64,000 bases of DNA, taken from the NCBI GenBank assembly GCA_022710935.1, contig JAKLFY010000022.1, forward strand, positions 1 through 64,000, written 5' to 3'. Below the pieces are notes generated by a model, which saw nothing but the letters and a program-made list of their open reading frames with translations, was not told the DNA's origin and made no database searches. This DNA is from Verrucomicrobiota bacterium (lineage in GTDB: Bacteria > Verrucomicrobiota > Verrucomicrobiia > Limisphaerales > J093). Of this stretch, positions 1 through 64,000 are shown one piece after another (within the stretch, counting starts at the first letter, position 1; each line of letters opens with the position of its first letter). The translations under genes and the position numbers were made by a program.

Positions 1-305
1 GCTTGGAGGGGCAAGCGTGCAGCCATTCGGAATGACCTATAGAATATCTATAGCTCATTGTCAACAGAAAACCTGCGCCCACACACACTTTTTTCACCTT
101 TCCAGAAAATTAGGCGAGGATCAGGGGTTCTCCGAAATCGACGAGACCGCGAAGAGGGTGAATAGTGCCCGCGCTGGATGAAACACAGCAGAACGCAGAT
201 GAGAGATGCGAGTGCCGCGAGTGAAACAGCGGTTGTCGGGACCTTTGCTGGCGTGCATTGGCGTCCCTTCGCGGTTGAACTGAACGCTCACAGAGCAACA
301 TTGCC
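1..305. other. Intergenic region with palindrome CTATAGA-ATA-TCTATAG
   Basis: No gene is supported here; the reverse-strand reading frames are shadows. A 17-base inverted repeat, CTATAGA-ATA-TCTATAG, lies at about 36-52, followed by an A/T-rich stretch with a TTTTTTC run near 90-100. The palindrome looks operator-like, but no promoter can be assigned with confidence. Confidence 0.4.
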
Positions 306-788
306 ATGCTGACATCACTTTCGATTGGGAATTTCAAAGCGTTCGGCGAGATCCAGACCATTCCCATCCGCCCGATCACCCTCATCTTCGGCGCCAACAG
401 CTCCGGCAAATCCAGCATCATCCACAGCCTGCTGCTGGCACGTCATGCGTTGGAGACTGGAAATTGGAGTGTCCACCGCACGGCCCAAGGCGGCGACTCG
501 ATGGATCTGGGTGGCTTCGGCGCCTACGTTCATCGCCACGACTTGGCCACCCCGGTTACGTTGGGCTTCGGCCTCTCGACGGCAGAGGATCGTCTGGACA
601 CCCACCTGAGTCTTCGTGTCGGCACATCGGTCTCACTGAGACTCGATATTGGGAGTGAGGTGGCCAAGACCCTCGTGACACTTCTGTCCGAAGGTCTCTG
701 GCTGGAATTGAGGAGAGACTATTCTGACAAAGGCACCACCTTCTCGATCGATCCGGCAACCGACATTTTCGTGATCAGAGGTGCTTAG
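306..788 (+). pseudogene. Truncated AAA (AAA_15/OLD-like) ATPase, N-terminal part
   Basis: The first 160 residues look like the start of an SMC/OLD-type AAA ATPase: a short beta strand and 'IGNFKAFGE' element, then a Walker A motif GANSSGKSS at about residues 29-37, followed by a helix (IIHSLLLARHAL) and beta-rich sequence. Relatives usually run to 400-700 residues and carry a Walker B and a signature motif near the C-terminus. Both are missing, because the frame stops at TAG 786-788. Whatever the full protein did, this copy is probably inactive. Proteins of this class occur in overcoming-lysogeny nucleases and other defence modules, but nothing else here supports a defence role. The ATG at 306 directly precedes the conserved beta strand. 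Confidence 0.6.
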
Positions 789-900
789 CGCGTCGAGCGT
801 CAGTGCTGCGGCCGCCGGCAACGGGCATCGTTTGCGTTCGCATGGACCATCTCGAACCCAGCTTCGAGCACTCCGCCGGGTTGCTGACTGGCGCCCCCCG

Positions 901-1401
901 TCACGGCATTGCGCCCGCGACCACGCTGAAGGTGAAGAGCCCCACCATCGCGACGCAGCAGGCGATCTTGCCCATGCCGCCCACCAGCAGGCCCAGAAAG
1001 GCGCCCAAGCCGGCCCGGCTCGCCTGCTTGATATCGCGTCCGGACAGCATCTCGAGGCCTGTCGCCCCCAGGAACGGTCCGACCACGATGCCGAGGGGTC
1101 CGACCAGGAGCCCGCACGCCAAACCCACGATGGCTCCAACCATGCCGCGCCAGGTGGCCCCAAGCGTGCGCGCGCCGACCACGCTGGCCAGGTAATCGAG
1201 CAGCAGCGCAAGCAGGGCAAGACCCACCAGCAAGGCCAGCGCCGCGTTCCCCACACTCGACGCGCCAAAGTAGATGCGATGCAGAACCGCCGCCCCCAGG
1301 ACCAGCGGCGTGCCCGGCAGTCCGGGCACCACGCACCCGACCAGCCCGACTCCCATCATCAGTAGCGCCAAGACGAACCCAATCACTTGCTCGACCGTCA
1401 T
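901..1401 (-). CDS. DUF456 family membrane protein
   Basis: About 166 residues from the ATG at 1401 (MTVEQVIGFVLAL). An upstream frame extension is basic and unlikely to be translated. The protein is almost all hydrophobic and glycine-rich, with four or five predicted transmembrane segments, and includes 'VVPGLPGTPLVLGAA' and 'GPLGIVVGPFLGATG'. These are typical of the DUF456 family of small inner-membrane proteins of unknown function. It stands alone on its strand; the YchF-like gene diverges from it with a gap of about 120 bases. No function can be assigned from sequence. Confidence 0.75.
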   Translation of the reverse strand: MTVEQVIGFVLALLMMGVGLVGCVVPGLPGTPLVLGAAVLHRIYFGASSVGNAALALLVGLALLALLLDYLASVVGARTLGATWRGMVGAIVGLACGLLVGPLGIVVGPFLGATGLEMLSGRDIKQASRAGLGAFLGLLVGGMGKIACCVAMVGLFTFSVVAGAMP

Positions 1402-1519
1402 CGGGCGGGAATGTAGCGGATCCGGCCCGCGCCGCAATGGGGATGGCGCCTCCTTCCGGATTCAACACCGCCACGGATTCCAGTTGAAACCGGGAGGGTG
1501 CAGACGCTAATGATCGCCG

Positions 1520-2221
1520 ATGAAGATTTGCGCGTTCGGCCTGGCGGATCTGCCGCTGGGCAAACACAACCTCAAGGATTCGCGTCTGGACAAGGCCCAC
1601 GAGTTGGTCGAGGCCAAGAAGAAGGCGTACGCCCAGGTCGACCTGGTCGGAGAAGACGAATCGCTCGAGGCTGATGCCATCCTCGTCCACCGCGACCGGT
1701 TTCCCGATCTCATCCTCCACGACCTCGAATTCGTCGAAACGCGTCTCGGACGCAACCCGCCCGACGCCGAACGGGTTGTGTTGGAGAAGATCCGAACCGA
1801 ACTCGAGAGCGAGCGGACGATGTTCAAGGCGGGACTTGGCAAGGAGGAACTCGAAGCCGTCGCCGCCCACAGCTTCCACACGCACAAACCGGTGATTGTC
1901 GCCGACGCATCGGACCTCGAACGACCGGACGCGCTCATGCTCCGGGCGTTCGCCGAAGGCGGCTGGATCTCCTTCCTCACGGTCGGGGGCAAGGAGAACC
2001 GTGCCTGGCCGGTGCGGTTGGGGACCACCGCCTGGGAAGCCGCCGGCACGATTCACTCCGACATGCAGAAGGGGTTCATTCGGGCCGAGATCATCAGCTA
2101 TGCCGACTTCATCGAGGCGGGGGGCGAAACGGAGGCCAAGCGGGCCGGCAAGCTCCGTCTCGAAATGAAGTCCTATGTCATTCAGGACTTCGATCTGGCC
2201 AACTTCCGGTTCAGCAAGTAG
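1520..2221 (+). CDS. YchF-like DUF933 (TGS-type C-terminal domain) protein lacking a P-loop
   Basis: A 233-residue protein. The last ~85 residues, with 'GWISFLTVGGKENRAW', 'HSDMQKGFIRAEII' and 'SYADFIEAGG', are the C-terminal TGS-like/DUF933 domain of the YchF branch of Obg-family ATPases. In normal YchF (about 365 residues) this follows a full G domain. Here the N-terminus keeps the strand and the 'KDSRLDKA' segment, but the GxxGxGKS loop is replaced by 'FGLADLPLGKHN', and the NKxE/NMxE nucleotide motif is not seen. Nucleotide binding is therefore doubtful. The middle third contains a charged, probably coiled helical region. A ribosome-associated or regulatory role is inference only. The gene converges on ubiA with 11 bases between stops. 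Confidence 0.7.
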   Translation: MKICAFGLADLPLGKHNLKDSRLDKAHELVEAKKKAYAQVDLVGEDESLEADAILVHRDRFPDLILHDLEFVETRLGRNPPDAERVVLEKIRTELESERTMFKAGLGKEELEAVAAHSFHTHKPVIVADASDLERPDALMLRAFAEGGWISFLTVGGKENRAWPVRLGTTAWEAAGTIHSDMQKGFIRAEIISYADFIEAGGETEAKRAGKLRLEMKSYVIQDFDLANFRFSK

Positions 2222-2232
2222 AGTCGGCCGGA

Positions 2233-3162
2233 TCAGCGGGCCAGATACCGGAAGCGTGGAAAGGCGACCTCGGCCACGGTGACGACGAGGAACACGGCGC
2301 TGATCAGTGCGTTCAGGCGGAAGAAGGCGACGTTGATCCACTTGAGGCTGCGCTTGCGTGCCAGCCAGTGTTCCAGCACCAAACAGAAGGCGATGATGCC
2401 CAGGCCGATCATGTAGGCGGCCCAGAAGCGCGCCAGAAAACCAAACACGGCCAGCACCATCCACATGATGAAGTGCGAGAGGAAGGAGGCGCCGAGGGCG
2501 TTCTTCACCCCCCATCGCACCACCAGCGAGTGCAGGCCGTGAGATCGGTCAAACTCATAGTCTTGCAGCGCGTAGATGATGTCGAACCCGATCAGCCAAA
2601 ACACCACCGCAATGGCAAGCAACACCGCCAGCAGCGCGCTGTGGCGTATCGACACCGCGCCATCGCGCACAGGCAGGAACTCGAACGTGCCGGTCACCGC
2701 AAGCCAGGCCCCGAGCGGCGCGAGGGCCAACGCGATGCCGAGAAAAACGTGGGTGAAGTCCGTGAACCGCTTCGTCAACGAATAGAAGCAAATCACCACC
2801 AGAGCCACCGGGGAGAGATAGAAGCACGGGCGATTGATCAGGTAGGCGGCGCCGATGAAACCAACCGCGCTCACCGCCCAAAGGGCGAGGGCCCCGGCCA
2901 GACTCACCGTGCCGGCAGGCAAATGCCGCCCCGCTGTGCGCGGATTGGCCGCGTCGAAACGCCGGTCCGCGACGCGATTGAAAGCCATGGCGCAGGTGCG
3001 GGCGAAGACCATGGCCGCGAGGATGAGGGCGAACGTGCGCCAGCCGGGCCAGCCGCGGTGGTCCCGCGCCGCGACCGCCATCGCCGCCAGCGCAAAAGGC
3101 AGCGCAAACACCGTGTGCGAGAACTTCACGAACCCGCCCCAACGCCAGAGATGGGCCAGCAT
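2233..3162 (-). CDS. UbiA-type prenyltransferase (MqnP/4-hydroxybenzoate polyprenyltransferase-like)
   Basis: This 309-residue integral membrane protein has the two aspartate-rich motifs of the UbiA superfamily: N62-RVA-D66-RRF-D70 and D201-YEF-D205, each bordering a cytoplasmic loop that binds Mg-prenyl-diphosphate. About eight or nine transmembrane helices are visible. Such enzymes attach a polyprenyl tail to an aromatic acid in ubiquinone or menaquinone biosynthesis. The overall type ('putative 4-hydroxybenzoate polyprenyltransferase', related to MqnP of the futalosine pathway) fits an organism that makes menaquinone, but the substrate cannot be fixed from sequence. The start ATG lies 3 bases after the stop of the upstream radical SAM gene, so the two are almost certainly co-transcribed and translationally coupled. 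Confidence 0.85.
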   Translation of the reverse strand: MLAHLWRWGGFVKFSHTVFALPFALAAMAVAARDHRGWPGWRTFALILAAMVFARTCAMAFNRVADRRFDAANPRTAGRHLPAGTVSLAGALALWAVSAVGFIGAAYLINRPCFYLSPVALVVICFYSLTKRFTDFTHVFLGIALALAPLGAWLAVTGTFEFLPVRDGAVSIRHSALLAVLLAIAVVFWLIGFDIIYALQDYEFDRSHGLHSLVVRWGVKNALGASFLSHFIMWMVLAVFGFLARFWAAYMIGLGIIAFCLVLEHWLARKRSLKWINVAFFRLNALISAVFLVVTVAEVAFPRFRYLAR

Positions 3163-3165
3163 GCG

Positions 3166-4071
3166 TCAGTACACCTCGACCTGCAGGCCGGTGCCGGTGT
3201 GGACGATGTGGGCGATGCGCGACAGTGTCTTGAGCGGCAGATGCCCGCATTCCGGATGCATCGTGGGGCGCATCGCCGAGTAGATCTGCACCAGCGAGAT
3301 CCGGGCTCCGGCTTCCTTGAGTTCCCGCAACCGCTCGACGAACTGATCGATCTCCGCGGACGGCGGTTCCTCGCCGTTGAACCGGGCGAAGAGACTCTGA
3401 ATCACGATCGGGCGCTGCCGGCCGAGCTTGAGAATGTTCTCGAGCACCTTCTCGAACGGGACCGTCGAGCGATCGATCCGGTCGAAATATGCTCGCGTGC
3501 CCGCATCCAGCTTCAGCCACATTTCGTCCTGGGGCGTCAAGGTGTGAAGTCCGGCCTGCACGCCGGGGTGGTCCAGACTGGTCGCGTTCGATGTCAGAAC
3601 GATTTTGAAAAACGGATACTTCGAAAGGGCCCGCAGATGCACGATGGCCTCGACGGCCTCGCAGAAGTTCGGACAGAGCGTCGGCTCGCCGTCTCCGCTC
3701 AGAGCCACGTGCCGCAACTGCAGGAGCTCCGGAGGCAGCGACTGAAATCCCGGGAGCGTGTGCAGATGACCATCGAGCGCAAGCCCAAGGGTCCGGTCCA
3801 GTTCCTGGACCATGATGCCCACGTCCAGTTGACTGTCGCGCGGCGGGCTGCTCCGGTTCACCTCGCAATAGACGCAGTCGAAATTGCAGCGCCGGTCCGG
3901 GTTCATGTTGACCCCGACCGAGAGGCCGTGGGCGCGCGGCGAGACCACCACGTAAACAAACCGGTTGTTCAGGAAATTTCGCACGTAGCCGCAGGCGGTC
4001 TCCCAAGCACCATGACCCGTCCCGGCTTCGCGAGATCGCGCCGCCAGACGGTGCTCGACTGCTGTTGTCAT
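3166..4071 (-). CDS. Radical SAM protein (COG0731-like Fe-S oxidoreductase)
   Basis: About 301 residues from the ATG at 4071; a GC-rich upstream extension is unlikely to be coding. The radical SAM cluster motif is C62-NFD-C66-VY-C69, followed by 'HVALSGDGEPTLCPNF', the GGE-like SAM-binding element (here GDGEP). The remainder fits a partial TIM barrel ending 'QIYSAMRPTMHPECGHLPLKTL'. Members of this COG0731-type group are poorly characterised; some relatives act in tRNA wybutosine formation. Direct coupling to ubiA suggests a part in the same quinone-related process or a shared operon of convenience. The substrate is unknown. Confidence 0.8.
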   Translation of the reverse strand: MTTAVEHRLAARSREAGTGHGAWETACGYVRNFLNNRFVYVVVSPRAHGLSVGVNMNPDRRCNFDCVYCEVNRSSPPRDSQLDVGIMVQELDRTLGLALDGHLHTLPGFQSLPPELLQLRHVALSGDGEPTLCPNFCEAVEAIVHLRALSKYPFFKIVLTSNATSLDHPGVQAGLHTLTPQDEMWLKLDAGTRAYFDRIDRSTVPFEKVLENILKLGRQRPIVIQSLFARFNGEEPPSAEIDQFVERLRELKEAGARISLVQIYSAMRPTMHPECGHLPLKTLSRIAHIVHTGTGLQVEVY

Positions 4072-4496
4072 ATCAGGTTCACCTGGAGCCCTCTGTCGTT
4101 CTCGACCGGCTCTTGCCGTCGTGGCAGGGGCGGCGCCGGAGCGCGGGCGCCGCAACTGTCAACCCCGCGCCCCTCACTCGAAGCGGCATCACCGGTTGAA
4201 CACCCCCAATCATCGGGCGACACCAGGCGCATCCGCTTGCCGCCAATTGTGAAAGACTTAGCATTATTTGCCCGCACGCCTCCGGACGCGCGCGGGGGCC
4301 GTGAACCGGCTTGTAGCCGCCGACGTGAGTCGGCGCTGATTCCCGTCTTTGACGGAGCGAGGTGGCGCGGACTCATCCCGCGATGCGGGACGGCTCCGAG
4401 GTTCATGGGCAGAATTGCTGCCGAGTGTCGCCCCCGAGTTGCATGGCGTCCGGGCAGCAAGTATGCTGCTGTGCGTTCGCAGGCTGAACAGAACTC
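4072..4496. other. Intergenic region between radical SAM/ubiA operon and hflX, containing a palindromic repeat
   Basis: Divergent gap. It holds repeat copy 1 of the loop-inverted family at about 4313-4400 (listed separately). No open frame with protein-like composition was seen. A promoter for the two divergent units must lie here, but none stands out. Confidence 0.5.
4313..4400 (+). repeat. Palindromic intergenic repeat, loop-inverted family, copy 1
   Basis: About 88 bases beginning GTAGCCGCCGACG and ending CGATGCGGGACGGCTCCGAG, with imperfect inverted arms GAGTCGGCGCTGA and GGCGCGGACTCAT around a central loop. The second copy, at 60659-60744 on the opposite strand, has the same outer sequence but the central loop (CTCGCTCCG...) in the reverse orientation. 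The ends also contain a perfect CCCGC-AT-GCGGG hairpin. Confidence 0.7.
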
Positions 4497-5786
4497 TTGA
4501 AAGCACTTTATTCGACGGCACGGGAGAAACGGACCGAGAGGGTCTTCCTCATCGGCGCGGAACTGAAGTCACGGCGGACTTGGGACGTGCGCGACTCGCT
4601 CGAAGAACTCGCCCAACTCGCCGACACCGCGGGCGGCGTCGTGGTCGGCGACTGCGTCCAGAAGCTCGAACGCCCGACCCCGGGCACGTTTATCGGTTCG
4701 GGCAAGGCAGAGGAACTGGCCGAACGCTGCCGTGCAGAACGCATCGACACGGTGGTCTTTGACGACGAGTTGTCACCCGCCCAGACGCGCAATCTCGAGC
4801 GGATCTTCGACTGCAAGGTGCTCGATCGCACGGATGTGATTCTCGACATCTTCGCCCGGCGCGCCCGGACCCGCGAAGGCAAGCTGCAGGTCGAGTTGGC
4901 TCAACTCGAACATCTCCTTCCCCGCCTGACCCGGTTCTGGACCCACCTCTCCCGGCAGAAAGGCGGCATCGGCATGCGCGGGGGTGAAGGCGAGAGCCAA
5001 CTCGAGACGGATCGACGCAAGGTCCAGGAGCGAATTGACCGGCTCAAGGCCGACCTCGAATCCGTGCGGCGTCAGCGCACGACACAACGGCAAGGCCGAC
5101 AACGCAGCCAATGGCCCCTGGCCTCGATCGTCGGATACACCAATGCCGGCAAATCCACCCTTTTCAATGCCCTCACCGGCGCCGAAGTTCTCGAGGAAGA
5201 CAAGCTCTTCGCCACGCTCGACCCCACCACGCGCCGTCTCCGCCTGCCGACCAATCAAAGCGTGCTCGTGTCCGACACCGTCGGCTTCATCCGCAAACTC
5301 CCTCATCGCCTGGTCGAGGCTTTCAAGGCGACACTTGAAGAAGTCGTCAACGCCGACCTTCTGCTCCACGTCATCGACATCAGTCATCCCCAGGTCGAGG
5401 CCCAAATCCGGGCCGTCACCGACGTCCTCGCCGAGATCGGGGCGGGTGCCAAACCGGTCCTGCTCGTGTTCAATAAGATCGATTGTGTCGACGACGGCGC
5501 CGCGGTCTCGGGTTGGATCGATCGATTCCCCCAGGCGGTTGCCATCTCCGCAAGGACCGGCGCCGGATTTGATGCCCTCTGGGCCGAACTCAGCACCCGG
5601 CTGCGCCCGGTCCGCGATTACCTCGAACTCGAGATCCCGCACGCCGAGGCCGGCGTCCTGTCCCGTCTGCACGCCGTGGGACAGGTCATCGAGCGCAATT
5701 ACGAAGACCATGTGGCGCGGATCAAAGCGCGCATCCCACCCCACTTGCGGGCCGAATTCGCCCCGTTCATCGTCGCCGACCTTTAG
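4497..5786 (+). CDS. hflX: GTPase HflX
   Basis: A 429-residue HflX-family ribosome-splitting GTPase. The N-terminal HflX domain (1-190) includes 'GTFIGSGKAEEL' and the diagnostic glycine-rich 'GGIGMRGGEGESQLE' segment followed by a coiled linker. The G domain has P-loop GYTNAGKST (213-221), G3 DTVGF (260-264) and G4 NKID (326-329). The C-terminal ~60 residues complete the fold. HflX rescues stalled or dormant ribosomes, especially after heat stress. The best start is a TTG at 4497; no ATG or GTG lies close upstream in frame. The gene converges on the ACT-domain gene with a 74-bp repeat in between. No hfq neighbour is present, unlike in Proteobacteria. Confidence 0.93.
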   Translation: MKALYSTAREKRTERVFLIGAELKSRRTWDVRDSLEELAQLADTAGGVVVGDCVQKLERPTPGTFIGSGKAEELAERCRAERIDTVVFDDELSPAQTRNLERIFDCKVLDRTDVILDIFARRARTREGKLQVELAQLEHLLPRLTRFWTHLSRQKGGIGMRGGEGESQLETDRRKVQERIDRLKADLESVRRQRTTQRQGRQRSQWPLASIVGYTNAGKSTLFNALTGAEVLEEDKLFATLDPTTRRLRLPTNQSVLVSDTVGFIRKLPHRLVEAFKATLEEVVNADLLLHVIDISHPQVEAQIRAVTDVLAEIGAGAKPVLLVFNKIDCVDDGAAVSGWIDRFPQAVAISARTGAGFDALWAELSTRLRPVRDYLELEIPHAEAGVLSRLHAVGQVIERNYEDHVARIKARIPPHLRAEFAPFIVADL

Positions 5787-5963
5787 CGAGGCTTCGTCTC
5801 TGACCAAGGAGGCGTGTGAACGAATCGTGGCCGCTGGGTGGCACCCGCGATCACCGGCACCCGACGCCTCGCCAAGTGGCGCCGCTGCGCGGCGCAAGAA
5901 CTTGACCCATTTGGTACAGATTCCACAAAGGGAGTCGCTCTAGCCTGGCGCGGTTTTGCTTTT

Positions 5964-6037
5964 CTAGCCTGCATAGCAGTCCTCGTGCGAGGTCTGACCG
6001 CCCTGTGCACCGTCGGGGTTTGAACCATGCGGGCTAG
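5964..6037 (+). repeat. 74-bp palindrome-ended repeat, copy 1 (between convergent hflX and ACT gene)
   Basis: The repeat starts CTAGCCTGCAT and ends ATGCGGGCTAG; the ends can pair over 11 bases with one G-T wobble. The interior shares 'AGCAGTCCT' and 'TGCGA-GTCT' with copies at 8244-8317 and 46129-46202. The reverse-strand ACT gene stops with the TAG inside the right end (6036-6034). A 15-base 'GGCGCGGTTTTGCTT'-type sequence precedes it, as in copy 2. Position and structure suggest a bidirectional terminator. Confidence 0.8.
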
Positions 6038-6465
6038 AGCCGCAGCGTCTCCGCCTGGCTCAGGAGGCGCAACGGAACAGACTCGAGCGCCTGACGCGCC
6101 CGCTCCAGTTCCTTGACTTCAATCAGGAGCACGGCCCGGCCGTTCGCGACGAAGCCGGACGCATTCTCAATGTTGATCCGTCTTCGCGAGAGGGCGTCGG
6201 CCACATCGAGCAGCCCGCCTGGCTTGTCGTCGACTTCGATCGCAAGCACCTCGACGCGCGAGACGGGGAGGCCGTCCTCCTTGAGCTTGCGATAGGCAAG
6301 GTCGGTGTTGTCCACCAGCAGCTTCACGACCCCGAAGGCGTCGCTGCTCGCAATGATGACCCACCGTATGTTGATCCCGGCATCGGCGAGTATGCGGGTT
6401 ACGTGCGCCAGTTGGCCCGTGCGATTCTCGGCAAAGATCGCCAGCAGAGTGACATTGCTGCTCAT
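6034..6465 (-). CDS. Tandem ACT-domain regulatory protein
   Basis: About 143 residues from the ATG at 6465, made of two ACT domains: one at 4-68 (LLAIFAENRTGQLAHVTRIL) and one at 72-137 (VLAIEVDDKPGGLLDVADAL). No catalytic domain is attached. The pattern matches stand-alone double-ACT proteins that bind small ligands, often amino acids, and are frequently found near acetolactate synthase or aminotransferase genes; no such neighbour is present here. An alternative TTG start lies two codons upstream. The stop codon is supplied by the terminal TAG of a 74-bp palindromic repeat. Confidence 0.85.
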   Translation of the reverse strand: MSSNVTLLAIFAENRTGQLAHVTRILADAGINIRWVIIASSDAFGVVKLLVDNTDLAYRKLKEDGLPVSRVEVLAIEVDDKPGGLLDVADALSRRRINIENASGFVANGRAVLLIEVKELERARQALESVPLRLLSQAETLRL

Positions 6466-7570
6466 AAACAATGCGCGGTTGGGGTGTGTGATCGTGTTGA
6501 TCGCAGTTTAGCCCGTCGCCCCAGCCTGCGTCCACCCGATTCCTTCCTCGCGCCCGCACCTCAAGGCCTGCCAGCCTCCCCCCGATCATCGGCTTAGCTG
6601 TTTGGGAACGACTGGGATTCACCACGAAGAACACGAAGAAATGGTGCCGAGCGAGCCCAATTGCTGTTCTATAGACAATAGCCGAAGCGCCCATTCTGCC
6701 GCGTCGCTCGCCTTCGTGCTATTATGCCCCGGAATCTGCCGGAGCCGGCGACGAATCTCGGAGGGCCGAGTTCCACGAGGCCCTGTCTGGGAATGGCGCA
6801 GTCACCAATCCAGGGACTCTCCCGCCGCCGCGCATACGCGTCAACCTAAGCAAAGCCGCCGAGTGGCTTCTCGGAGCAACGCTGTCGAGGGTGTCTAACT
6901 CCTTGGGCCGGTGTTCGTTGTGGCGTTCGCCTCTGATCAGTTCGGCTCCGAGGTCGCGAAGCGTCTGGAGTGCGGCGGTTGACCGCCGCTTTCCGAGGAC
7001 CGTCCTCCGTACGTTCCCATTCCAAAGCGGTGCTGAGGCACACGCACTCTCCCGCAGCCGCGGGACTCCGCGCTATCGAACACGCTCGTGCCCGGGCAGC
7101 TTCCGTGCAAGGTCCGCATTTTAGCCGACCTAAGGGTCTGTGCAAAAATTAATTCCGATTTTGCTGGAGGGGATTTGGCTCGCTGGCGAGGCGCGACGAA
7201 GGAGCATAGCCTTGACCTCTGTGACTGAGGAGCAACAAAGCCAGCGAGCCAAAGCCCCCCAGCCCTGCGGGGCGGGGCGGCACCGGGCCATCTGCGTCGT
7301 TCCTCGGTCGGTCGAGTATCTCAGCGGATACACTCCTTCCCTCGGGCCTCGCATCTGGCCCGGTGGCGCTCCCGCCAAAACCGGAAGTAATTTTTGCGCA
7401 GACCCTAAGGTTGACGCGCATGCGCCGCCGCGGGATCGTGCCTCGGAGTTTTGGTAGCGGCTCAGCCGCTCTGTGGCCTTCGTGACTTCGTGGTGAGTTT
7501 AGGCGAGGATTTGGGCCTCCCCGGCGCTTGACTTCTCCGGCCGGCGGATCAATCCTCGCGCCCAAGCACC
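6466..7570. other. 1.1-kb non-coding region with nested inverted repeats
   Basis: No convincing gene. The region is bracketed by inverted copies of a CACCACGAAG-type sequence (about 6616-6638 and 7469-7496), then by inverted copies of CGCATACGCGTCAACCTAAG (about 6833-6853, with its counterpart at 7405-7430), and contains the inverted-repeat element at 7129-7410. A perfect hairpin GCGGCGGT-TG-ACCGCCGC lies near 6973-6990. The gap separates two divergent genes, so their promoters must be here too. Confidence 0.5.
7129..7410. mobile_element. MITE/REP-like element with ~40-bp terminal inverted repeats
   Basis: The left end reads TAAGGGTCTGTGCAAAAATT and continues about 25 bases. The right end, read in reverse complement, gives TTAGGGTCTGCGCAAAAATT with only a few mismatches over about 40 bases. 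Inside are two further hairpins: TTTGGCTCGCTGG (7174-7186) with its perfect complement at 7241-7253, and CACCGGGCCATCTGCG (7281-7296) with a near-perfect complement at 7350-7365. About 280 bases and no transposase, so a non-autonomous element is the likely reading. Only one copy is in the window. Confidence 0.6.
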
Positions 7571-8029
7571 ATGGGAATGACAGGCACAGTCGACGCGCTT
7601 CTCAAGGCAAAGGGCCACGGCGTGTGGTCGATCTCGCCCGATGCGATGGTCTACGATGCCATCAGCATGCTGGCTGAGAAAAACGTCGGCGCCCTGATGG
7701 TCATGGAGGATGAGACGTTGGTCGGGATCCTTTCCGAGCGCGACTACACGCGCAAGGTGGCGCTGCTGGGCAAGAACTCGAGGACGACCCGGGTGCGCGA
7801 GGTGCTTTCGAGTGAAATCGTGCCTGTCTCGCTCCAGGCCACAGTCGAGGACTGCATGCGCCTGATGACCGAGCACCGCATCCGACATCTGCCGGTCGTC
7901 GAGCAGAACCAGGTGCTGGGTGTTCTTTCGATCGGCGACCTGGTCAACTGGATCATCACCGCCCAGCAGGCCAAGATCGATCAACTCGAGAATTATATCG
8001 CCGGATCCTATCCCAGCACGACGGAGTGA
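7571..8029 (+). CDS. CBS-domain pair protein
   Basis: A 152-residue protein that is essentially one Bateman module: CBS1 at about 12-68 (SISPDAMVYDAISMLAEKNV ... GILSERDYTRKV) and CBS2 at about 76-135 (VSLQATVEDCMRLMTEHRIR ... VLGVLSIGDLVNW). Such modules bind adenosine nucleotides and act as energy sensors, or oligomerise with partner enzymes and transporters. It converges on an APC permease with a UspA-type tail, another adenosine-nucleotide-binding fold, but the two are on opposite strands and need not be related. Confidence 0.88.
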   Translation: MGMTGTVDALLKAKGHGVWSISPDAMVYDAISMLAEKNVGALMVMEDETLVGILSERDYTRKVALLGKNSRTTRVREVLSSEIVPVSLQATVEDCMRLMTEHRIRHLPVVEQNQVLGVLSIGDLVNWIITAQQAKIDQLENYIAGSYPSTTE

Positions 8030-8050
8030 ATTGCCCCATCTAATCCCCCC

Positions 8051-8066
8051 GCGTGAGGCGTCACGC
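8051..8066. terminator. Hairpin downstream of CBS gene
   Basis: GCGTGA-GGCG-TCACGC, a six-base perfect stem 22 bases after the CBS stop, without a following T run. Possible terminator; weak evidence. Confidence 0.3.
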
Positions 8067-8078
8067 GCCCCCCCTCCT

Positions 8079-8125
8079 TAGCCCGGGTATTTCATAAGGC
8101 TTCGCGGAGTCTCATATCCGGGCTG
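8079..8125. repeat. CCCGG-ended hairpin repeat, family 2 copy 1
   Basis: AGCCCGGGTAT and ATATCCGGGCT form an 11-base stem with one wobble around the loop TTCATAAGGCTTCGCGGAGT. Related copies are at 41478-41527 and 60287-60332; all three lie in convergent gaps. Just downstream, 'GGCAAAACCGCGCC' is the reverse complement of the sequence preceding the 74-bp repeat at 8244, so a long stem-loop spanning 8127-8240 is also possible. Confidence 0.6.
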
Positions 8126-8243
8126 TGGCAAAACCGCGCCCGGAAAGGGAACCAAGAGCCTCCTCTCGGTTCAGAAGGGGTTCTGCCATAGGAGCAGTGT
8201 GTTGCATTTCTCCAGCTTTCGGACCCGGCGCGGTTTTGCTTCC

Positions 8244-8317
8244 CTAACCCGCATAGCAGTCCTCTTGCGAAGTCTGACTGCCATGTGCACAGACGCGCTA
8301 AGAAATATGCGGGTTAG
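8244..8317 (+). repeat. 74-bp palindrome-ended repeat, copy 2 (between convergent CBS and permease genes)
   Basis: Ends CTAACCCGCAT and ATGCGGGTTAG are perfectly complementary over 11 bases. Compared with copies 1 and 3, the fourth stem pair is A-T instead of G-C, a compensatory change. The stop TAA of the reverse-strand permease gene (8316-8314) lies inside the right end. Same length as copies 1 and 3. Confidence 0.82.
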
Positions 8318-10131
8318 CCGTGGATGACCAACTGAATGTTCTCGGGCAGGTTCCGCGCAACCTCAGTCACCACATTCCCCTTGAGCAACTGGACCAACCG
8401 GCGTCTCTGCGGGGAACCAAGCATCAGAATGTCCACGCCCAGCGTGGCCGCCAGATCCAGAATGGAATTGGCCGGATCGTCGCTGACCGCGTAGAGGGGA
8501 ACCACCTGAACGTTGTGGCGAGCCCCGAGGTGCAGCATCGAGCTCATGATCGCGGCGGCCGCCGGATCGTCCTGCCAGCGGGGGCGCTCGGTGGTTTGGA
8601 GCAGGCCGGGCATCGCCACGGCCAACTCCTTGACGTAAAGCACATAGAGCGCCCCTTGACGCAACCGCGCCTCCTCGAGGGCGAACCGGAGCACCGGGGT
8701 GAGCCCGCGCGCGGCAACCAGGATAGTCTGTCCCGTCTCGAGCTGAAGCTCGAACTCAGGCGCGGTCTCGGGCGCGACTCGGGCGGCGATCTCCCGCCGC
8801 ACCGTCACCGTCCGCAGCCCGGCCCGCCGCTGCGTGATGGTCCGAAGGCTCAGGCCTAGGCCCAAGAGGCAGATGGCGAAGAAGAGGGCGCCGTGATTCA
8901 CCTTCGCAATGGTGATCTCGACGGCGAACAGAACGAGGAAGGTCGCCCCCATGATCGCCCGTTCGTACCAAGCCAGGCGGAGCGCGCGATTGAATGTGCA
9001 CGAGCCCAGATTCACCGTGATCGCCCCCACCACGCCGATGGCATAGAGATTGGCAAGCGATTCAATGTCGGCCCCGGTGACCAGAACGATCAGGATTGGC
9101 AGCAATGTCGCCATTGCCCACGGCCACCACGGCACGCCGTAGGCGTTCAACCGGACAAAGAAACGCGGCATCTCGCCGTCGCGCGCCAGCATGTAGACGA
9201 GGCCAATCTGGGCAGCGATCGCCGTGTTCACCGCGCTCAAGAGCAGCAGGCCCACCACAAGACCCACGACCGCGCCGATCGCCTTCCCGACCGCCGCATT
9301 GAACATCAGCGTCCCGTACTCCTGCCCGAGAAACCGCATCATGTAATCGCGATGTGCAACGGGGTCGGGCGCGTGCGAGCCGGACAACGAAAGCATCGCC
9401 CAGCCCAGCAGGGCCGTTCCCAGCACAACCTCGGCCGCGACCGGCAGGATGGCTTTGCGGGCCGTTTTGGACACGCACGGCTTGTCCATCGTGGCGCCCG
9501 GGTCGAGCTTCATCACACCGGTCAGGTTGGCGATCGCCTCGACACCGCTCAGCGCCAGAATCGTCGCGACAAAGAACTGCCAGTTGCGGGCGATCCCCCC
9601 ACTGGGCGGTTCGAGGTGCGCCGTGTTGAGATGGGGCAGGCTCAGCAGGATCAGCGCAACCACCACCACAACCATCGGAACCATCAGCCCCACAGCGAGG
9701 CTGCCGGTATGTTTCGGGCCGAAGAAGTTGATCCCGCCGACAATCAGGATGACCAGGACCGTCGCCGCCGCGACGTGCCCCTTCGAGACCCCGAAATAGT
9801 GCATCGCCGAGTTGCAGCTCAACGCGGCGGTGACCAGGAAATTGGCGACCAGCAGCAGGGCGCCAATCACCGCCAGCAGTCGGCTCTGATCCCGCGCGGC
9901 TGAATACACGCCGCCTCCGTCCGGGAAATGGCGGCAGACAAGGATGTAGTTGTATCCCACCAGCGCAGTCAGCACGCACACCGCGCCAATGATGGGCAGC
10001 GAGGCATGGCCGGCGGCAGCGAAGGCCAGGCCGATGACGTAGGCCTTGCTCGTGCCCCAGTCCCCGTAAAGCAGGGCCGCCGCGCGCTTCCAATCGAGGT
10101 TCCGCGGGCGGTGGATGGGTTGGCTATCCAT
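8314..10131 (-). CDS. APC-superfamily amino acid permease with C-terminal UspA-like domain
   Basis: 605 residues. Residues 1-430 form an APC-type transporter with about 12 transmembrane helices, including the early 'WGTSKAYVIGLAF' helix and 'ILALSGVEAIANLTGVMKL'. Residues 450-605 are a soluble universal-stress-protein-like domain ending in a nucleotide-loop-like pattern (LGSPQRRRLVQLLKGN-VVTEVARNLP). This fusion is known in bacterial APC transporters, where the tail probably senses nucleotide or regulates transport. The substrate is likely an amino acid or other small amine and cannot be fixed. The ATG at 10131 gives a short basic cytoplasmic start (RPRNLDWKRA). Its TAA stop is part of the 74-bp repeat. 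Confidence 0.85.
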   Translation of the reverse strand: MDSQPIHRPRNLDWKRAAALLYGDWGTSKAYVIGLAFAAAGHASLPIIGAVCVLTALVGYNYILVCRHFPDGGGVYSAARDQSRLLAVIGALLLVANFLVTAALSCNSAMHYFGVSKGHVAAATVLVILIVGGINFFGPKHTGSLAVGLMVPMVVVVVALILLSLPHLNTAHLEPPSGGIARNWQFFVATILALSGVEAIANLTGVMKLDPGATMDKPCVSKTARKAILPVAAEVVLGTALLGWAMLSLSGSHAPDPVAHRDYMMRFLGQEYGTLMFNAAVGKAIGAVVGLVVGLLLLSAVNTAIAAQIGLVYMLARDGEMPRFFVRLNAYGVPWWPWAMATLLPILIVLVTGADIESLANLYAIGVVGAITVNLGSCTFNRALRLAWYERAIMGATFLVLFAVEITIAKVNHGALFFAICLLGLGLSLRTITQRRAGLRTVTVRREIAARVAPETAPEFELQLETGQTILVAARGLTPVLRFALEEARLRQGALYVLYVKELAVAMPGLLQTTERPRWQDDPAAAAIMSSMLHLGARHNVQVVPLYAVSDDPANSILDLAATLGVDILMLGSPQRRRLVQLLKGNVVTEVARNLPENIQLVIHG

Positions 10132-10155
10132 GCATGAATGAGGCGACTGCGAGGC

Positions 10156-10230
10156 TGGTGCCAGAGGAGGGAATTGAACCCCCGACCAAGGGCTTATGAG
10201 TCCCCTGCTCTACCGCTGAGCTACTCTGGC
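10156..10230 (-). tRNA. tRNA-Met (anticodon CAU)
   Basis: Read on the reverse strand it folds as a full cloverleaf: acceptor GCCAGAG/CTCTGGC (7 bp), D arm GCTC/GAGC, anticodon arm with loop CTCATAA, T arm GGGGG/CCCTC with loop TTCAATT, discriminator A and an encoded CCA. The anticodon is CAU. The anticodon stem begins with a G-U and has an A·G opposition at its loop end (31-39). Elongator Met is the likely identity, but a lysidine-modified tRNA-Ile2 cannot be excluded from sequence alone. Confidence 0.9.
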
Positions 10231-10419
10231 ACAATAACTTGCAATACAACGCTTTGCGCGATGTTGCCTGGGCTCAAAAGTTCAGGCTTGCCACCGTGTC
10301 TTGTCACAGAGATGTCCGCGAATGCAGACCAATCCGCCACAGCCGCCGGGATAAGCAACCGCATCGCCTTTCCGTCGTGCCGGTGAGAACCTGTACCGTT
10401 ACGAACCATCGGGCGCGTA

Positions 10420-11139
10420 TTATGCCCCGGTCAAGAAGGGTGACAAGCAGTTTCGTCGGCCGTCAATCGCACCCAGTTGGGCTCGGAGTACCCCGATGCG
10501 CGCCCTTGACGCTTGCTCATCCTTCTCCCCTGCGGGACTGAGACCCCCCGCCCACGCCGCTTGAAGTGGAAAGTCAACCCATCCGCCGCTCACCATTTGC
10601 TTACGCACGCCGATGGGCGCTTGATTCACAGCCTGCACGGCGGCCTCCGTGCGGCGCGCCAGTTCCTCCAATTCACGGAGTGCGGTGTTATCCACAGAGC
10701 CTGTCGGCAGCGATGTGACAGTCCCAGCGGACCCGGAGCCTTCACGGCGGAAGCGGCTCTGGACTCGATCCAACAGCCACACACCCGCCCCGGTGAAGGC
10801 GAACCGCGCCTGCATCTCGAGGGGGTCTTCGTCCTGATCTCGTTGGTATGGGATCAGGGCCTTGATGCACAACGGAAACGCAGGCCCTGGCTCGGAGCCC
10901 GGCGGCGAGACGGTGTAAGCGTCGAACCAATAATGTCCGACGAGCTGGGCATAGGGATCGCCTGGCTGTGCCTGGACCTTACGGCCGCTCACCAACCACA
11001 ACACCTGCCGAGTGACCTGATCGGGTTTCAAGCCGGCCAAGATGCGCTCCGGGTCTGCTGGCGAGCCCGCCGAGGTTCCCTGTCCACGAAGCCAGGCCGC
11101 AGTGCACACAATGGCAGCGAGGAAACCGAACAGTCGCAT
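10420..11139 (-). CDS. Secreted protein of unknown function
   Basis: 239 residues starting with a signal peptide (MRLFGFLAAIVCTAAWLRGQ). The mature part has no family I recognise. It contains 'DQVTRQVLWLVSGRKVQAQ' and a mixed region 'GHYWFDAYTVSPPG', then a helical segment (TALRELEELARRTEAAVQAV). Composition and codon use look coding. The gene is isolated between the tRNA and a short possible ORF. Secretion is an inference from the N-terminus. Confidence 0.6.
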   Translation of the reverse strand: MRLFGFLAAIVCTAAWLRGQGTSAGSPADPERILAGLKPDQVTRQVLWLVSGRKVQAQPGDPYAQLVGHYWFDAYTVSPPGSEPGPAFPLCIKALIPYQRDQDEDPLEMQARFAFTGAGVWLLDRVQSRFRREGSGSAGTVTSLPTGSVDNTALRELEELARRTEAAVQAVNQAPIGVRKQMVSGGWVDFPLQAAWAGGLSPAGEKDEQASRARIGVLRAQLGAIDGRRNCLSPFLTGA

Positions 11140-11169
11140 ATCCAGAATGACAGTCGACGGGGTTGTTTC

Positions 11170-11328
11170 TTAGAACGGTCGGTTCACCGGGTCAAGGGAG
11201 CGAACTGACTGGAGGATGATCCAGCAAATAGCGGAGCCGACGGCAATCGTGTGGACTCCCGCATCCGGTTGGCCGTGCGCGTAGCGGAAGAAGCTCGTCC
11301 TCGACAGGAGAAGCGTCCCCGTGCGCAT
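11170..11328 (-). CDS. Possible small membrane protein or gene fragment
   Basis: 52 codons from an ATG at 11328, with one hydrophobic helix (VHTIAVGSAICWIILQSV). It ends 30 bases before the next gene on the same strand. It could be a small membrane protein or the tail of a lost gene. No family recognised; low confidence. The rest of the gap 11140-11437 shows nothing else. Confidence 0.25.
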   Translation of the reverse strand: MRTGTLLLSRTSFFRYAHGQPDAGVHTIAVGSAICWIILQSVRSLDPVNRPF

Positions 11329-11437
11329 GACGGCGGGGGAAACCCCTCGATGTTTTGTCTGGCGTGCCCGCTCGAAGCCCGGACCGGACACTCAACACTG
11401 AACGCCGTCGGGGAACACCAAGTCCAAAGTTTGAGAG

Positions 11438-11923
11438 ATGACCACGCGAACTGAACCCCCCGCGAACTCCTGGAAACGCCGGCTAAAGAGTCTGGTCTAT
11501 CTGGGGGTTGGCAGCCTGTTCGGCTTGTTTGCGATGGGGCTGATCTGGGCAGTCAAGGACATGGATGACTATTACTACGTCCCCCACGCGTGCGAATGCC
11601 TGGAATGCCTACATGGGACTACGACGGCTCCTGACGGACGTGTTCACTGCGCGAAGTATCCGCCAAAGGACATCAAGAAGGCCCAGGTCTCCGCTGGCTA
11701 CGTTGTGTTTTGTCAGGTGGCGGTAGGTCTCTTCGGCGTCTCCGGACTGGGTTGCTCTGCCTTAACCGCTGGTTTCGGAGCCCAGGGGTTGCTCAGGCCG
11801 AAGAGGCGGTTGCCGCAGTCAAAGTGGCAGGTCCGGATGCGGCGAGTAGCGCCACTCGGCGCCGTCTTATTGTCGGCGTCCGCCCTGCTGTTCCTTTGGC
11901 CCTACGGCATCGTGCCGCGGTGA
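11438..11923 (+). CDS. Membrane protein of unknown function with a Cys-rich loop
   Basis: 161 residues with three likely transmembrane helices (about 20-40, 85-115 and 137-157). Between the first two is a short exposed loop with four cysteines (HACECLECLHGTT ... HCAK) that could bind metal or form disulfides. Not a family I recognise. Its last 22 bases overlap the 3' end of the convergent beta-helix gene. Confidence 0.55.
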   Translation: MTTRTEPPANSWKRRLKSLVYLGVGSLFGLFAMGLIWAVKDMDDYYYVPHACECLECLHGTTTAPDGRVHCAKYPPKDIKKAQVSAGYVVFCQVAVGLFGVSGLGCSALTAGFGAQGLLRPKRRLPQSKWQVRMRRVAPLGAVLLSASALLFLWPYGIVPR

Positions 11924-13710
11924 GGCTGCAAGGCTCGGTATTCGGGCTCCAGGCCGGCGCGGGCGGTGACCTCGGTGATGCGGGCGGCGGTGGTGTCGCC
12001 ATCGAAGGCGTTGCCCTTCCACGTGTGCCAGTCGCGCTGACATTGGTTGAAGCGCACCGATTCGCCTGAGGTCTTGTGGACCACGTTGGACTCGAACAGG
12101 AAACCCTTGCTCCCCTCATCGATAAAGAAGCCGTTATTGGGCGCGCCGCCGTGAGCGTGAGCGCTGCGGTGGACGTCGTGGATCAGGTTCCCGCGCAGAA
12201 CAGTTCCCGGCTGGAATCCCAGCGTGTAAACGCCTCCACCGTCCGCGAGTTTCTTCATGACGTCGTAGATGTGATTGGACTCGACGACGCATCGGGTCTG
12301 CGAGGTGGGGGTCGTGTCCCAGCGGTAGCCGACAGACACGCCCGTGTACGGGAGGTCGTGGATGACATTGTGCGCCACGCGCGTGTCGGCGGAGAAGGCT
12401 ACCCAGACGCCCACGGCGCCGCGACTGTCCGCGCCGCAACGCCGGATCACGCAGTTGGCGATCGTGTTGCCCGCTGGGGCATCCGCCGGGTCCCCCCAAT
12501 CCGCGTCGAGCGTGCCTTCGGCTCCGCCCTGCAATCGGCCCGTACCCCGCCAGCCGACCATCACGCCGTTGCCGCCGATATCCTCGATCACACAGCCGCT
12601 GACGGTGTTGCGGCGACAGCCGGGGCCAAATCCGATGCCCGAGTTGTTCAGGTGCGCAAAGCGGCAGCGTTCAAACCGGACATCCTCGGCATAGGCACAC
12701 TCGACCGCCACCGGCTGGACCTGAGTCGGGAGTTTGGTGCTGGGGCCAAAGTGCGCGGCCTGAATCTCCGAGTAGCCGATCGCCGGCAGCGCGAAGTCCG
12801 TGTGCTCGAAACGCAATCCCTCGAACCGCAGGTTGCGGACGGGCTTCTCTTTCGTGCCGGCGATCTTCACCAACTGCGTCAGGACGGGGGCGACGGCGAC
12901 GGTCTGGGCGGGAGTCTCGCCCGGGCGGGCGATGTAGGTCAAAGCGCCGGCGCGGCGGTCGAGGAACCACTCCCCCGGTTGATCCAGTGCCGCACGGGCA
13001 TGCTCGATGAACGCCGGTTTGCCGGGGCTGGCTGTGGTCATGTCGCCATGTCCAATCCAACCCACGGCCGTGGCGGTCGCCAGTTGGCGTTCATCTGAGG
13101 TAGCGACCAGAGCGCGCGAGACCGACCAGTTCTCATAGACGACCAGTTCGGCGTCCTGGCTGCCCAGGTTCTCCGGCGGCAGCGCCCGATCAAACGTGAA
13201 CGCTCTGACCTCGTTGCCGACGGTGGCGATGTGGAGCACACCGTCCTCATCCGGCCAGCGGGCACGGACGGCTCGCTGGTCATTGACGATCAGTTGTCGG
13301 AAGAACCACTCGCCCGACTTCACGCCCGGCAACTCGACGGTCCATTCCGACCCGCCGGTCGGCCTCCAGCCCGTGACCGGACGACCGCCGCTGATCACCA
13401 CGGTCTCTCCCGGTGCTGCGGCGTACGTGATGGCGTAGTCGGCGGAACCCGAGTCGGCAGAGGTGAAGACCAGCGGCGCCTGCAACACGTAAGTGCCGCC
13501 GTGCAGCACGACGCGCACGTTCCTGTTCAATCCGCCCGCCACGAGTGTCCGAACCGCCGCCACCGCTCGGGCTGGCGCTGCGAACGGTTTGTCCTTAGTG
13601 CCGGGGTTGGCGTCGTTGCCGCTGGGTGAGATGTGGAACTCAGTCGCACGTGCGGTCACGGTGACAAGCGCCAGTGCGGTGAGGGCAACTCGAAGGATGC
13701 GAGTGTTCAT
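11902..13710 (-). CDS. Secreted right-handed parallel beta-helix protein
   Basis: About 602 residues from the ATG at 13710 (MNTRILRVALTALALVTV, a signal peptide); a 24-codon upstream extension is unlikely. It begins with 'FHISPSGNDANPGTKDKPF', the classic start of secreted parallel beta-helix proteins, followed by 'VVLHGGTYVL' and then repeated coils such as 'CRFAHLNNSGIGFGPGC', 'CVIEDIGGNGVMVGW' and 'NVIHDLPYTGVSVGY'. This fold is typical of pectate-lyase-like and polysaccharide-processing proteins. A catalytic class cannot be assigned. It is the last gene of the reverse-strand block that includes CotH and penicillin acylase, separated from CotH by 225 bases. Confidence 0.8.
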   Translation of the reverse strand: MNTRILRVALTALALVTVTARATEFHISPSGNDANPGTKDKPFAAPARAVAAVRTLVAGGLNRNVRVVLHGGTYVLQAPLVFTSADSGSADYAITYAAAPGETVVISGGRPVTGWRPTGGSEWTVELPGVKSGEWFFRQLIVNDQRAVRARWPDEDGVLHIATVGNEVRAFTFDRALPPENLGSQDAELVVYENWSVSRALVATSDERQLATATAVGWIGHGDMTTASPGKPAFIEHARAALDQPGEWFLDRRAGALTYIARPGETPAQTVAVAPVLTQLVKIAGTKEKPVRNLRFEGLRFEHTDFALPAIGYSEIQAAHFGPSTKLPTQVQPVAVECAYAEDVRFERCRFAHLNNSGIGFGPGCRRNTVSGCVIEDIGGNGVMVGWRGTGRLQGGAEGTLDADWGDPADAPAGNTIANCVIRRCGADSRGAVGVWVAFSADTRVAHNVIHDLPYTGVSVGYRWDTTPTSQTRCVVESNHIYDVMKKLADGGGVYTLGFQPGTVLRGNLIHDVHRSAHAHGGAPNNGFFIDEGSKGFLFESNVVHKTSGESVRFNQCQRDWHTWKGNAFDGDTTAARITEVTARAGLEPEYRALQPHRGTMP

Positions 13711-13935
13711 GGTGGACCCTGCTAGAATTCCTCGAAGGTCAAAACTCGTTGTGGACAAGTCAAGTCTCATGTGTTCGCGCAAAGATTCGAGGATTTTGGA
13801 AAGCGGGGCGTGGGGACGAGGATTGGGGAAACACGGGGACTGTCCATGAGAATGGGGATCTGGTCAGGTCTGAAGCGCGCCTCGCTACGCGATGCCGTTG
13901 CATCCAGCGACGCTGCCAGGCGAGCCCGCTGGCTG

Positions 13936-15600
13936 TCAGCGCGGCATTTCACGACTTTCAGGAAATGACAGAGAGTCGTTCTCGGGGATGCTGATGGTTT
14001 CCACGTTGGACACGCCGGTGCCTCGAGGTCCCTGGGGCGTCGGTCGCACTGCATACACTCGATAGCGATAGGTCAAACCGGGTTGCACATTCGGGTCCGT
14101 GGCGTTGGTCAGGTCTTCACCGCCCAGTCCGATCGCGTTCACGAAATCGGTACATTGCGCCCCGAGACATCGTTGGACGATGAAGGCCATCTCGCCTTCG
14201 GCGTGATCCACCCACTCAAGTTTGACCCCAGCCGCACCGACCCTCACCGCTCGCAGATCGGTCGGCGCATCCGCGGAGGGAGGACCCGGCCTGGGGCCCT
14301 CGTGGTCCGGCCCCGACTGAATCGGGTGGGGAGTAGGCCGCTCTCCGGGAGCGTCGAGTTGCGCCCGAGCCAGCGCATAGCGATCGCGAATGAACTTCTC
14401 CATGGACGCCAGGACATCCTCGATTCCGGAGTCGGAACGCACCGTGACCCTACGCTCCGGGTACGGGTCTTCCCGCAACGCTGACTGGATCTGCTCGTGA
14501 AGCCTCCGGAGCTTGGGGATGAGCACCTCCGGTCGGAACCACTTCTCCAGTATGACCCGCGCCAAGCCACGGCAATGCTTGAGCAGGACCGGATCGGAGA
14601 TCAACCGTTCCATCAGGGGACGGCCTGGCACCGGGGCTGGCCAGGCGGCATGCCAACCTTCGAGGACTGGGATGCGCCCAAAGGCGCGGTCCGCGAACCC
14701 GACGTCCAGGTCCCACGGAATATACGTCCAGAGCCGATCGGCGGGATTGAGGTAGAGGTAGTAATTGTGCGGTCCCCAACCCGTGTACTGATCGAACGCA
14801 CCGGCCAGGAGCAGGACCACCGTCGTCTTGACAAAGGCATCGATATCGAGGACCTGGCCCAACTCCCTGGGCTCGCCCGCAGACGGATCGATCGCGCGGA
14901 TGAATTCCACCAGCGCTCGGAAGCCCTGCGCCTCGTCGCCCGCGTGCAACTCGAAGGCCTTCCGATACAGGGCCGGGTCATGGCCTTGATAGCGCAGATC
15001 GGCGCCCGGACCGCCTTCGTCCACCTTGAAGAGAGGTCCGCTGGCAGAGGCGAAATGGGTTTCCAGGAACGAACGGTCGATCCGCTCCACGTTCACGTAG
15101 ACACCCACCGGCTTCCCGTTCAAGAGCACGCGGGCATAGTTGCACCGTGAGGCCTTCACACCCAACTCGCGGAGAACATCTGTGATCAGCCGCTCACTGA
15201 AGAGGCCGCCGAACTGGATGCCGTTGTCCAAAGCCACATGGCGCAGCCCGAGAAATCGTTGACCCTTCATGTACTCCGCGAAGTCGACCAGGAAGGAGCG
15301 CTTGTGCGGGGAGTCGGGGTGAGAGGAGCTGTTGCCTTTGTATCGGATCCCTACGGGGTACAGCGCCACATCGTTCCAACGGAACGTGCCTGGAACGTAG
15401 ATACGCTCGGGCAGGGCGCGCTGTAGCCGATCCAAATCCTCACGCTGAATCTCAAGGCGGATCGTTTGAACGACCTCGGGGTCGTAGAAGAGGCTTGTGG
15501 CCGCTTGAGCGGCAGACATCACACCAGGTGACGCCAACCACAACAACACAGCCAATACCGCGGGCCATCGTCGCATCGATGCCAAATGCCTCAGGTTCAT
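13936..15600 (-). CDS. Secreted CotH-type kinase with C-terminal fibronectin-like domain
   Basis: 554 residues with a signal peptide (about 1-34). Residues 35-420 are a CotH domain: 'PVGIRYKGNSSSHP' with 'KRSFLVDF', then 'GLFSERLITDVLRELGV', 'NGKPVGVYVNVERID' and the metal-binding-like 'WTYIPWDLDVGFADRAFG'. CotH proteins are atypical protein kinases; in bacteria the extracellular members are largely uncharacterised. Residues ~450-540 (TDLRAVRVGAAGVKLEWVD ... YRYRVYAVRP) look like a fibronectin type III domain. The start ATG overlaps the stop of the upstream chimeric gene by 4 bases (ATGA), so translation is coupled. Confidence 0.85.
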   Translation of the reverse strand: MNLRHLASMRRWPAVLAVLLWLASPGVMSAAQAATSLFYDPEVVQTIRLEIQREDLDRLQRALPERIYVPGTFRWNDVALYPVGIRYKGNSSSHPDSPHKRSFLVDFAEYMKGQRFLGLRHVALDNGIQFGGLFSERLITDVLRELGVKASRCNYARVLLNGKPVGVYVNVERIDRSFLETHFASASGPLFKVDEGGPGADLRYQGHDPALYRKAFELHAGDEAQGFRALVEFIRAIDPSAGEPRELGQVLDIDAFVKTTVVLLLAGAFDQYTGWGPHNYYLYLNPADRLWTYIPWDLDVGFADRAFGRIPVLEGWHAAWPAPVPGRPLMERLISDPVLLKHCRGLARVILEKWFRPEVLIPKLRRLHEQIQSALREDPYPERRVTVRSDSGIEDVLASMEKFIRDRYALARAQLDAPGERPTPHPIQSGPDHEGPRPGPPSADAPTDLRAVRVGAAGVKLEWVDHAEGEMAFIVQRCLGAQCTDFVNAIGLGGEDLTNATDPNVQPGLTYRYRVYAVRPTPQGPRGTGVSNVETISIPENDSLSFPESREMPR

Positions 15601-16658
15601 GCTCTACGGGCGGTTCCAGACGTCCCGGATGGATTGCATAAAGCGTCAAACAGGCGTCGGTTCTCTGCACTGCAATTGGTGACAGTCGTGCATTTCCGGC
15701 AAGATTTCCGCACTTCTATTCTCCAGCGCTGCGCAGCAGCGCCGGCGCAGCGCGGCGACCGGGGCGTGCGTCGCCGCCGGACGTGCGTGAGGTTCCCGTT
15801 GCGTTGGTTGCGGCTTTGCCGCACTGCGACCTCTCCGAAATGGACGTTGGCCCACCGCACCAACTTCCCCATCGGTTTGAGGAGCGACTCCCCCGTCGGG
15901 GTGAGCCGGTATTCGACCGTGGGCGGCGACGTGGGATAGACTTGGCGGCTGACGTGACCATCTCGCTCCAGGCGCCGCAGGGTCTGGGTGAGCACGCGCT
16001 GCGTGATGTCGCCGATGCTCCGTTTGACCTCCATGAAACGCCGCCGCCGCCCCTGCAGAGACATGAGCACCAGCAGACTCCACTTGTTGCCGACCTGGTC
16101 CAGTACGTTGCGGATAGGGCAGGCGGGGGCGTTGACTTCCGTTTGAAATCCTTGCGTGGCCTGGTATTGGAATCCCACGGCAGCCGAGCCTCGCCCATCC
16201 AGCTCCAGGCCGATGAATCTCGAATACGCGACACCGTCGAGCAGGAGCATCGTCCCCCCGCGGGCGCCATCCCAGAACCACTTCGTCTCGCGACCATTCC
16301 CGACGATGAGTCCGCCGATCCATCTCGCTCCCGTGGCGTTCCTCAGCACCAGCGGAGCCGTGAACCGGTAAGTGCCCGGCGGGAAGTAGAGGACCGACCC
16401 GTCGCGCACGTTGGCTAAGGCCTTCTGGATGGCGACCGTATCATCCGCCTGTCCATCGCCAACCGCTGCGGGCGCTACGTCGGTCTTCACATTGACCCAA
16501 TCCGAGCGCTCCTCCCATCGGAGCACGGGGATTTGTGGTGGCGCGCCTGGATCGGTTGCAGCGAAGAGGACGGCGTTCGTGCTCAGGCCAAGCACGATCA
16601 CCGCACGCCGGGCGATGCCCCATCGACGTTCCGCCAACGATCCGCAGGTCATGCTCAC
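15597..16658 (-). CDS. In-frame chimera: truncated pectate-lyase-type domain fused to HxlR regulator
   Basis: 353 codons with two unrelated halves. Residues ~1-172 are a signal peptide plus the first coils of a Pectate_lyase_3-type beta-helix ('GDGQADDTVAIQKALA', 'LYFPPGTY', 'GGLIVGNGRETKWFWDGA'). From about residue 175, 'ACPIRNVLDQVGNKWSLLVL ... LTQTLRRLERDGHVSR' to ~275 is an almost complete HxlR-family winged-helix regulator. The last ~75 residues are basic and unlike HxlR, as if reading past a lost stop. The hydrolase normally continues for hundreds of residues, so it is truncated. A cytoplasmic regulator behind a signal peptide makes little sense, so this is probably a recombination product. 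The start (GTG 16658 or ATG 16652) overlaps the penicillin acylase stop. Confidence 0.7.
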   Translation of the reverse strand: MSMTCGSLAERRWGIARRAVIVLGLSTNAVLFAATDPGAPPQIPVLRWEERSDWVNVKTDVAPAAVGDGQADDTVAIQKALANVRDGSVLYFPPGTYRFTAPLVLRNATGARWIGGLIVGNGRETKWFWDGARGGTMLLLDGVAYSRFIGLELDGRGSAAVGFQYQATQGFQTEVNAPACPIRNVLDQVGNKWSLLVLMSLQGRRRRFMEVKRSIGDITQRVLTQTLRRLERDGHVSRQVYPTSPPTVEYRLTPTGESLLKPMGKLVRWANVHFGEVAVRQSRNQRNGNLTHVRRRRTPRSPRCAGAAAQRWRIEVRKSCRKCTTVTNCSAENRRLFDALCNPSGTSGTARRA

Positions 16659-19204
16659 CTCAACGGGCCTTCCCTAGGAACGGCTGTCAACATGCCGATC
16701 CGCCACTGGAACTGGCCGTATTCCTTGCCCGACTTGTGCTTCTCCCACACACGAGGGAGGTCCAGAGGAGCACTGCTGGAGGCCGGAAGGTCGTGCTCGG
16801 GCGGAGCGGATGCGGAAGATGGCACCGTTCCCGGCCGAAGCGTTGCGCGCTCGACGGTAATCCGTTCAACGACCTGGCGGCTGAGCGGCGCCGGGTGCAA
16901 TTTCGCCGTGGCCCAGAGTTCCATCGTACTCCTGCGATAGCGACTGTCGGGCCGGTCGCTGTGCCCAATCGGGCACACCGTTTCTGCCAAGTCCACGTCG
17001 TGCAGCGGAACCCATTGCGTGTAAGACTGGGCTGATTGGCAGTGGATCGTCTGCCCGTCCAGACACGTGATGCCGGGGGTCGCAACATCCTGGGCGGGAT
17101 CGAGCGAGCCGAACCCGTCGAGACTGTCGAACCACCCCAACGGGGGTTTCGGTGCGCCGACTCGCGTTGCTTGGGCACGCGCTCCGTTCCTTCCCGCAGC
17201 GCCCCCCGCGCTCCAGGCTTCCGAAAGCACCCGGTCGATGAATCGGCATTCGTCGGATTCGAACGTCGCCTTCGGGTCCTTGCTGATGCGCGAGGAGGCG
17301 TCCTTGAGGAACCTCGCGAGCCCGGATTCGCCCCCGCCGTACTTTCGCGCCAACGGCGTCACCACAAACCGAAAGAACGTGCTGAGCCGCGTGGCCAGGT
17401 CGGCATGCTCGGACCGGAGATCACTGCTGGCGCCCGCCGCCAGCCATTTCTCGAGGGCGGCCAAGGCCTTCAGGGATGCCTCCGACAACACCTCGGGCTG
17501 CGTCGCGCGCAGGTGCAATCCCAACCGGACAATCTCCCGTCGGGCCGGGTTGACCGTATCGTAATGGACCTCGCGGACGTCGGCCGGGCTGAATCGTTCC
17601 CGTCCTGACAATCGCTCGCGCAACCGCCAGGAGCGGATCGTGTCCCCCATCGAACCAGTACTCGTTCCCAAACCAACCGGGTAGAACGAAGCGATCGGCC
17701 GGTGGTTGGCGCTCAGTAGGAAACCCAAGCGCGGACCTTCCACCTGCGGCACCAGGGCGGCCGGAACAAAGCCGCGCCAATCATCCGCGTCACCCGTTCC
17801 CGGCAGGGCCTCGCCGCCGCGGGCTTCGCCCGAAGAAGGGGCACGCACCGGGATCGCGCCCAGGACCGAATATCCAATGTGGCCATCCGCATCGCCGTAA
17901 ACGCAATTGGCGGACGGAAACCGCCAATCGGGCAGAGCCTGATGAAAAGCCTTCGCGTCCGACGCGCGCATCATGGCGAAGACGCCCTGGATCGTGTCGT
18001 GGTTCGTCTCGCAGACTGGCACCCGCTTCAGGGCCACTTCCGGGTCACCCGGTTGCCGGAAAGCAAACTCCGAAACCACCGGCCCCAGGTGCGTGTCACG
18101 GATGGTCAAGGTCGTGGGCGCGCCGCCCTTCACGAGGATCGTCTCGGTGTGCACCTCCATCGGGCACCACTGGCCGTTCCAGCGGTACGCGTCCGGATGT
18201 TCGACCGATGTCTCCAGTCGAAAGAGGTCGGCTTGATCAGCGCCGAGCGCGGTCAACCCCCACGCCACGCGCCGGTTGAAGCCGATCAGCAGACCTGGGC
18301 TCCCGGGCATTCCCACCCCCCGCGCATCGAAGGTCTTGCCCTTGACATGGAACTCCATCCAAAGCGACGGGTTGCGCACCGGCGTCTGGGGATCGCTCAC
18401 CAGCACCGCCGAACCCGTGGTCGTCCGCTTGCCTCCCACCACCCACGCATGGCTGAACTTGGGCGGGTCGTTCGTAGCGCCGCCACTCCCGCCCGCGGAA
18501 AGGCCCACGGTGGCGCAGAATCGCTCCACCTCGCGAAGCCATTCCTGGCTCACATCTTCCCGCTGCACCACGGCGGCGGTGTCATCCACCCATGAGGCGC
18601 TGGGCATCGGGATCGCGGGGGCGCCGGGAGGCGGCTGCGTGCGATTGCGCCACACCATCAGATCGCGGGTGCCGTCACCGGCGAAGTACTGGGCCACGTG
18701 CCACCAACTCAGCAGGCAATCGGCCGGCGTCCACTTTTCCGGGGCCACATCAAGCTGCTTGAACAAGGGATGGAGCGTGTCCGTCGTCTGTTGGGCCGCG
18801 AAACTGGCGTTCACGCCCTCGCAGTACGCCTCCAGCAAGCCCCGCGTGCCTGGGTCCAGTTTCGCGGCGATTCTCGAGGCGGCACGCGTCCAGCCAAACG
18901 TCCGCATCCGTCGATCATTGTCCAAGGCGGTTTCTTTCCTGCCACCGCGTGGTCGGTCTCCCAGGATTTCCGCCAACCGCCCCTGCATGAGGCGCAGGCC
19001 GTAAGTCATCTGGAACCCGCGCTCTTGAGCCGTCGCAAAGCCAAGGCCATACATCGCCCCCTCATCGGTATCGGAGAACACGTGCGGGATGCCCCACCGG
19101 TCACGCAGCAGCTCCACTTTGCCGTAGTCCTGCGCGGCCTTGGTGCTTACCACCACAAGGGCCATTGCCGACGCCGTGACCAACCGCCGCCAAGCCGTGC
19201 TCAT
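16655..19204 (-). CDS. Penicillin acylase family N-terminal nucleophile hydrolase
   Basis: About 849 residues from the ATG at 19204, which opens a signal peptide (MSTAWRRLVTASAMALVVVS); an upstream in-frame ATG at 19252 is less suitable. The alpha part holds 'RDRWGIPHVFSDTDEGAMYGL' and 'GFATAQERGFQM', standard for this family. The autoproteolytic nucleophile is probably Ser251 in 'KFSHAWVVGGKRTTTG'. Family members usually have Ser-Asn at this point, so the Ser-His here is unusual. The beta part includes 'GHIGYSVLGAIPVR'. Such enzymes cleave amide bonds of acylated amines, acyl-homoserine lactones or beta-lactams; substrate unknown. It is the first gene of a tightly overlapping reverse-strand chain. 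Confidence 0.87.
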   Translation of the reverse strand: MSTAWRRLVTASAMALVVVSTKAAQDYGKVELLRDRWGIPHVFSDTDEGAMYGLGFATAQERGFQMTYGLRLMQGRLAEILGDRPRGGRKETALDNDRRMRTFGWTRAASRIAAKLDPGTRGLLEAYCEGVNASFAAQQTTDTLHPLFKQLDVAPEKWTPADCLLSWWHVAQYFAGDGTRDLMVWRNRTQPPPGAPAIPMPSASWVDDTAAVVQREDVSQEWLREVERFCATVGLSAGGSGGATNDPPKFSHAWVVGGKRTTTGSAVLVSDPQTPVRNPSLWMEFHVKGKTFDARGVGMPGSPGLLIGFNRRVAWGLTALGADQADLFRLETSVEHPDAYRWNGQWCPMEVHTETILVKGGAPTTLTIRDTHLGPVVSEFAFRQPGDPEVALKRVPVCETNHDTIQGVFAMMRASDAKAFHQALPDWRFPSANCVYGDADGHIGYSVLGAIPVRAPSSGEARGGEALPGTGDADDWRGFVPAALVPQVEGPRLGFLLSANHRPIASFYPVGLGTSTGSMGDTIRSWRLRERLSGRERFSPADVREVHYDTVNPARREIVRLGLHLRATQPEVLSEASLKALAALEKWLAAGASSDLRSEHADLATRLSTFFRFVVTPLARKYGGGESGLARFLKDASSRISKDPKATFESDECRFIDRVLSEAWSAGGAAGRNGARAQATRVGAPKPPLGWFDSLDGFGSLDPAQDVATPGITCLDGQTIHCQSAQSYTQWVPLHDVDLAETVCPIGHSDRPDSRYRRSTMELWATAKLHPAPLSRQVVERITVERATLRPGTVPSSASAPPEHDLPASSSAPLDLPRVWEKHKSGKEYGQFQWRIGMLTAVPREGPLR

Positions 19205-19309
19205 GATCGGATCATGGACTGCGGCCTCCCTCGTCGCACAAGCAAAAACCACGGCCGCAGCCGTACAGTCGCGGAGTGATGTGCCCGTGGATCGAGTGGC
19301 ACAACCTGC

Positions 19310-19820
19310 TCAGTTCCGTTTCAGTTCGACCTGGACCTGGCCTCCGGCTGTGCCCGCCTGGATGCTCCACGGAATGGGCTCCTCCACGTAGTATTCATCG
19401 AGAGGGGTGTTCAGGGACAGTGGCGGCTCTTCGATCGCCTGGAGTGAAATATCGTCCATGAAGAAGAAGGCCGTCCGAGCCAACTCCGCCTCCGGGACGG
19501 CGATCCACGTGTGGATGTGCAAACATAACGGCAGTCATCCACGCCCTCGCGGCACAGTTCCCAGCAGATCATCGCCTCCAGTTCCGGTCCCGGTTTGCCG
19601 ACCACCAGGCCGTTGAGTAGCCAGCCGTGCGGACCCTTGAACTCGATCTGAAGCCGCCCCGCGCTCGCACGCGCCTGGAAGCGTTCCAGAAACACGAACC
19701 GGGCCCGAGGGATTTGCACGTCGAGCTTCTTCTGGCCGTTCGCCCAGACCTCGAACAACGGCGGGCCCCACTCCGCATCACTGGCCACCAGCCATACGGT
19801 GTATTCGCCGTCAGGCATAG
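19310..19820 (-). pseudogene. Frameshifted fragment of a secreted beta-sandwich protein
   Basis: Two overlapping reverse-strand frames read as one broken protein. The first (about 19820-19520) gives 'PDGEYTVWLVASDAEWGPP', 'FVFLERFQARASAGRLQIEF' and 'CWELCREGVDDCRYV'. The second, after a one-base shift near 19520, gives 'HIHTWIAVPEAELARTAFFF' and ends at 19310. The sequence resembles a beta-sandwich/carbohydrate-binding module of a secreted protein. The 5' end is cut at about 19820, where the methylase remnant on the other strand begins. Confidence 0.55.
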
Positions 19821-19825
19821 CCACG

Positions 19826-20415
19826 ATGAAAGCGTTGTCGGCGGAGGAACTCGTCCGGCAGACTTTCCTCGATGTGATTCTCAACGAGTACGGCTTCGCG
19901 CTCGGCCAGATTGCCGAAGAACAGGAGATCACAGGCCGACGGGGCACCGGCCATGCGCGCGCCGACTTCGTCATTTGGCGCACGGTGCAGGACAGGAAAG
20001 ACCAGAAACCCCCGCTGATCATCGTCGAGTGCAAGTCCGAGAACGTCACGATCAAGCCGGCCGACTACGCTCAGGGCGACAACTACGCCCGCAGCACCAA
20101 CGCCCCCTTCTTCGTCACCCACAAACCGCTTCACCGAAGACTACCTCAGGCAACTCCCCGGTGACCAACCGCTGGACCTGCTCTTCCAGGATACCAAGGG
20201 CATTGCCTTCGAACGGTTCCTCGGACGCACCTTCCGTGGCGAGATCGGCCAGTTCTTCACCCCGCGCTGTATCGTCGAATTCATGGTCCGCATGGTGGAC
20301 CCGAAGGAAGGGGATGTCATCTGCGACCCCGCCAGCGGCTCCGGCGGATTCCTGATCCGGTTCTTCGAGACCGTGCGCGAACAGATTCTCGCCGATGCCG
20401 ACCGGCAATATCGGG
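19826..20415 (+). pseudogene. Remnant of an N6-adenine DNA methylase with HsdR_N-type N-terminus
   Basis: From the ATG at 19826, residues read as the N-terminal domain of methylase subunits carrying an HSDR_N nuclease-like fold: 'EELVRQTFLDVILNEYGF' and 'LIIVECKSENVTIKPADYAQ', where E-C-K is the (D/E)xK. Near 20120-20133 the frame changes and the central catalytic domain appears: 'TEDYLRQLPGD', 'IAFERFLGRTFRGEIGQFFT', then motif I DPASGSGGFLIRFFE. It breaks off near 20415, before any NPPF/NPPY motif. At least a frameshift and a 3' deletion are present, and probably an internal deletion. Not functional as a methylase. No specificity or restriction subunit lies nearby. Confidence 0.75.
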
Positions 20416-20780
20416 GAAGGTGCCGAAGCAGGGATCATGATTGTGGCAGCCGAGCCTGGGACACGCAGGGCAATTGCCGCGAATGCGGTCATTGCCGCCG
20501 GATCGACTTGAAGTTGACCGTCGCGCCGTGAAGATCGTGACCATGCTGGAATTTCGGCACGACGCCGCGGGGGTGCTGGGCCGGGTCGAAATGGAGCCAG
20601 GAGGCTCCTCCCTCGATACTCGGCAGACCGCGGGTACCAGGACGCGATGGTGCAGACAGGTTCGGCGCCCCCTGGCAAGGGCGGAGGTGGGTCGAACGGG
20701 GTCGGGAACGGCGAAGCCGGGGCGCTGGTCTCGCAAGCTTGGCTTGGCCCGCGGCGAACCGGCGCGTATGGTCCGGGGCC
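20416..20780. other. Intergenic/degenerate stretch upstream of the XPB helicase
   Basis: Joins the end of the methylase remnant to the XPB gene. No recognised coding segment. The sequence is repetitive in style and may hold further gene debris. No obvious promoter was seen. Confidence 0.35.
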
Positions 20781-22511
20781 ATGACGAACGGCCACGCCTT
20801 CCAACCGCAAAACCCGCTGATCGTTCAGGGCGACCACACGGTGCTGGTCGAGGTGGACAACCCGCGCTACGCGGAGGCACGGGATGCCTTGGCGCGGTTT
20901 GCCGAACTGGTGAAGTCGCCGGAGCACGTGCACACCTACCGGCTCACGCCGCTGTCGATCTGGAACGCGTGCGCCGTGGGCGAGAATGCGGAGAGCATCG
21001 TCGCCGCGTTGTGCGGGCTGTCGAAGTACACAGTGCCCAGCCACGTCAGGGCCAGTGTCCGGGACTTTGCGGGGCGGTATGGCGCCCTCCAGTTGCGTCG
21101 CGAGGCACCTCAACTGGTGCTGCGCGCGCGGGACCTGCCCCTGGCCGAGGAACTCGCCCATCAGCCGACGCTCACGTCCCTGCTGCGTGAACGGCGCGCG
21201 CCCATCGAGTTCGTGGTCGCGCCCCCCGATCGCGGCCGGCTGAAGCAGGCGCTGATCAAACTCGGTTTCCCGACCGAAGACTTGGCGGGATACCAGCCGG
21301 GCGAGTCGCTCGACTTGGCGTTACGTTCCGTGACGTCGACAGGCCGGGCGTTCGCGCCGCGCGATTACCAGCGCGAGGCGGCCGACCTGTTCCATGCGGG
21401 CGGCGCCGAGCGGGGCGGGTCCGGCGTGGTGGTGTTGCCATGCGGCGCCGGCAAGACCATTGTGGGCACGGTCTGCATGGCGCTCCTGCGGTCTTCGACC
21501 CTGATCCTCACCACGGGCATCACGGCCGCTCGGCAGTGGAAGGCCGAGCTGCTGGACAAGACCAACTTAAGTGAGGATCTGATCGGCGAATACAGTGGCG
21601 ACAGCAAGGAAGTACGGCCGGTCACGATCTCCACCTACCAGATTCTCACCCACCGCAAGAACAAGAGCAGCGACTTCACGCACTTCGCCTTGTTCGATCA
21701 GCGGAACTGGGGGCTCATCATTTACGACGAGGTTCACTTGCTCCCGGCGCCCGTATTCCAGGTGACCGCGTCGCTTCAGGCGCGGCGCCGGCTCGGACTG
21801 ACGGCGACCCTGGTGCGCGAGGACGGATTGGAGGACGAAGTCTTCGCGCTCATCGGCCCCAAGAAATACGACGTGCCCTGGAAGGAGATGGAGAAGCAGG
21901 GCTGGATCGCCCAGGCCGCCTGCACGGAAATCCGCCTGCCCATGTCCGAAGCGCGTCGCATGGCCTACGCCGTGGCGGAGCCGCGCCACAAGTTCCGGAT
22001 CGCCTCCGAAAACCCGGCCAAGCTCCGGCTCGTGCGGCAATTGCTGGTCTGGCATGCGGCTGATCCGGTTCTGATCATCGGCATGTACGTGGAGCAGATC
22101 GAGGGGTTCGCGCGCGAGTTGGGCCTGCCCCTGCTGATGGGATCGACCAGCCAGCGCCAGCGGGATGAGGTCTATGCGCGCTTCCGCCGCAACGAACTCA
22201 AGGCCATGGTTGTGTCCAAGATCGCGAATTTCTCGGTTGACTTGCCGGAAGCCGCGGTGGCAATCCAGGTCTCCGGCATGTTCGGGTCGCGGCAGGAGGA
22301 GGCCCAGCGCCTCGGCCGCATCTTGCGGCCCAAGGCCGGTGAGAACCAGGCCCATTTCTACTCGATCGTCTCACGCGACACGGTCGAACAGGACTACGCC
22401 TTGAACCGGCAGTTGTTCCTGTGCGAGCAAGGATACGAGTATCGCATCTGGACACTCGACCGACCCGAAGAGCTGTTGCCCGAAGAGGCCGCGCCCGCAG
22501 CGGCGCGCTGA
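20781..22511 (+). CDS. XPB/ERCC3-type 3'-5' DNA repair helicase
   Basis: About 576 residues from the ATG at 20781. The N-terminal ~180 residues match the bacterial XPB damage-recognition region ('RLTPLSIWNACAVGENAESI'). The SF2 core has 'APRDYQREA', Walker A PCGAGKT (220-226), DEVH (316-319), motif III TAT (341-343) followed directly by the XPB-specific RED motif (346-348), and motif VI 'GSRQEEAQRLGRILRPK'. XPB enzymes unwind or translocate on DNA in repair. The next gene starts 13 bases on and encodes the helicase-associated partner, the same pairing as in mycobacteria (Rv0861c/Rv0862c). An upstream in-frame start at 20739 is possible but less likely. Confidence 0.92.
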   Translation: MTNGHAFQPQNPLIVQGDHTVLVEVDNPRYAEARDALARFAELVKSPEHVHTYRLTPLSIWNACAVGENAESIVAALCGLSKYTVPSHVRASVRDFAGRYGALQLRREAPQLVLRARDLPLAEELAHQPTLTSLLRERRAPIEFVVAPPDRGRLKQALIKLGFPTEDLAGYQPGESLDLALRSVTSTGRAFAPRDYQREAADLFHAGGAERGGSGVVVLPCGAGKTIVGTVCMALLRSSTLILTTGITAARQWKAELLDKTNLSEDLIGEYSGDSKEVRPVTISTYQILTHRKNKSSDFTHFALFDQRNWGLIIYDEVHLLPAPVFQVTASLQARRRLGLTATLVREDGLEDEVFALIGPKKYDVPWKEMEKQGWIAQAACTEIRLPMSEARRMAYAVAEPRHKFRIASENPAKLRLVRQLLVWHAADPVLIIGMYVEQIEGFARELGLPLLMGSTSQRQRDEVYARFRRNELKAMVVSKIANFSVDLPEAAVAIQVSGMFGSRQEEAQRLGRILRPKAGENQAHFYSIVSRDTVEQDYALNRQLFLCEQGYEYRIWTLDRPEELLPEEAAPAAAR

Positions 22512-22524
22512 ATTGATCCTCGCC

Positions 22525-24666
22525 ATGAAGTTCTTCGATCTCGATTGGACAGAGGTCCTCGACGTGCTGCCGCTGTGGGAGAAACTCTCGGTCGCCGCTC
22601 GCCGCCATTACCTCCTGAAAGCACCTGCGCACGCGCAATCCGTGGCCGCCGGGGGCTACGGCGCGGACCTGGAATTGCTCCTGGCGTCCGGGCTGGTCGT
22701 GACCGGGGCGCCTGGACGAATCAAGCCGAACCCGGCGCGCATCAATTTCCGCCGTATCATGGCGCAATGGGAGAAGTTCCCAGTTTTCGACACCGACAAT
22801 CTGGACGCGATGTGGCGGGATTACGAGCGGAAGCACTTCCTGCGGGAGGAGTTGCTGGTGCCCTACGTGCAGGGCCGCTATGAGTCCTGGCACAGCCGAC
22901 AGTGGATCGAGAAGTTCCTGAACGCGCCGAACGTGGCCAAGTGGGAAGCGCCGCTGAAGACCGTGCGCTATCCGCGGGCCAGCTACTCCTGGCGCTCTTG
23001 GGGAGAACCCACCACGAAGCCGGAAACGACCTTCTACCTGGAGTCGGCCGAGGCGGGCGAAACCGCGAGACACCTCGTGCGGCACGCGCTCGCGTCACCA
23101 CAGCCGCTCCCGCTGCGGGCGCTGGGGGAGGCGGTGCCCGAACCGTTGCGGCCGCACGTGCCGGCGGCATTCAAGGCCTGTTTGCGCTATCACCTGCTGT
23201 ACGCCGCGTTGCGCCCGCAAACGCTGGAGCCGGTGTATTGGGTGCACCCTGCGATTGGCCGACGCCTGCATCGTCCGGCTCCCCAAGCACCCGCGGCCGT
23301 CGAGTGCTCGAACCTGTGCGGCCCGGCGTTCTGGATGGAGGACATGGTCTTGGTGCTGACCGAGGCTTCCTTTGGCGGCTGCCGGCTCAAGCAAGGCCGT
23401 TACGGCTGGGAGTTTTTCCAAAAGAGCCAGCAGCAGCTTGAAGCCGCGGCCATGCCCCTCCCGAAATGCCTGGCGGCGCGGTTTCCCGTCGCGGGTCGCC
23501 TCCGGCAAGCCAACCAGTTGCTGCGCGCTCTCAAACTCGCCGCGGCGCGAGCGGTCCCCAAAGGCGGGTTGGCGCTCGTCCCGACGGAGCGGGGCACGCA
23601 ATGGCTATGCGCGCCGCCGGGTCAGCGCCTGCATGACCTGATCCGGGAATTCCTCAAGCCGGCCGTCGACGAGTTCGGCGAGGACGAGGACGCGGTGTGC
23701 GAGCTGGTTCCGGGCAGGACGCCGTTCCTAACGCGCAAGGAAGACCCCGTGGACCTGCGCCCGCTGCTGGCCCAAGCCTTTGGCCAAACCACGAACCCGG
23801 TGCCCCTGGCGGAGTTTCTGGACTACCAGAGCCGCGTTAGCCATCCGCTGACGGCACCCGCTTCGAGCCGGCCGAAGCACACGCTGGTTGGGTATTCCGT
23901 CGAGGAAGCCACCGAGGAGAACGTGGAACAACCGTGGCGCGAGACCCTCGAGACCTTTTTCTGGGAGCGCCTGGTTCCGCTCGGGGGAGTGGACACGGGA
24001 ACCGCCGCCGCGGGGGATTTGTGTTTCCGGCTGAATGGCGGAGGCCGCTGTCTGCTGGGGTTGGCCCCGAGTTTCGAGTACACGCAACCAGAAGGCGAGA
24101 ACGCGATTGTCGTACAGCCCAATTTCGAGGTGGTCTTCCTTTATCCCAACCTGCCGGCGGAGATCGAATTGGGACCGTTCACCGAGCGCTGCGGGAAGGG
24201 CACGGGCACGTTGTTCCGGCTGACCCGCGTGACCGCGATGCAAGCGGCGGCCCAGGGCTGGACGGCGGCGCGGGTGCTGGAGACGCTGGAGAAACACGCC
24301 AAGAAGCCCGCCCCGGGCAATGTCGCGGCGGAAGTGCGCTCCTGGTTCGGCGCGTGCCGGCATGTGCCTGTTCGCCGGTCGTTCCTGATCGACTGCCCGG
24401 ACCGGGAGACGGCTTTGCGGTTCCAGCAGGCGCTGGGAGACGCTTGCCGACCGCTCGCGGACACCCTGCTGGAGTACCGGGCTTCGACCATCGCCCTCGA
24501 AGTGCGAGGCCGTTTGATGGAACAAGGCCTGTTCCTCGACCGATCGTCCTCCGGGCGACGAGTCGTAGGAGGATTCACGCGAGATGGCTTCTCCCTGCAC
24601 CTCCATGAAGGTCGTGGGGGCGACAGGGGGCTCCCAGACAACCCTCGTCGCAGCTTCGAGTCGTGA
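22525..24666 (+). CDS. Helicase-associated protein (Helicase_C_3/XPB N-terminal-like domain), XPB partner
   Basis: About 713 residues from the ATG at 22525. The middle contains several winged-helix-like segments. Residues ~500-650 hold the Helicase_C_3-type region ('GENAIVVQPNFEVVFLYPNL', 'LFRLTRVTAMQAAAQGW', 'RVLETLEKHAKK'), which is homologous to the N-terminal domain of XPB/Ssl2. There are no Walker motifs, so it is an accessory factor. Its adjacency to XPB with a 13-base gap supports a functional pair in DNA repair. The C-terminal ~35 residues (after 'GLFLDRSSSGRR') become basic and glycine-rich and may be a frame run-on past the original end. Confidence 0.82.
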   Translation: MKFFDLDWTEVLDVLPLWEKLSVAARRHYLLKAPAHAQSVAAGGYGADLELLLASGLVVTGAPGRIKPNPARINFRRIMAQWEKFPVFDTDNLDAMWRDYERKHFLREELLVPYVQGRYESWHSRQWIEKFLNAPNVAKWEAPLKTVRYPRASYSWRSWGEPTTKPETTFYLESAEAGETARHLVRHALASPQPLPLRALGEAVPEPLRPHVPAAFKACLRYHLLYAALRPQTLEPVYWVHPAIGRRLHRPAPQAPAAVECSNLCGPAFWMEDMVLVLTEASFGGCRLKQGRYGWEFFQKSQQQLEAAAMPLPKCLAARFPVAGRLRQANQLLRALKLAAARAVPKGGLALVPTERGTQWLCAPPGQRLHDLIREFLKPAVDEFGEDEDAVCELVPGRTPFLTRKEDPVDLRPLLAQAFGQTTNPVPLAEFLDYQSRVSHPLTAPASSRPKHTLVGYSVEEATEENVEQPWRETLETFFWERLVPLGGVDTGTAAAGDLCFRLNGGGRCLLGLAPSFEYTQPEGENAIVVQPNFEVVFLYPNLPAEIELGPFTERCGKGTGTLFRLTRVTAMQAAAQGWTAARVLETLEKHAKKPAPGNVAAEVRSWFGACRHVPVRRSFLIDCPDRETALRFQQALGDACRPLADTLLEYRASTIALEVRGRLMEQGLFLDRSSSGRRVVGGFTRDGFSLHLHEGRGGDRGLPDNPRRSFES

Positions 24667-24907
24667 CTACACACAACGGATACACCTTTCGAACGGGGGC
24701 GCGTGCCGTCCGTTGCGGCGGAACGAAATGAGCGAAATGTGAAGACTCGAACCAAGGCGCGATCATGCAAGGTAACGGCACGGTGCGGCGATTTCAGCGG
24801 AAGTCTGACCACTGCCGCCCTTCCCCATTAGGCCCCGTCTTCGAGGAGGCTCGTCCGGTTTGACTGTTGATGCAGCTCCGCCCGAGCCGAATAGCAGCTG
24901 AAGCGCC

Positions 24908-25264
24908 ATGATCCCGATCCACGAACTGCTCAACCGCATCCGGTGGGACCCGGAGTTTGGGCGCGGCCATTTCGAGATCGGCTATTCTGCCCGCCACGAC
25001 GACGTGGTTCAGCGAGTCGCGTTGCAGGCCGTCAGCTTCCCGGAAGGCGACCGACACGCCTTTGAGGTCTTGGACGAAGCGGGGCAGAGCCGGCGGATTC
25101 CCTTCCATCGCGTCCGCGACGTCATCAAGGACGGCAACGTCATCTGGCAGCGAGCCACGCCCCCCCGCGCACCACCCGGACAAGGGCAACGGGCCGATAT
25201 TCGTCCTCGCACCACTCCCAGACATTGCCGCCGAGATCGTGTATTCCGAGCTTGTTGGGCTTGA
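24908..25264 (+). CDS. DUF504 (MJ1316-type) protein with an abnormal C-terminal extension
   Basis: The first ~83 residues are a complete DUF504 domain: 'MIPIHELLNRIRWDPEFGRG', 'FEIGYSARHDDVV', 'IPFHRVRDVIKDGNVIWQR'. This domain (MJ1316-like, an RNA cyclic-group end-recognition fold) normally ends shortly after IW-R. Here the frame runs about 35 residues further through an arginine- and proline-rich tail that lies antisense to the 3' end of the SUMF1 gene. The real protein probably ends near 25157 and the original stop has been lost at a junction. A role in RNA end handling is an inference from the family. Confidence 0.75.
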   Translation: MIPIHELLNRIRWDPEFGRGHFEIGYSARHDDVVQRVALQAVSFPEGDRHAFEVLDEAGQSRRIPFHRVRDVIKDGNVIWQRATPPRAPPGQGQRADIRPRTTPRHCRRDRVFRACWA

Positions 25265-25976
25265 ACGATCTCGATCCCACCGGCGCCGTCCGTGCATACC
25301 CGTCCCGGTAACCATCGAGCGTCGTGAGGTTGTCCGGCCAGCGCCCGTCGTCTGCCTCCGCTCCCGCGTAGTTCCCCGCTCCCTTCGGCGGCGGCTGCCC
25401 TTGCGGCCACTCGCCCCAGGGATATCGGTCCTTGATTTGCTCATCCTTCTCCTCGGGCGTCTTGGCCGGGTCTTCTTCCACCAACCCGACCGCCATGCTC
25501 CATTCGTGGTCCCGCGGCAGACGGTACTCGCGGTTGGCGGGCAGCCGGCCCGCGTCGCGCTCCCGCAGCGTCAGCCATTCGCAGAAGGCCTTCGCGTCAT
25601 ACCAGCTTACCCCAACCACGGGGTGCTCTTCGGTCTGGGCAAAGCCCGGATTCTCCCACGAGTGGCCTCGCTGCTTGTAGCCATCCCGATCCAGCGACCA
25701 CATGCGTGAATTTGGATCCGCCGTTTCCCGGAGGTGGACGTACCCGCTCTCCCGTACGAACACCCGGAAATCTTTGACCCGCACTTCGTACACCGAGAAC
25801 TGGACCCCCGTCCCCTGCACCGCCACAAAACGCATCCCCAGCCCGTTCGTAAGCGCCGCTCCAGGATCGTAGGATCTGGGCGCGTCCGCCCCTTGTGCCA
25901 ACGACACAATCAAGAGAATCAGCGCGAGGAGCGGGCCCACGGATAGCGCCAAGGAGTCCCCAATGGCGATGCTCAC
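25140..25976 (-). CDS. SUMF1/formylglycine-generating-like domain protein, C-terminally truncated
   Basis: From a likely GTG start at 25976 (VSIAIGDSLALSVGPLLALI, a membrane-anchor or signal segment), the protein has the FGE-sulfatase fold: 'GMRFVAVQGTGVQFSVYEVR', 'HPVVGVSWYDAKAFCEWLTL', 'YRLPRDHEWSMAVGLVEEDP', 'GNVWEWCEDEYRP' and 'RVVRGGAW'. Relatives go on for 30-50 residues after RGG-W to the conserved RxxxRNxxGFR end. Here it stops at once with 'LAAR', exactly where the convergent DUF504 frame runs in. In related genomes such domains are often attached to Ser/Thr kinases. No cysteine pair typical of sulfatase activation is evident, so the role is unclear. Confidence 0.75.
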   Translation of the reverse strand: MSIAIGDSLALSVGPLLALILLIVSLAQGADAPRSYDPGAALTNGLGMRFVAVQGTGVQFSVYEVRVKDFRVFVRESGYVHLRETADPNSRMWSLDRDGYKQRGHSWENPGFAQTEEHPVVGVSWYDAKAFCEWLTLRERDAGRLPANREYRLPRDHEWSMAVGLVEEDPAKTPEEKDEQIKDRYPWGEWPQGQPPPKGAGNYAGAEADDGRWPDNLTTLDGYRDGYARTAPVGSRSFKPNKLGIHDLGGNVWEWCEDEYRPVALVRVVRGGAWLAAR

Positions 25977-26468
25977 TCGATCGCCATCATGGGATGCGGC
26001 ATTCGTAGGATGGTTCCCGCTCACGGCGCAGTTTCCTTCAGGCGCTGTTGCAGGCGCTCCAACTCGGCTGTGCGCGCCTTGTCTTCGGGCCGACCGGCAA
26101 CGAGTTGCATCTGGAGTGCGACTGCCCTCTCGTACCGCATGCGGGCGCCGGATGTATCTCCTGAGCCCGTGCTTCATCCCTCCTGCTGTCTCAGTCGGAC
26201 GGCCTCTTCGCCGATCAGATTGCGACGGCGGCGAACATTCCTGGGTTCTTCCTACTCAGTGGGGCCGCCACGCAGAGTGAGTCGGGCAAGAACGTCGGGA
26301 TCGGATTGGTGTCGGGCTGGCGCTCGTTTTGTCACCCTGTTCTGTCACCCGACGCCGAGTTTCAGGGGCCTTCAGGTCCGCTCGGGTCCTGCACCTGATT
26401 GCTCCCCAATTCGGAGCGGATTTGGCGTGGCATCTATCGCCCAGTACACGGGCACGCTCTGTTGGCGG
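25977..26468. other. Non-coding gap containing a kinase/TPR-like C-terminal scrap
   Basis: On the reverse strand, about 26170-26021, a frame gives 'MRYERAVALQMQLVAGRPED' and 'RTAELERLQQRLKETAP' followed by TGA. This resembles the C-terminal helices of Ser/Thr kinase-TPR proteins common in this phylum. No upstream part exists, so it is a remnant at best. The rest of the gap shows nothing recognisable. Confidence 0.35.
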
Positions 26469-29400
26469 TTACCAGACCAGGGCGACGCGGTAGAAGCGGG
26501 TGTCGCGTTCGGCGGCGGAGGTGTCGGTGAAGCTGGCCTCGGCGCCGGTGGCCACGATTGCACCCAGGACATTCCACGCGCCGATGCCGACGTCGCGGGA
26601 GGCTTCGACGCGGTAGGTCCATCCCGGGACAGTGGTCCAGCGGAGCGTGACGGCGCCGGCGATGTCGACCTCGAGTGCGATGAGCTCGGGCGGCGCGGGC
26701 GGTTCGAGCAGGTTGGCGGCGCCGGGCGTTGGGTCTGGCAGCACGACAGCGGCTGTATCCTCGAGACGGGGTGCGGGATAGCCGAAGGACTGGTCGGCGG
26801 CGAGTCCTGTGTATTCGAGGAAATCGACGACGGCGGGCTGGCCTTGCTGGATGCGCGACAGGACGACGACGCCTGAAGGGGCGGCGAGGCGGAAGTTGGC
26901 GTGCCAATCGACAGCGGTGGTCTCGGCGGGCTCGGCGTCGGCCCAGACCAACTTGAATTGGCCGGCGGCGATGCTGGTGTTCTTGGGGAAGGGCCAGCGG
27001 GCAGGATCGGCGTAGGTGTCCGAGAGGAACCAGTCGCCCATGACCGCCGGTTCGAGACCGAAGTTGGCCAACTCGATCCAGGGATCGCGGTCGCCGGCGT
27101 TGTCGGGCAGGCCGGTCTGGTTGAGCGGGAGCATTTCGTTGATCCAAAGGTCAGGGAAGGGGGCGAGCGTGGCGCGGGTCGAGTTGGCGTCGGCGGGCGT
27201 GTATTGCTCGCGCGGCATTTCGACCACATCGACACTCACGCCCATGACGATGTCGGTGCTGGTGGCATTGATCTGGTGGACTTCGACCGCGAGGACGTTG
27301 GCGCCGAGGCGGAGGTTGGTCACCGGGATCTCGAACGGGCCTTCGTGGGCCGCGTCACCCACGGTGCGAGTCGAGGGTGTATCGCGCTCGGGGATTTCGC
27401 CTTCGGCCATGCCGAGCCAGAAGATCGGTTCGCCGTTGAGGTAGAACACGGCGCCGTCGTCGATGACGGGGCGCAGCAGGAGGCGCGCGCCTTGGGGATT
27501 GCCGTCGAAGGTGAAGGCGTGTCGGAAGAAGTAGCTCATCTGGCCGAGGGTCAGCGGTGTGTTTTTGGGTGCCGGGAGATCGGCTGACTCGACGTAGAGC
27601 AACGCGCGGCCCGCGGGCCAAGTCGAGTCATTGTAGTCGGTGTCTGACCAGCCGGGCGCGGGGTCGGTGGGCTGCTGCCAATAGCGCCAGGAAGCGTCGA
27701 TGGGCACGAGGCCGCGTTGGGTGTTGGTGGCGGGGCCGGTGACGGCCGTCCAGTTGGCGACACGCGCGTTGTCCTGGCGCGAGTCGATCAACTGGAGCGA
27801 AGGCCCTCCGCCGTTGGCCGCCGTGGGCCAGGGCGCGGAGGCGCGGAACGCAACACGATCGACGAGCAACTCGGACGCAGGCGGGATTGGGCGGTACAGG
27901 GCGATCGCGCCGCCGTCCGGGCCGAGTTGGTTGGAGAAGTTGCCGAGCACGTTCGGCTTGGGGCCGTACGCGGCAATGAAGGCGGTCGTGTTTTGGGCGA
28001 CGGCCAGGTAGGCGCCCGGACCGAGTGTCGTTCCGTCCGGGAACGGGAAGCTGGCGCCGGCGAGCCGCCAACCTGACAGATCCCAGGTCGCGTTGGTGGA
28101 CCAGTTGTGGAGTTCGACGTAAGCGGCGCCTGGGGTCAAGGGGCGATACATGATCTCGTTGATGACGATGCGCGGTTCGGCGACCACCGTCACCGTGAAG
28201 CTCTGGGCGGCGGACTTGGCGTCTTCGGCATCGTCGGCAACCCGGACGGTGATGGCATTGGTCCTCGGGCCGTAATCGGCTGGCACCGACCACGTGAACA
28301 GGCCGGCATCGGCGGCGATGCGAGCGTCCGCAGGGGCGCCGGGGGCCAGGCTGAAGGTGAGGCGCTGAGGAGGCAGATCGGCGTCCGACGCGCGCGCTTG
28401 AATGACGATCCATTCGCCTTCGCGGGCGATGCGGCTGGCGATCGGCAGCAGGACGGGCGGCTGATTGAGCTCGCGCACGGTGACACTGAACGTGCGGACC
28501 GTGCTCAGGAAGGGTTCGACGAGTTTGACGACACGGACGACGAAGATGGCGTTGGTAGGGCCTGTTTCCTCGGTGGTGGGCCAGGCGATCAGACCGCTCG
28601 ATTGATCGATCGTTGCGTTCGCGGGCGCCTGATCGAACGCGAAATGCAATGGCGCGGGCGGTCTGTCGGGGTCCGAAGCCGGGACGGTGAATTGGAACAG
28701 CGCGCCTTCGTCGATGAATTGCGGGTCGATGAAGGGGACGTCGGGCGGGCTGGGGACATCGCGAACGGTGACGCGGAAGGTGGCGGCATCGTTGAGCGGG
28801 GGCTCGCCTTGGTCCGTGACGCGCACGGTGAAGGAAACCGTGCTGCCGCCGAGCGCGGCGGGCGGGGTCCAGGCAAAACCGCCGTCTTCGGTGAGGGTCG
28901 CGTCCTCGGGTCCACCCGGTTCGAGGAGGAAACGGAACTGATTGGGCGGAAGGTCGGGGTCGGTGGCGACGAGTTGCAGAGTGAAGAGCGTGTTCTCGTC
29001 GGCGACCTGATCCGGGATCGGCTCGAGGACCGGCGGCAGATTGACTTCGGCGACGCCGACGGTCACGCGAACGATGCCGGTCCGCGCGGGATTGCCGTCG
29101 TCGGTGGCGAAGACCGAGAAGGTGAAGCGGGCCGGGCCGTCGGCTTCAGCGGGTATCCAGAAGAACTCGCCGTTGACGGTGTCGATTGTTGCGGCGGGCG
29201 GGGCGTCCGGGCTGAGGGCATAGCGCACGGTTTGTCCGGCATCCGGGTCGGTGGCGACGGCGGTGAATTGCAGGGGTTGGCCCTCATCGACGGCCTGGTC
29301 GGGGATCGGGGTGAAGAGGGGCGGGCGGTTGCCGCCTTCGAGGTAGTTGGGTTGGCGGGGCGTCGGCACGGTCATGTCGTAGAGCGGGGGTTCGCCGCCG

Positions 29401-32400
29401 TCGGGATACCGTCCGAGGCTGACGTCATCGGTTTGCTCGCCGAACGTGACGGCGTCGACCATGAGACCGTTGATGTCGAACAGTCCGATTTGCTCGCCGG
29501 CGAGGGCGAGCCTGAAGTTGACGTGGAGGTCGCCGCCGGGGGTATTCTGCGCGCTTTCTTCGTCTGCCCAGACCAGCAGGTATCCGCCTGGGGGGATGAC
29601 GGTGCCTGATGGGATGGTGTACTTGGCGGGGTTGTCCAAAGTGTCCGTGAGGGTGTAGCCGGTAAGGTCGGCTGGGGTGGACCCGGCGTTGTAGAGCTCG
29701 AACCAGTCGTCGAAGTCGTTGTCCGACGGGTCGGCGATGGTACGGGTGTTCGAGGCCATGAGTTCGTTGATGCGGACGGGCACGGCGGGCAAGGCCGGGT
29801 TGTTCGGAGCGCCTGGGGTCACCTCGACGAACGGGCGTCGTGCGCGCGGTTCCCCGTCCGGAAGAGACCCGAGGCTGCGTCCGGCGGACAACTGGTTGTA
29901 CTCGATGTAGTCGATGACCGCCGGCGCGGCGGGCGATCCCTGCAAGCGGCAGAGCGCGACCGTTCCGGTGTCGGGGGCCAGACGGAAGTTGGCGTGGGGC
30001 TCGCCGGGACGCGACTCGCCCGGTTCGCCGTCGGCCCACACGACGAGGAACTGGCCTGGGCCGAGGGTGGTGCCGGCGGGGAAACGCCAGCGGGTGAGGT
30101 CGGTGTAGGCGTCTGTCAAATCGAGGAGTGAAAGGTCGACCGTCTGGGCGCCGGCGTTGTACAGCTCGATCCAGGGGTCGCGGTCGCCGGCGCTGTCGCG
30201 CGGGCCGGCGACATTGTTGGGCTGGACTTCGTTGAGCCAGACCGGTGGGAAGGGCGCGAGTGTTTGGGCGGGGGCGTTGGCGCGGGCTGGGGTGGCACGG
30301 TCGAGGTGGTTGGTGGGCGTTGCGGCCCAGTTGCCCACGCGCCAGGAGCCGTGGTTCGCGTCGACGAGCTGCAAGGACGGCCCGAGGCCGGCGGCGTTGG
30401 TCGGCCAGGGGAGGCGGTCCCAGTAGCGCAGATCGCTGACGATCAAGTCGGGTGTCCCGGCGCCGCCGGGCTGGATGAGTGCCAGTCGTTCTCCATCGTT
30501 GTCGAGCGAGCCTGGGAACAGATCGAACACCGGCACGCTGCGGCCATAGACCGCCTCGAAGCCCGGGCGATTGCGCGCCAGGACGAGGAATGAGCGGGGC
30601 GCGATGAGGGTGCCGTTCGGGAAGGTGTAGCCGACGCCTTGAAGCACGCACCCGGAGAGGTCGAAGGGCGTCGTCGATGAGCGGTTGAAGAGCTCGATGA
30701 AGGTCGAGGCCGGTTCGCTGGGCGCGGCATCGTAATGGACTTCATTGATGACGACGAAGTCTTCCATCCGCTCGATGGCGCCGGTGTAACGGACCTCGAT
30801 CGTGTCGGTGGCGGCGGGGACAGGGTTGCCGCGGAGGTCTTTGCCGACGAGCGTGAGCGAGTTGGTCTGCTGGGTCAATGGCACGGTGACGCTGAAGGAG
30901 CGGACATTGCTCCAGGCGACGGGGTAAGGAACGCCGTTGATCTCGATGGTGGCGACGGCGATCGGCGCGATGCCGGCGAGGGTCGCGGTGGGAGTCGTCG
31001 ACTGGAAATCGGCGCCGCCGTTGGTGGTGATCTCGAAGGTTTTGGGGTCGGCGGCGTTGAGCTGATTGCCGATGTAGGTGCGGCGGCTGTTGATCCAGGT
31101 GGTGAGGGAGCCCGGCGCGGTGATGCCGGTGACGTTGTTCTTGAGGAGGACGGCGCGGCGGGCGTCGATCTGGGGCTGAAAGTTGGCGGGGAGGAACGGG
31201 CCGTTGATGGTGTCCTGGTAAGCGCGCCAGTTCATGCGGAGGAACTCCGCATTCGAGTAGGCGCGGCTCATCGTGGGGTCCTGGCCGCCGCCGCGCAGGG
31301 GACCACTGGTGCCATCGCCGAGCCCGAAGACGAAGTCGATGTCCCAGGGGATGAGGACCCAGCGCTGGGCGAGCGGGCGGTAGAGGTACATGTTCTGGCC
31401 GACGTTGTAGGTCCACGCGTCCCAGTTCCCCATGGCGTAGTCGAAGCAGAACGCCCGCATCCATTGTTCCATGTCGGCCTGGCTCGACACGTGGCTGACG
31501 TAGCTTGGCGAGGTGTCGTTGAGCGCGGTGACCAGGTCGAGGAACTGCCCGTAGTTGGAGGCGTCGCCGTCGTTCGAGCGGCGCTGGAAGTTCCAGCGGT
31601 AGCGGGCGAGTTTGTATTCGTTGTTGAGGGTGGTGAAGCGCTGGGCGGTAGCGCCGGTGGCCTGGAAGTTGCGGTTGTCGTCGCTGAATTCGAACCAGAC
31701 GGCGATCTTGTACAAGTCGCCTTCGTCACCGGTGGGGAACCAGCGTTCGGCGTAATCGTGATTGGGTTGTTCGAGGTCCTCCATGATGTCGGGTCGGAAC
31801 AGGGATCCATTGAAGTAGAGCCGCATGTAGTGAGCATGGAGGTAAGGGATGCCCAGTTGTTGGGCGTACCAGGCAGCCAGTTGGCTGCGGATGCCCGTGG
31901 CTTCGGAGCCGCCGTTGCCGGTCGAAGCGAACACGCGGTCGAAGGCGCCCAGCAACGGCTCGTCGCGAGGTGTGGTGGCGGCGATGTCGCCCGCGCCGCC
32001 GTGATAGGGGCTGCCCTTGTCGCGGAAGCCGGTGTTGTAGATGACCCGGTGATGGTTGCAGACCAGGGTGGAATCGCGATAGGTGTTGTCGAGGGCATTC
32101 TGTCGGGCGTTGGCGGTGGCTCGGGTGAACCAGAGGTGATAGTGGGCGAAGGTGCCGAAGGGAATGGCGTCGCCCCACCGCACCAGGCATTCCTCGGCCG
32201 GGGCGCGGGCGGGGAACGTGGCGGAGGCGGCTGGCGCGCCGGCGTCGGTGGCGATGATGCGGAAGGCGGCGAGCGTGCCGGCGGGCTGGGCGGGCAAGAT
32301 GGCCGAGAAGAGACCGTCACCCGCCCGTTCGTCGCCCAGGGTGCCGTCGTCGCGCATGATAACAGTGGTCAGCGTCGAGGCAGGGTCGATGCGGTAGCGC

Positions 32401-35087
32401 AGTTGCACCTGGGCCAGGCGGTCGGGGTCGGAGACGCGGCATGTGACCCGGACGGGTTCGTTGGCGGCGGGCAGAGGCGGGGCGTGGGCGACGTCGTGGA
32501 TGGCGGGGCCGGCGTTGGCGACGAGGCGGCTGTTGGGCAATCCCGGGGTGCCGAGGTTCGGCGGGACGGCCATATTGGCCGCCAGTTCGAGGCCATTGCC
32601 GTGGAGTCGGAAGAGGATTTGCGGCCAACCGGCCAGCCACCGAACCTTGGCGCGGATGGTGACGGTGCTGTTGTTGGGAAGAGGCGTTCGCAAGGTGTTG
32701 CGCAGCGTGTTGGGGCCGGTGTCGCCGTCTCCTTGCCCGCGAACGCGCAGGCAGCGTGTGCCGCCGGCGGCGCCTGTGGCCTCCGCGGTCGAGGTGCTGT
32801 GATTGCCGCTGAATAGCCAGCCGGTCTGGCCGCTCTCGAAGTCGCCGTTGTTGACGACATTGGTGCTGCCGGCGCGGAAGACCTCGATGTCGTCGACGAG
32901 GCATTCGCCGGCGCCCAGCAACCCGACGCGCAGCCGGTTGGCGGTGCCGCTGCTGTTGTCGATGCGGCCGGTGGCCTCGACGGTTGCCCAGGGCGCCTTC
33001 GAGGTTTCGTCGCTGTCGGCCCAGTTCGAGGGGCGCAGGAGATCCGCGCGCGGCTCGATCAGTTCGAGACTCGAGCCGCCGCCGTCGGCCCATTGACCCC
33101 AACGCCCGCCGTCGGCGTACGTGACCTCGGACACGACGATATGCACCACGTTGGTCTCGACGCCGCCGGTGGCATTGGTGGTCACGACCAGGTCGGGCTT
33201 GGCGAGGGCGAGGCGTTCGCCGCGGTTGCTGAGCGAGCCCTCGAAGTCGCCGACACAGTTGCCGTTGTCCAGGTGCGGGTAATTCGTCCGGAGCCGCGCG
33301 GCGTTGCGGGCGACGACGAGGTAGCCGTTTGCTGGAAGGGTGGCGCCGGCGGGGAACGTGTAATCCACGCCTTGGACGAATCGCCAGCCGGCCAGGTCGA
33401 GCGGTGTCGTGAGCCGATTGCAGATCTCGATGAACTCGTCGTCGTTGTCGCCGGAGATCGGCTTGTACATCAACTCGTTGATGACGACGTCTTCGAGGCG
33501 CCAGGGCGCGTTGGCGGCACCGGGGGTTGGCTGTGCCAGGCGCCGGATCGTCGGGGCGCCGTCGGGGGCGCGTCCGCTCGAGACTCCGTTTTCCTGTGCG
33601 TCGAGGCGGATCGCATCGAGCACGCGGGTGCCGGCGGCATTGATGAGGTAGACCGTCTCGCCGCTCGAGTTCAGGGCAAAGCCGAGCTGGTTCTGGTCCC
33701 AGGCCAGAAAGCCGCGGGGTTCGATCCAGGTGCCTTCGGGGATGCGGAAGCGAAGTGCATGGGGCCGGTCGGTCAGCACCATGTGCGAGAGGTCGACGCG
33801 ATCGTTCGAGCGATTGTGGAGTTCGATGAAATCCAGCATGGGCTCGTCGGTGTGGGCAAGGAACTCGTTGATGACGACGCTGGTCTCGGGGGCGGGCACC
33901 GTCGGATCGGGTCCGCCGGGCGATCCGGCGCGGAATTCGCTGGCCGCCCAGGCGCGCGGGTCGCCCTCGCCGTAGCTGGGCCGGGTCAGGGCGAGCGAAT
34001 GACCCGCGCCGTCCGCCGCCGCGGGCCAGGGTGACGCATTCGAGTAGACGACCTCGAGCCGGATGGCGTCGGCGTTGTTGCGCAGCCGGATCTGTCCGCC
34101 GTCATTGGCGAGCGCGCCGGTGTAGGGGCCCAGCACGTTGGTGATGCCGTACACGGCCCGGATGTCGTCCGGCGCCGCGGCGATCACCACAGTCTCGCCC
34201 GCCTGGAGACGGAATCCGGGTGGGAAGCGGTAGCTGACCTCGCCCGACAGACGCCAGCCGGTGAGGTCTTCGAAGACGGACCGGGCATTGTAGAGTTCGA
34301 CGAACTCGAGGTTGCGTCCGTCGTCCCGCGGTGGGGGATGGTACATGATCTCGCTGATGACCATGCCCGTCGCCCGGCTCGATGGGCCGATGGGTTCCTT
34401 ACTCAAGGTTGGGGCGCCGGTGGCGGTGCTGTCGGTGGGGCCGGCGTCGCGGAAACGAGCGGTCGCCAGCGTCTTTTCACTGTCGCTGGTGACGGCGAAT
34501 CCGAGATAGACCTTCGGGGCCAGGCCGCTCAGCGTCACGGACCCGAGCGGGGTCCAGGTGCGCCCGTCGAGGCTGGCGTAGCCCTCGAGGACGGTTCCGG
34601 TGCGCTGCAGGCGGAGCCAGGTGGAGGGGTGATTGACCGGGAAGCCGTCCCGGGGGGAAGCGGTCGTGCTGTTGCCTCCGATGGTCGTTCGGGATTCGAA
34701 GAAACAGCCCAGTTGGTGTGAACCGGCGAAAATGCCGGCGAAACGCGCGTTGGCGTCGAGGGTCTCGCGCGCCATCAAGCCGGCGTGCAGGAATGGGTCG
34801 CTGACCGTCACGGCCTCGATCCGCGTCTGGAAGTCGAAGTTGCCCGTCCGCTCGTGCCAGCCGAACTGGAACTGGTCCGACGTGCCGCCGATGGTCCTGC
34901 CGGCGCCGGTGACGTCAGCGCCGCCGGGGACGGAGACGGTGGTGCCGGCCAGCGCGGGGGATCCGATGTCCGTCGGAACGAACTCATTGACGATGTAGGA
35001 CGCCTGCGAGTCGGGGGAAGGCGGGTTGGCGCCCAGCGCGAGACCCGCGCCCATGGCCAGACAACCGAGGATCGAGAGGCAGTTCAC
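26469..35087 (-). CDS. Giant secreted multidomain protein: eight lamin-tail domains, CotH kinase domain, cadherin-like repeats
   Basis: About 2,870 residues from a probable GTG start at 35087 that opens a signal peptide (VNCLSILGCLAMGAGLALGA); the open frame extends to 35240. Order: a concanavalin/LamG-like N-terminal domain; three lamin-tail domains (starts 'MVISEIMYHPP', 'VVINEFLAH', 'VVINELMYKP'); a galactose-binding-like and spacer region; a CotH kinase domain with 'RWVLIPWDIDFVFGLGDG'; three more lamin-tail domains ('VVINEVHYDAAP', 'VWLNEVQPNN', 'VRINELMASN'); four cadherin-like repeats ('PPLFTPIPDQAVDEGQPLQF' type); a seventh lamin-tail domain; a jelly-roll domain; an eighth lamin-tail domain; and a C-terminal 'TYRVEASRDVGIGAW ... 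FYRVALVW' domain. Probably extracellular or surface-bound. Substrate unknown. Confidence 0.9.
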   Translation of the reverse strand: MNCLSILGCLAMGAGLALGANPPSPDSQASYIVNEFVPTDIGSPALAGTTVSVPGGADVTGAGRTIGGTSDQFQFGWHERTGNFDFQTRIEAVTVSDPFLHAGLMARETLDANARFAGIFAGSHQLGCFFESRTTIGGNSTTASPRDGFPVNHPSTWLRLQRTGTVLEGYASLDGRTWTPLGSVTLSGLAPKVYLGFAVTSDSEKTLATARFRDAGPTDSTATGAPTLSKEPIGPSSRATGMVISEIMYHPPPRDDGRNLEFVELYNARSVFEDLTGWRLSGEVSYRFPPGFRLQAGETVVIAAAPDDIRAVYGITNVLGPYTGALANDGGQIRLRNNADAIRLEVVYSNASPWPAAADGAGHSLALTRPSYGEGDPRAWAASEFRAGSPGGPDPTVPAPETSVVINEFLAHTDEPMLDFIELHNRSNDRVDLSHMVLTDRPHALRFRIPEGTWIEPRGFLAWDQNQLGFALNSSGETVYLINAAGTRVLDAIRLDAQENGVSSGRAPDGAPTIRRLAQPTPGAANAPWRLEDVVINELMYKPISGDNDDEFIEICNRLTTPLDLAGWRFVQGVDYTFPAGATLPANGYLVVARNAARLRTNYPHLDNGNCVGDFEGSLSNRGERLALAKPDLVVTTNATGGVETNVVHIVVSEVTYADGGRWGQWADGGGSSLELIEPRADLLRPSNWADSDETSKAPWATVEATGRIDNSSGTANRLRVGLLGAGECLVDDIEVFRAGSTNVVNNGDFESGQTGWLFSGNHSTSTAEATGAAGGTRCLRVRGQGDGDTGPNTLRNTLRTPLPNNSTVTIRAKVRWLAGWPQILFRLHGNGLELAANMAVPPNLGTPGLPNSRLVANAGPAIHDVAHAPPLPAANEPVRVTCRVSDPDRLAQVQLRYRIDPASTLTTVIMRDDGTLGDERAGDGLFSAILPAQPAGTLAAFRIIATDAGAPAASATFPARAPAEECLVRWGDAIPFGTFAHYHLWFTRATANARQNALDNTYRDSTLVCNHHRVIYNTGFRDKGSPYHGGAGDIAATTPRDEPLLGAFDRVFASTGNGGSEATGIRSQLAAWYAQQLGIPYLHAHYMRLYFNGSLFRPDIMEDLEQPNHDYAERWFPTGDEGDLYKIAVWFEFSDDNRNFQATGATAQRFTTLNNEYKLARYRWNFQRRSNDGDASNYGQFLDLVTALNDTSPSYVSHVSSQADMEQWMRAFCFDYAMGNWDAWTYNVGQNMYLYRPLAQRWVLIPWDIDFVFGLGDGTSGPLRGGGQDPTMSRAYSNAEFLRMNWRAYQDTINGPFLPANFQPQIDARRAVLLKNNVTGITAPGSLTTWINSRRTYIGNQLNAADPKTFEITTNGGADFQSTTPTATLAGIAPIAVATIEINGVPYPVAWSNVRSFSVTVPLTQQTNSLTLVGKDLRGNPVPAATDTIEVRYTGAIERMEDFVVINEVHYDAAPSEPASTFIELFNRSSTTPFDLSGCVLQGVGYTFPNGTLIAPRSFLVLARNRPGFEAVYGRSVPVFDLFPGSLDNDGERLALIQPGGAGTPDLIVSDLRYWDRLPWPTNAAGLGPSLQLVDANHGSWRVGNWAATPTNHLDRATPARANAPAQTLAPFPPVWLNEVQPNNVAGPRDSAGDRDPWIELYNAGAQTVDLSLLDLTDAYTDLTRWRFPAGTTLGPGQFLVVWADGEPGESRPGEPHANFRLAPDTGTVALCRLQGSPAAPAVIDYIEYNQLSAGRSLGSLPDGEPRARRPFVEVTPGAPNNPALPAVPVRINELMASNTRTIADPSDNDFDDWFELYNAGSTPADLTGYTLTDTLDNPAKYTIPSGTVIPPGGYLLVWADEESAQNTPGGDLHVNFRLALAGEQIGLFDINGLMVDAVTFGEQTDDVSLGRYPDGGEPPLYDMTVPTPRQPNYLEGGNRPPLFTPIPDQAVDEGQPLQFTAVATDPDAGQTVRYALSPDAPPAATIDTVNGEFFWIPAEADGPARFTFSVFATDDGNPARTGIVRVTVGVAEVNLPPVLEPIPDQVADENTLFTLQLVATDPDLPPNQFRFLLEPGGPEDATLTEDGGFAWTPPAALGGSTVSFTVRVTDQGEPPLNDAATFRVTVRDVPSPPDVPFIDPQFIDEGALFQFTVPASDPDRPPAPLHFAFDQAPANATIDQSSGLIAWPTTEETGPTNAIFVVRVVKLVEPFLSTVRTFSVTVRELNQPPVLLPIASRIAREGEWIVIQARASDADLPPQRLTFSLAPGAPADARIAADAGLFTWSVPADYGPRTNAITVRVADDAEDAKSAAQSFTVTVVAEPRIVINEIMYRPLTPGAAYVELHNWSTNATWDLSGWRLAGASFPFPDGTTLGPGAYLAVAQNTTAFIAAYGPKPNVLGNFSNQLGPDGGAIALYRPIPPASELLVDRVAFRASAPWPTAANGGGPSLQLIDSRQDNARVANWTAVTGPATNTQRGLVPIDASWRYWQQPTDPAPGWSDTDYNDSTWPAGRALLYVESADLPAPKNTPLTLGQMSYFFRHAFTFDGNPQGARLLLRPVIDDGAVFYLNGEPIFWLGMAEGEIPERDTPSTRTVGDAAHEGPFEIPVTNLRLGANVLAVEVHQINATSTDIVMGVSVDVVEMPREQYTPADANSTRATLAPFPDLWINEMLPLNQTGLPDNAGDRDPWIELANFGLEPAVMGDWFLSDTYADPARWPFPKNTSIAAGQFKLVWADAEPAETTAVDWHANFRLAAPSGVVVLSRIQQGQPAVVDFLEYTGLAADQSFGYPAPRLEDTAAVVLPDPTPGAANLLEPPAPPELIALEVDIAGAVTLRWTTVPGWTYRVEASRDVGIGAWNVLGAIVATGAEASFTDTSAAERDTRFYRVALVW

Positions 35088-35563
35088 GGGATCGAGAGTC
35101 CATCCGCCACGCAGATGGCTGGAGTGTTGCTGTTCATCGTGTGCAGCGCTAACATACCGCCCGGCCGCGACAAGTCGCAAGCCAACGCGCATCTCAATGT
35201 CGTGTCGCGGACCCGGTGCCGAACCTGGATTCCGCGGCAAAAGCGAAGAAAGATCGAAGAGCAGCGCAATGATGACCTGGTGAATTTCGGCGCAGGACGA
35301 ATGCGGGGCGCTGCAAGAGCGTTTTCGGGGCGGCGGCGGACATTACCAATTGCCCGCGTCCACCGAGGCCTATGGCACCACCGAGACGCCGCTGCTCCAG
35401 GAGAACGGCGACCCGGGCGGCCCAAAGTCAACTCCAGTCGGGGATTCGAGCTCTTGCGGGCCGCGGCTCGGACGATTTGAGGTTCTCCACATCATCCAGT
35501 GCATCCGACAGGAATCCTTGACCGTCCTCCCACCCAGGTCGAACCTGCCGGGCGTAGATCGCC
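35088..35563. other. Divergent intergenic region
   Basis: Lies between the giant protein gene and the YWTD-propeller gene. Part of it is the in-frame upstream extension of the giant ORF (to 35240), which is probably untranslated leader. No repeat family of this window and no convincing promoter was recognised. Confidence 0.4.
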
Positions 35564-36922
35564 ATGAAATCTGAACTCGCTCTTCTTGCGTTCGCCGGCT
35601 TGGTGCTGGCGACGTCCTTTGCTCGATCGGCGGGCGTGTACTTCACGGACCAACCCGCCGGCGCGGCCGGTTCGGTCTTCTCCCTCGCGCCAGACGGTTC
35701 AGCCCAGCAGTTGATCGCCACCGTCCGCGGAACGCCCGATCTGCGCGGGATCGCCTGGCACCGCGCATCCGGCCGAGTGTTTGTGCTCGATAACGGCCCG
35801 GCGAAGCAGATCTTCTCGATCCGCGCGGACGGGACCGGACTGCAGGCGGTCGTCAGCCTGGGGGCGAGCATCCTCAACGCGGACCTGGAGATCGACGAGG
35901 TATCCGCCAAGCTCTACTGGGCTGATGCCAATCCCGGCGCCAGCGGGAACGGCTTCATTCTCCGCGCCAACCTGGATGGCTCCGATGTGGAACCGATCGT
36001 GACGACGCCGCCCGGAGTCGCCGCGGCGCCGTATTTCCTCTTTCTGGACCCGCGGGATGGTTTCATTTACTGGGGCGTCACGAGCAGTGGCAACGGTCCC
36101 AGCAGCTTCCGACGCGCCACTCTGGCCGGCGCTCTTGATCCGGACTTTCTCCTCACCACCGCGACGCGCACGCGCGACCTGGCCGTCGAGCCTGGCACGC
36201 GCACTGTGTACTGGTGCGATCGTCAGTCCGGCGCACTCTTCAAACGCGCCCTGGCCGGCGGCGCGCATGAAATCGTCCTCAACAACCTGAACGCGCCGCA
36301 CGGGCTCGCGCTCGACGTTGAGGCGGGCAAGCTTTACTGGGCGGACACGGGCGGGCGGGGCAGCGGGCCTTTCAACACGAGCGCACGCCGCATTGCGCGC
36401 TGCAACCTGGACGGCACGGAATTCGAGAACCTCTCGATCCCCGCGGCCAACAGCGAACCGTGGGATCTCGCGCTCGACGTCGGCAGCCCGACCTACGCCG
36501 ATTGGCGGATGCGTTTCTTCTCCATCGCCACGCCTCAATCGGGGCCGACCGACGACGCCGACGGCGATGACGCTCCCAATCTGCTCGAATACGCCCTGGC
36601 CACGCATCCGCGACGCGACTCCGATGTCCCCCGCCTCACCATCGAGGGCGCCGCCCTCCGATTCACTCGTCGCCTCGATGCCCAACTCGACTACCGCGTT
36701 GAGATCTCGACAGACCTTCGGACCTGGCATTTCAACGGCGATGACACCGCGCTGGTCTGGACCAGCGAACAATCGCCGACCCCGTTGGGGCCGGAGTTGG
36801 AGATCGCCCGCGTGGTTGCCGGTCCGGCTCTTTCGGGTGCCTCGCCGCTCTTCTTTCGCGTCCGGGTCACGGATAGCTCCGGGATGAGCGGGATGACAGC
36901 GTGTCTCTTGCGACGCGCCTGA
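35564..36922 (+). CDS. Secreted YWTD-type beta-propeller protein
   Basis: 452 residues with a signal peptide (MKSELALLAFAGLVLATSFA). Residues ~25-310 contain LDL-receptor class-B-like propeller repeats with the pattern 'KLYWADANPG', 'FIYWGVTSSG', 'TVYWCDRQSG', 'KLYWADTGGR', each followed by a 'RANLDGSDVE'-like strand. A calcium-binding thrombospondin-type-3-like segment 'DDADGDDAPNLLEYALATHP' comes next. The C-terminal ~90 residues (LDYRVEISTDLRTW ... FFRVRVTD) belong to the C-terminal domain shared with other secreted proteins of this window. Likely an extracellular binding protein. It stands alone before the radical SAM locus. Confidence 0.8.
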   Translation: MKSELALLAFAGLVLATSFARSAGVYFTDQPAGAAGSVFSLAPDGSAQQLIATVRGTPDLRGIAWHRASGRVFVLDNGPAKQIFSIRADGTGLQAVVSLGASILNADLEIDEVSAKLYWADANPGASGNGFILRANLDGSDVEPIVTTPPGVAAAPYFLFLDPRDGFIYWGVTSSGNGPSSFRRATLAGALDPDFLLTTATRTRDLAVEPGTRTVYWCDRQSGALFKRALAGGAHEIVLNNLNAPHGLALDVEAGKLYWADTGGRGSGPFNTSARRIARCNLDGTEFENLSIPAANSEPWDLALDVGSPTYADWRMRFFSIATPQSGPTDDADGDDAPNLLEYALATHPRRDSDVPRLTIEGAALRFTRRLDAQLDYRVEISTDLRTWHFNGDDTALVWTSEQSPTPLGPELEIARVVAGPALSGASPLFFRVRVTDSSGMSGMTACLLRRA

Positions 36923-37094
36923 TCGAGTGGCGCCGCGGCCGCAATTCAGCTTGCGTCCGACGCGCCGCCACGGTTGACCGGCGTCGGCGCATCCTCCAAA
37001 GCGCTGCCGCGACAGAGAGAGACCTCAGACCCACACTCCCTGCCAGTCTTCATCGTCTGGCCGTCTGGCCGTCTCAGGGTGTCGGGTTTTGCGC

Positions 37095-37214
37095 TTGACC
37101 CGCATCGGAGACCATGCCATCAATGCCGCCAGTCAATTCCCCACGCACACGCAAGGCTTCGTGTCTCATTGCTTTGACGAACGCCGCGGGCTGGCGGGAT
37201 GGAGGGGGAAATGA
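37095..37214 (+). CDS. Candidate 39-aa peptide ORF coupled to a radical SAM maturase
   Basis: A short frame with a TTG start (37095) and a TGA (37212-37214) that overlaps the ATG (37211) of the radical SAM gene as ATGA. It would encode a 39-residue peptide containing 'FPTHTQGFVSHCFDERRG', with one Cys and several His, Thr and Ser. Translationally coupled small ORFs upstream of radical SAM/SPASM enzymes can be RiPP precursors. Against this, the start is weak, the frame is open further upstream, and no repeat or core pattern is evident. Speculative. Confidence 0.25.
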   Translation: MTRIGDHAINAASQFPTHTQGFVSHCFDERRGLAGWRGK

Positions 37215-38341
37215 AGTACACGCTCAGCATTACGCAACGCTGCAACCTGGCCTGCGAGTACTGCTATATCGCGAAGAGGCCCGAGGTGATGTCGCTGGAG
37301 ATGGCCCGCAAGGCGGTTGACTTCCTATTCCATCACGCGGGTGCGGAGCAGAAGATCCACATCGGCTTCTTTGGCGGCGAGCCTCTGCTCGAGTTCGGCC
37401 TGCTGGCAGAGATCACCAGGCTGATCGAGCAGCATCCGGCGGCGGCAGGGCGCCGGGTCGAACTGGCGGTGGTCACCAACGGGACGGTCTGGAACGGGGA
37501 GATCGCTGATTTCCTGAACGCTCACAACATCAAACTCTGCTTGAGTTGTGACGGCCCCTCCGATGTCCAGGACCGGTTCCGTCGGACGGCGCGGGGCAAA
37601 GGCACCTCGGCTCGCGTCGAGAGGACGATTCGACAGGCCCAGGCCTCCTTGCGGGAGACGGTGCTTGTCAACGCCGTGTATCGCCCGGAAACGCTCCGGT
37701 CACTGCCCGCAACCGTCGAGTACTTGAGCGGCTTGGGATTGCGGGAGATCTATTTGAGCCCCGACTATTCGGCGCCTTGGAGCCGGGCGGACACCGAGGC
37801 ATTGCCGGAGGTCTACCGCGCCGTGGCCGAACTGTACATGGCGTACTACCGGACCAAGGATCCCCATTTCATTTCCCTGATCGATTCCAAGCTGGTGGTG
37901 CTCCTGCGGGGTGGATACCAGCCGTTGGAACGTTGCAGCATGGGGCGGCGGGAACTGGCGTTCACCCCGAATGGATTCCTGTATCCCTGCGACCGATTGA
38001 TCGGCGCGGCGGATGGCAAGGCCCATTGCATCGGCCACGTGGACCGCGGGATCGATCTCGCTTCACTGGCGTGCCGGCGCCCCGCCGAACCGCCCTCCTC
38101 CACGATGTGTGGCGACTGCGGTTTTCGGGATTACTGCATGCACTGGTGCGCCTGCTCGAATTACTTTCTCACCGGGTCGTATGGTCGGGTGGCGCCTTTT
38201 CTTTGCGCGTCGGAGCGGGCGGTGATTCAGACGACGTTTGACGTCTTTGTGACTTTGGGACAGGACTTGGGCCCTGTGTTCGTGCATCACGTCAATGGTG
38301 CCCCGCAGGCGAATCTGCGGCCATCGGTCTTGGCTGCCTGA
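37211..38341 (+). CDS. Radical SAM/SPASM peptide-maturase-like enzyme
   Basis: About 376 residues from the ATG at 37211 (MKYTLSITQRC), or 380 from an ATG at 37199. The cluster-binding motif is C11-NLA-C15-EY-C18, then 'IGFFGGEPLLEFGLL' (the GGEP SAM motif) and a partial TIM barrel. The C-terminal ~110 residues carry a SPASM-type set of cysteines: 'ERCSMGRRELAFTPNGFLYP', 'CDRLIG', 'CGDCGFRDYCMHWCACSNYF' and a final 'FLCASERA', enough for two auxiliary clusters. This architecture is shared by anaerobic sulfatase maturases and RiPP-modifying enzymes. No sulfatase gene is nearby, so peptide modification is the more likely role. A 121-aa ORF follows 89 bases downstream. Confidence 0.85.
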   Translation: MKYTLSITQRCNLACEYCYIAKRPEVMSLEMARKAVDFLFHHAGAEQKIHIGFFGGEPLLEFGLLAEITRLIEQHPAAAGRRVELAVVTNGTVWNGEIADFLNAHNIKLCLSCDGPSDVQDRFRRTARGKGTSARVERTIRQAQASLRETVLVNAVYRPETLRSLPATVEYLSGLGLREIYLSPDYSAPWSRADTEALPEVYRAVAELYMAYYRTKDPHFISLIDSKLVVLLRGGYQPLERCSMGRRELAFTPNGFLYPCDRLIGAADGKAHCIGHVDRGIDLASLACRRPAEPPSSTMCGDCGFRDYCMHWCACSNYFLTGSYGRVAPFLCASERAVIQTTFDVFVTLGQDLGPVFVHHVNGAPQANLRPSVLAA

Positions 38342-38430
38342 CGCCATGCTCCATTGCCGCAGCCCGCCTCGAGGACGCCGATGCAATCAACGGCGTTTGT
38401 TCTTCGTCTTTAACCTCAACCCTGTTTTCT

Positions 38431-38796
38431 ATGGCTAGCGATAAGATGATGTTCCGCTGGTGGCTGGTGGGGAGGCCGGCTCCGATCTGGCTCGAGCGGG
38501 TCGAATTCCTGCAGGAATTCGTTCGAGCCAACAAACTCAAGCCCGTCGACTATCCCAGTCTCTGGGCGACGAGGGGTCTCCCCCCAAGGTTCAAACCCCG
38601 GCCACCTTGGCCGGGAATCGTCCCCTTTGCCCATATCCATGTCGGGGACGCTCTCTATGCACTCACAAGCCAGCAATGGGATAAGTTCAGCGAGGTGGTG
38701 GTTGCTGACTACAAGGCCCGCTTGAATACCGTCAAGACGGTGGACTTCGATTCCCTGATGGAACTCTCGCAGGGGATCGTGGCGGCGGGTCTCTGA
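38431..38796 (+). CDS. 121-aa protein of unknown function next to the radical SAM/SPASM gene
   Basis: No family recognised. The N-terminus is rich in aromatics (MMFRWWLVGRPAPIWLERVE), the middle has 'PPRFKPRPPWPG', and the C-terminal half is helical and acidic (WDKFSEVVVADYKARLNTVK ... LMELSQGIVAAGL). No signal peptide or transmembrane helix. It follows the radical SAM gene by 89 bases on the same strand, so it could be a partner, leader-binding protein or substrate, but an unrelated gene is equally possible. The start ATG at 38431 has an alternative at 38446. Confidence 0.55.
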   Translation: MASDKMMFRWWLVGRPAPIWLERVEFLQEFVRANKLKPVDYPSLWATRGLPPRFKPRPPWPGIVPFAHIHVGDALYALTSQQWDKFSEVVVADYKARLNTVKTVDFDSLMELSQGIVAAGL

Positions 38797-38947
38797 TCGA
38801 ACTCGTTCCGGATTGAGGCAGGGGGTCCGCCCAATCCGGATCCCTGCTCTCCCTCGGACTCACGAGGCCTTTCTGGCCAGCGGATGCTGGAATTGGCGAT
38901 GACAGGAATCGCAGTCCGGGGTATGCAGACGGCCGCGCGCTCACACA

Positions 38948-41437
38948 ATGAAAGCCAGGACCTCGATTCTCGTCACGGTGACAGCGGCTCTCTGCGCCGC
39001 CGTCATGATTGCACGCGCGGCGTCCGAGTCTCTCCGCCGGGTTCTTCCGCTCGATGGCGTGTGGCAGATCGCGGAGGGGAGCATGGACGTCGTCCCCACG
39101 GACTACTCGCGCACCGTCTCCGTGCCGGGGTTGGTCGACATGGCCACGCCGGCGTTTGTCGAGCCCGGGCCGAAGGTGGCCGATCGGCAAGCGATTCCGC
39201 AGAAAGATCCGCGTCGGGACGCCTATTGGTATCGGCGGACCTTCACGGTTGAAGGGCCGATGCCGGAGGTGGCGACGTTGAAGGTGGCGAAAGCCATGTT
39301 CGGCACGCGGGTTTTTCTCAACGGGCAGTTGCTGGGCGACCACACGCCCTGCTGGACGCCCTGTTTCTTCGACGCCAAACCCGCCCTGAGGGCCGGCGAG
39401 AACGAAGTGCTCATCCGCGTCGGCGCGGATCGGGACGCCATTGGCCGGGCGTATCCCGACGGGTTTGACTTCGAGAAGGCCCGCTACATTCCCGGCATCT
39501 TCGACTCGGTCGCGATGATCTTCTCCGGCACGCCGCGCATCGAGAATGTGCAGGTTGCGCCGGACATTGCCGCGCAGCAGGCGAAGGTGCGGGTGTATCT
39601 GGACGGCAGGACGGAGAGCGGCGTCGAGGTCAGGATTCGTGAGGCGAAGAGCGGCAGGCTTGTTGCCACAGCCCACGCGAACGCGGGCGCGGGCGTGAAG
39701 GAGCTGGATGTGGTCATCCCGATGCAGGGCAGCCGCCTCTGGTCGCCGGAGGACCCGTTCCTCTACAGCGTTGCGGTGCGCACCAGCGGCGACCAACTCG
39801 AGACCCGTTTCGGGATGCGCGAGTTCCGTTTCGACCCCGCGACCCGCCGGGCGGTGCTGAATGGCGCGCCGTATTCCATGCGCGGGAGCAACTTCACCCT
39901 CTACCGCTTCTTCGAGGATGCGGAGCGCGGGGCGCTGCCGTGGGACGACGCCTGGGTGCGCACGCTGCATCAGCGCGTCAAGGGGATGCATTGGAACTGC
40001 CTGCGCTACTGTATCGGCCTGGCGCCCGACCGCTGGTACGACATCGCCGACGAGGAAGGCGTTCTGATTCAGAATGAATTCCCGATCTGGTACGGCGGGG
40101 ATGTGCCGCAAGAGATGACCGTGGACGAGCTGGCTCGGGAATACGGCGAGTGGCTGCGCGACCAATGGAACCATCCGTGCGTCGTGATCTGGGACGCCTG
40201 CAACGAGACGCGAAGCAAGAAGACCGGCGATGCCTTGATGCGCGTCCGCGGGCTCGATCTGTCCGATCGTCCCTGGGACGACGGCTACTCCTGGCCGCGG
40301 CGTCCCGGGGACACCAGTGAGCAGCATCCGTATCAATTCAGCACTCCCGGCTTCCGTCCGGCCCGCCTTGCCACGGCGAATCCCGATCCGGAGTCCTACA
40401 AGAACGGGGGCGGCGACGGTCGGCATGCCATCATCAACAACGAATACGGGTGGCATTGGGTCAACCGTGATGGCACGGCGACGACGCTGACACGGGGGAT
40501 CTACGAGGCCGTTCTGGGGGACAAAGCCACACCGCAACAGCGGTTTCATATGCAAGCCACCTGGCTGGCAGCCGCGACCGAGTTTTGGCGCGCCCACCGC
40601 CAGTGCGCGGCGGTCATGCATTTTGTCACGCTGGGCTATTCGCGCCCCGACGGCCAGACTTCGGACCACTGGAGGCCGGGGGGGGTTGCCACGCTCGAGT
40701 GGGAGCCGGAGTTTCACAAATACGTGCGCGACGCGTTTGCGCCCGTGGGATTGATGGTCAACTTCGGCAAGGACAGGGTGCCGCCGGGTTCGACCACCCC
40801 TGTGTCCGTCATCGTGATCAACGATCTGCCAACGCCGTGGCGCGGCCCGGTGACGCTCCGGGTGAAGTGCGGCGGCCGCGTGGCGCACGAGGAGCGGCAG
40901 GAAACGGCCCTTGCCGCGTGGGCGACCGGCACGCTCAGCTTCAATATCGCCTGGCCCGATCGGGAAGGCCCTGCCCTGCTCGAAGCTGAGCTGCGCGGGG
41001 CCGATGGCCAGCCCGTTCGCAGCGCGCGTGAGTTGGCGATCAAGGACCAGCCTGTCTCGTTCGCGGAGGCGTGCGCCGTGACCGCCTCGTCGGTCCATCA
41101 ACCGGTTTATCGGCCCGAAAACGCCGTGGACGGAGACGAAAACAGTTACTGGTCATCGGCATTCCAGGATGACGCCTGGCTGGCCGCGGACCTGGGCGTG
41201 GCCAGGCGGATTGGCCGCGTGACGATCCTCTGGGAAACCGCCTTTGCCAGGGCCTTCTCGATCGAGGTCTCCGCGGATGGCACGTCCTGGACGGAAGTCT
41301 ACAGGACACAAGACGCCAGGGGCGGCACGACGGAGATCGCGTTCGCGCCGACTCAAGCCCGCCATGTGCGGATTGTCTGTGCCGCGCGTGGCACGCAATG
41401 GGGCCACGCCATCCGCGAGCTCGGGGTTTACCCCTGA
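38948..41437 (+). CDS. Secreted glycoside hydrolase family 2-like enzyme with C-terminal F5/8 type C domain
   Basis: 829 residues with a signal peptide (about 1-25). The order is that of GH2: jelly-roll sugar-binding domain (30-190, 'YWYRRTFTVEG', 'VFLNGQLLGDH'), immunoglobulin-like domain (195-290), TIM barrel (300-620). The acid/base is probably Glu420 in 'VVIWDACNETR' and the nucleophile Glu499 in 'HAIINNEYGWHW'. After a beta domain comes a discoidin-type module (about 700-829, 'SSVHQPVYRPENAVDGDENS', 'ISVEVSADGTSW'-like). Substrate (beta-galactoside, -mannoside or -glucuronide) cannot be set from sequence. It heads a cluster of secreted degradative proteins. Confidence 0.85.
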   Translation: MKARTSILVTVTAALCAAVMIARAASESLRRVLPLDGVWQIAEGSMDVVPTDYSRTVSVPGLVDMATPAFVEPGPKVADRQAIPQKDPRRDAYWYRRTFTVEGPMPEVATLKVAKAMFGTRVFLNGQLLGDHTPCWTPCFFDAKPALRAGENEVLIRVGADRDAIGRAYPDGFDFEKARYIPGIFDSVAMIFSGTPRIENVQVAPDIAAQQAKVRVYLDGRTESGVEVRIREAKSGRLVATAHANAGAGVKELDVVIPMQGSRLWSPEDPFLYSVAVRTSGDQLETRFGMREFRFDPATRRAVLNGAPYSMRGSNFTLYRFFEDAERGALPWDDAWVRTLHQRVKGMHWNCLRYCIGLAPDRWYDIADEEGVLIQNEFPIWYGGDVPQEMTVDELAREYGEWLRDQWNHPCVVIWDACNETRSKKTGDALMRVRGLDLSDRPWDDGYSWPRRPGDTSEQHPYQFSTPGFRPARLATANPDPESYKNGGGDGRHAIINNEYGWHWVNRDGTATTLTRGIYEAVLGDKATPQQRFHMQATWLAAATEFWRAHRQCAAVMHFVTLGYSRPDGQTSDHWRPGGVATLEWEPEFHKYVRDAFAPVGLMVNFGKDRVPPGSTTPVSVIVINDLPTPWRGPVTLRVKCGGRVAHEERQETALAAWATGTLSFNIAWPDREGPALLEAELRGADGQPVRSARELAIKDQPVSFAEACAVTASSVHQPVYRPENAVDGDENSYWSSAFQDDAWLAADLGVARRIGRVTILWETAFARAFSIEVSADGTSWTEVYRTQDARGGTTEIAFAPTQARHVRIVCAARGTQWGHAIRELGVYP

Positions 41438-41477
41438 GCCTGCATTCCTCTCCATCCGAAGCGACAAGGCGGGTTCT

Positions 41478-41527
41478 CCTGGCCCGGTTATTCCATACGC
41501 TCCGGGAGTAACCGTAACCGGGCCAGG
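41478..41527. terminator. Perfect 13-bp stem hairpin between convergent GH2 and isomerase-like genes (family 2 copy 2)
   Basis: CCTGGCCCGGTTA at 41478-41490 pairs perfectly with TAACCGGGCCAGG at 41515-41527. The loop resembles that of the repeat at 8079-8125 (TTCCATA...CGGGAGT). It lies 40 bases after the GH2 stop and 21 bases from the stop of the opposite gene, a likely bidirectional terminator. Confidence 0.65.
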
Positions 41528-41548
41528 ATCAAAGGCCAGGCGCGCCTG

Positions 41549-43027
41549 TCAGGCCACCGTTGGCAATTGCTGGACTTGGATGCCGACTTTCTTTGCTGCG
41601 TAGACGATCTCCCGCGTCCAGTCGCCGTAGGCGATCTGGCAATGGAAACCGCGCATATTGCGGATGACATCCTGGGTGGCGGCATCGAGCGCGACTTCGA
41701 TCTGGCCGCGGCAGGTTGCCAGGAAGGGGGTGTCGACGGTTGTGCCGGTCAGGGCGAGCCAATGCTTGGCCTCGAAGTCCGGCTTGACGATCGTGACCTT
41801 CTGTCCACGGCGGAAGTGCACATGAGTGGCCGCGCCGTGGTCCGATTCGTAGTGCGTGACGAGCGTCACCGGCTCGAGCTTCTGGCCATCCATGCGCCGG
41901 GGCGCGGTGCAATGGGCGAAGAGCATGCGCCCGCGGTGGGGGATGGTGGGATTGCAGAAGTAGGTGGGGCGGCCGGCGGTGAAATGGAGCAGGATCCCAG
42001 CCGGGATATTCACGAAATCCGATTCGCAGTAGGCCATGTAGCCGTCGTCGTTGATGAGAGTCAGTGTCATGCAGGGCATGATGCCGGCGTAGCTGGCCAT
42101 GCAACCGTTCGTGGTCACCGCGCAGGCGTCGTGCTCGCGCATCAGTTGGTGGAACACCCCCTTGAGCAGAAACGCTTCGGCCACGGATTCCTCGGGGATC
42201 TGGGATTTGACACCTCGGGCATCGAGGTAGGCACGGGCCTCGGACCGGCTGCGATCGACGGCGGCTGGGTCCTTCCGGGCGGTCTCGATGCGGGCATGCA
42301 CCTCGGGGATTGGCGCGGTGATCATGTCGATCTGAAACCGCTGCCGGGCGCGCTCGGGCGCCTGGGGACACGACCAGCCGCTGGGGCCGCCGACGCACAC
42401 GATTCGGCGTCCGGTCGTGTTCTTCAATCCATAGAGCCCCCGCAGCCGCCAGAGAATCTCCCCCTGATCGTCCACCACGATGTCTTCGAGGCCGGCAACC
42501 GTCTGCTTGACCGAGTCGGTGTGGCTGCGCAGGAAACGCGAGTCGACGATCTCGTGCCATAGGTAGTAGGGACCGGACCTGTCGCGGACGAAGATCACCA
42601 TCGGTTTTCCAACACCCGCCAGGGCCTCGAAAAGGTCTGTGCCGCCGCCGGATGCGTAGACCAGCAATGCGTCGGCCTGGGCGCTCTTGAGCGCCTCGAC
42701 CTGGGGCTTCGCGCTGACCCTCGCCGTGGGAATGAACGTGACTCCGAAATCGGCCCCGTTCTTGAGTTGCCACAATTCACGGTCGATGCGTCCCAGCTCC
42801 TCGGTCACGCCTTCCTCGGTCTGGACGTCGCCCCACGGGCGCCAGCTCCGTCCCGGCACCCGTTGAGTCAGGCCGTACATGAGCACCGGTTGCACGCGCA
42901 GATCGCTCGCCCCGATCCGCATATCGAGCGGTTGGGCGGCGAACGCCTGGCGACTCAGGACGCCGCTCGCCGCGGCCAGGCTGAACGTTGCCGTTGTCTG
43001 CAGGAATTCACGTCGTTTCATGTTCAT
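41549..43027 (-). CDS. Tat-exported L-fucose/L-arabinose isomerase-fold protein
   Basis: About 492 residues from the ATG at 43027 (MNMKRREFLQTTATFSLAAA), with a Tat-like signal; the ATG at 43021 is an alternative. The mature part resembles the FucI/AraA C-terminal-domain superfamily: an N-terminal Rossmann-like region ('QVEALKSAQADALLVYASGG'), then 'EESVAEAFLLKGVFHQLMRE' and 'GCMASYAGIMPCMTLTLIND' with a candidate metal-site segment, ending in a beta barrel ('KVTIVKPDFEAKHWLALTGT'). Export of an isomerase fold is unusual, but such Tat-tagged paralogues are common in Verrucomicrobiota and Planctomycetota sugar-degradation clusters. Activity unknown. Confidence 0.72.
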   Translation of the reverse strand: MNMKRREFLQTTATFSLAAASGVLSRQAFAAQPLDMRIGASDLRVQPVLMYGLTQRVPGRSWRPWGDVQTEEGVTEELGRIDRELWQLKNGADFGVTFIPTARVSAKPQVEALKSAQADALLVYASGGGTDLFEALAGVGKPMVIFVRDRSGPYYLWHEIVDSRFLRSHTDSVKQTVAGLEDIVVDDQGEILWRLRGLYGLKNTTGRRIVCVGGPSGWSCPQAPERARQRFQIDMITAPIPEVHARIETARKDPAAVDRSRSEARAYLDARGVKSQIPEESVAEAFLLKGVFHQLMREHDACAVTTNGCMASYAGIMPCMTLTLINDDGYMAYCESDFVNIPAGILLHFTAGRPTYFCNPTIPHRGRMLFAHCTAPRRMDGQKLEPVTLVTHYESDHGAATHVHFRRGQKVTIVKPDFEAKHWLALTGTTVDTPFLATCRGQIEVALDAATQDVIRNMRGFHCQIAYGDWTREIVYAAKKVGIQVQQLPTVA

Positions 43028-43385
43028 AGGGCTTGTGTGTTGCAGTGGTTCGCAGTTGTGGCTATGCCGCAATGGTACGGTGCCCCGGCCTGCCTCGGCA
43101 AGCGCTTTGCCAGGAATTTGAGCGCTCTCGGTGCATCTGGTTGTTGTCGGTGTTCTGTCGCCCGGTGAGGGCACCGGGCCTTCACCGGATCGAGACTCCC
43201 GGTGTAGGCCGCGTGCCCCCACGCGGCGCATACTCGATTCCCACCGACAACCTCCAGATGCACGGCCGCGCTTTCACGCCCGGCAGACCGCAGACTGACT
43301 GTCGGGTGGCCGGGGATGGGAGATGGGGGGGGGCACGGTGGAAGGAAATTGTTGCCGCTGTTGATGCGGCGCGTTACAGGTGAGC
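43028..43385. other. Divergent intergenic region with the covarying double-hairpin repeat (copy A)
   Basis: Separates the isomerase-like gene and the glycosidase-like gene. It contains the repeat at 43160-43228 (separate entry), then a G-rich stretch GATGGGGGGGGGCACGG near 43318. Promoters for both genes should lie here; none is distinct. Confidence 0.45.
43160..43228. repeat. Two-hairpin covarying repeat, copy A
   Basis: Hairpin 1 CCCGGTG-AGGG-CACCGGG (43161-43178) and hairpin 3 GCCGCGTG-CCCC-CACGCGGC (43208-43227), joined by a segment that can form a further stem (GGCCT...AGGCC). Copy B at 48082-48152 has the same loops but different, fully compensated stems. Both copies lie between divergent genes. 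Confidence 0.75.
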
Positions 43386-46121
43386 ATGTCCATGATCGCT
43401 CGCGGCCGTCCGTTGCCAGGTGGTCGCATCGCACGAAGTCGGCTTCGGTGGTGGCGGCTTCGATCGTGTTGCCTCCTCGCGGCGTTGTGCATCGGCGTGA
43501 CGGGATTGCAGGCGGCCCGGCTGGCGTCGCTCTACGCGCATCCCACAGTCGAAGACGCGCACGGCGTGATCGCTCCGTGGCATCGAGGTTTGAACGGACA
43601 ACTCGACGAGCGGATCAACCTGGCCGTTGCTATCTACAAGCGGTATCCGTGGGTCGGCGCCGAGAAGGCGGTGATGGCTGCGCCGGACTTCGTGTACAAC
43701 TCGCACTGGAGCATCCAGCCCGACGGGACGATTGTGATCCCGCCGACGACAGACTGGATGTGCGGCGACCTGAGCCAGCGCGCCTGGAGCATCATCAAAG
43801 GTTTGACCGCCCATTACCAGTACAGCGGTGATCCGATCGCGTTTGTCTACATTCCCCTGATGGCGGATTACATCCTCGATTACGGGCAGACGGCCGCGGA
43901 TGACCCGGCCTGGCCGCTTTTCCCCATCAGCACGCCGACATTGGGCAAGGCCTATGGGCGCTGCGATCCGCGCGGGCGCAACCAACTCGATCTGTGTGCG
44001 GTGCTCGGCACCGAGATCCTGCGGGCTCACAAGCTCACGGGCGACTTGCGATACCTTGATGCGGCCCGGCGCTGGGGCGACCTGTTCGCGGCGCACTGCG
44101 ACTTCGATCCTGGGGAATCGCCCTGGGACCGGTACGTCGATCCTTCGGTTGTTGGCTGGTCGGACGTGCTGACCGGGTCCGCGGCGATGATTGCGAACTT
44201 CCTGGACGACCTCATCGACATTGGGCACCGCGGACGGGACGACGCCGTTGTGCGGGCTCGGGATCGGGCGCGGCGGTTTCTGCGCGACCAGATGCTGCCG
44301 CGCTGGCTGGTGAACGAGACCTGGGGCCGCAGTTATTGGGATTGGGACAATCCGATCATGTGCGGCACGGTGTCGATGATCTGCGACTACTTCTTGCGCG
44401 CCCGGGCCGATTTTCCGAACGGGCGGGTGGACGTGCGGAACATCCTGTTGCTGATTGCCAACCGGAACAGCGCCGATCCGGCGTCGATGGGCGACACCTA
44501 CAGCGGGGCGTGGGCGTGGCCCGAGTCATCGGTCTGCTGCGGGACTTCGCTGTCCTACAACCAGTACACGGCGGCGCCGACGATCATTCGCTACGGCGCG
44601 ATCGAGAGCGATCCCTGGGCAGTCGAGATCGGGCGGCGGATGATCCTGATGGCGACCTATGACAGCGACACCAACGGCGTGGTGAAGGACGGCCTGCTCG
44701 GCCAGGCGGTAGCGACGGGGGAGTGGTCGAATCTGGCTCATCCATGGCCGCTGTGCCAGGCGCTCGAAGCGATGGCCTGGATGCCGCGCGAACTTGGGCC
44801 GAACCGGGAGAACCACATTGTGCGTTGCGCCTCGGTTGTGCAGGACGTGCGCTACGAAAAAGGCCGGGTGTCTTACCGGACCTACGACGCGCGGCCGCCT
44901 GCCCTCGATGTGCTCCGGCTCGCCTTTGAACCCAGACAGATCAGGGCCGACGATGCGCCGCTCCCGCGCCGAACGGACCTCGAAGCCAATGGCTACGTCG
45001 TCGAGGCGTTGTCCAATGGCGATTGTCTCGTGCAGGTTCGCCACGACGGTCGGCGCGCCATTGCGGTGGAAGGACCCGATCCGCAGACCTGGCGGCCGGC
45101 CTCCGAATGCGAGTGGGATGGGCGATGGACTCTGGAAGTGCCGGAATCGCACCATAGCGCCGTGGCCCCGGCCACGCCATCGTCACACGCCCCCGCGGTT
45201 GCGGGAGAACAGTCCTCACCGGTCGGATCCGGGCATCAAGACGGAGCGGCGCGGAGCGCGACACGGCTTGCGACTGTGCAGGGCGCGACGATGGCCGTGA
45301 CGTTCCAGGGCAATCAAGCGCGCCTCATCGGCACAGTGGACGCCGATGGCGGGTGGGCGGATGCGTATGTGGACGGCGTCAGGCAGCTCACGCGGATCGA
45401 GTGCTGGAATCCTCAGCGGCGTGACGGGCGGCTCCTCTTCGTGAAGAACGGACTCAGCGACGGGCTGCATGAACTGAAGGTTGTCGCGCGCGGCGAGAAG
45501 AACCCGCTCTCGCGCGGCACGGCGATTCGGATCGAGGGCGTTCAGTGTTCGGACGCCACCGGCGATGCCGGCTACGGCTCCGGCGGCGGGCCGGTCGGGC
45601 CGCAGCGCATGATCTTCGGCTATCCGAAGCGGGCGGACTACGTCGACTCGAACGGACAGGCCTGGCGTCCGGCGACCGAGTTCGTCATCCGGCTGGGCGG
45701 CGGCCAGGACACAGTCGCGCGTTCGTGGTGGACGACGCGGCGGACGAAGTGGGTGGGCAACACGCGCGATCCAGAGCTTTACCGTTACGGCGTTCACGGC
45801 AAGGAATTCAGAGTCAACCTGACAGCCGGGCCCGGGCGCTACCGGCTGACCCTGAAATGGGCTGACACGGCCGAGACACCCTGGATGGAGCGGGAGAACG
45901 GATGGAACCGCGTGGTTCGTCTGACGTCTGTCTGGATCAATGGCGAGCCGGCGGTCGACAGATTGGATGCGGCCAAGGAAGCGGGCGGACCATTCCGGGC
46001 GATCGACCGGATGTTCAGCCCGGTCGAGCCGCGCAACGGGATTGTCGAAGTGCGGTTCCAGGGCGTGGACGGCGGAGAGGCCATGATCCAGGCGCTGGAA
46101 CTTGCACCGATCAACGAGTAA
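43386..46121 (+). CDS. Secreted (alpha/alpha)6-barrel glycosidase-like protein with malectin-like C-terminus
   Basis: About 911 residues from the ATG at 43386; an upstream GTG at 43380 is also in frame. Signal peptide near 20-45 (RLRSCCLLAALCIGVTGLQA). Residues ~60-480 are helical and match six-hairpin glycosidase folds, with 'DLCAVLGTEILRAHKLTGDL', 'LDAARRWGDLFAAHCDF', 'YWDWDNPIMCGTVSMICDYF' and 'AWPESSVCCGTSLSYNQYTA'. Residues ~600-680 form a beta-sandwich. The last ~190 residues (MIFGYPKRADYVDSNGQAW ... YRLTLKWADTAETP ... IVEVRFQGVDGGEAMIQALE) resemble malectin-type carbohydrate binding. Catalytic residues cannot be named safely. It ends 8 bases before a 74-bp repeat. Confidence 0.75.
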   Translation: MSMIARGRPLPGGRIARSRLRWWRLRSCCLLAALCIGVTGLQAARLASLYAHPTVEDAHGVIAPWHRGLNGQLDERINLAVAIYKRYPWVGAEKAVMAAPDFVYNSHWSIQPDGTIVIPPTTDWMCGDLSQRAWSIIKGLTAHYQYSGDPIAFVYIPLMADYILDYGQTAADDPAWPLFPISTPTLGKAYGRCDPRGRNQLDLCAVLGTEILRAHKLTGDLRYLDAARRWGDLFAAHCDFDPGESPWDRYVDPSVVGWSDVLTGSAAMIANFLDDLIDIGHRGRDDAVVRARDRARRFLRDQMLPRWLVNETWGRSYWDWDNPIMCGTVSMICDYFLRARADFPNGRVDVRNILLLIANRNSADPASMGDTYSGAWAWPESSVCCGTSLSYNQYTAAPTIIRYGAIESDPWAVEIGRRMILMATYDSDTNGVVKDGLLGQAVATGEWSNLAHPWPLCQALEAMAWMPRELGPNRENHIVRCASVVQDVRYEKGRVSYRTYDARPPALDVLRLAFEPRQIRADDAPLPRRTDLEANGYVVEALSNGDCLVQVRHDGRRAIAVEGPDPQTWRPASECEWDGRWTLEVPESHHSAVAPATPSSHAPAVAGEQSSPVGSGHQDGAARSATRLATVQGATMAVTFQGNQARLIGTVDADGGWADAYVDGVRQLTRIECWNPQRRDGRLLFVKNGLSDGLHELKVVARGEKNPLSRGTAIRIEGVQCSDATGDAGYGSGGGPVGPQRMIFGYPKRADYVDSNGQAWRPATEFVIRLGGGQDTVARSWWTTRRTKWVGNTRDPELYRYGVHGKEFRVNLTAGPGRYRLTLKWADTAETPWMERENGWNRVVRLTSVWINGEPAVDRLDAAKEAGGPFRAIDRMFSPVEPRNGIVEVRFQGVDGGEAMIQALELAPINE

Positions 46122-46128
46122 GGGCGGC

Positions 46129-46202
46129 CTGGCCCGCATGTTTCACACTCGGTCCGTGCGCATGGCGATGAGACTTCGCAAGAGGAATGCTGTGCGGGCT
46201 AG
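46129..46202 (-). repeat. 74-bp palindrome-ended repeat, copy 3 (between convergent glycosidase-like and zincin genes)
   Basis: Ends CTGGCCCGCAT and GTGCGGGCTAG pair over 11 bases with two G-T wobbles. Read on the reverse strand its interior matches copy 2 closely (TTCCTCTTGCGAAGTCT). It is inserted in the opposite orientation to copies 1 and 2, yet its TAG end (46201-46199) is still the stop codon of the reverse-strand zincin gene. Confidence 0.8.
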
Positions 46203-47977
46203 TTCGACTGGCGGGGCTGGTAGCGCCAATCCACTTTGTCCTGATAGGCCATGGTTTCATGGACGAGCGCGAAGAGGCCGGGATCGTAGGTGGCGAGTCG
46301 TTCGCGCGTGTTCACGGGCGTCGGGCTGCCCTGCGGCGCTGAATGCGGCCCGGACGCGTCGAAATAGGCGAGCACGCCGGCGCACCAGTACGCGAACCTG
46401 TCCCGCGCCGCCTGGGTGCCCGCCCACTTGACCGCGGCCCTGGCCTGGTTGAAGCGTGCCGTGACGGCCTGGTCGAATTCCACATCCAAGCGTTTCACGC
46501 GCAGTTCGTACTGTTGGTTGCCGCGGTAATCGGGAATCACGGGACGCAAGCCTGCGACTCTGTAGGCGGCCTCGGCCAGAACCGCGATGACCGGGCTGCC
46601 CGCGGACCAGGGTGACGCCGCGTCGGCCAACACATCTTCCTGTGCCACGACGAGCAGGTTCAGATCCGGATTGCAGGTCGGCCCGCGCGACGCGCCGTCC
46701 GTCGACGGCTTTTCGGACGCCCGCTTCCATTCCGGCAGATCGGCCAGTTGCTCGCCCGGCCCGAGCACGACCAGTTTGAAGCCCTGGTTGATCAAGGCTT
46801 TGAGGATGTCGTGGCGGTAGGCGAACATCCGGCGGATGGTGTCGTTGGCGTGCAGCAGGGCGTCGTCGCTCGCTCCCCGTCCCACGACGGTGAACTCGCG
46901 CGCCCAGGTGAACTTCGTGTACCAGGGGTCGACGTCCTTGAACTTGTCGATGCGCGGCGGCGCGGAGACCATCGGCAGCTTCTGCAGCCAGGTGTAACGC
47001 CAGTCGCGGTCGGGAGCCGATTTGAACACCTCCTGGCACAGGGCGAATCCGGCGGGATCGTGGGCCAGCAATTGGGCGCGGTTGCCGACGGGGCCGTGGT
47101 TCCAATTGTTGACCCGGTTGCAGTCGAAGAAGGCCTGCGCAATCTCCGCCCAGTATTCGGCGGGATTGCCGGCTGCGTAGGTCTGCTCATAGAGCTTCCT
47201 GTCGATGGCGTTGCGGTAGGCCGCCATGCGGCTCTCCTGCCAGCCCGGATCGGTCCGGCCCAGGATGTCGTCGATCGTGTGGCAGAATTCATGCACGGCA
47301 ATGCTCTCGTCGTCGTAGCGGTCAATGGGCAGGCAGAGGAGGTTCTCCTCGCCGAAACTCGTCGGGTTGCCGCCTGTGCCTCGAACGCGCTCGTTTTGAA
47401 ACTCGGGATTGGGATGATGCCGGTATTCGGGCATGTCCGTGTAGACCTGGTTCTTGCCGATGACGATCAGGTAGATTTGGTTGGTGACCATGGCGGCCAG
47501 AATGTCGGGGCGCCCGGCCAGCATGCCGGTGACGATCTGGTAGGTTCGCTGCAACGCCAGATCCGCCACATCCGCATGCGCGGCGACCGGCAGCCCTGCC
47601 ACGTCGATGTGCTTCGAGTAAAACGTCCGGTAGATGGCCAACTCGTCCGCGACGCGGGATTGCGCGCTCTCGGCAGCGCTCGCCGCCTCTGGCGGAGCCG
47701 CTTCGCCTGCTCCACGGCGCATGCGTCCGCGGCGGGCATCGGCCCGGGCGATGCGGTTGGACACCATCTGAAAGAAGGACTCCGGGGGCGGCGTCACTCG
47801 GGGGGCGTCAATTGTGACGTCCGGCGGTTCGAGTGCGGGCCGCGGGGCGATGGATTGGGCGTGGAGACAGGAGCCAGCTCCGACCAATCCGATGGCGATC
47901 GGGACAAGGCACGACACGGAACGTAGCCTGGCACCGCGGAGAAGGCTCGAGCGAAAGGTCAGGTTGAACGTGCGCAT
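46199..47977 (-). CDS. Secreted zinc metallopeptidase-like protein with duplicated domain
   Basis: About 592 residues from the ATG at 47977 (MRTFNLTF); an 83-codon upstream extension is unlikely. Signal peptide about 15-42. Domain 1 (130-330) carries the zincin motif HEFCH (229-233) in 'ESIAVHEFCHTIDDIL' and a downstream 'EYWAEIAQAFFDCNR', whose glutamate may be the third ligand. Domain 2 (about 370-590) repeats the layout: 'RRMFAYRHDILKALINQGFK' mirrors 'GMLAGRPDILAAMVTNQIYL', and 'DPGLFALVHETMAYQDKVDW' mirrors 'DPAGFALCQEVFKSAPDRDW'. Its equivalent helix lacks HExxH. So one catalytic and one degenerate copy. Family assignment uncertain. It closes the degradative cluster; its stop lies in a 74-bp repeat. 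Confidence 0.75.
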   Translation of the reverse strand: MRTFNLTFRSSLLRGARLRSVSCLVPIAIGLVGAGSCLHAQSIAPRPALEPPDVTIDAPRVTPPPESFFQMVSNRIARADARRGRMRRGAGEAAPPEAASAAESAQSRVADELAIYRTFYSKHIDVAGLPVAAHADVADLALQRTYQIVTGMLAGRPDILAAMVTNQIYLIVIGKNQVYTDMPEYRHHPNPEFQNERVRGTGGNPTSFGEENLLCLPIDRYDDESIAVHEFCHTIDDILGRTDPGWQESRMAAYRNAIDRKLYEQTYAAGNPAEYWAEIAQAFFDCNRVNNWNHGPVGNRAQLLAHDPAGFALCQEVFKSAPDRDWRYTWLQKLPMVSAPPRIDKFKDVDPWYTKFTWAREFTVVGRGASDDALLHANDTIRRMFAYRHDILKALINQGFKLVVLGPGEQLADLPEWKRASEKPSTDGASRGPTCNPDLNLLVVAQEDVLADAASPWSAGSPVIAVLAEAAYRVAGLRPVIPDYRGNQQYELRVKRLDVEFDQAVTARFNQARAAVKWAGTQAARDRFAYWCAGVLAYFDASGPHSAPQGSPTPVNTRERLATYDPGLFALVHETMAYQDKVDWRYQPRQSN

Positions 47978-48081
47978 GGGCCGACAATAGAAGCCGGCCC
48001 CTCGGGCGCCAGCAAGAACCGGCTTCAGCAGGAGACGGGTCGCGCCGGCAGCAGTTCTCACTTTGCGTGCCGGGCCTTGAG

Positions 48082-48152
48082 ACCGGGTGAGGGCACCCGG
48101 CCTACAGCATCGAAGATTACAGCGGTTGCAGGCCGGGTCCCCCGACCCGGCG
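48082..48152. repeat. Two-hairpin covarying repeat, copy B
   Basis: Hairpin 1 CCGGGTG-AGGG-CACCCGG (48083-48100) and hairpin 3 GCCGGGTC-CCCC-GACCCGGC (48132-48151). Same loop sequences as copy A, with compensated stem differences. Lies in the divergent gap between the zincin gene and the helicase gene. Confidence 0.75.
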
Positions 48153-48258
48153 CTCTGAGCGTTCTTAGAGCCACAATTGCTGGCGCGCCGGTGCATCCAC
48201 GCCGCGTCGCCAGGAATGGCCTTCATCCACCCGAGCGCGGCCGTTGCGCAAAAAGGGT

Positions 48259-50889
48259 ATGGCTTTTTCCGGGGCGTTCATCGAAGGTCAGCAGGTCAAC
48301 GTTCTTCAGGAAATGCCATCGCCCGCGAAACCCGCCCATTCGGTCCAGGTCCGCACCCTGGTCGAGTTCGTCCTGCGAGGGGGCGACCTTGGGGGCGAGC
48401 GGGATTTCGTGGGGCCGCGGCGGGCGTTGGCTGGGACGCGCGGGCATCAACGGCTTCAGCGGAGCCGTGCGGCGGGTTACCAGAAGGAGGTTTCGCTGCA
48501 TCACGACGTTGAGGACGGGGGATGTGTTTTGCGGGTGCAGGGGCGTCTGGACGGCTTGTGGATCGAGGAAGGCCGAACGCGAATCGAGGAGATCAAGACG
48601 ATTCAGGGCGCGTGGGAACGGCGTGCGGATCCCCTGCATTGGGCTCAGGCGAAGTGTTATGGTTTCATGTATGCTGAAGCGCATGGGTTGGAGTCGATCG
48701 ACATCCAGTTGACCTATCTGGATGTCGACACGGACGAGGTGACCGAATATCGGGAAGGCTTCTGCCGGGCGGAATTGGGGGCGTTTTTTTTCGAGCTCAC
48801 GGCGGTCTATCTCGAGTGGCTGCGGGCGCGCGTGCAGTGGTGTCGGGAACGCGACGCGTCCATGGGCGCCCTCGAGTTCCCTTTTCCGCGCTATCGGCCC
48901 GGCCAGCGGGCCATTGCGGTTGCAGGATACCGGGCCGTGGCGGGCGGAGGGCGCCTATTCGTCGAAGCGCCGACGGGCATCGGGAAGACCGTGGCGATGC
49001 TGTTTTCCGCGGTGAAGGCGATGGGCCAGGGGAAGATCGAGCGGTTTTTCTACCTGACGGCGCGGACGGTCGGGCGCGTGGTGGCGGAGCAGGCGTGCAG
49101 CGAACTGCGCCGCGCCGGTCTGCGGCTCTGCACCGTGACACTGACCGCTCGGGAGAAGATATGCACTCACGAGGGCGGGGCGTGCGATCCGGAGAACTGT
49201 CCGATGGCCCGGGGCTATTACGACCGGCATCGGGCCGCGATGCGGGCTCTTCTGGCGCATGAAGCGATTACGCGCTCCGTGATCGAGGAGGCCAGTCGAA
49301 CGCATCGGGTCTGTCCGTTCGAACTCTCTCTGGATGTCTCGTCGTGGGTCGATGCGGTGATCTGCGATTACAATTACGTCTTCGACCCTCAGGCGTATTT
49401 GCGGCGCCACTTCCTCGATGAACCGCGCCGCTACGTTTTTCTCGTCGATGAAGCCCACAACCTGGTTGATCGGGCCCGGGAGATGTTCTCGGCCGACCTG
49501 AACACCCGCGAGATTCGCGAGGTCAGGCGGGCGATCCAGGAGAGGGTGCCGCGCTGTGCCAAAGCCCTGAACCGGCTCGCGGCGGCCATGCGGAAACTGG
49601 GCGGCCCGACGGCCCACGATGACAACTCGGTCGAGCCGGCCAGTCGCAACCTTCAGGCGGAACTCTTCTCGCCCAGAGACGCGTTGCCGAGGGAGCGCGG
49701 CGGCCCCGACTCCGGGTTGAAGCAGGCAGACGGTGCGGCTGCGAGAGACGGCGGGCGCACGAGCCGCGAGTTTCCGGGGGTGCTCGAACCGCTGGTCGAG
49801 GAGGCGTTGGCGCGGACCGAGGAGTGGCTTGTGAGAAACGAGCCTGCCGGATTCCGCGAAAGTCTGATTGAATTGTATTTCCGTCTGCATGCGTTTCGGC
49901 GCACGGCTGGTCTTTACGATGCGCATTATGCGACCATCCTCGAGCCGGGGTCCTCCGTGCGCGTGCGGTTGTTCTGTCTGGATCCGTCCTTTCTATTGCA
50001 GCAGGTCCTGGCGCGGGGCCGGTCGGCCCTGTTCTTTTCGGCCACGCTCACACCGGTGGACTACTACCGGTCCCTGCTGGGCGGCAGCCCAGAGGACCCG
50101 GTCCTGAGGTTGCCCACGCCCTTTCCGTCCGGGAACCTGGCCGTGCTGGCGCACGACCGCATCCGGACCGTGTTGAAAGCGCGGCCCCAGACACTCGATG
50201 AGGTGGTGCAAGCCGTCGGAGCCCTGGTGCGCGGGCGCGTCGGGAACTACATTGTCTACCTCCCATCCTACCAATACCTCGGCGCCGTGCAGGAGCGATT
50301 CCGCGCCCGGTTTCCAGACGCCACGATCCTGGTGCAGCGTCCCGGGATGGGCGAATCCGAGCGCGAGGCCTTCCTTGAAGCGTTCGCCGCGGACGGGGGA
50401 ACGGCGCGGGTTGGATTCGCGGTCCTGGGCGGTGTGTTTGGCGAAGGCATTGACCTGGTGGGGGAGCGGTTGATTGGGGTCGCGGTTGTGGGCGTGGGTC
50501 TGCCTCAACTCTGTCTCGAGCGGGATCTGATCCGCGACTACTTTCAGGAACAGACGGGCGCGGGATTCGACTATGCCTACACCTTTCCCGGCATGAACCG
50601 TGTCCTGCAGGCCGTGGGCCGTGTCATTCGCTCCGAAACCGATCGGGGGGTGATCCTGCTTATCGACACTCGGTTTGCGGAGTCGCGATACCGGGCGCTG
50701 TTCCCTCCGGGCTGGAATCCTGCGACGGTCCGGAGTGTGCGCGCGATTGAAGAGGCAATCCGCGATTTCTGGGAGCGACGGTTCCGAATTTCTGATTCTT
50801 CTTCTGCGAGTCAGTCGATTGACGACAGGCATCGGCGCGCGATAGGCTCAGTCAGCATGACCGAACCGGGAGACCGCCTAGACGCATAG
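48259..50889 (+). CDS. XPD/DinG-like Fe-S helicase with N-terminal PD-(D/E)XK-type domain
   Basis: About 876 residues from the ATG at 48259; a TTG at 48244 is also in frame. The N-terminal ~200 residues have a nuclease-like core, D98 in 'VQGRLDGLW' and E111-I-K113 in 'RIEEIKTIQ', then 'WAQAKCYGFMYA', as in RecB/Cas4-type domains. The helicase part has Walker A APTGIGKT (237-244), four cysteines of an XPD-type 4Fe-4S domain (C302, C309, C314, C352), DEAH (397-400), and a C-terminal half with 'ALFFSATLTPVDYYRSLLGG' and 'QAVGRVIRSETDRGVILLID'. Such proteins unwind DNA 5'-3' and may process recombination or repair intermediates. This helicase-nuclease layout occurs in some bacteria but is little studied. 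Confidence 0.87.
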   Translation: MAFSGAFIEGQQVNVLQEMPSPAKPAHSVQVRTLVEFVLRGGDLGGERDFVGPRRALAGTRGHQRLQRSRAAGYQKEVSLHHDVEDGGCVLRVQGRLDGLWIEEGRTRIEEIKTIQGAWERRADPLHWAQAKCYGFMYAEAHGLESIDIQLTYLDVDTDEVTEYREGFCRAELGAFFFELTAVYLEWLRARVQWCRERDASMGALEFPFPRYRPGQRAIAVAGYRAVAGGGRLFVEAPTGIGKTVAMLFSAVKAMGQGKIERFFYLTARTVGRVVAEQACSELRRAGLRLCTVTLTAREKICTHEGGACDPENCPMARGYYDRHRAAMRALLAHEAITRSVIEEASRTHRVCPFELSLDVSSWVDAVICDYNYVFDPQAYLRRHFLDEPRRYVFLVDEAHNLVDRAREMFSADLNTREIREVRRAIQERVPRCAKALNRLAAAMRKLGGPTAHDDNSVEPASRNLQAELFSPRDALPRERGGPDSGLKQADGAAARDGGRTSREFPGVLEPLVEEALARTEEWLVRNEPAGFRESLIELYFRLHAFRRTAGLYDAHYATILEPGSSVRVRLFCLDPSFLLQQVLARGRSALFFSATLTPVDYYRSLLGGSPEDPVLRLPTPFPSGNLAVLAHDRIRTVLKARPQTLDEVVQAVGALVRGRVGNYIVYLPSYQYLGAVQERFRARFPDATILVQRPGMGESEREAFLEAFAADGGTARVGFAVLGGVFGEGIDLVGERLIGVAVVGVGLPQLCLERDLIRDYFQEQTGAGFDYAYTFPGMNRVLQAVGRVIRSETDRGVILLIDTRFAESRYRALFPPGWNPATVRSVRAIEEAIRDFWERRFRISDSSSASQSIDDRHRRAIGSVSMTEPGDRLDA

Positions 50890-50925
50890 GGCGCGAGGGA
50901 GCCGTATCACTGAGCTAACACGTTC

Positions 50926-51624
50926 GTGAAATCGGATGAGGATGTCCAAGCACATTCCTACGGTAACCGGATGTCTCGCTACTCTGTTTTCAGGGCAGTG
51001 GGCCACCTGAAGTACGAGTTGTTGCCACCCTACACGAAGTATGCCGAGAGCCTTTGTGCGTGGATGCCCGTGCGCATCAAGAAACACATCGAAGATCATC
51101 TTGGCATCGTCCCGCTTCTGCGCGACTCGGAGACACGGTTGACCTACGCGGACGACCCGGCTCGGTTTTTGGAAATCATTCGGCAACAGATCGACAGGAA
51201 CGCAGCGAACTTCGAAATCTTCAGCTTCGCAGTCATCAAGGTCCACTTGGAGAAGTTCGCGTGCCGAGTCTACCGCGACACACGGACCTCCGCCCATGAT
51301 CAGGGGGTCGATTTGTCCACAAATTTCGGGGTTGTGTATCAGGTCAAGAAACTCCGTATCCACACCGAGGCAGACGCCAAGCGGGTGTACGCCGAACTGA
51401 AGCTGAACTTCGACATCGAGCGATTGCAGGACGGGAACGTGATTCTCGTCATCGATGATATTTCGAAAGAGTTGAAGAAGTACCTGATCAATCTGAAGGT
51501 TCAGGCAATCAGCAAAGATGATTTGCTCAAACTGGCCGCGGGCTTCGATGCGCCTGAGGATCGCCAAAAGGTGCTCCGGATCGTGTACGAGGAGTTTCGC
51601 CGGGAGTACTCAAGCACCATTTGA
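50926..51624 (+). CDS. PD-(D/E)XK nuclease-like protein, possibly HaeII-type restriction enzyme fragment
   Basis: 232 residues from a GTG at 50926 (alternative ATG at 50971). The core 'DQGVDLSTNFGVVYQVKKLR' gives D129-x9-Q139-V-K141, a common variant of the PD-(D/E)XK active site in type II restriction enzymes, followed by 'NVILVIDDISKELKKYLI' and a helical C-terminus. The pattern reminds me of the HaeII family, whose members are longer, so this may be its C-terminal part. No methylase is adjacent, and the only methylase trace in the window (about 20 kb) is broken. A solitary active enzyme would be toxic if the genome has its sites, so loss of function or a different role is likely. Confidence 0.5.
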   Translation: MKSDEDVQAHSYGNRMSRYSVFRAVGHLKYELLPPYTKYAESLCAWMPVRIKKHIEDHLGIVPLLRDSETRLTYADDPARFLEIIRQQIDRNAANFEIFSFAVIKVHLEKFACRVYRDTRTSAHDQGVDLSTNFGVVYQVKKLRIHTEADAKRVYAELKLNFDIERLQDGNVILVIDDISKELKKYLINLKVQAISKDDLLKLAAGFDAPEDRQKVLRIVYEEFRREYSSTI

Positions 51625-51764
51625 GCTGCCGGGGCAGGGGGGCAGTCAAGATGACACCCAGGAAGAACTGCCTCTCGCCTCATGTTCCCTGCGCATGGCC
51701 CGGTGAGTCGCGTTCGCCGTTTCCGACGACGACTAAGGGAACAAGTCATGAAATGATGTTCGCG

Positions 51765-51793
51765 TTGACAGAGGTGGGGTGCCTCACTACACT
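51765..51793 (+). promoter_or_regulatory. Sigma-70-type promoter for the delta-60 propeller gene
   Basis: TTGACA (51765-51770), exactly 17 bases, then TACACT (51788-51793). A consensus -35 and a good -10 in otherwise GC-rich DNA. It is followed by a leader of about 95 bases and the AAGGAG ribosome-binding site at 51881-51886. Confidence 0.65.
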
Positions 51794-51895
51794 ATTCTCA
51801 CTATCCTAAACAACGTCTTTGGCTGGTGAGGGGGGCCGCTGGTTCCCAGTCAGTCAGACGTCGTTTCGTTTAACCATATGAAGGAGACTCCACCC

Positions 51896-54313
51896 ATGAC
51901 AAGACCTCGCGCGTTGGTTGTTAAGTGCTGGCTGCGGCGTCTGTCCGCGCAGTGTATGGTTGGCTTGACTGTCGGCCTTTTGAACACCTCAGAGGTGTGG
52001 GCTCAGCCGCAGTCGGTGCCGAGGAGCGACTTCTGGTTTCCCGACGGACCGGTCCACACCGTCCTCATGACGGACGAGGCGATCTACTTCGGCGGTGAAT
52101 TCGATTACGTGGGGCCTCAGACGGTTCGCGCGGCCGTGTTTGACCGTGTGTCCGGGGAATCGTCCGGCGCGCTCCCTCCGATCGGCGGTCCGGTGTACGC
52201 GGTTGAATCCGATGGGGCCGGGGGTTGGTGGCTGGGCGGACAGTTCACCCAGGTCGGCGGCGTTCCGGCTGTGAACCTCGTTCGTCTGAAATCCGACTTG
52301 TCAGTGGATAAGGCCTGGAATGCCCAGATCACCGGGGCAGGCGTGTACGCTCTCGTCAGGCACGAGGGCCACCTTTACGTCGGCGGCGACTGTCGAATCG
52401 GGGCGGTGCAGCAGAGGAACCTGGCCGCACTGGACACGGAGGACGGCACGGTGGTGCCCTGGAATCCGGACGTGGCGCGGGCGGTTCACGCGATCGTTGT
52501 GACCAACGGTTTGGCATACCTGGGAGGCCAGTTCACGTCCGCGGGCGGCTCGAATCGGGCCTACGTGGCGGCGGTCGATCTCTCGACCGCGAAGGCGACC
52601 GACTGGAACCCGGGTGCTGACAAGGTGGTCCGAGCGCTTGCTGTAGCTGGGGATGTCGTGTACGCGGGGGGCGAGTTCACGACGATCGGGACCAAGCCGC
52701 GCAGGTATTTGGCCGCGCTCGAATCCTCGACCGGCGTGGCCACGGCCTGGAACCCGAATCCCAACGGCCTGGTCCGTGCGCTCGCGGTGACTGACACGAC
52801 AGTCTTCGTGGGGGGGAATTTCACGACCATCAGCGTGGCGAACCGAAACGCCCTTGCCGCGGTCAAGCGGAGCAACGCCGGGATCCAACCGCTGGATCTC
52901 GGCATCGAGGGCGCGACCGCGCACCCGGTGCGCAGCCTTCGCCTGGTCGGCAACACCCTCTATGTTGCGGGCAGTTTTTCGAAGGTTCAGGGCATCAGCC
53001 ATCCACTGGTGACGGCTGTTGACCTGGCGACCGACCAGGTGGTGGCCAACATGCCGCTGGGCAACGAGTACTACGGCGCATCGGCGCAAGCAGGTGTGTG
53101 GGCGATCGGCGCGACGTCGGCGGAGGTCCTCTTCGGCGGCGAGTTCTACTCCCTGGGAGGGCAGGCGCGCCGCAACCTCGCCGCTCTGTCCGTGCAGACC
53201 GGCCAGGTGCTGCCATGGATTGCGGACGCGTCCGATGCGGTTTACGCGCTGGCGCCCGGCGCGGACTGTGTCTATGCGGGCGGGGCCTTTACCAATCTCA
53301 ACAGCGCACCCATCTCGGGGCTCGCGGCCCTTGATCCTGTGAGCGGGGCGCTCCTCGATCAATTCGCGTTCACCGCCGCGTACGGATCCTCGAAACCGGT
53401 TGTCCGCTGCCTTCTTCCGACGGACACCGAACTCTACGTCGGGGGGCTCTTCACTGCCGTCAGCAACAAGACGGCGCGTGCGCTCGCCGCGGTCGATCTC
53501 GTGACGGCCTTTCCATTGGATTTCGCGCCCAATGTGGGCCGAAGCTCTCAGAGTGTCTTTGCCCTGGCGTTGGCGGACACGACCCTGTTTATCGGCGGCG
53601 ATTTCACAGAGGTGGGTGGAACGACCCGCAATCGCCTCGCCGCGGTGGATGCTGTCCGCGGCACGTTACTCGACTGGAATCCGAATCCGAACAAGGAGGT
53701 GAAGGCCCTGTCGCTGGTGGGGGATCGTCTCTACGCGGGCGGCGCCTTCCAATCGATGGGGAGCATCGAGCTGCATTCGCTGGCCGTGTTCGGGCTTCCC
53801 AGCCTCGAGTTGCTGCCCGCGGACGCCACCCTGCCGAAGAGCGTGACTGTCGATGCCCTCAACGCGCTGGACGCAGCCGTCTATGTGGGCGGCTCGTTCA
53901 GCAGCATCGGCGGCGAGTTTCGGCTTTACGCGGCGGTGCTGGGTCCGTTGATGCAGGCGTATGATTGGGATCCGGCGCCGAATGCCCAGCCTACGGCGAT
54001 TGGCGTATCCGAACGGTTGGTCTGCCTGGGGGGAGCCTTCACCCTTGTGGGCAATGCCGAGCCGCGCTACGCGGTCGGCCGTTTGGCGGTGTTCGATCGG
54101 TCGCCTGTGTTCACGGGCGTTTCACTGGTGGGCGGCCAGCTCGAGATGGAAGCCACAACTGGCGATCGCAACGTGGCGGTTCTCGAGGTCTCATCAGACC
54201 TCAAGACCTGGAGCGAAGCATCCAGCTCGGATCTGCCGGGTTATTTGTGGTCCATCGACGAGCCGATCGATCCTGGCGCGGGCTCCCGCTTCTACCGCAT
54301 CCGGGTGGAATGA
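51896..54313 (+). CDS. Secreted delta-60-repeat (DUF5122) beta-propeller protein
   Basis: 805 residues. The AAGGAG ribosome-binding site at 51881-51886 sits 9 bases before the ATG at 51896, which decides the start over an in-frame ATG at 51878 that precedes the site. After a signal-like N-terminus (CMVGLTVGLLNTSEVWAQ) come about twelve repeats of 40-60 residues with the pattern 'VYAGGEFTTIG----RYLAAL-ASTG---WNPN', the delta-60/DUF5122 repeat. The C-terminal ~75 residues (VAVLEVSSDLKTW ... RFYRIRVE) match the domain shared by other secreted proteins here. Likely extracellular, function unknown. Confidence 0.85.
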   Translation: MTRPRALVVKCWLRRLSAQCMVGLTVGLLNTSEVWAQPQSVPRSDFWFPDGPVHTVLMTDEAIYFGGEFDYVGPQTVRAAVFDRVSGESSGALPPIGGPVYAVESDGAGGWWLGGQFTQVGGVPAVNLVRLKSDLSVDKAWNAQITGAGVYALVRHEGHLYVGGDCRIGAVQQRNLAALDTEDGTVVPWNPDVARAVHAIVVTNGLAYLGGQFTSAGGSNRAYVAAVDLSTAKATDWNPGADKVVRALAVAGDVVYAGGEFTTIGTKPRRYLAALESSTGVATAWNPNPNGLVRALAVTDTTVFVGGNFTTISVANRNALAAVKRSNAGIQPLDLGIEGATAHPVRSLRLVGNTLYVAGSFSKVQGISHPLVTAVDLATDQVVANMPLGNEYYGASAQAGVWAIGATSAEVLFGGEFYSLGGQARRNLAALSVQTGQVLPWIADASDAVYALAPGADCVYAGGAFTNLNSAPISGLAALDPVSGALLDQFAFTAAYGSSKPVVRCLLPTDTELYVGGLFTAVSNKTARALAAVDLVTAFPLDFAPNVGRSSQSVFALALADTTLFIGGDFTEVGGTTRNRLAAVDAVRGTLLDWNPNPNKEVKALSLVGDRLYAGGAFQSMGSIELHSLAVFGLPSLELLPADATLPKSVTVDALNALDAAVYVGGSFSSIGGEFRLYAAVLGPLMQAYDWDPAPNAQPTAIGVSERLVCLGGAFTLVGNAEPRYAVGRLAVFDRSPVFTGVSLVGGQLEMEATTGDRNVAVLEVSSDLKTWSEASSSDLPGYLWSIDEPIDPGAGSRFYRIRVE

Positions 54314-54330
54314 GAGCAGGACCGGGCCCG

Positions 54331-54386
54331 GGAGGGGTTTGGCTGTCCGCCCCTCCTGTCAGACGCCCCCAGGGCTTGCGGGGGGC
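54331..54386. terminator. Two hairpins between convergent propeller and TRAP genes
   Basis: GGAGGGG (54331-54337) pairs with CCCCTCC (54350-54356), and GCCCCC (54365-54370) pairs with GGGGGC (54381-54386). Both lie 18-72 bases after the propeller stop and before the TRAP permease stop. No clear T run on either side. Confidence 0.45.
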
Positions 54387-54424
54387 CGGTGCGACTGTCA
54401 TTTGACGCCCTGGAGAAGAGCGTT

Positions 54425-56299
54425 CTATTTCAGCACGCTCGGCAGCCAGGTGGTCATCCAGGGGACGTAGGTGATCAACAGAACTCCGATACCGAGGACC
54501 AGGAGCATTGGCAGCGCCGCCCGCATCATTTCGACCAGGGGTTTGTCGAAGCGGTACGAGGCCAGCAGCAGGTTCAGTCCGATCGGCGGCATTAGGAAGC
54601 CAAGCTCCATGTTGGCGAGGAAGATGATGCCCAGGTGCAGAGGGTCGATGCCGAAGGCGACGCCCACCGGCACCAGCAGCGGAACCACCACCACGATGGC
54701 GGCGTAGATCTCGATCACGCCCCCCACCACGAGGAGCACGGCGTTCAAGGCGAGGAGGAACAGCCAGCGCGATTTGATGTTGGCTGTGACCCAGGCCACC
54801 GCCTGGTCTGGAATTTGGGCGTCGATGAGAAAATGCGTGAAACCGAGGGCGACGCCGAGGATGAGGAGCACTCCGCCAATGAGACAAGCGCATTCGGTCA
54901 TCACGCGGGGAACGTCTCTGGAGACCTTCAAGTCACGATAGATGACGACCTCGGCGAAGAAGGCGTAGAGGGCCGTGAGGGCCGCCGCCTCGACCGGCGT
55001 TGCAAAGCCGCCAAAGAGGGCGGTCAGAGCCACGACGGGCGTCAGGAGTTCCCATTTGGCGCCCCACATGGCGTCGAGCGCGACGCGCGGGTTGAAGCGG
55101 CGTCGTTCCGCCTGGACACGTGGTCCCTTGAGCACGCCCCAGACGCCCGTCATCACCACCAGAAGAAGGCCCGGCAACAGTCCGGCCTGGAAAATCTCCT
55201 CGATCCCGATGCTGCTGCCGGTGCTGCTTGCGATGATGGCATAGAGGATCGGCGGCAGGCATGGGGGAAAGAGCAGACCGAGCGATCCAGCCCCGCTGAG
55301 GAGTCCCAATGAAGTTCGCTCGCTGTAACCCGCCGAGAGGAGGATGGGCATCAGCAGGCCGCCCAGGGCGAGGATGGTCACCCCGGAGGCCCCGGTGAAG
55401 CTGGTGAAAAAGGCGCAGGCCAGCACCGTGCCGATCGCCGCACCCCCGCGGAGATGACCGAAGAGGGCGTCGAAGACCTTGACGAGCCGGCGGGCCGTCC
55501 CGCCCTCGGCCAGGAAATAGCCGGCCAAGGTGAACAGCGGAATGCTCGGCAAGGTCGGGTTGACGGTCAGGCGGTAATGGTTCAGTGGCATGGACGCGAT
55601 GGTCTCGCCGGCGCTCCAGAGCAGAATCAGGCCTGCGCCGCCGAGGGCGGTGAAGATGGGAGCGCCCATGGCCACGGCGATCGCCAGCGTCAGCAGGGCG
55701 GGGATCCGGAGCTGCTCGGGCGGGATGGGCGACCACCCTCCGATCGCGACCACCGCCGCCGCCACGGCGAAGGCACCGACGCGTCCGCGCCAGGTGGTGC
55801 CGGCATGGCGTATCATCCGCCACGCGACGAATGCGAAGCCGAGGCAGAGCACCAACTGCACGATCCACAAGGGGATTCCATAGGCCAGGGTCTTCCCGAG
55901 CCTGCGGCTGGCCAGCACGAAATCGACGCTTGCCCTGCAAAGCAGGAAGCTCATGGCGGCGGCAAAGCCGCTGCTGAAGACGAGGGCCACCTCCTTGAAC
56001 CTGCCTTTGAAATGGGCCGACAAGGTCGACAAGGCCAGCAACCGGTTGTCGCGCGCGGCCACCGCGCCGCCGAGCATGCCCAGCACCAGCACCAGGTGCT
56101 GCACAATCGGCGCCGACGCGGGAATGCCCGTGTTGAAAAGCTTGCGCAGCGCGATTTCCGCACACGGCAGCAGAACCATCGCCGCCAGGACGAATACGAC
56201 GACCAGGTTCTCTCCCGTCCGCAGGCCGCGCAGCCAGGCCGGGCGTTCTGGCGCGGCCTTGCCGTTCAGGCTCTTTTCCGGGGAGAACTCGATGCTCAC
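54425..56299 (-). CDS. TRAP transporter fused small and large permease (DctQ-DctM)
   Basis: About 624 residues from a GTG at 56299 that lies 7 bases after the dctP stop; the open frame extends upstream inside dctP. Residues ~25-170 are the four-helix DctQ part ('ENLVVVFVLAAMVLLPCAEI', 'DNRLLALSTLSAHFKG'). Residues ~195-624 are DctM with about 12 helices, including 'ASGVTILALGGLLMPILLSA' and 'MELGFLMPPIGLNLLLASY'. TRAP transporters use an ion gradient to import substrates delivered by DctP. DctQM fusion is common. It is the last gene of a TatT-DctP-DctQM operon on the reverse strand. Confidence 0.9.
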   Translation of the reverse strand: MSIEFSPEKSLNGKAAPERPAWLRGLRTGENLVVVFVLAAMVLLPCAEIALRKLFNTGIPASAPIVQHLVLVLGMLGGAVAARDNRLLALSTLSAHFKGRFKEVALVFSSGFAAAMSFLLCRASVDFVLASRRLGKTLAYGIPLWIVQLVLCLGFAFVAWRMIRHAGTTWRGRVGAFAVAAAVVAIGGWSPIPPEQLRIPALLTLAIAVAMGAPIFTALGGAGLILLWSAGETIASMPLNHYRLTVNPTLPSIPLFTLAGYFLAEGGTARRLVKVFDALFGHLRGGAAIGTVLACAFFTSFTGASGVTILALGGLLMPILLSAGYSERTSLGLLSGAGSLGLLFPPCLPPILYAIIASSTGSSIGIEEIFQAGLLPGLLLVVMTGVWGVLKGPRVQAERRRFNPRVALDAMWGAKWELLTPVVALTALFGGFATPVEAAALTALYAFFAEVVIYRDLKVSRDVPRVMTECACLIGGVLLILGVALGFTHFLIDAQIPDQAVAWVTANIKSRWLFLLALNAVLLVVGGVIEIYAAIVVVVPLLVPVGVAFGIDPLHLGIIFLANMELGFLMPPIGLNLLLASYRFDKPLVEMMRAALPMLLVLGIGVLLITYVPWMTTWLPSVLK

Positions 56300-56306
56300 G
56301 AGCGGT

Positions 56307-57338
56307 TCACTTTCCTTGACCGGCGCGGTATTCGCGGATGAAACGCAAGGCCTCGTCGAAGACATCGGCGGGCACCAGCTTGCCGCGAATCCTGGGGTAA
56401 ACCGCTTCCGCTTCAGTCCGCCAGGCAGCTTCGATTTCCGGCGTGACCCGGGTGACCTTGAGCCCCCGTTTTTCCATCGCCGCCACGGATTCGGCGCTTT
56501 CGCGTCGTCCGTTGGCCTTGATTTCCTTGCCGGCGGCGATCGAGGCTTCGAGCAGCTTTGCGCGGGTCTCGGCGGGGATTTTCTCCCAGGCCTGGCGGCG
56601 GACGACGCAGGCCCCGATCAGCGGGGCCCAATTGAGTTCGAGCATGTGGGGGGCGCGTCCGTCAATCTGGCTGGCCAGGGCGAAAACCGGCGGGGCGGGC
56701 GTGGCTTCGATCAGACCGGTCTGCAATCCGGGCACGATATCCGCCGTCTCGAGCGGGACGGGGTTGAAGCCGCCGGACTTGTAGATGACGACCTGTTCCG
56801 GGTTGCCGGCCCAGGTGAACAGCTTGAGTTTCTTGAGATCTTCCGGGTAGGCCACCGGCTTCTTCGAGAAGAAGCGCACCCAGCCGGCATCGGACCAGAA
56901 CAGCACCACGAAGCCCTTTTCGTGAAGGCGCTTTTCGAGCATCGGTTCGAGTTTGCCGCAGGCGTAGTCCACCTCGGCCAAATCCCGGAAACCCATCGGG
57001 ATGTTCTGGAGTCCGGCCACCCCGAACTCGACCTCGGCCAGTCCGACGCCGGTGAGCATGGCGGCCTGGATCGAGTTGACTCCCATCAGGCCCACGGTGT
57101 CCGCTTCGCCCCCCAGTTTCCCATCGGCGTAGATGACGAGGTCGACGCTGCCGTTCGAGGCCTTGCGCCACGCGTCCTTCATCGCCAGGAGGCTTTTGTG
57201 GAAGCTGCTGCCGGTGGGCGCGAGGGTGGCGAGCTTGATTCTCTCCGCCCCGAGGACCGTGCCGGCGCAGGCCAGCCAGAGACCCCCGGCCAGGCCGAGG
57301 ATCCAGCGGCTCATCTGTCGTGGTGCATGTCGGTTCAT
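56307..57338 (-). CDS. TRAP transporter solute-binding protein DctP-type (TatP-like)
   Basis: 343 residues with a signal peptide (about 1-30). It reads as a DctP-fold periplasmic protein: 'RIKLATLAPTGSSFHKSLLA', 'VDLVIYADGKLGGEADTVGL', 'GFVVLFWSDAGWVRFFSKKP', 'GGFNPVPLETADIVPGLQTG' and 'RRQAWEKIPAETRAKLLEAS'. The conserved arginine that usually binds a carboxylate ('R-F-S-K' region) is not certain here. Substrate unknown. The pairing with a TatT lipoprotein upstream resembles the Treponema pallidum Tp0956/Tp0957 system, where a hydrophobic ligand has been suggested. A second start at the internal ATG (57314) is possible. Confidence 0.9.
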   Translation of the reverse strand: MNRHAPRQMSRWILGLAGGLWLACAGTVLGAERIKLATLAPTGSSFHKSLLAMKDAWRKASNGSVDLVIYADGKLGGEADTVGLMGVNSIQAAMLTGVGLAEVEFGVAGLQNIPMGFRDLAEVDYACGKLEPMLEKRLHEKGFVVLFWSDAGWVRFFSKKPVAYPEDLKKLKLFTWAGNPEQVVIYKSGGFNPVPLETADIVPGLQTGLIEATPAPPVFALASQIDGRAPHMLELNWAPLIGACVVRRQAWEKIPAETRAKLLEASIAAGKEIKANGRRESAESVAAMEKRGLKVTRVTPEIEAAWRTEAEAVYPRIRGKLVPADVFDEALRFIREYRAGQGK

Positions 57339-57385
57339 AGTGCTTGAATCTGTTGATCAGGATGCGGCTGTTCCATCGCGCGCGC

Positions 57386-58357
57386 TCAACGGTCGGATGG
57401 TTCGTCCAAAATCAGAAACAGTTCGTCTCTCTTGGACATCAGCCACCGCGCCCGGCGCTGCATGACCAGATTGACGAGGCGCATCTCCGGCTGCGCATCG
57501 GGATCGATTGCGAGGGCCCGTTCGAGGAGGATGTCGAACTCCTTCAGGTCCTGCTTCTGCACGCAGACCGCCTCGGCAAAGGACACCAGCGGTCCCGCAA
57601 GCAGCCCGCCCGAGAGAGCCAGCGCCCGTTCGAGGTGCTGCCGGGACCGTTCCGCGGGATCGCCCGGACGGCCCGATCGCGCCATCTCGTAAGTGATGAG
57701 GAAGCTGTGAATGGCGCCTTTGTCGAAGGCCTCCTCCAGGACCAGCGCGCGATCGATGAGCGCCTCCATTTGGGGAATCTCGGCAATCAGATCCGGATCA
57801 TCCTTCGACAGGCTGATCGCCGCCGCCCACGATGTGGCGGTCCAGTAGAGGAGCGGAACATCCGCCTTGCCGGCCGCTCTCACGGCCTCGACGGGTTGGG
57901 CCCGCAGTCCCGCGGCGAAACCGCGATGCGCCGTCTCGAGCCCGCGCAGACCGTAGTCGCGCGCGCGCAGGTAGAGGCGTCTGGCGCGGGCGCGCATCGC
58001 CTGGGCCTTCGCAAGATCCTGGTCCTCGACCTCATCGGCCTCCTGTTGGACAAAGGCGTAGGCGTACTGGGTGAAGCCGCTGGCGGTGGCGAAGAGCAAG
58101 CCGCGGTGGCGGGGGCTTTCGGCCAGCAGGCTCTCCATCAATTTCAGGCTGAATGGCAGCGCCGCTCCGACAAGCTCGGGATCGTCGTCGCTCGAAAACG
58201 TCGCGCCGCCGCCGGCCAGGGCGTCGCCCACCCTGTTGATCGCCATGCGTTTGATCGAGCAGCCCGGCAGGAGAACCAGCAGGCCCGCCAAAGCCACGCG
58301 CAGCCAGCGGCCCCCCGCGATGCCAGCCTTCGTCTGCATTGTTGTCACGCGGTTCAT
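57386..58357 (-). CDS. TatT-type lipoprotein (TRAP-associated TPR protein)
   Basis: About 323 residues from the ATG at 58357, or 317 from the ATG at 58339. The lipobox 'LVLLPGC' puts the lipidated cysteine near residue 33. The rest is helical with TPR-like repeats ('GLLFATASGFTQYAYAFVQ', 'LLYWTATSWAAAISLSKDD', 'IPQMEALIDRALVLEEAFDK', 'SRQHLERALALSGGLL'), typical of the TAtT family (TRAP-associated). The protein is thought to sit on the membrane and dock with the DctP partner. It is first in the operon, 47 bases before dctP. The gap 58358-58681 to the divergent radical SAM gene holds no other gene. Confidence 0.88.
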   Translation of the reverse strand: MNRVTTMQTKAGIAGGRWLRVALAGLLVLLPGCSIKRMAINRVGDALAGGGATFSSDDDPELVGAALPFSLKLMESLLAESPRHRGLLFATASGFTQYAYAFVQQEADEVEDQDLAKAQAMRARARRLYLRARDYGLRGLETAHRGFAAGLRAQPVEAVRAAGKADVPLLYWTATSWAAAISLSKDDPDLIAEIPQMEALIDRALVLEEAFDKGAIHSFLITYEMARSGRPGDPAERSRQHLERALALSGGLLAGPLVSFAEAVCVQKQDLKEFDILLERALAIDPDAQPEMRLVNLVMQRRARWLMSKRDELFLILDEPSDR

Positions 58358-58681
58358 CTCAGGACGATCAATGTTCTGACTTTGCGGGCTGTTGCTCAAG
58401 CCTGAATGAGACGGCCCAGGTCTTTGTCTTTGGCCAGACCGCAGGCCGCGGCAGGCGTCGGTTGCGGGTTCGTCCCGCCGGTTCCGCACGGCAGGACCAG
58501 TATCAGGCGGGGGAGAGAGTGGCCAATTGATAAAGCCACTGCCGACATTGGCGGATTCAACGCCGCCCGAACCCCGATCCTCGTCAACACATCCGCGCGG
58601 CTCGACGTGCTCCTCCTGTCCTGTCAGGATGGGCTTCGTGAAACCTGCAATCCCGGACCACGCGGCCGGCGCACTCCTCGC
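58358..58681. other. Divergent intergenic region upstream of TatT operon and radical SAM gene
   Basis: The radical SAM frame is open upstream to 58406, but no family sequence is seen before 58682, so this is probably untranslated. No repeat family or clear promoter was recognised. Confidence 0.4.
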
Positions 58682-60289
58682 ATGCCAGAGATCCTGCTCG
58701 CCACACTGAACGCGAAGTACATCCACTCCGCGTTGGGCCTGCGCTGCCTGATGGCCAATCTTGGCCCCCTGCGGGAGCGGGCGGCAATGCTTGAATTCGA
58801 CCTGGCCCAGCGTCCACTCGAGGTCGTCGAGCAGATGCTCGCCGTCAGCCCTCGGATTGTCGGCCTTGGGGTCTACATTTGGAACGTCGCTCAAATCACC
58901 GAGGTGGTTGCGCTCCTGAAACGCCTGCGCCCCGGCATGGTGATCGTGCTGGGAGGGCCGGAAGTGATCTGCGAAACCGATCTGCCGCCCGTTGCCGGAC
59001 TGGCCGACTACGTCATCGCAGGCGAAGCGGACCTCGAATTCGCCGCATTGTGCCAGGCCATTCTGGCCACACCGCCGCCCGCGGGAGGAGCCGATGCGGA
59101 CGGCCCTTCCTCGGCGTCGGAGCGCCCCAGCCAAAGTCCCGGGATGGCGCGGAGGCCGAGGGTCATCCGCGCCGGGCACGCCAGGCTCGGCGACGTGGCC
59201 CTGCCTTATGAGTTCTACACCGACGCCGACATCGCGCATCGGATCGTGTATGTCGAGGCGTCGCGCGGCTGTCCGTTCGGCTGCGAGTTCTGTCTCTCGT
59301 CGATCGAGGCCTCGGTCCGGCAGTTTGATTTAAGCCTGTTTCTCCGAGCCATGGAGCAGCTTCTCGAGAGGGGCGTGCGGCACTTCAAGTTTGTGGATCG
59401 GACGTTCAACTTGAACATCGAGGTCTGCGGGCGGGTTCTCGAGTTCTTTCTGGCGCGCCTCTGCGACGGGCTCTTCCTCCATTTCGAGATGGTGCCCGAT
59501 CGTCTGCCGGTCGAACTGCGCGAGGTCCTGGCCCGCTTTCCCCCCGGGACATTGCAGATCGAACTCGGGATCCAGACCTTCAACGACGAAGTCGCCCGCC
59601 GGATCAACCGACGGCAGGACTGCGCGCAGATCGCCGAGAACCTCCGGTTCCTGCGTCAGGAGACTCGGGCGCATCTGCACACGGACCTGATCATCGGCCT
59701 GCCCGGCGAACGCATCGACAGCATCGCGGACGGATTCGATCGACTGGTCGCGCTCGACGCGCACGAAATCCAGATGGGCATCCTCAAAAGACTCCGCGGC
59801 GTCCGCATCATCCGGCACGACGACGCGTGGGGCATGGTTTACTCCCCGCTGCCGCCTTACGAGTTGATCGAGAGCAGGACGCTCGATTTCCCTACCCTCC
59901 AGCGCCTCCGACGATTCGCGCGGTACTGGGACCTGATCGGCAACAGTGGAAACTTCGTGGAGACCACGCTGCTGCTCCGGGCCAAGGGCGGGGGATCGCC
60001 TTTTGCAGGTTTCCTGCGCCTCAGCGATTGGCTTTTTGCGCAGACGGGCCGCCAGCACGCGATCGCTCTGCCGCGTCTGGCGGAGCTTGTTTTTGACTAC
60101 CTCACGCGCGTGCTGGAATGCGACCCGACGGTTGCGGCAGAGACGGTGCTCCGCGACTACCGCCGTTCGGGCCGTGCCGGGGATCTGGCTTTTCTGCGGG
60201 ATGACGCCGATCGTGACACCAAAGCCCATCGCGCCGCGGGCCCGAGGCGAAGCGATCGGCGTCAGGCGCGCCATCGCGCGGCGGGCTAG
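58682..60289 (+). CDS. B12-binding-domain radical SAM protein (DUF4080-type)
   Basis: About 535 residues from the ATG at 58682 (MPEILLATLNAKYIHSALGL). Residues 1-140 are a cobalamin-binding-like Rossmann domain ('RIVGLGVYIWNVAQITEVVA', 'VIVLGGPEV'), without the strict DxHxxG histidine. The radical SAM motif is 'RGCPFGCEFCLSS' (about 200), followed by 'FKFVDRTFNLN' and 'LQIELGIQTFNDEVARRINR'. A C-terminal DUF4080 region follows ('RFARYWDLIGNSGNFVETTL'). The methyltransferase or other reaction is not known for this family. The last ~25 residues are arginine-rich and end at a TAG that begins a family 2 hairpin repeat. Confidence 0.85.
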   Translation: MPEILLATLNAKYIHSALGLRCLMANLGPLRERAAMLEFDLAQRPLEVVEQMLAVSPRIVGLGVYIWNVAQITEVVALLKRLRPGMVIVLGGPEVICETDLPPVAGLADYVIAGEADLEFAALCQAILATPPPAGGADADGPSSASERPSQSPGMARRPRVIRAGHARLGDVALPYEFYTDADIAHRIVYVEASRGCPFGCEFCLSSIEASVRQFDLSLFLRAMEQLLERGVRHFKFVDRTFNLNIEVCGRVLEFFLARLCDGLFLHFEMVPDRLPVELREVLARFPPGTLQIELGIQTFNDEVARRINRRQDCAQIAENLRFLRQETRAHLHTDLIIGLPGERIDSIADGFDRLVALDAHEIQMGILKRLRGVRIIRHDDAWGMVYSPLPPYELIESRTLDFPTLQRLRRFARYWDLIGNSGNFVETTLLLRAKGGGSPFAGFLRLSDWLFAQTGRQHAIALPRLAELVFDYLTRVLECDPTVAAETVLRDYRRSGRAGDLAFLRDDADRDTKAHRAAGPRRSDRRQARHRAAG

Positions 60290-60332
60290 CCCGGGTCGAT
60301 GACAGGCTTCGCGCCAAACCTGATCCGGGCCA
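60287..60332. repeat. CCCGG-ended hairpin repeat, family 2 copy 3
   Basis: Begins with the TAG stop of the radical SAM gene: AGCCCGGGTC pairs with GATCCGGGCC around GGCTTCGCG. Similar to 8079-8125. Lies in a convergent gap. Confidence 0.55.
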
Positions 60333-60761
60333 GCGAGGCGCGCCTCAGACCAAATCCCAGTCCTCATAGTCATGATGAGTCCCTGTGCTTCTCCGCCCCT
60401 CTCTCCCGAGCGGCTCGACCGAGCTCGCCGAGGTCCTCGCTCCTTAGAATCCTTGGCCCCTGCAACGCAACACAGACACTTGACTTGTCTACAACACGTG
60501 ACACCGGTCAAGGATTCTAGCGTGTTGTTCTTTTGTGAACTGTTCGGTGAGCATGAGCCCGAAAACCGCAAGTGCTCGGAAAGCGGAGATCCCGTTCCAC
60601 GATTCATGGATCGCGTTGACCTTTAACAGTTGAGTGCGCACGAGGACTTTGAACCGATTCGGAGCCGTCCCGCATCGCGGGATGAGTCGGCGCTGACTCC
60701 TGCCTTTGCGGAGCGAGATGGCGCGGACTGACGTCCGCGGCTACGGAACGACGTCGTTCGA
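60333..60761. other. Convergent intergenic region with loop-inverted repeat copy 2
   Basis: No gene. It contains the repeat at 60659-60744 and a TTGACTTG-containing A/T-richer stretch near 60480 without a matching -10. Otherwise nothing recognisable. Confidence 0.45.
60659..60744 (-). repeat. Palindromic intergenic repeat, loop-inverted family, copy 2
   Basis: Reverse complement begins GTAGCCGCGGACG and ends CGATGCGGGACGGCTCCGAA, as copy 1 at 4313-4400, but the central loop (CTCGCTCCGCAAAGGC) is in the opposite orientation relative to the outer arms. Confidence 0.7.
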
Positions 60762-63700
60762 TTACTCCAGACGCACGGCCCGGTAAAAGCGCAGCGGCAA
60801 GGACGGGGCGTTGGTGTCGACGAGCGTCACCGTGTCGGTCGATGGCGTCTGTGAGAGGAGCGGTTCCCAGGCGACGAGGTCGGTCGAGACTTCGAGCCGC
60901 AGCAATCGTCCGGGCATGGTGGCGATGCGCATCTGCAGCATCCCGCCATCGATCAGCTTCAAGGCCTCGAAGCGGGGCGGCGGAGGCGGAGGCGGGGTGT
61001 GCACGTTGATGGAGACAGTCGCGATCGGGCTGTAGGCGATCCCATCCCAGACGCGGTAGGTGAAACTGTCGCTTCCGGTGAAGCCCGGGCGGGGTGTGTA
61101 GACGAAGTTGGTGCCCAGCCCATGGACGCGTCCGTGCCGCGGCCCCTCGAGGATGACGGCGCGCAGGAAATCGGTGTCCGAATCCGTGACGTCCAACAGA
61201 AACGACACCGGGGCATCGAGAGGGGCTGTCAGCCACTGGTTGGTGGTCTCCGGCCGGGTGTTGGGGTGGACGATCGACAGGGCGACCACGCCCGGCGCGC
61301 TTTGCAGTTCGCCGTCATGGACCGTGAACGCGAACCGGTCCGGTCCGTAGTAGTTGGTGCGAGGGGTGAAGATGAGGTTGGGCGCAGTGCCGCTGAAGCG
61401 TCCGTGCGCCGGGTTCGTGACGATGGTGAACTGGAGCGGGTCGTTTTCTCCGTCGAAGGCACGGAGAACGACATTGGTGGGCCTGTTCATCGGCACGGGG
61501 AGGATGTACGATTCGGCGACGGGGGCCGTATTCTGGTCGGTCATGCGCAGGGAGACGAGGCCGGGCGAACTGGACGCCTGGCCGTCATGGGCGGTGAAGG
61601 TGAAGCTGTCGTCGCCGAGGTAGCCCAGGTGCGGGGCGTAAACGGCATTCGAGCCGCCCACGGTCACCATGCCGTGGGCGGGCTGCCGCGCGATCTCCAA
61701 AGTCAGGGGATCGGCATCGGCATCGGTCGCCTCGAGTGTCAGTTCGAGAGGACGCCCGACTTTGGTGGTGGCGGACTGGGGCGCGGCACGCGGCGGGTTG
61801 TTGACGGCCAGCACGACGAACCGAACGACGGCGGGGGAGCTGGCGAGCTCGCCGTCTCTGGCGATGTAGGTGACGGTGTCTTCGCCGGCAAATCCGAAGC
61901 GCGGGTAGTACGTGGCGACGGTCGGCTGGGCCCAGAACTCGCCGTGATCGGGGCCTTTGACGATCTCAAAGCTCAACGCATCACCGTCCGGATCGACCGC
62001 CTGGTAGATCACATCCTGCGACGTATTCCGGTTCAGGACCAGCACCAGGTCTTGAGCCACGGGCGGATCGTTCACGGGCTTGACTTGCAGCGTGACCGTG
62101 CCGCTCGTTTCATGGCCCTGGCCGTCGGTGATCGAGTAGCCGAAGCTGTCGGTCCCAAACCACCCCTGCCGGGGGCGATAGACCAGGGACGCGTCGGGGC
62201 CCTGCTCGATTGTGCCGTTTGCCGGTTGGCTGAACCCGGTGAGGACGAGGGCATCGCCGTCGGCATCGGTGTCGTTGGCCAGGACGTCGATTCCGATCGG
62301 TGTGTCCTCGGTGGCAATGACCCGATCCTCGACCGCAACGGGCGGATCGGGCACAGGGCGCACCCGCAGCGTGACCCAGGCGAGTGCCATGCCGTCCTGG
62401 CCGTCGTCGACGAGATACGCGAAACTGTCTTCCCCGAAGAAATCGGGGTCGGGTTGATACCGCAACATGCCGTTGCCGAGCGCCTCGATCGACCCCGCGC
62501 GCGCCCGGCTGAACTGGAGAAGGCGCAACGGCAATCCGTGGGGATGCGAGTCGTTGGCGAGGGGATCCAGTGTGCAGGCGGTGTCTTCGTCCAACTCAGC
62601 CACATCGGCGACGGCCAGCGGCGGGACGTAGTCGAGGCGCACGGCGAACGTTGCCAGGGCGCTGCCGACGAGCCCGCCCGGGTCTCGCGCAACGAAGCGG
62701 AGGGTCTCGGCTCCGGTCCATTCGGGACTCGGGGGCTCAATCGCGACGACCCGGTTCTCTTCGATTGTGACGAGAAGATCGGATGACCCCTCGACCGTCC
62801 ATGTCAGCGCGGCGACCGGGTGATCCGGATCGACGGCGTAGCGGTCGAGTTCGATCGGGAAGAACACGCCGCCCGCGCGGATGGTCTGACTCGGGATGCC
62901 CTCGACCACCGGGGGCTGGTTGGGCGGTTTCACGGCGGGCACGGAGCCGGTGTGCGCGGGATCGCGCTGAAACATCGGCCAAGGCAGATCGCTCCGGACG
63001 TACGGCGCGTCGAGTTCCCAGGCGTAGAGGCTGTACCGGCCTTTGGCCACATTCGCCGCAGCCCGCCCGCCGTAACCGTAGTCCTCGATCGTGCTGGCCA
63101 CGATGTCGAGCCGGCCGTTTCCGTCCAGATCGGTCAGGACGGGCGGCCCGGCCTTGAAGCGGTTGCCCGCGCCCGTTTCCGTGACCAGCGCGGTGACGTG
63201 CGGATGCGGATGCAGGTCGATCGGTTTGCCGGCGCGCGACCATGCCTTGACGCCGCCGAAGTAGGAGATGTCTCCCGTCACCGCCGCCTGGTTCGCAAAT
63301 CCCGGTGTGATCACGACGACGTCCGGCCAACCGTCGCCATTCACGTCTCCCACAACGGGCATCGACTTGACCGAGCCGAGCATGGGGAACAGGGACGAAT
63401 TGTTGGCCAGGATCGGCCCGACCGGCCAACCGGGATGATCGAAGCCGTCGTGGCGCAGCAGGTGGATCAGCTTCTCGTCCCAATTGACCGCGACAATGTC
63501 GAGCGCTCCGTCGCGGTCCAGATCCCCGAGCGCCGGTGTGGCCGTGAAGGACTCGTGGATCAGGACCGGCCAACCGGGGCGGATCTGGCCGTCGCGATCA
63601 TAAACAAAGACTCCGCCCCGGGTCCCCGCCTTGCCGCGCGCGCCGGCATCGTGCGAGGCCACAATCACCTCCGCCCGATGATCGCCGTCGATATCGCCCA

Positions 63701-64000
63701 CAACGGGCGAACCGTACAAGAAACCGCCCGTTTGGACTTGCCACACAGGGCCCGCCGGCTGGCGCAGATCGAACATCGCGACTCCGCCTTCGCCCGTGAC
63801 AGTCACGATCTCCAAGTCGGAATCGTCATCCAAGTCGCCGACCGCCGGAAACTGGCGCGGCACCTCGATCGGCAGGGCCGCGTCGGCCATGAACCACTGC
63901 TGCCGAATGCGACCCCGCCGGTCGAGCACGGCCAGCATCCGCTGGCCAGTCGGCTGCGGGGCTGAGCTGGTTCCGCAGACAACGAGCTCGGCTGGGCCGT
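60762..64000 (-). CDS. Partial FG-GAP/tandem cadherin-like repeat secreted protein (5' end beyond the window)
   Basis: The frame is open through the right edge, so the first in-frame ATG at 63938 is not the true start. The visible 1,079 residues begin with FG-GAP/VCBS-type propeller blades ('VGDLDDDSDLEIVTVTGEGG', 'VGDIDGDHRAEVIVASHDAG', 'LGDLDRDGALDIVAVNWDEK', 'VGDVNGDGWPDVVVITPGFA'), each with a DxDxDG calcium loop. About six tandem cadherin-like (tandem-95) repeats follow, with 'LANDTDADGDALVLTGFSQP' and 'GTDSFGYSITDGQG' patterns. The C-terminal ~75 residues (LLRLEVSTDLVAWEPL ... RFYRAVRLE) are the shared C-terminal domain. Likely a large extracellular adhesin or matrix protein. Confidence 0.88.
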   Translation of the reverse strand, partial: GPAELVVCGTSSAPQPTGQRMLAVLDRRGRIRQQWFMADAALPIEVPRQFPAVGDLDDDSDLEIVTVTGEGGVAMFDLRQPAGPVWQVQTGGFLYGSPVVGDIDGDHRAEVIVASHDAGARGKAGTRGGVFVYDRDGQIRPGWPVLIHESFTATPALGDLDRDGALDIVAVNWDEKLIHLLRHDGFDHPGWPVGPILANNSSLFPMLGSVKSMPVVGDVNGDGWPDVVVITPGFANQAAVTGDISYFGGVKAWSRAGKPIDLHPHPHVTALVTETGAGNRFKAGPPVLTDLDGNGRLDIVASTIEDYGYGGRAAANVAKGRYSLYAWELDAPYVRSDLPWPMFQRDPAHTGSVPAVKPPNQPPVVEGIPSQTIRAGGVFFPIELDRYAVDPDHPVAALTWTVEGSSDLLVTIEENRVVAIEPPSPEWTGAETLRFVARDPGGLVGSALATFAVRLDYVPPLAVADVAELDEDTACTLDPLANDSHPHGLPLRLLQFSRARAGSIEALGNGMLRYQPDPDFFGEDSFAYLVDDGQDGMALAWVTLRVRPVPDPPVAVEDRVIATEDTPIGIDVLANDTDADGDALVLTGFSQPANGTIEQGPDASLVYRPRQGWFGTDSFGYSITDGQGHETSGTVTLQVKPVNDPPVAQDLVLVLNRNTSQDVIYQAVDPDGDALSFEIVKGPDHGEFWAQPTVATYYPRFGFAGEDTVTYIARDGELASSPAVVRFVVLAVNNPPRAAPQSATTKVGRPLELTLEATDADADPLTLEIARQPAHGMVTVGGSNAVYAPHLGYLGDDSFTFTAHDGQASSSPGLVSLRMTDQNTAPVAESYILPVPMNRPTNVVLRAFDGENDPLQFTIVTNPAHGRFSGTAPNLIFTPRTNYYGPDRFAFTVHDGELQSAPGVVALSIVHPNTRPETTNQWLTAPLDAPVSFLLDVTDSDTDFLRAVILEGPRHGRVHGLGTNFVYTPRPGFTGSDSFTYRVWDGIAYSPIATVSINVHTPPPPPPPRFEALKLIDGGMLQMRIATMPGRLLRLEVSTDLVAWEPLLSQTPSTDTVTLVDTNAPSLPLRFYRAVRLE

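Follow-up and report, generated by a model that had tools for sequence, protein, structure and literature searches.

GTAG-REPs are dispersed palindromes that lie mostly in convergent or unidirectional gaps and whose termini often give a TAG stop codon; they are abundant in Opitutus terrae, a member of the Verrucomicrobia (PMC3733652). That palindromic repeats give TAG stops has thus already been published. In enterobacteria, ERIC and RU-1 are small palindromic repeats with a terminal TA and TA duplication (PMC2759123). The RUP element of Streptococcus pneumoniae is a gene-less repeat of ~107 bp, present in more than 100 copies and with TA at the insertion site (PMC2229807). A preference for the TA in CTAG is stated for IS630 in the title of Tenzen and Ohtsubo 1991, as cited in PMC2170065, and TA is duplicated by ISY100 (PMC2170065). 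Here, we analyse a 74-bp palindromic repeat from a Verrucomicrobiota bacterium which, beyond what is described for GTAG-REPs, has a target that is defined and an end that regenerates the stop.

Results

The stretch of DNA analysed, hereafter the window, comprises 64 kb of contig JAKLFY010000022.1 (assembly GCA_022710935.1, positions 1 to 64,000). As a sequence-only reading had described, it contains three copies of exactly 74 bases with complementary ends (SF1 copies 1 to 3), two on the + strand (5964-6037 and 8244-8317) and one in reverse orientation (46129-46202). Copy 1 is G-type and consists of TA (5965-5966), core (5967-6034) and TA (6035-6036). Copy 2 is A-type, with host C at 8244, TA at 8245-8246, core at 8247-8314, TA at 8315-8316 and host G at 8317. 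Copy 3 is again G-type, and its far TA (46130-46131) has decayed to TG. Each copy is flanked by convergent genes, that is, those for an HflX-type GTPase and an ACT-domain protein (copy 1), a CBS protein and an APC permease with Usp domain (copy 2), and a malectin-domain protein and a HExxH (zincin-like) protein (copy 3). In all three cases the stop codon of the reverse-strand gene occupies positions 2-4 of the element, counted inward from its right end (6036-6034, 8316-8314 and 46201-46199), with TAG for the ACT-domain protein gene (6034-6471, - strand), TAA for the permease gene (8314-10131, - strand) and TAG for the HExxH protein gene (46199-48226, - strand). The coincidence of element end and stop codon claimed for these genes is therefore exact, and the flipped copy 3 indeed still ends on a stop. 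As to the identity of the last protein as a zincin, the HEFCH motif is present, whereas no Pfam family matched. Each of the four CTAR stops in the window (6034, 8314, 46199 and 60287) is formed by the end of such an element, which may accordingly bear on stop-codon usage; at the 10 other TAR stops, neither SF1 nor type B is present.

When a covariance model built from 28 copies was run on the 7.52 Mb draft genome, at least 147 matches were obtained, at least ~140 of them at E < 1e-3, and a query with the sequence of a single copy gave at least 40. With the same model, at least 97 copies were found in the congener Verrucomicrobia bacterium ADurb.Bin006 and at most two in each of the other 38 relatives; this MAG was also the only match among named genomes for a 22-base core. 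The motif CTARCCCGCAT occurs 190 times as compared to 11 times for the reversed control, and inverted ends of 11-12 bp were seen across 99-105 copies. Since some copies are bare 74-mers in unrelated flanks and those of loci L004, L006 and L007 are identical, the 74-mer is a dispersed mobile repeat. With its high copy number, its shortness and the lack of a transposase gene it has the properties of a miniature inverted-repeat transposable element (MITE).

Genes at the copies were called with our own gene caller, which gave a sensible result on the window. The flanks of 99 unique copies were convergent in 34, tandem in 47 and divergent in 7 cases; 5 copies were spanned and 6 lay at contig edges. 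The stop of a neighbouring gene coincided exactly with element positions 2-4, counted from either end, in 52 of these 99 copies, in 5 of them at both ends, and the same was true for 15 of 29 copies in 378 kb of the congener. The proposal that the element inserts at gene ends, with its own end forming the stop, is thus borne out genome-wide and in both orientations. The element ends do offer a TAA or TAG in one frame out of three, and if insertion near gene ends were random, such coincidences could in principle arise by a one-in-three frame chance. Yet, 57 gene ends are exact stops versus at most eight other ends or spans (p ~1e-19 against 1/3), and element-free orthologues end at the same codon, which leaves this explanation with a negligible probability. 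Convergent gaps hold 34 of the 88 classifiable copies versus 15.6 expected from gap counts and divergent gaps hold 7 versus 15.9, expectations that are biased because the sampled gaps were taken from regions around copies. Enrichment and depletion arise largely because a convergent gap has two stops and a divergent gap none. Hence, the placement between convergent genes seen for all three window copies is favoured in the genome, but not required.

For the detection of empty sites, the C-termini of element-ended genes were searched against the congener and the gene ends were then compared, which yielded about four to six clean sites from two draft genomes. Element-free orthologues mostly terminate at the same codon, TAG or TAA, and their proteins are not truncated; the compared genes include those for CorA, release factor 1 and a thioredoxin-like protein, which we take to have recognisable natural ends. 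Likewise, the congener orthologues of the ACT-domain protein gene (L172) and of the HExxH protein gene (L213) carry TAG at the same codon without an element. The idea that the element supplies the stop codon is therefore correct inasmuch as its end forms the stop, but at cleanly alignable sites a stop was already in place at this codon in the element-free congener. At the few clean pairs (L034, L068, L087 and L047), TA is single when the site is empty and double when it is filled. At L034, the empty site GGG-T-TA-GCGGG compares with the filled site GGG-C-TA[GCCCGCAT..ATGCGGGC]TA-GCGGG; the one TA of the empty site is common to both convergent genes, and when filled each gene has one element end. 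The gap between filled and empty site is exactly 2 at L068, and the A-type locus L047 reads TA[SF1]TA[type B]TA-ATCCC when filled versus TA-ATCCC when empty (empty site CTAATCCC). Three further loci (L014, L028 and L008) are consistent with a one-TA empty site given point changes.

A C precedes the TA at 48 of 52 occupied stops versus 24 of 98 unoccupied TAA/TAG stops (p 2e-16), and a G follows the far TA in 45 of 52 stop-end copies; the corresponding counts in the congener are 14/15 and 13/15. Thus, the target is CTAG with duplication of TA. The insertion sequence IS5 generates a 4-bp YTAR target duplication. Duplication in this manner is ruled out for the 74-mer, as A-type copies read CTAA...TTAG rather than CTAA...CTAA, the outcome of a longer duplication, and for the same reason the third stop base must be the element's own. 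In 94 of 105 copies, an A or G in this terminal position is matched by the complementary T or C at the opposite end; TA plus the terminal base is therefore a stop, and the terminal complementarity noted in the window is kept in other copies. In 462 kb sampled, unoccupied CTAG was found 21 times in genes, 28 times in intergenic regions and 13 times at stops, that is, genes largely avoid CTAG except at the stop. Copies at stops amount to 55% versus 32% expected from these counts, and selection or further target cues may thus add to stop placement.

The sequence-only reading had also seen in the repeat a combined stop codon and bidirectional terminator. A repeat held by selection at gene ends in this function, or as an mRNA-stabilising hairpin, would agree with the position of the copies, with the bias for convergent and against divergent gaps, and with a strong terminal stem, which is closed in the predicted fold of all three window copies (z -5.8 for 8244 (+)). 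However, a T-run is missing behind all 198 element ends, terminator scans at the three window copies gave no match, many orthologues lack the element, and in 9 copies common to both species a non-standard pair occurs in 17 of the 31 stem pairs that have changed. The terminator claim consequently finds no support, and retention by selection for any such function appears very improbable. Compensatory changes in the ends were confirmed as strong for stem pair 4-71, where they separate two lineages, and as weak for 3-72, but not for other pairs. Judged from these comparisons, the terminal complementarity reads as transposon inverted repeats in decay, not as a maintained terminator or RNA device; a weak effect of the element on RNA 3' ends may exist. 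More generally, location of a repeat at gene ends does not prove a terminator. A selected RNA structure was also considered and rejected: copy 1 could form a three-way junction, yet covariation is lacking in its inner hairpins, and copies shared by the two species have a decaying stem. A known RNA family was ruled out as well, as an Rfam 15 search of the window returned a tRNA at 10159-10230 as sole match and none at the 74-mers.

Twenty regions with the end sites but without the 74-mer interior contain mostly other elements with the same ends and different interiors, namely SF2 (GTTTCATGGAGTTGTGACCACGGCGAAGCCG), SF3 (TTTCAGGTGAAATGTCACGGTGACCGG) and type B. Most SF elements with other interiors likewise coincide with stop codons. 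The window further contains a type B element of 48 bp (60286-60333, + strand; CTAGCCCGGGT..ATCCGGGCCAG), whose TAG is the stop of a + strand gene ending at 60289, and a type B palindrome at 41480-41524 (unstranded; CCCGGTTATTCC..CCGTAACCGGG). Upstream of SF1 copy 2 lies a type B-like palindrome (8079-8127, + strand; TAGCCCGGGTA..TATCCGGGCTG), and a type A palindrome (8128-8243, unstranded; GGCAAAACCGCGCC..GGCGCGGTTTTGC) adjoins this copy, while half of a type A palindrome adjoins copy 1 at 5945-5963. A type E palindrome, TA[GAATCCTTGACC...GGTCAAGGATTC]TA, also adjoins 74-mer copies. A composite of 74-mer and type B joined at a common TA recurs at L004, L006, L010, L012, L014 and L022, as if the two were nested or had moved together. 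At 5784-5890, CGAGGCTTCG..GACCAAGGAGGCGTGTGAAC comes after the TAG with which the HflX-type gene ends; as this sequence is found behind a TAG stop of the congener (L207) too, it may be another repeat using stop codons. Other repeats with multiple copies, among them several palindromes, show no relation to the 74-mer and lie at 43129-43266, 48083-48158, 4289-4412 and 60613-60753 of the window. In one long open reading frame (L129:1486-4473) the first ATG is located inside an SF2-like element (CTAGCCCGCATGG), so that an element may here supply a start codon.

Comparison of the two species at individual stops revealed opposite element orientations at L051:3501-3574/L163 and L043:3501-3574/L214. 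Different families occupy the same stop at L040 and L083 (SF1 vs SF2), L141 (SF2 vs SF1), L084 (SF1 vs type B) and L052 (SF1 vs SF3). This reflects either repeated hits on the same sites or else exchange of the interior. At L005/L168, window 8244/L164 and L044/L149, an element-end TGA stop is paired with TCA at the opposite end; in the congener, SF1 copy 2 (L164) is present at the same stop but degenerate (TGA..TCA). At L005 and 8244 the two species differ on both sides, TAA..TTA having changed to TGA..TCA, and hairpin-templated correction could be the source of this change.

Discussion

Taken together, our data make it likely that the 74-mer is a non-autonomous, TA-duplicating element, i.e. 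a MITE, whose target is CTAG, often a stop codon that is rebuilt on landing. The element would consist of a core of ~68 bp, 5'-RCCCGCAT...ATGCGGGY-3', between duplicated TAs, with CTAG as the preferred target. CTAG is rare inside genes of this 65% GC genome and most insertions at such places would not persist, presumably owing to purifying selection, so that C-TAG at a stop would offer a frequent and safe target. As TA together with the terminal purine again gives TAG or TAA, the protein would remain unchanged upon insertion, and stop rebuilding would allow the element to spread without protein damage. An avoided tetranucleotide combined with a stop-restoring terminal base would thereby provide a simple and testable route by which a mobile element can reach many copies where genes are densely packed.

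As regards the mobiliser, DDE_3 is represented in the genome by only two truncated relics without matching ends, and no matching ends were present at 7 DDE_Tnp_1 and 12 Y1 loci; the DDE_3 and Y1 loci checked in the congener carried none of the repeats. As no autonomous partner with the same ends was found among these loci of the draft genomes, we infer the mobilising enzyme, which by analogy is probably an IS630-type transposase. An enzyme of this IS630/Tc1-mariner type would act in trans and may have been lost or not assembled. The main rival to the MITE reading invokes a RAYT (Y1) that moves a REP-like element and inserts it beside CTAR without target duplication, the far CTAR being the element's own. 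Y1 genes of RAYT size do exist in both species, GTAG-REPs supply TAG stops too and occur in Verrucomicrobia (PMC3733652), and the G-type empty sites fit a RAYT-like insertion equally well. We nevertheless regard this scenario as unlikely, given that these ends are lacking on either side of the Y1 genes, that the A-type site at L047 is better explained by TA duplication, and that the ends are truly inverted and do not form a tagged hairpin. No RAYT association was seen at the Y1 loci checked, the nearest case being one SF-like repeat ~900 bp from one Y1 gene. The 12 Y1 transposase-like genes have apparent congener counterparts (L116-L127; L241-L253), and several are RAYT-sized (~350 aa).

Beyond the TA-duplicating MITE itself, one may tentatively consider a guild of palindromic families with shared or parallel ends that docks at stops, in which the CTAG target and the terminal purine are co-adapted, sites are re-used and TAG is reset to TAA, although we see this as somewhat less probable than its absence. 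If true, insertion would always regenerate the stop, families and orientations in related species would re-use sites, and an element could reset stop-codon identity from TAG to TAA.

Among known systems, GTAG-REPs are hairpins of 20-40 bp in which one end bears an unpaired GTAG, and they are linked to RAYT genes (PMC3733652), whereas the present element is 74 bp long and has CTAR..YTAG paired at both ends, a doubled TA and no RAYT link; neither an unpaired GTAG on a 20-40 bp hairpin nor a repeat-flanked RAYT gene, as in GTAG-REPs/REPINs, was found. RUP shares its ends with its partner IS630-Spn1, while no partner was found here for the 74-mer, and stop-codon targeting is not mentioned for RUP in the available text of PMC2229807. 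ERIC and RU-1 are unrelated in sequence, and RU-1 can be read through, thereby extending a gene (PMC2759123), in contrast to the 74-mer, which rebuilds the stop. IS630 and ISY100 are autonomous and carry a transposase, and the 74-mer is linked to them by target only. That is, it shares with IS630/Tc1-mariner-like elements the TA target, which is duplicated, and the preference for CTAG.
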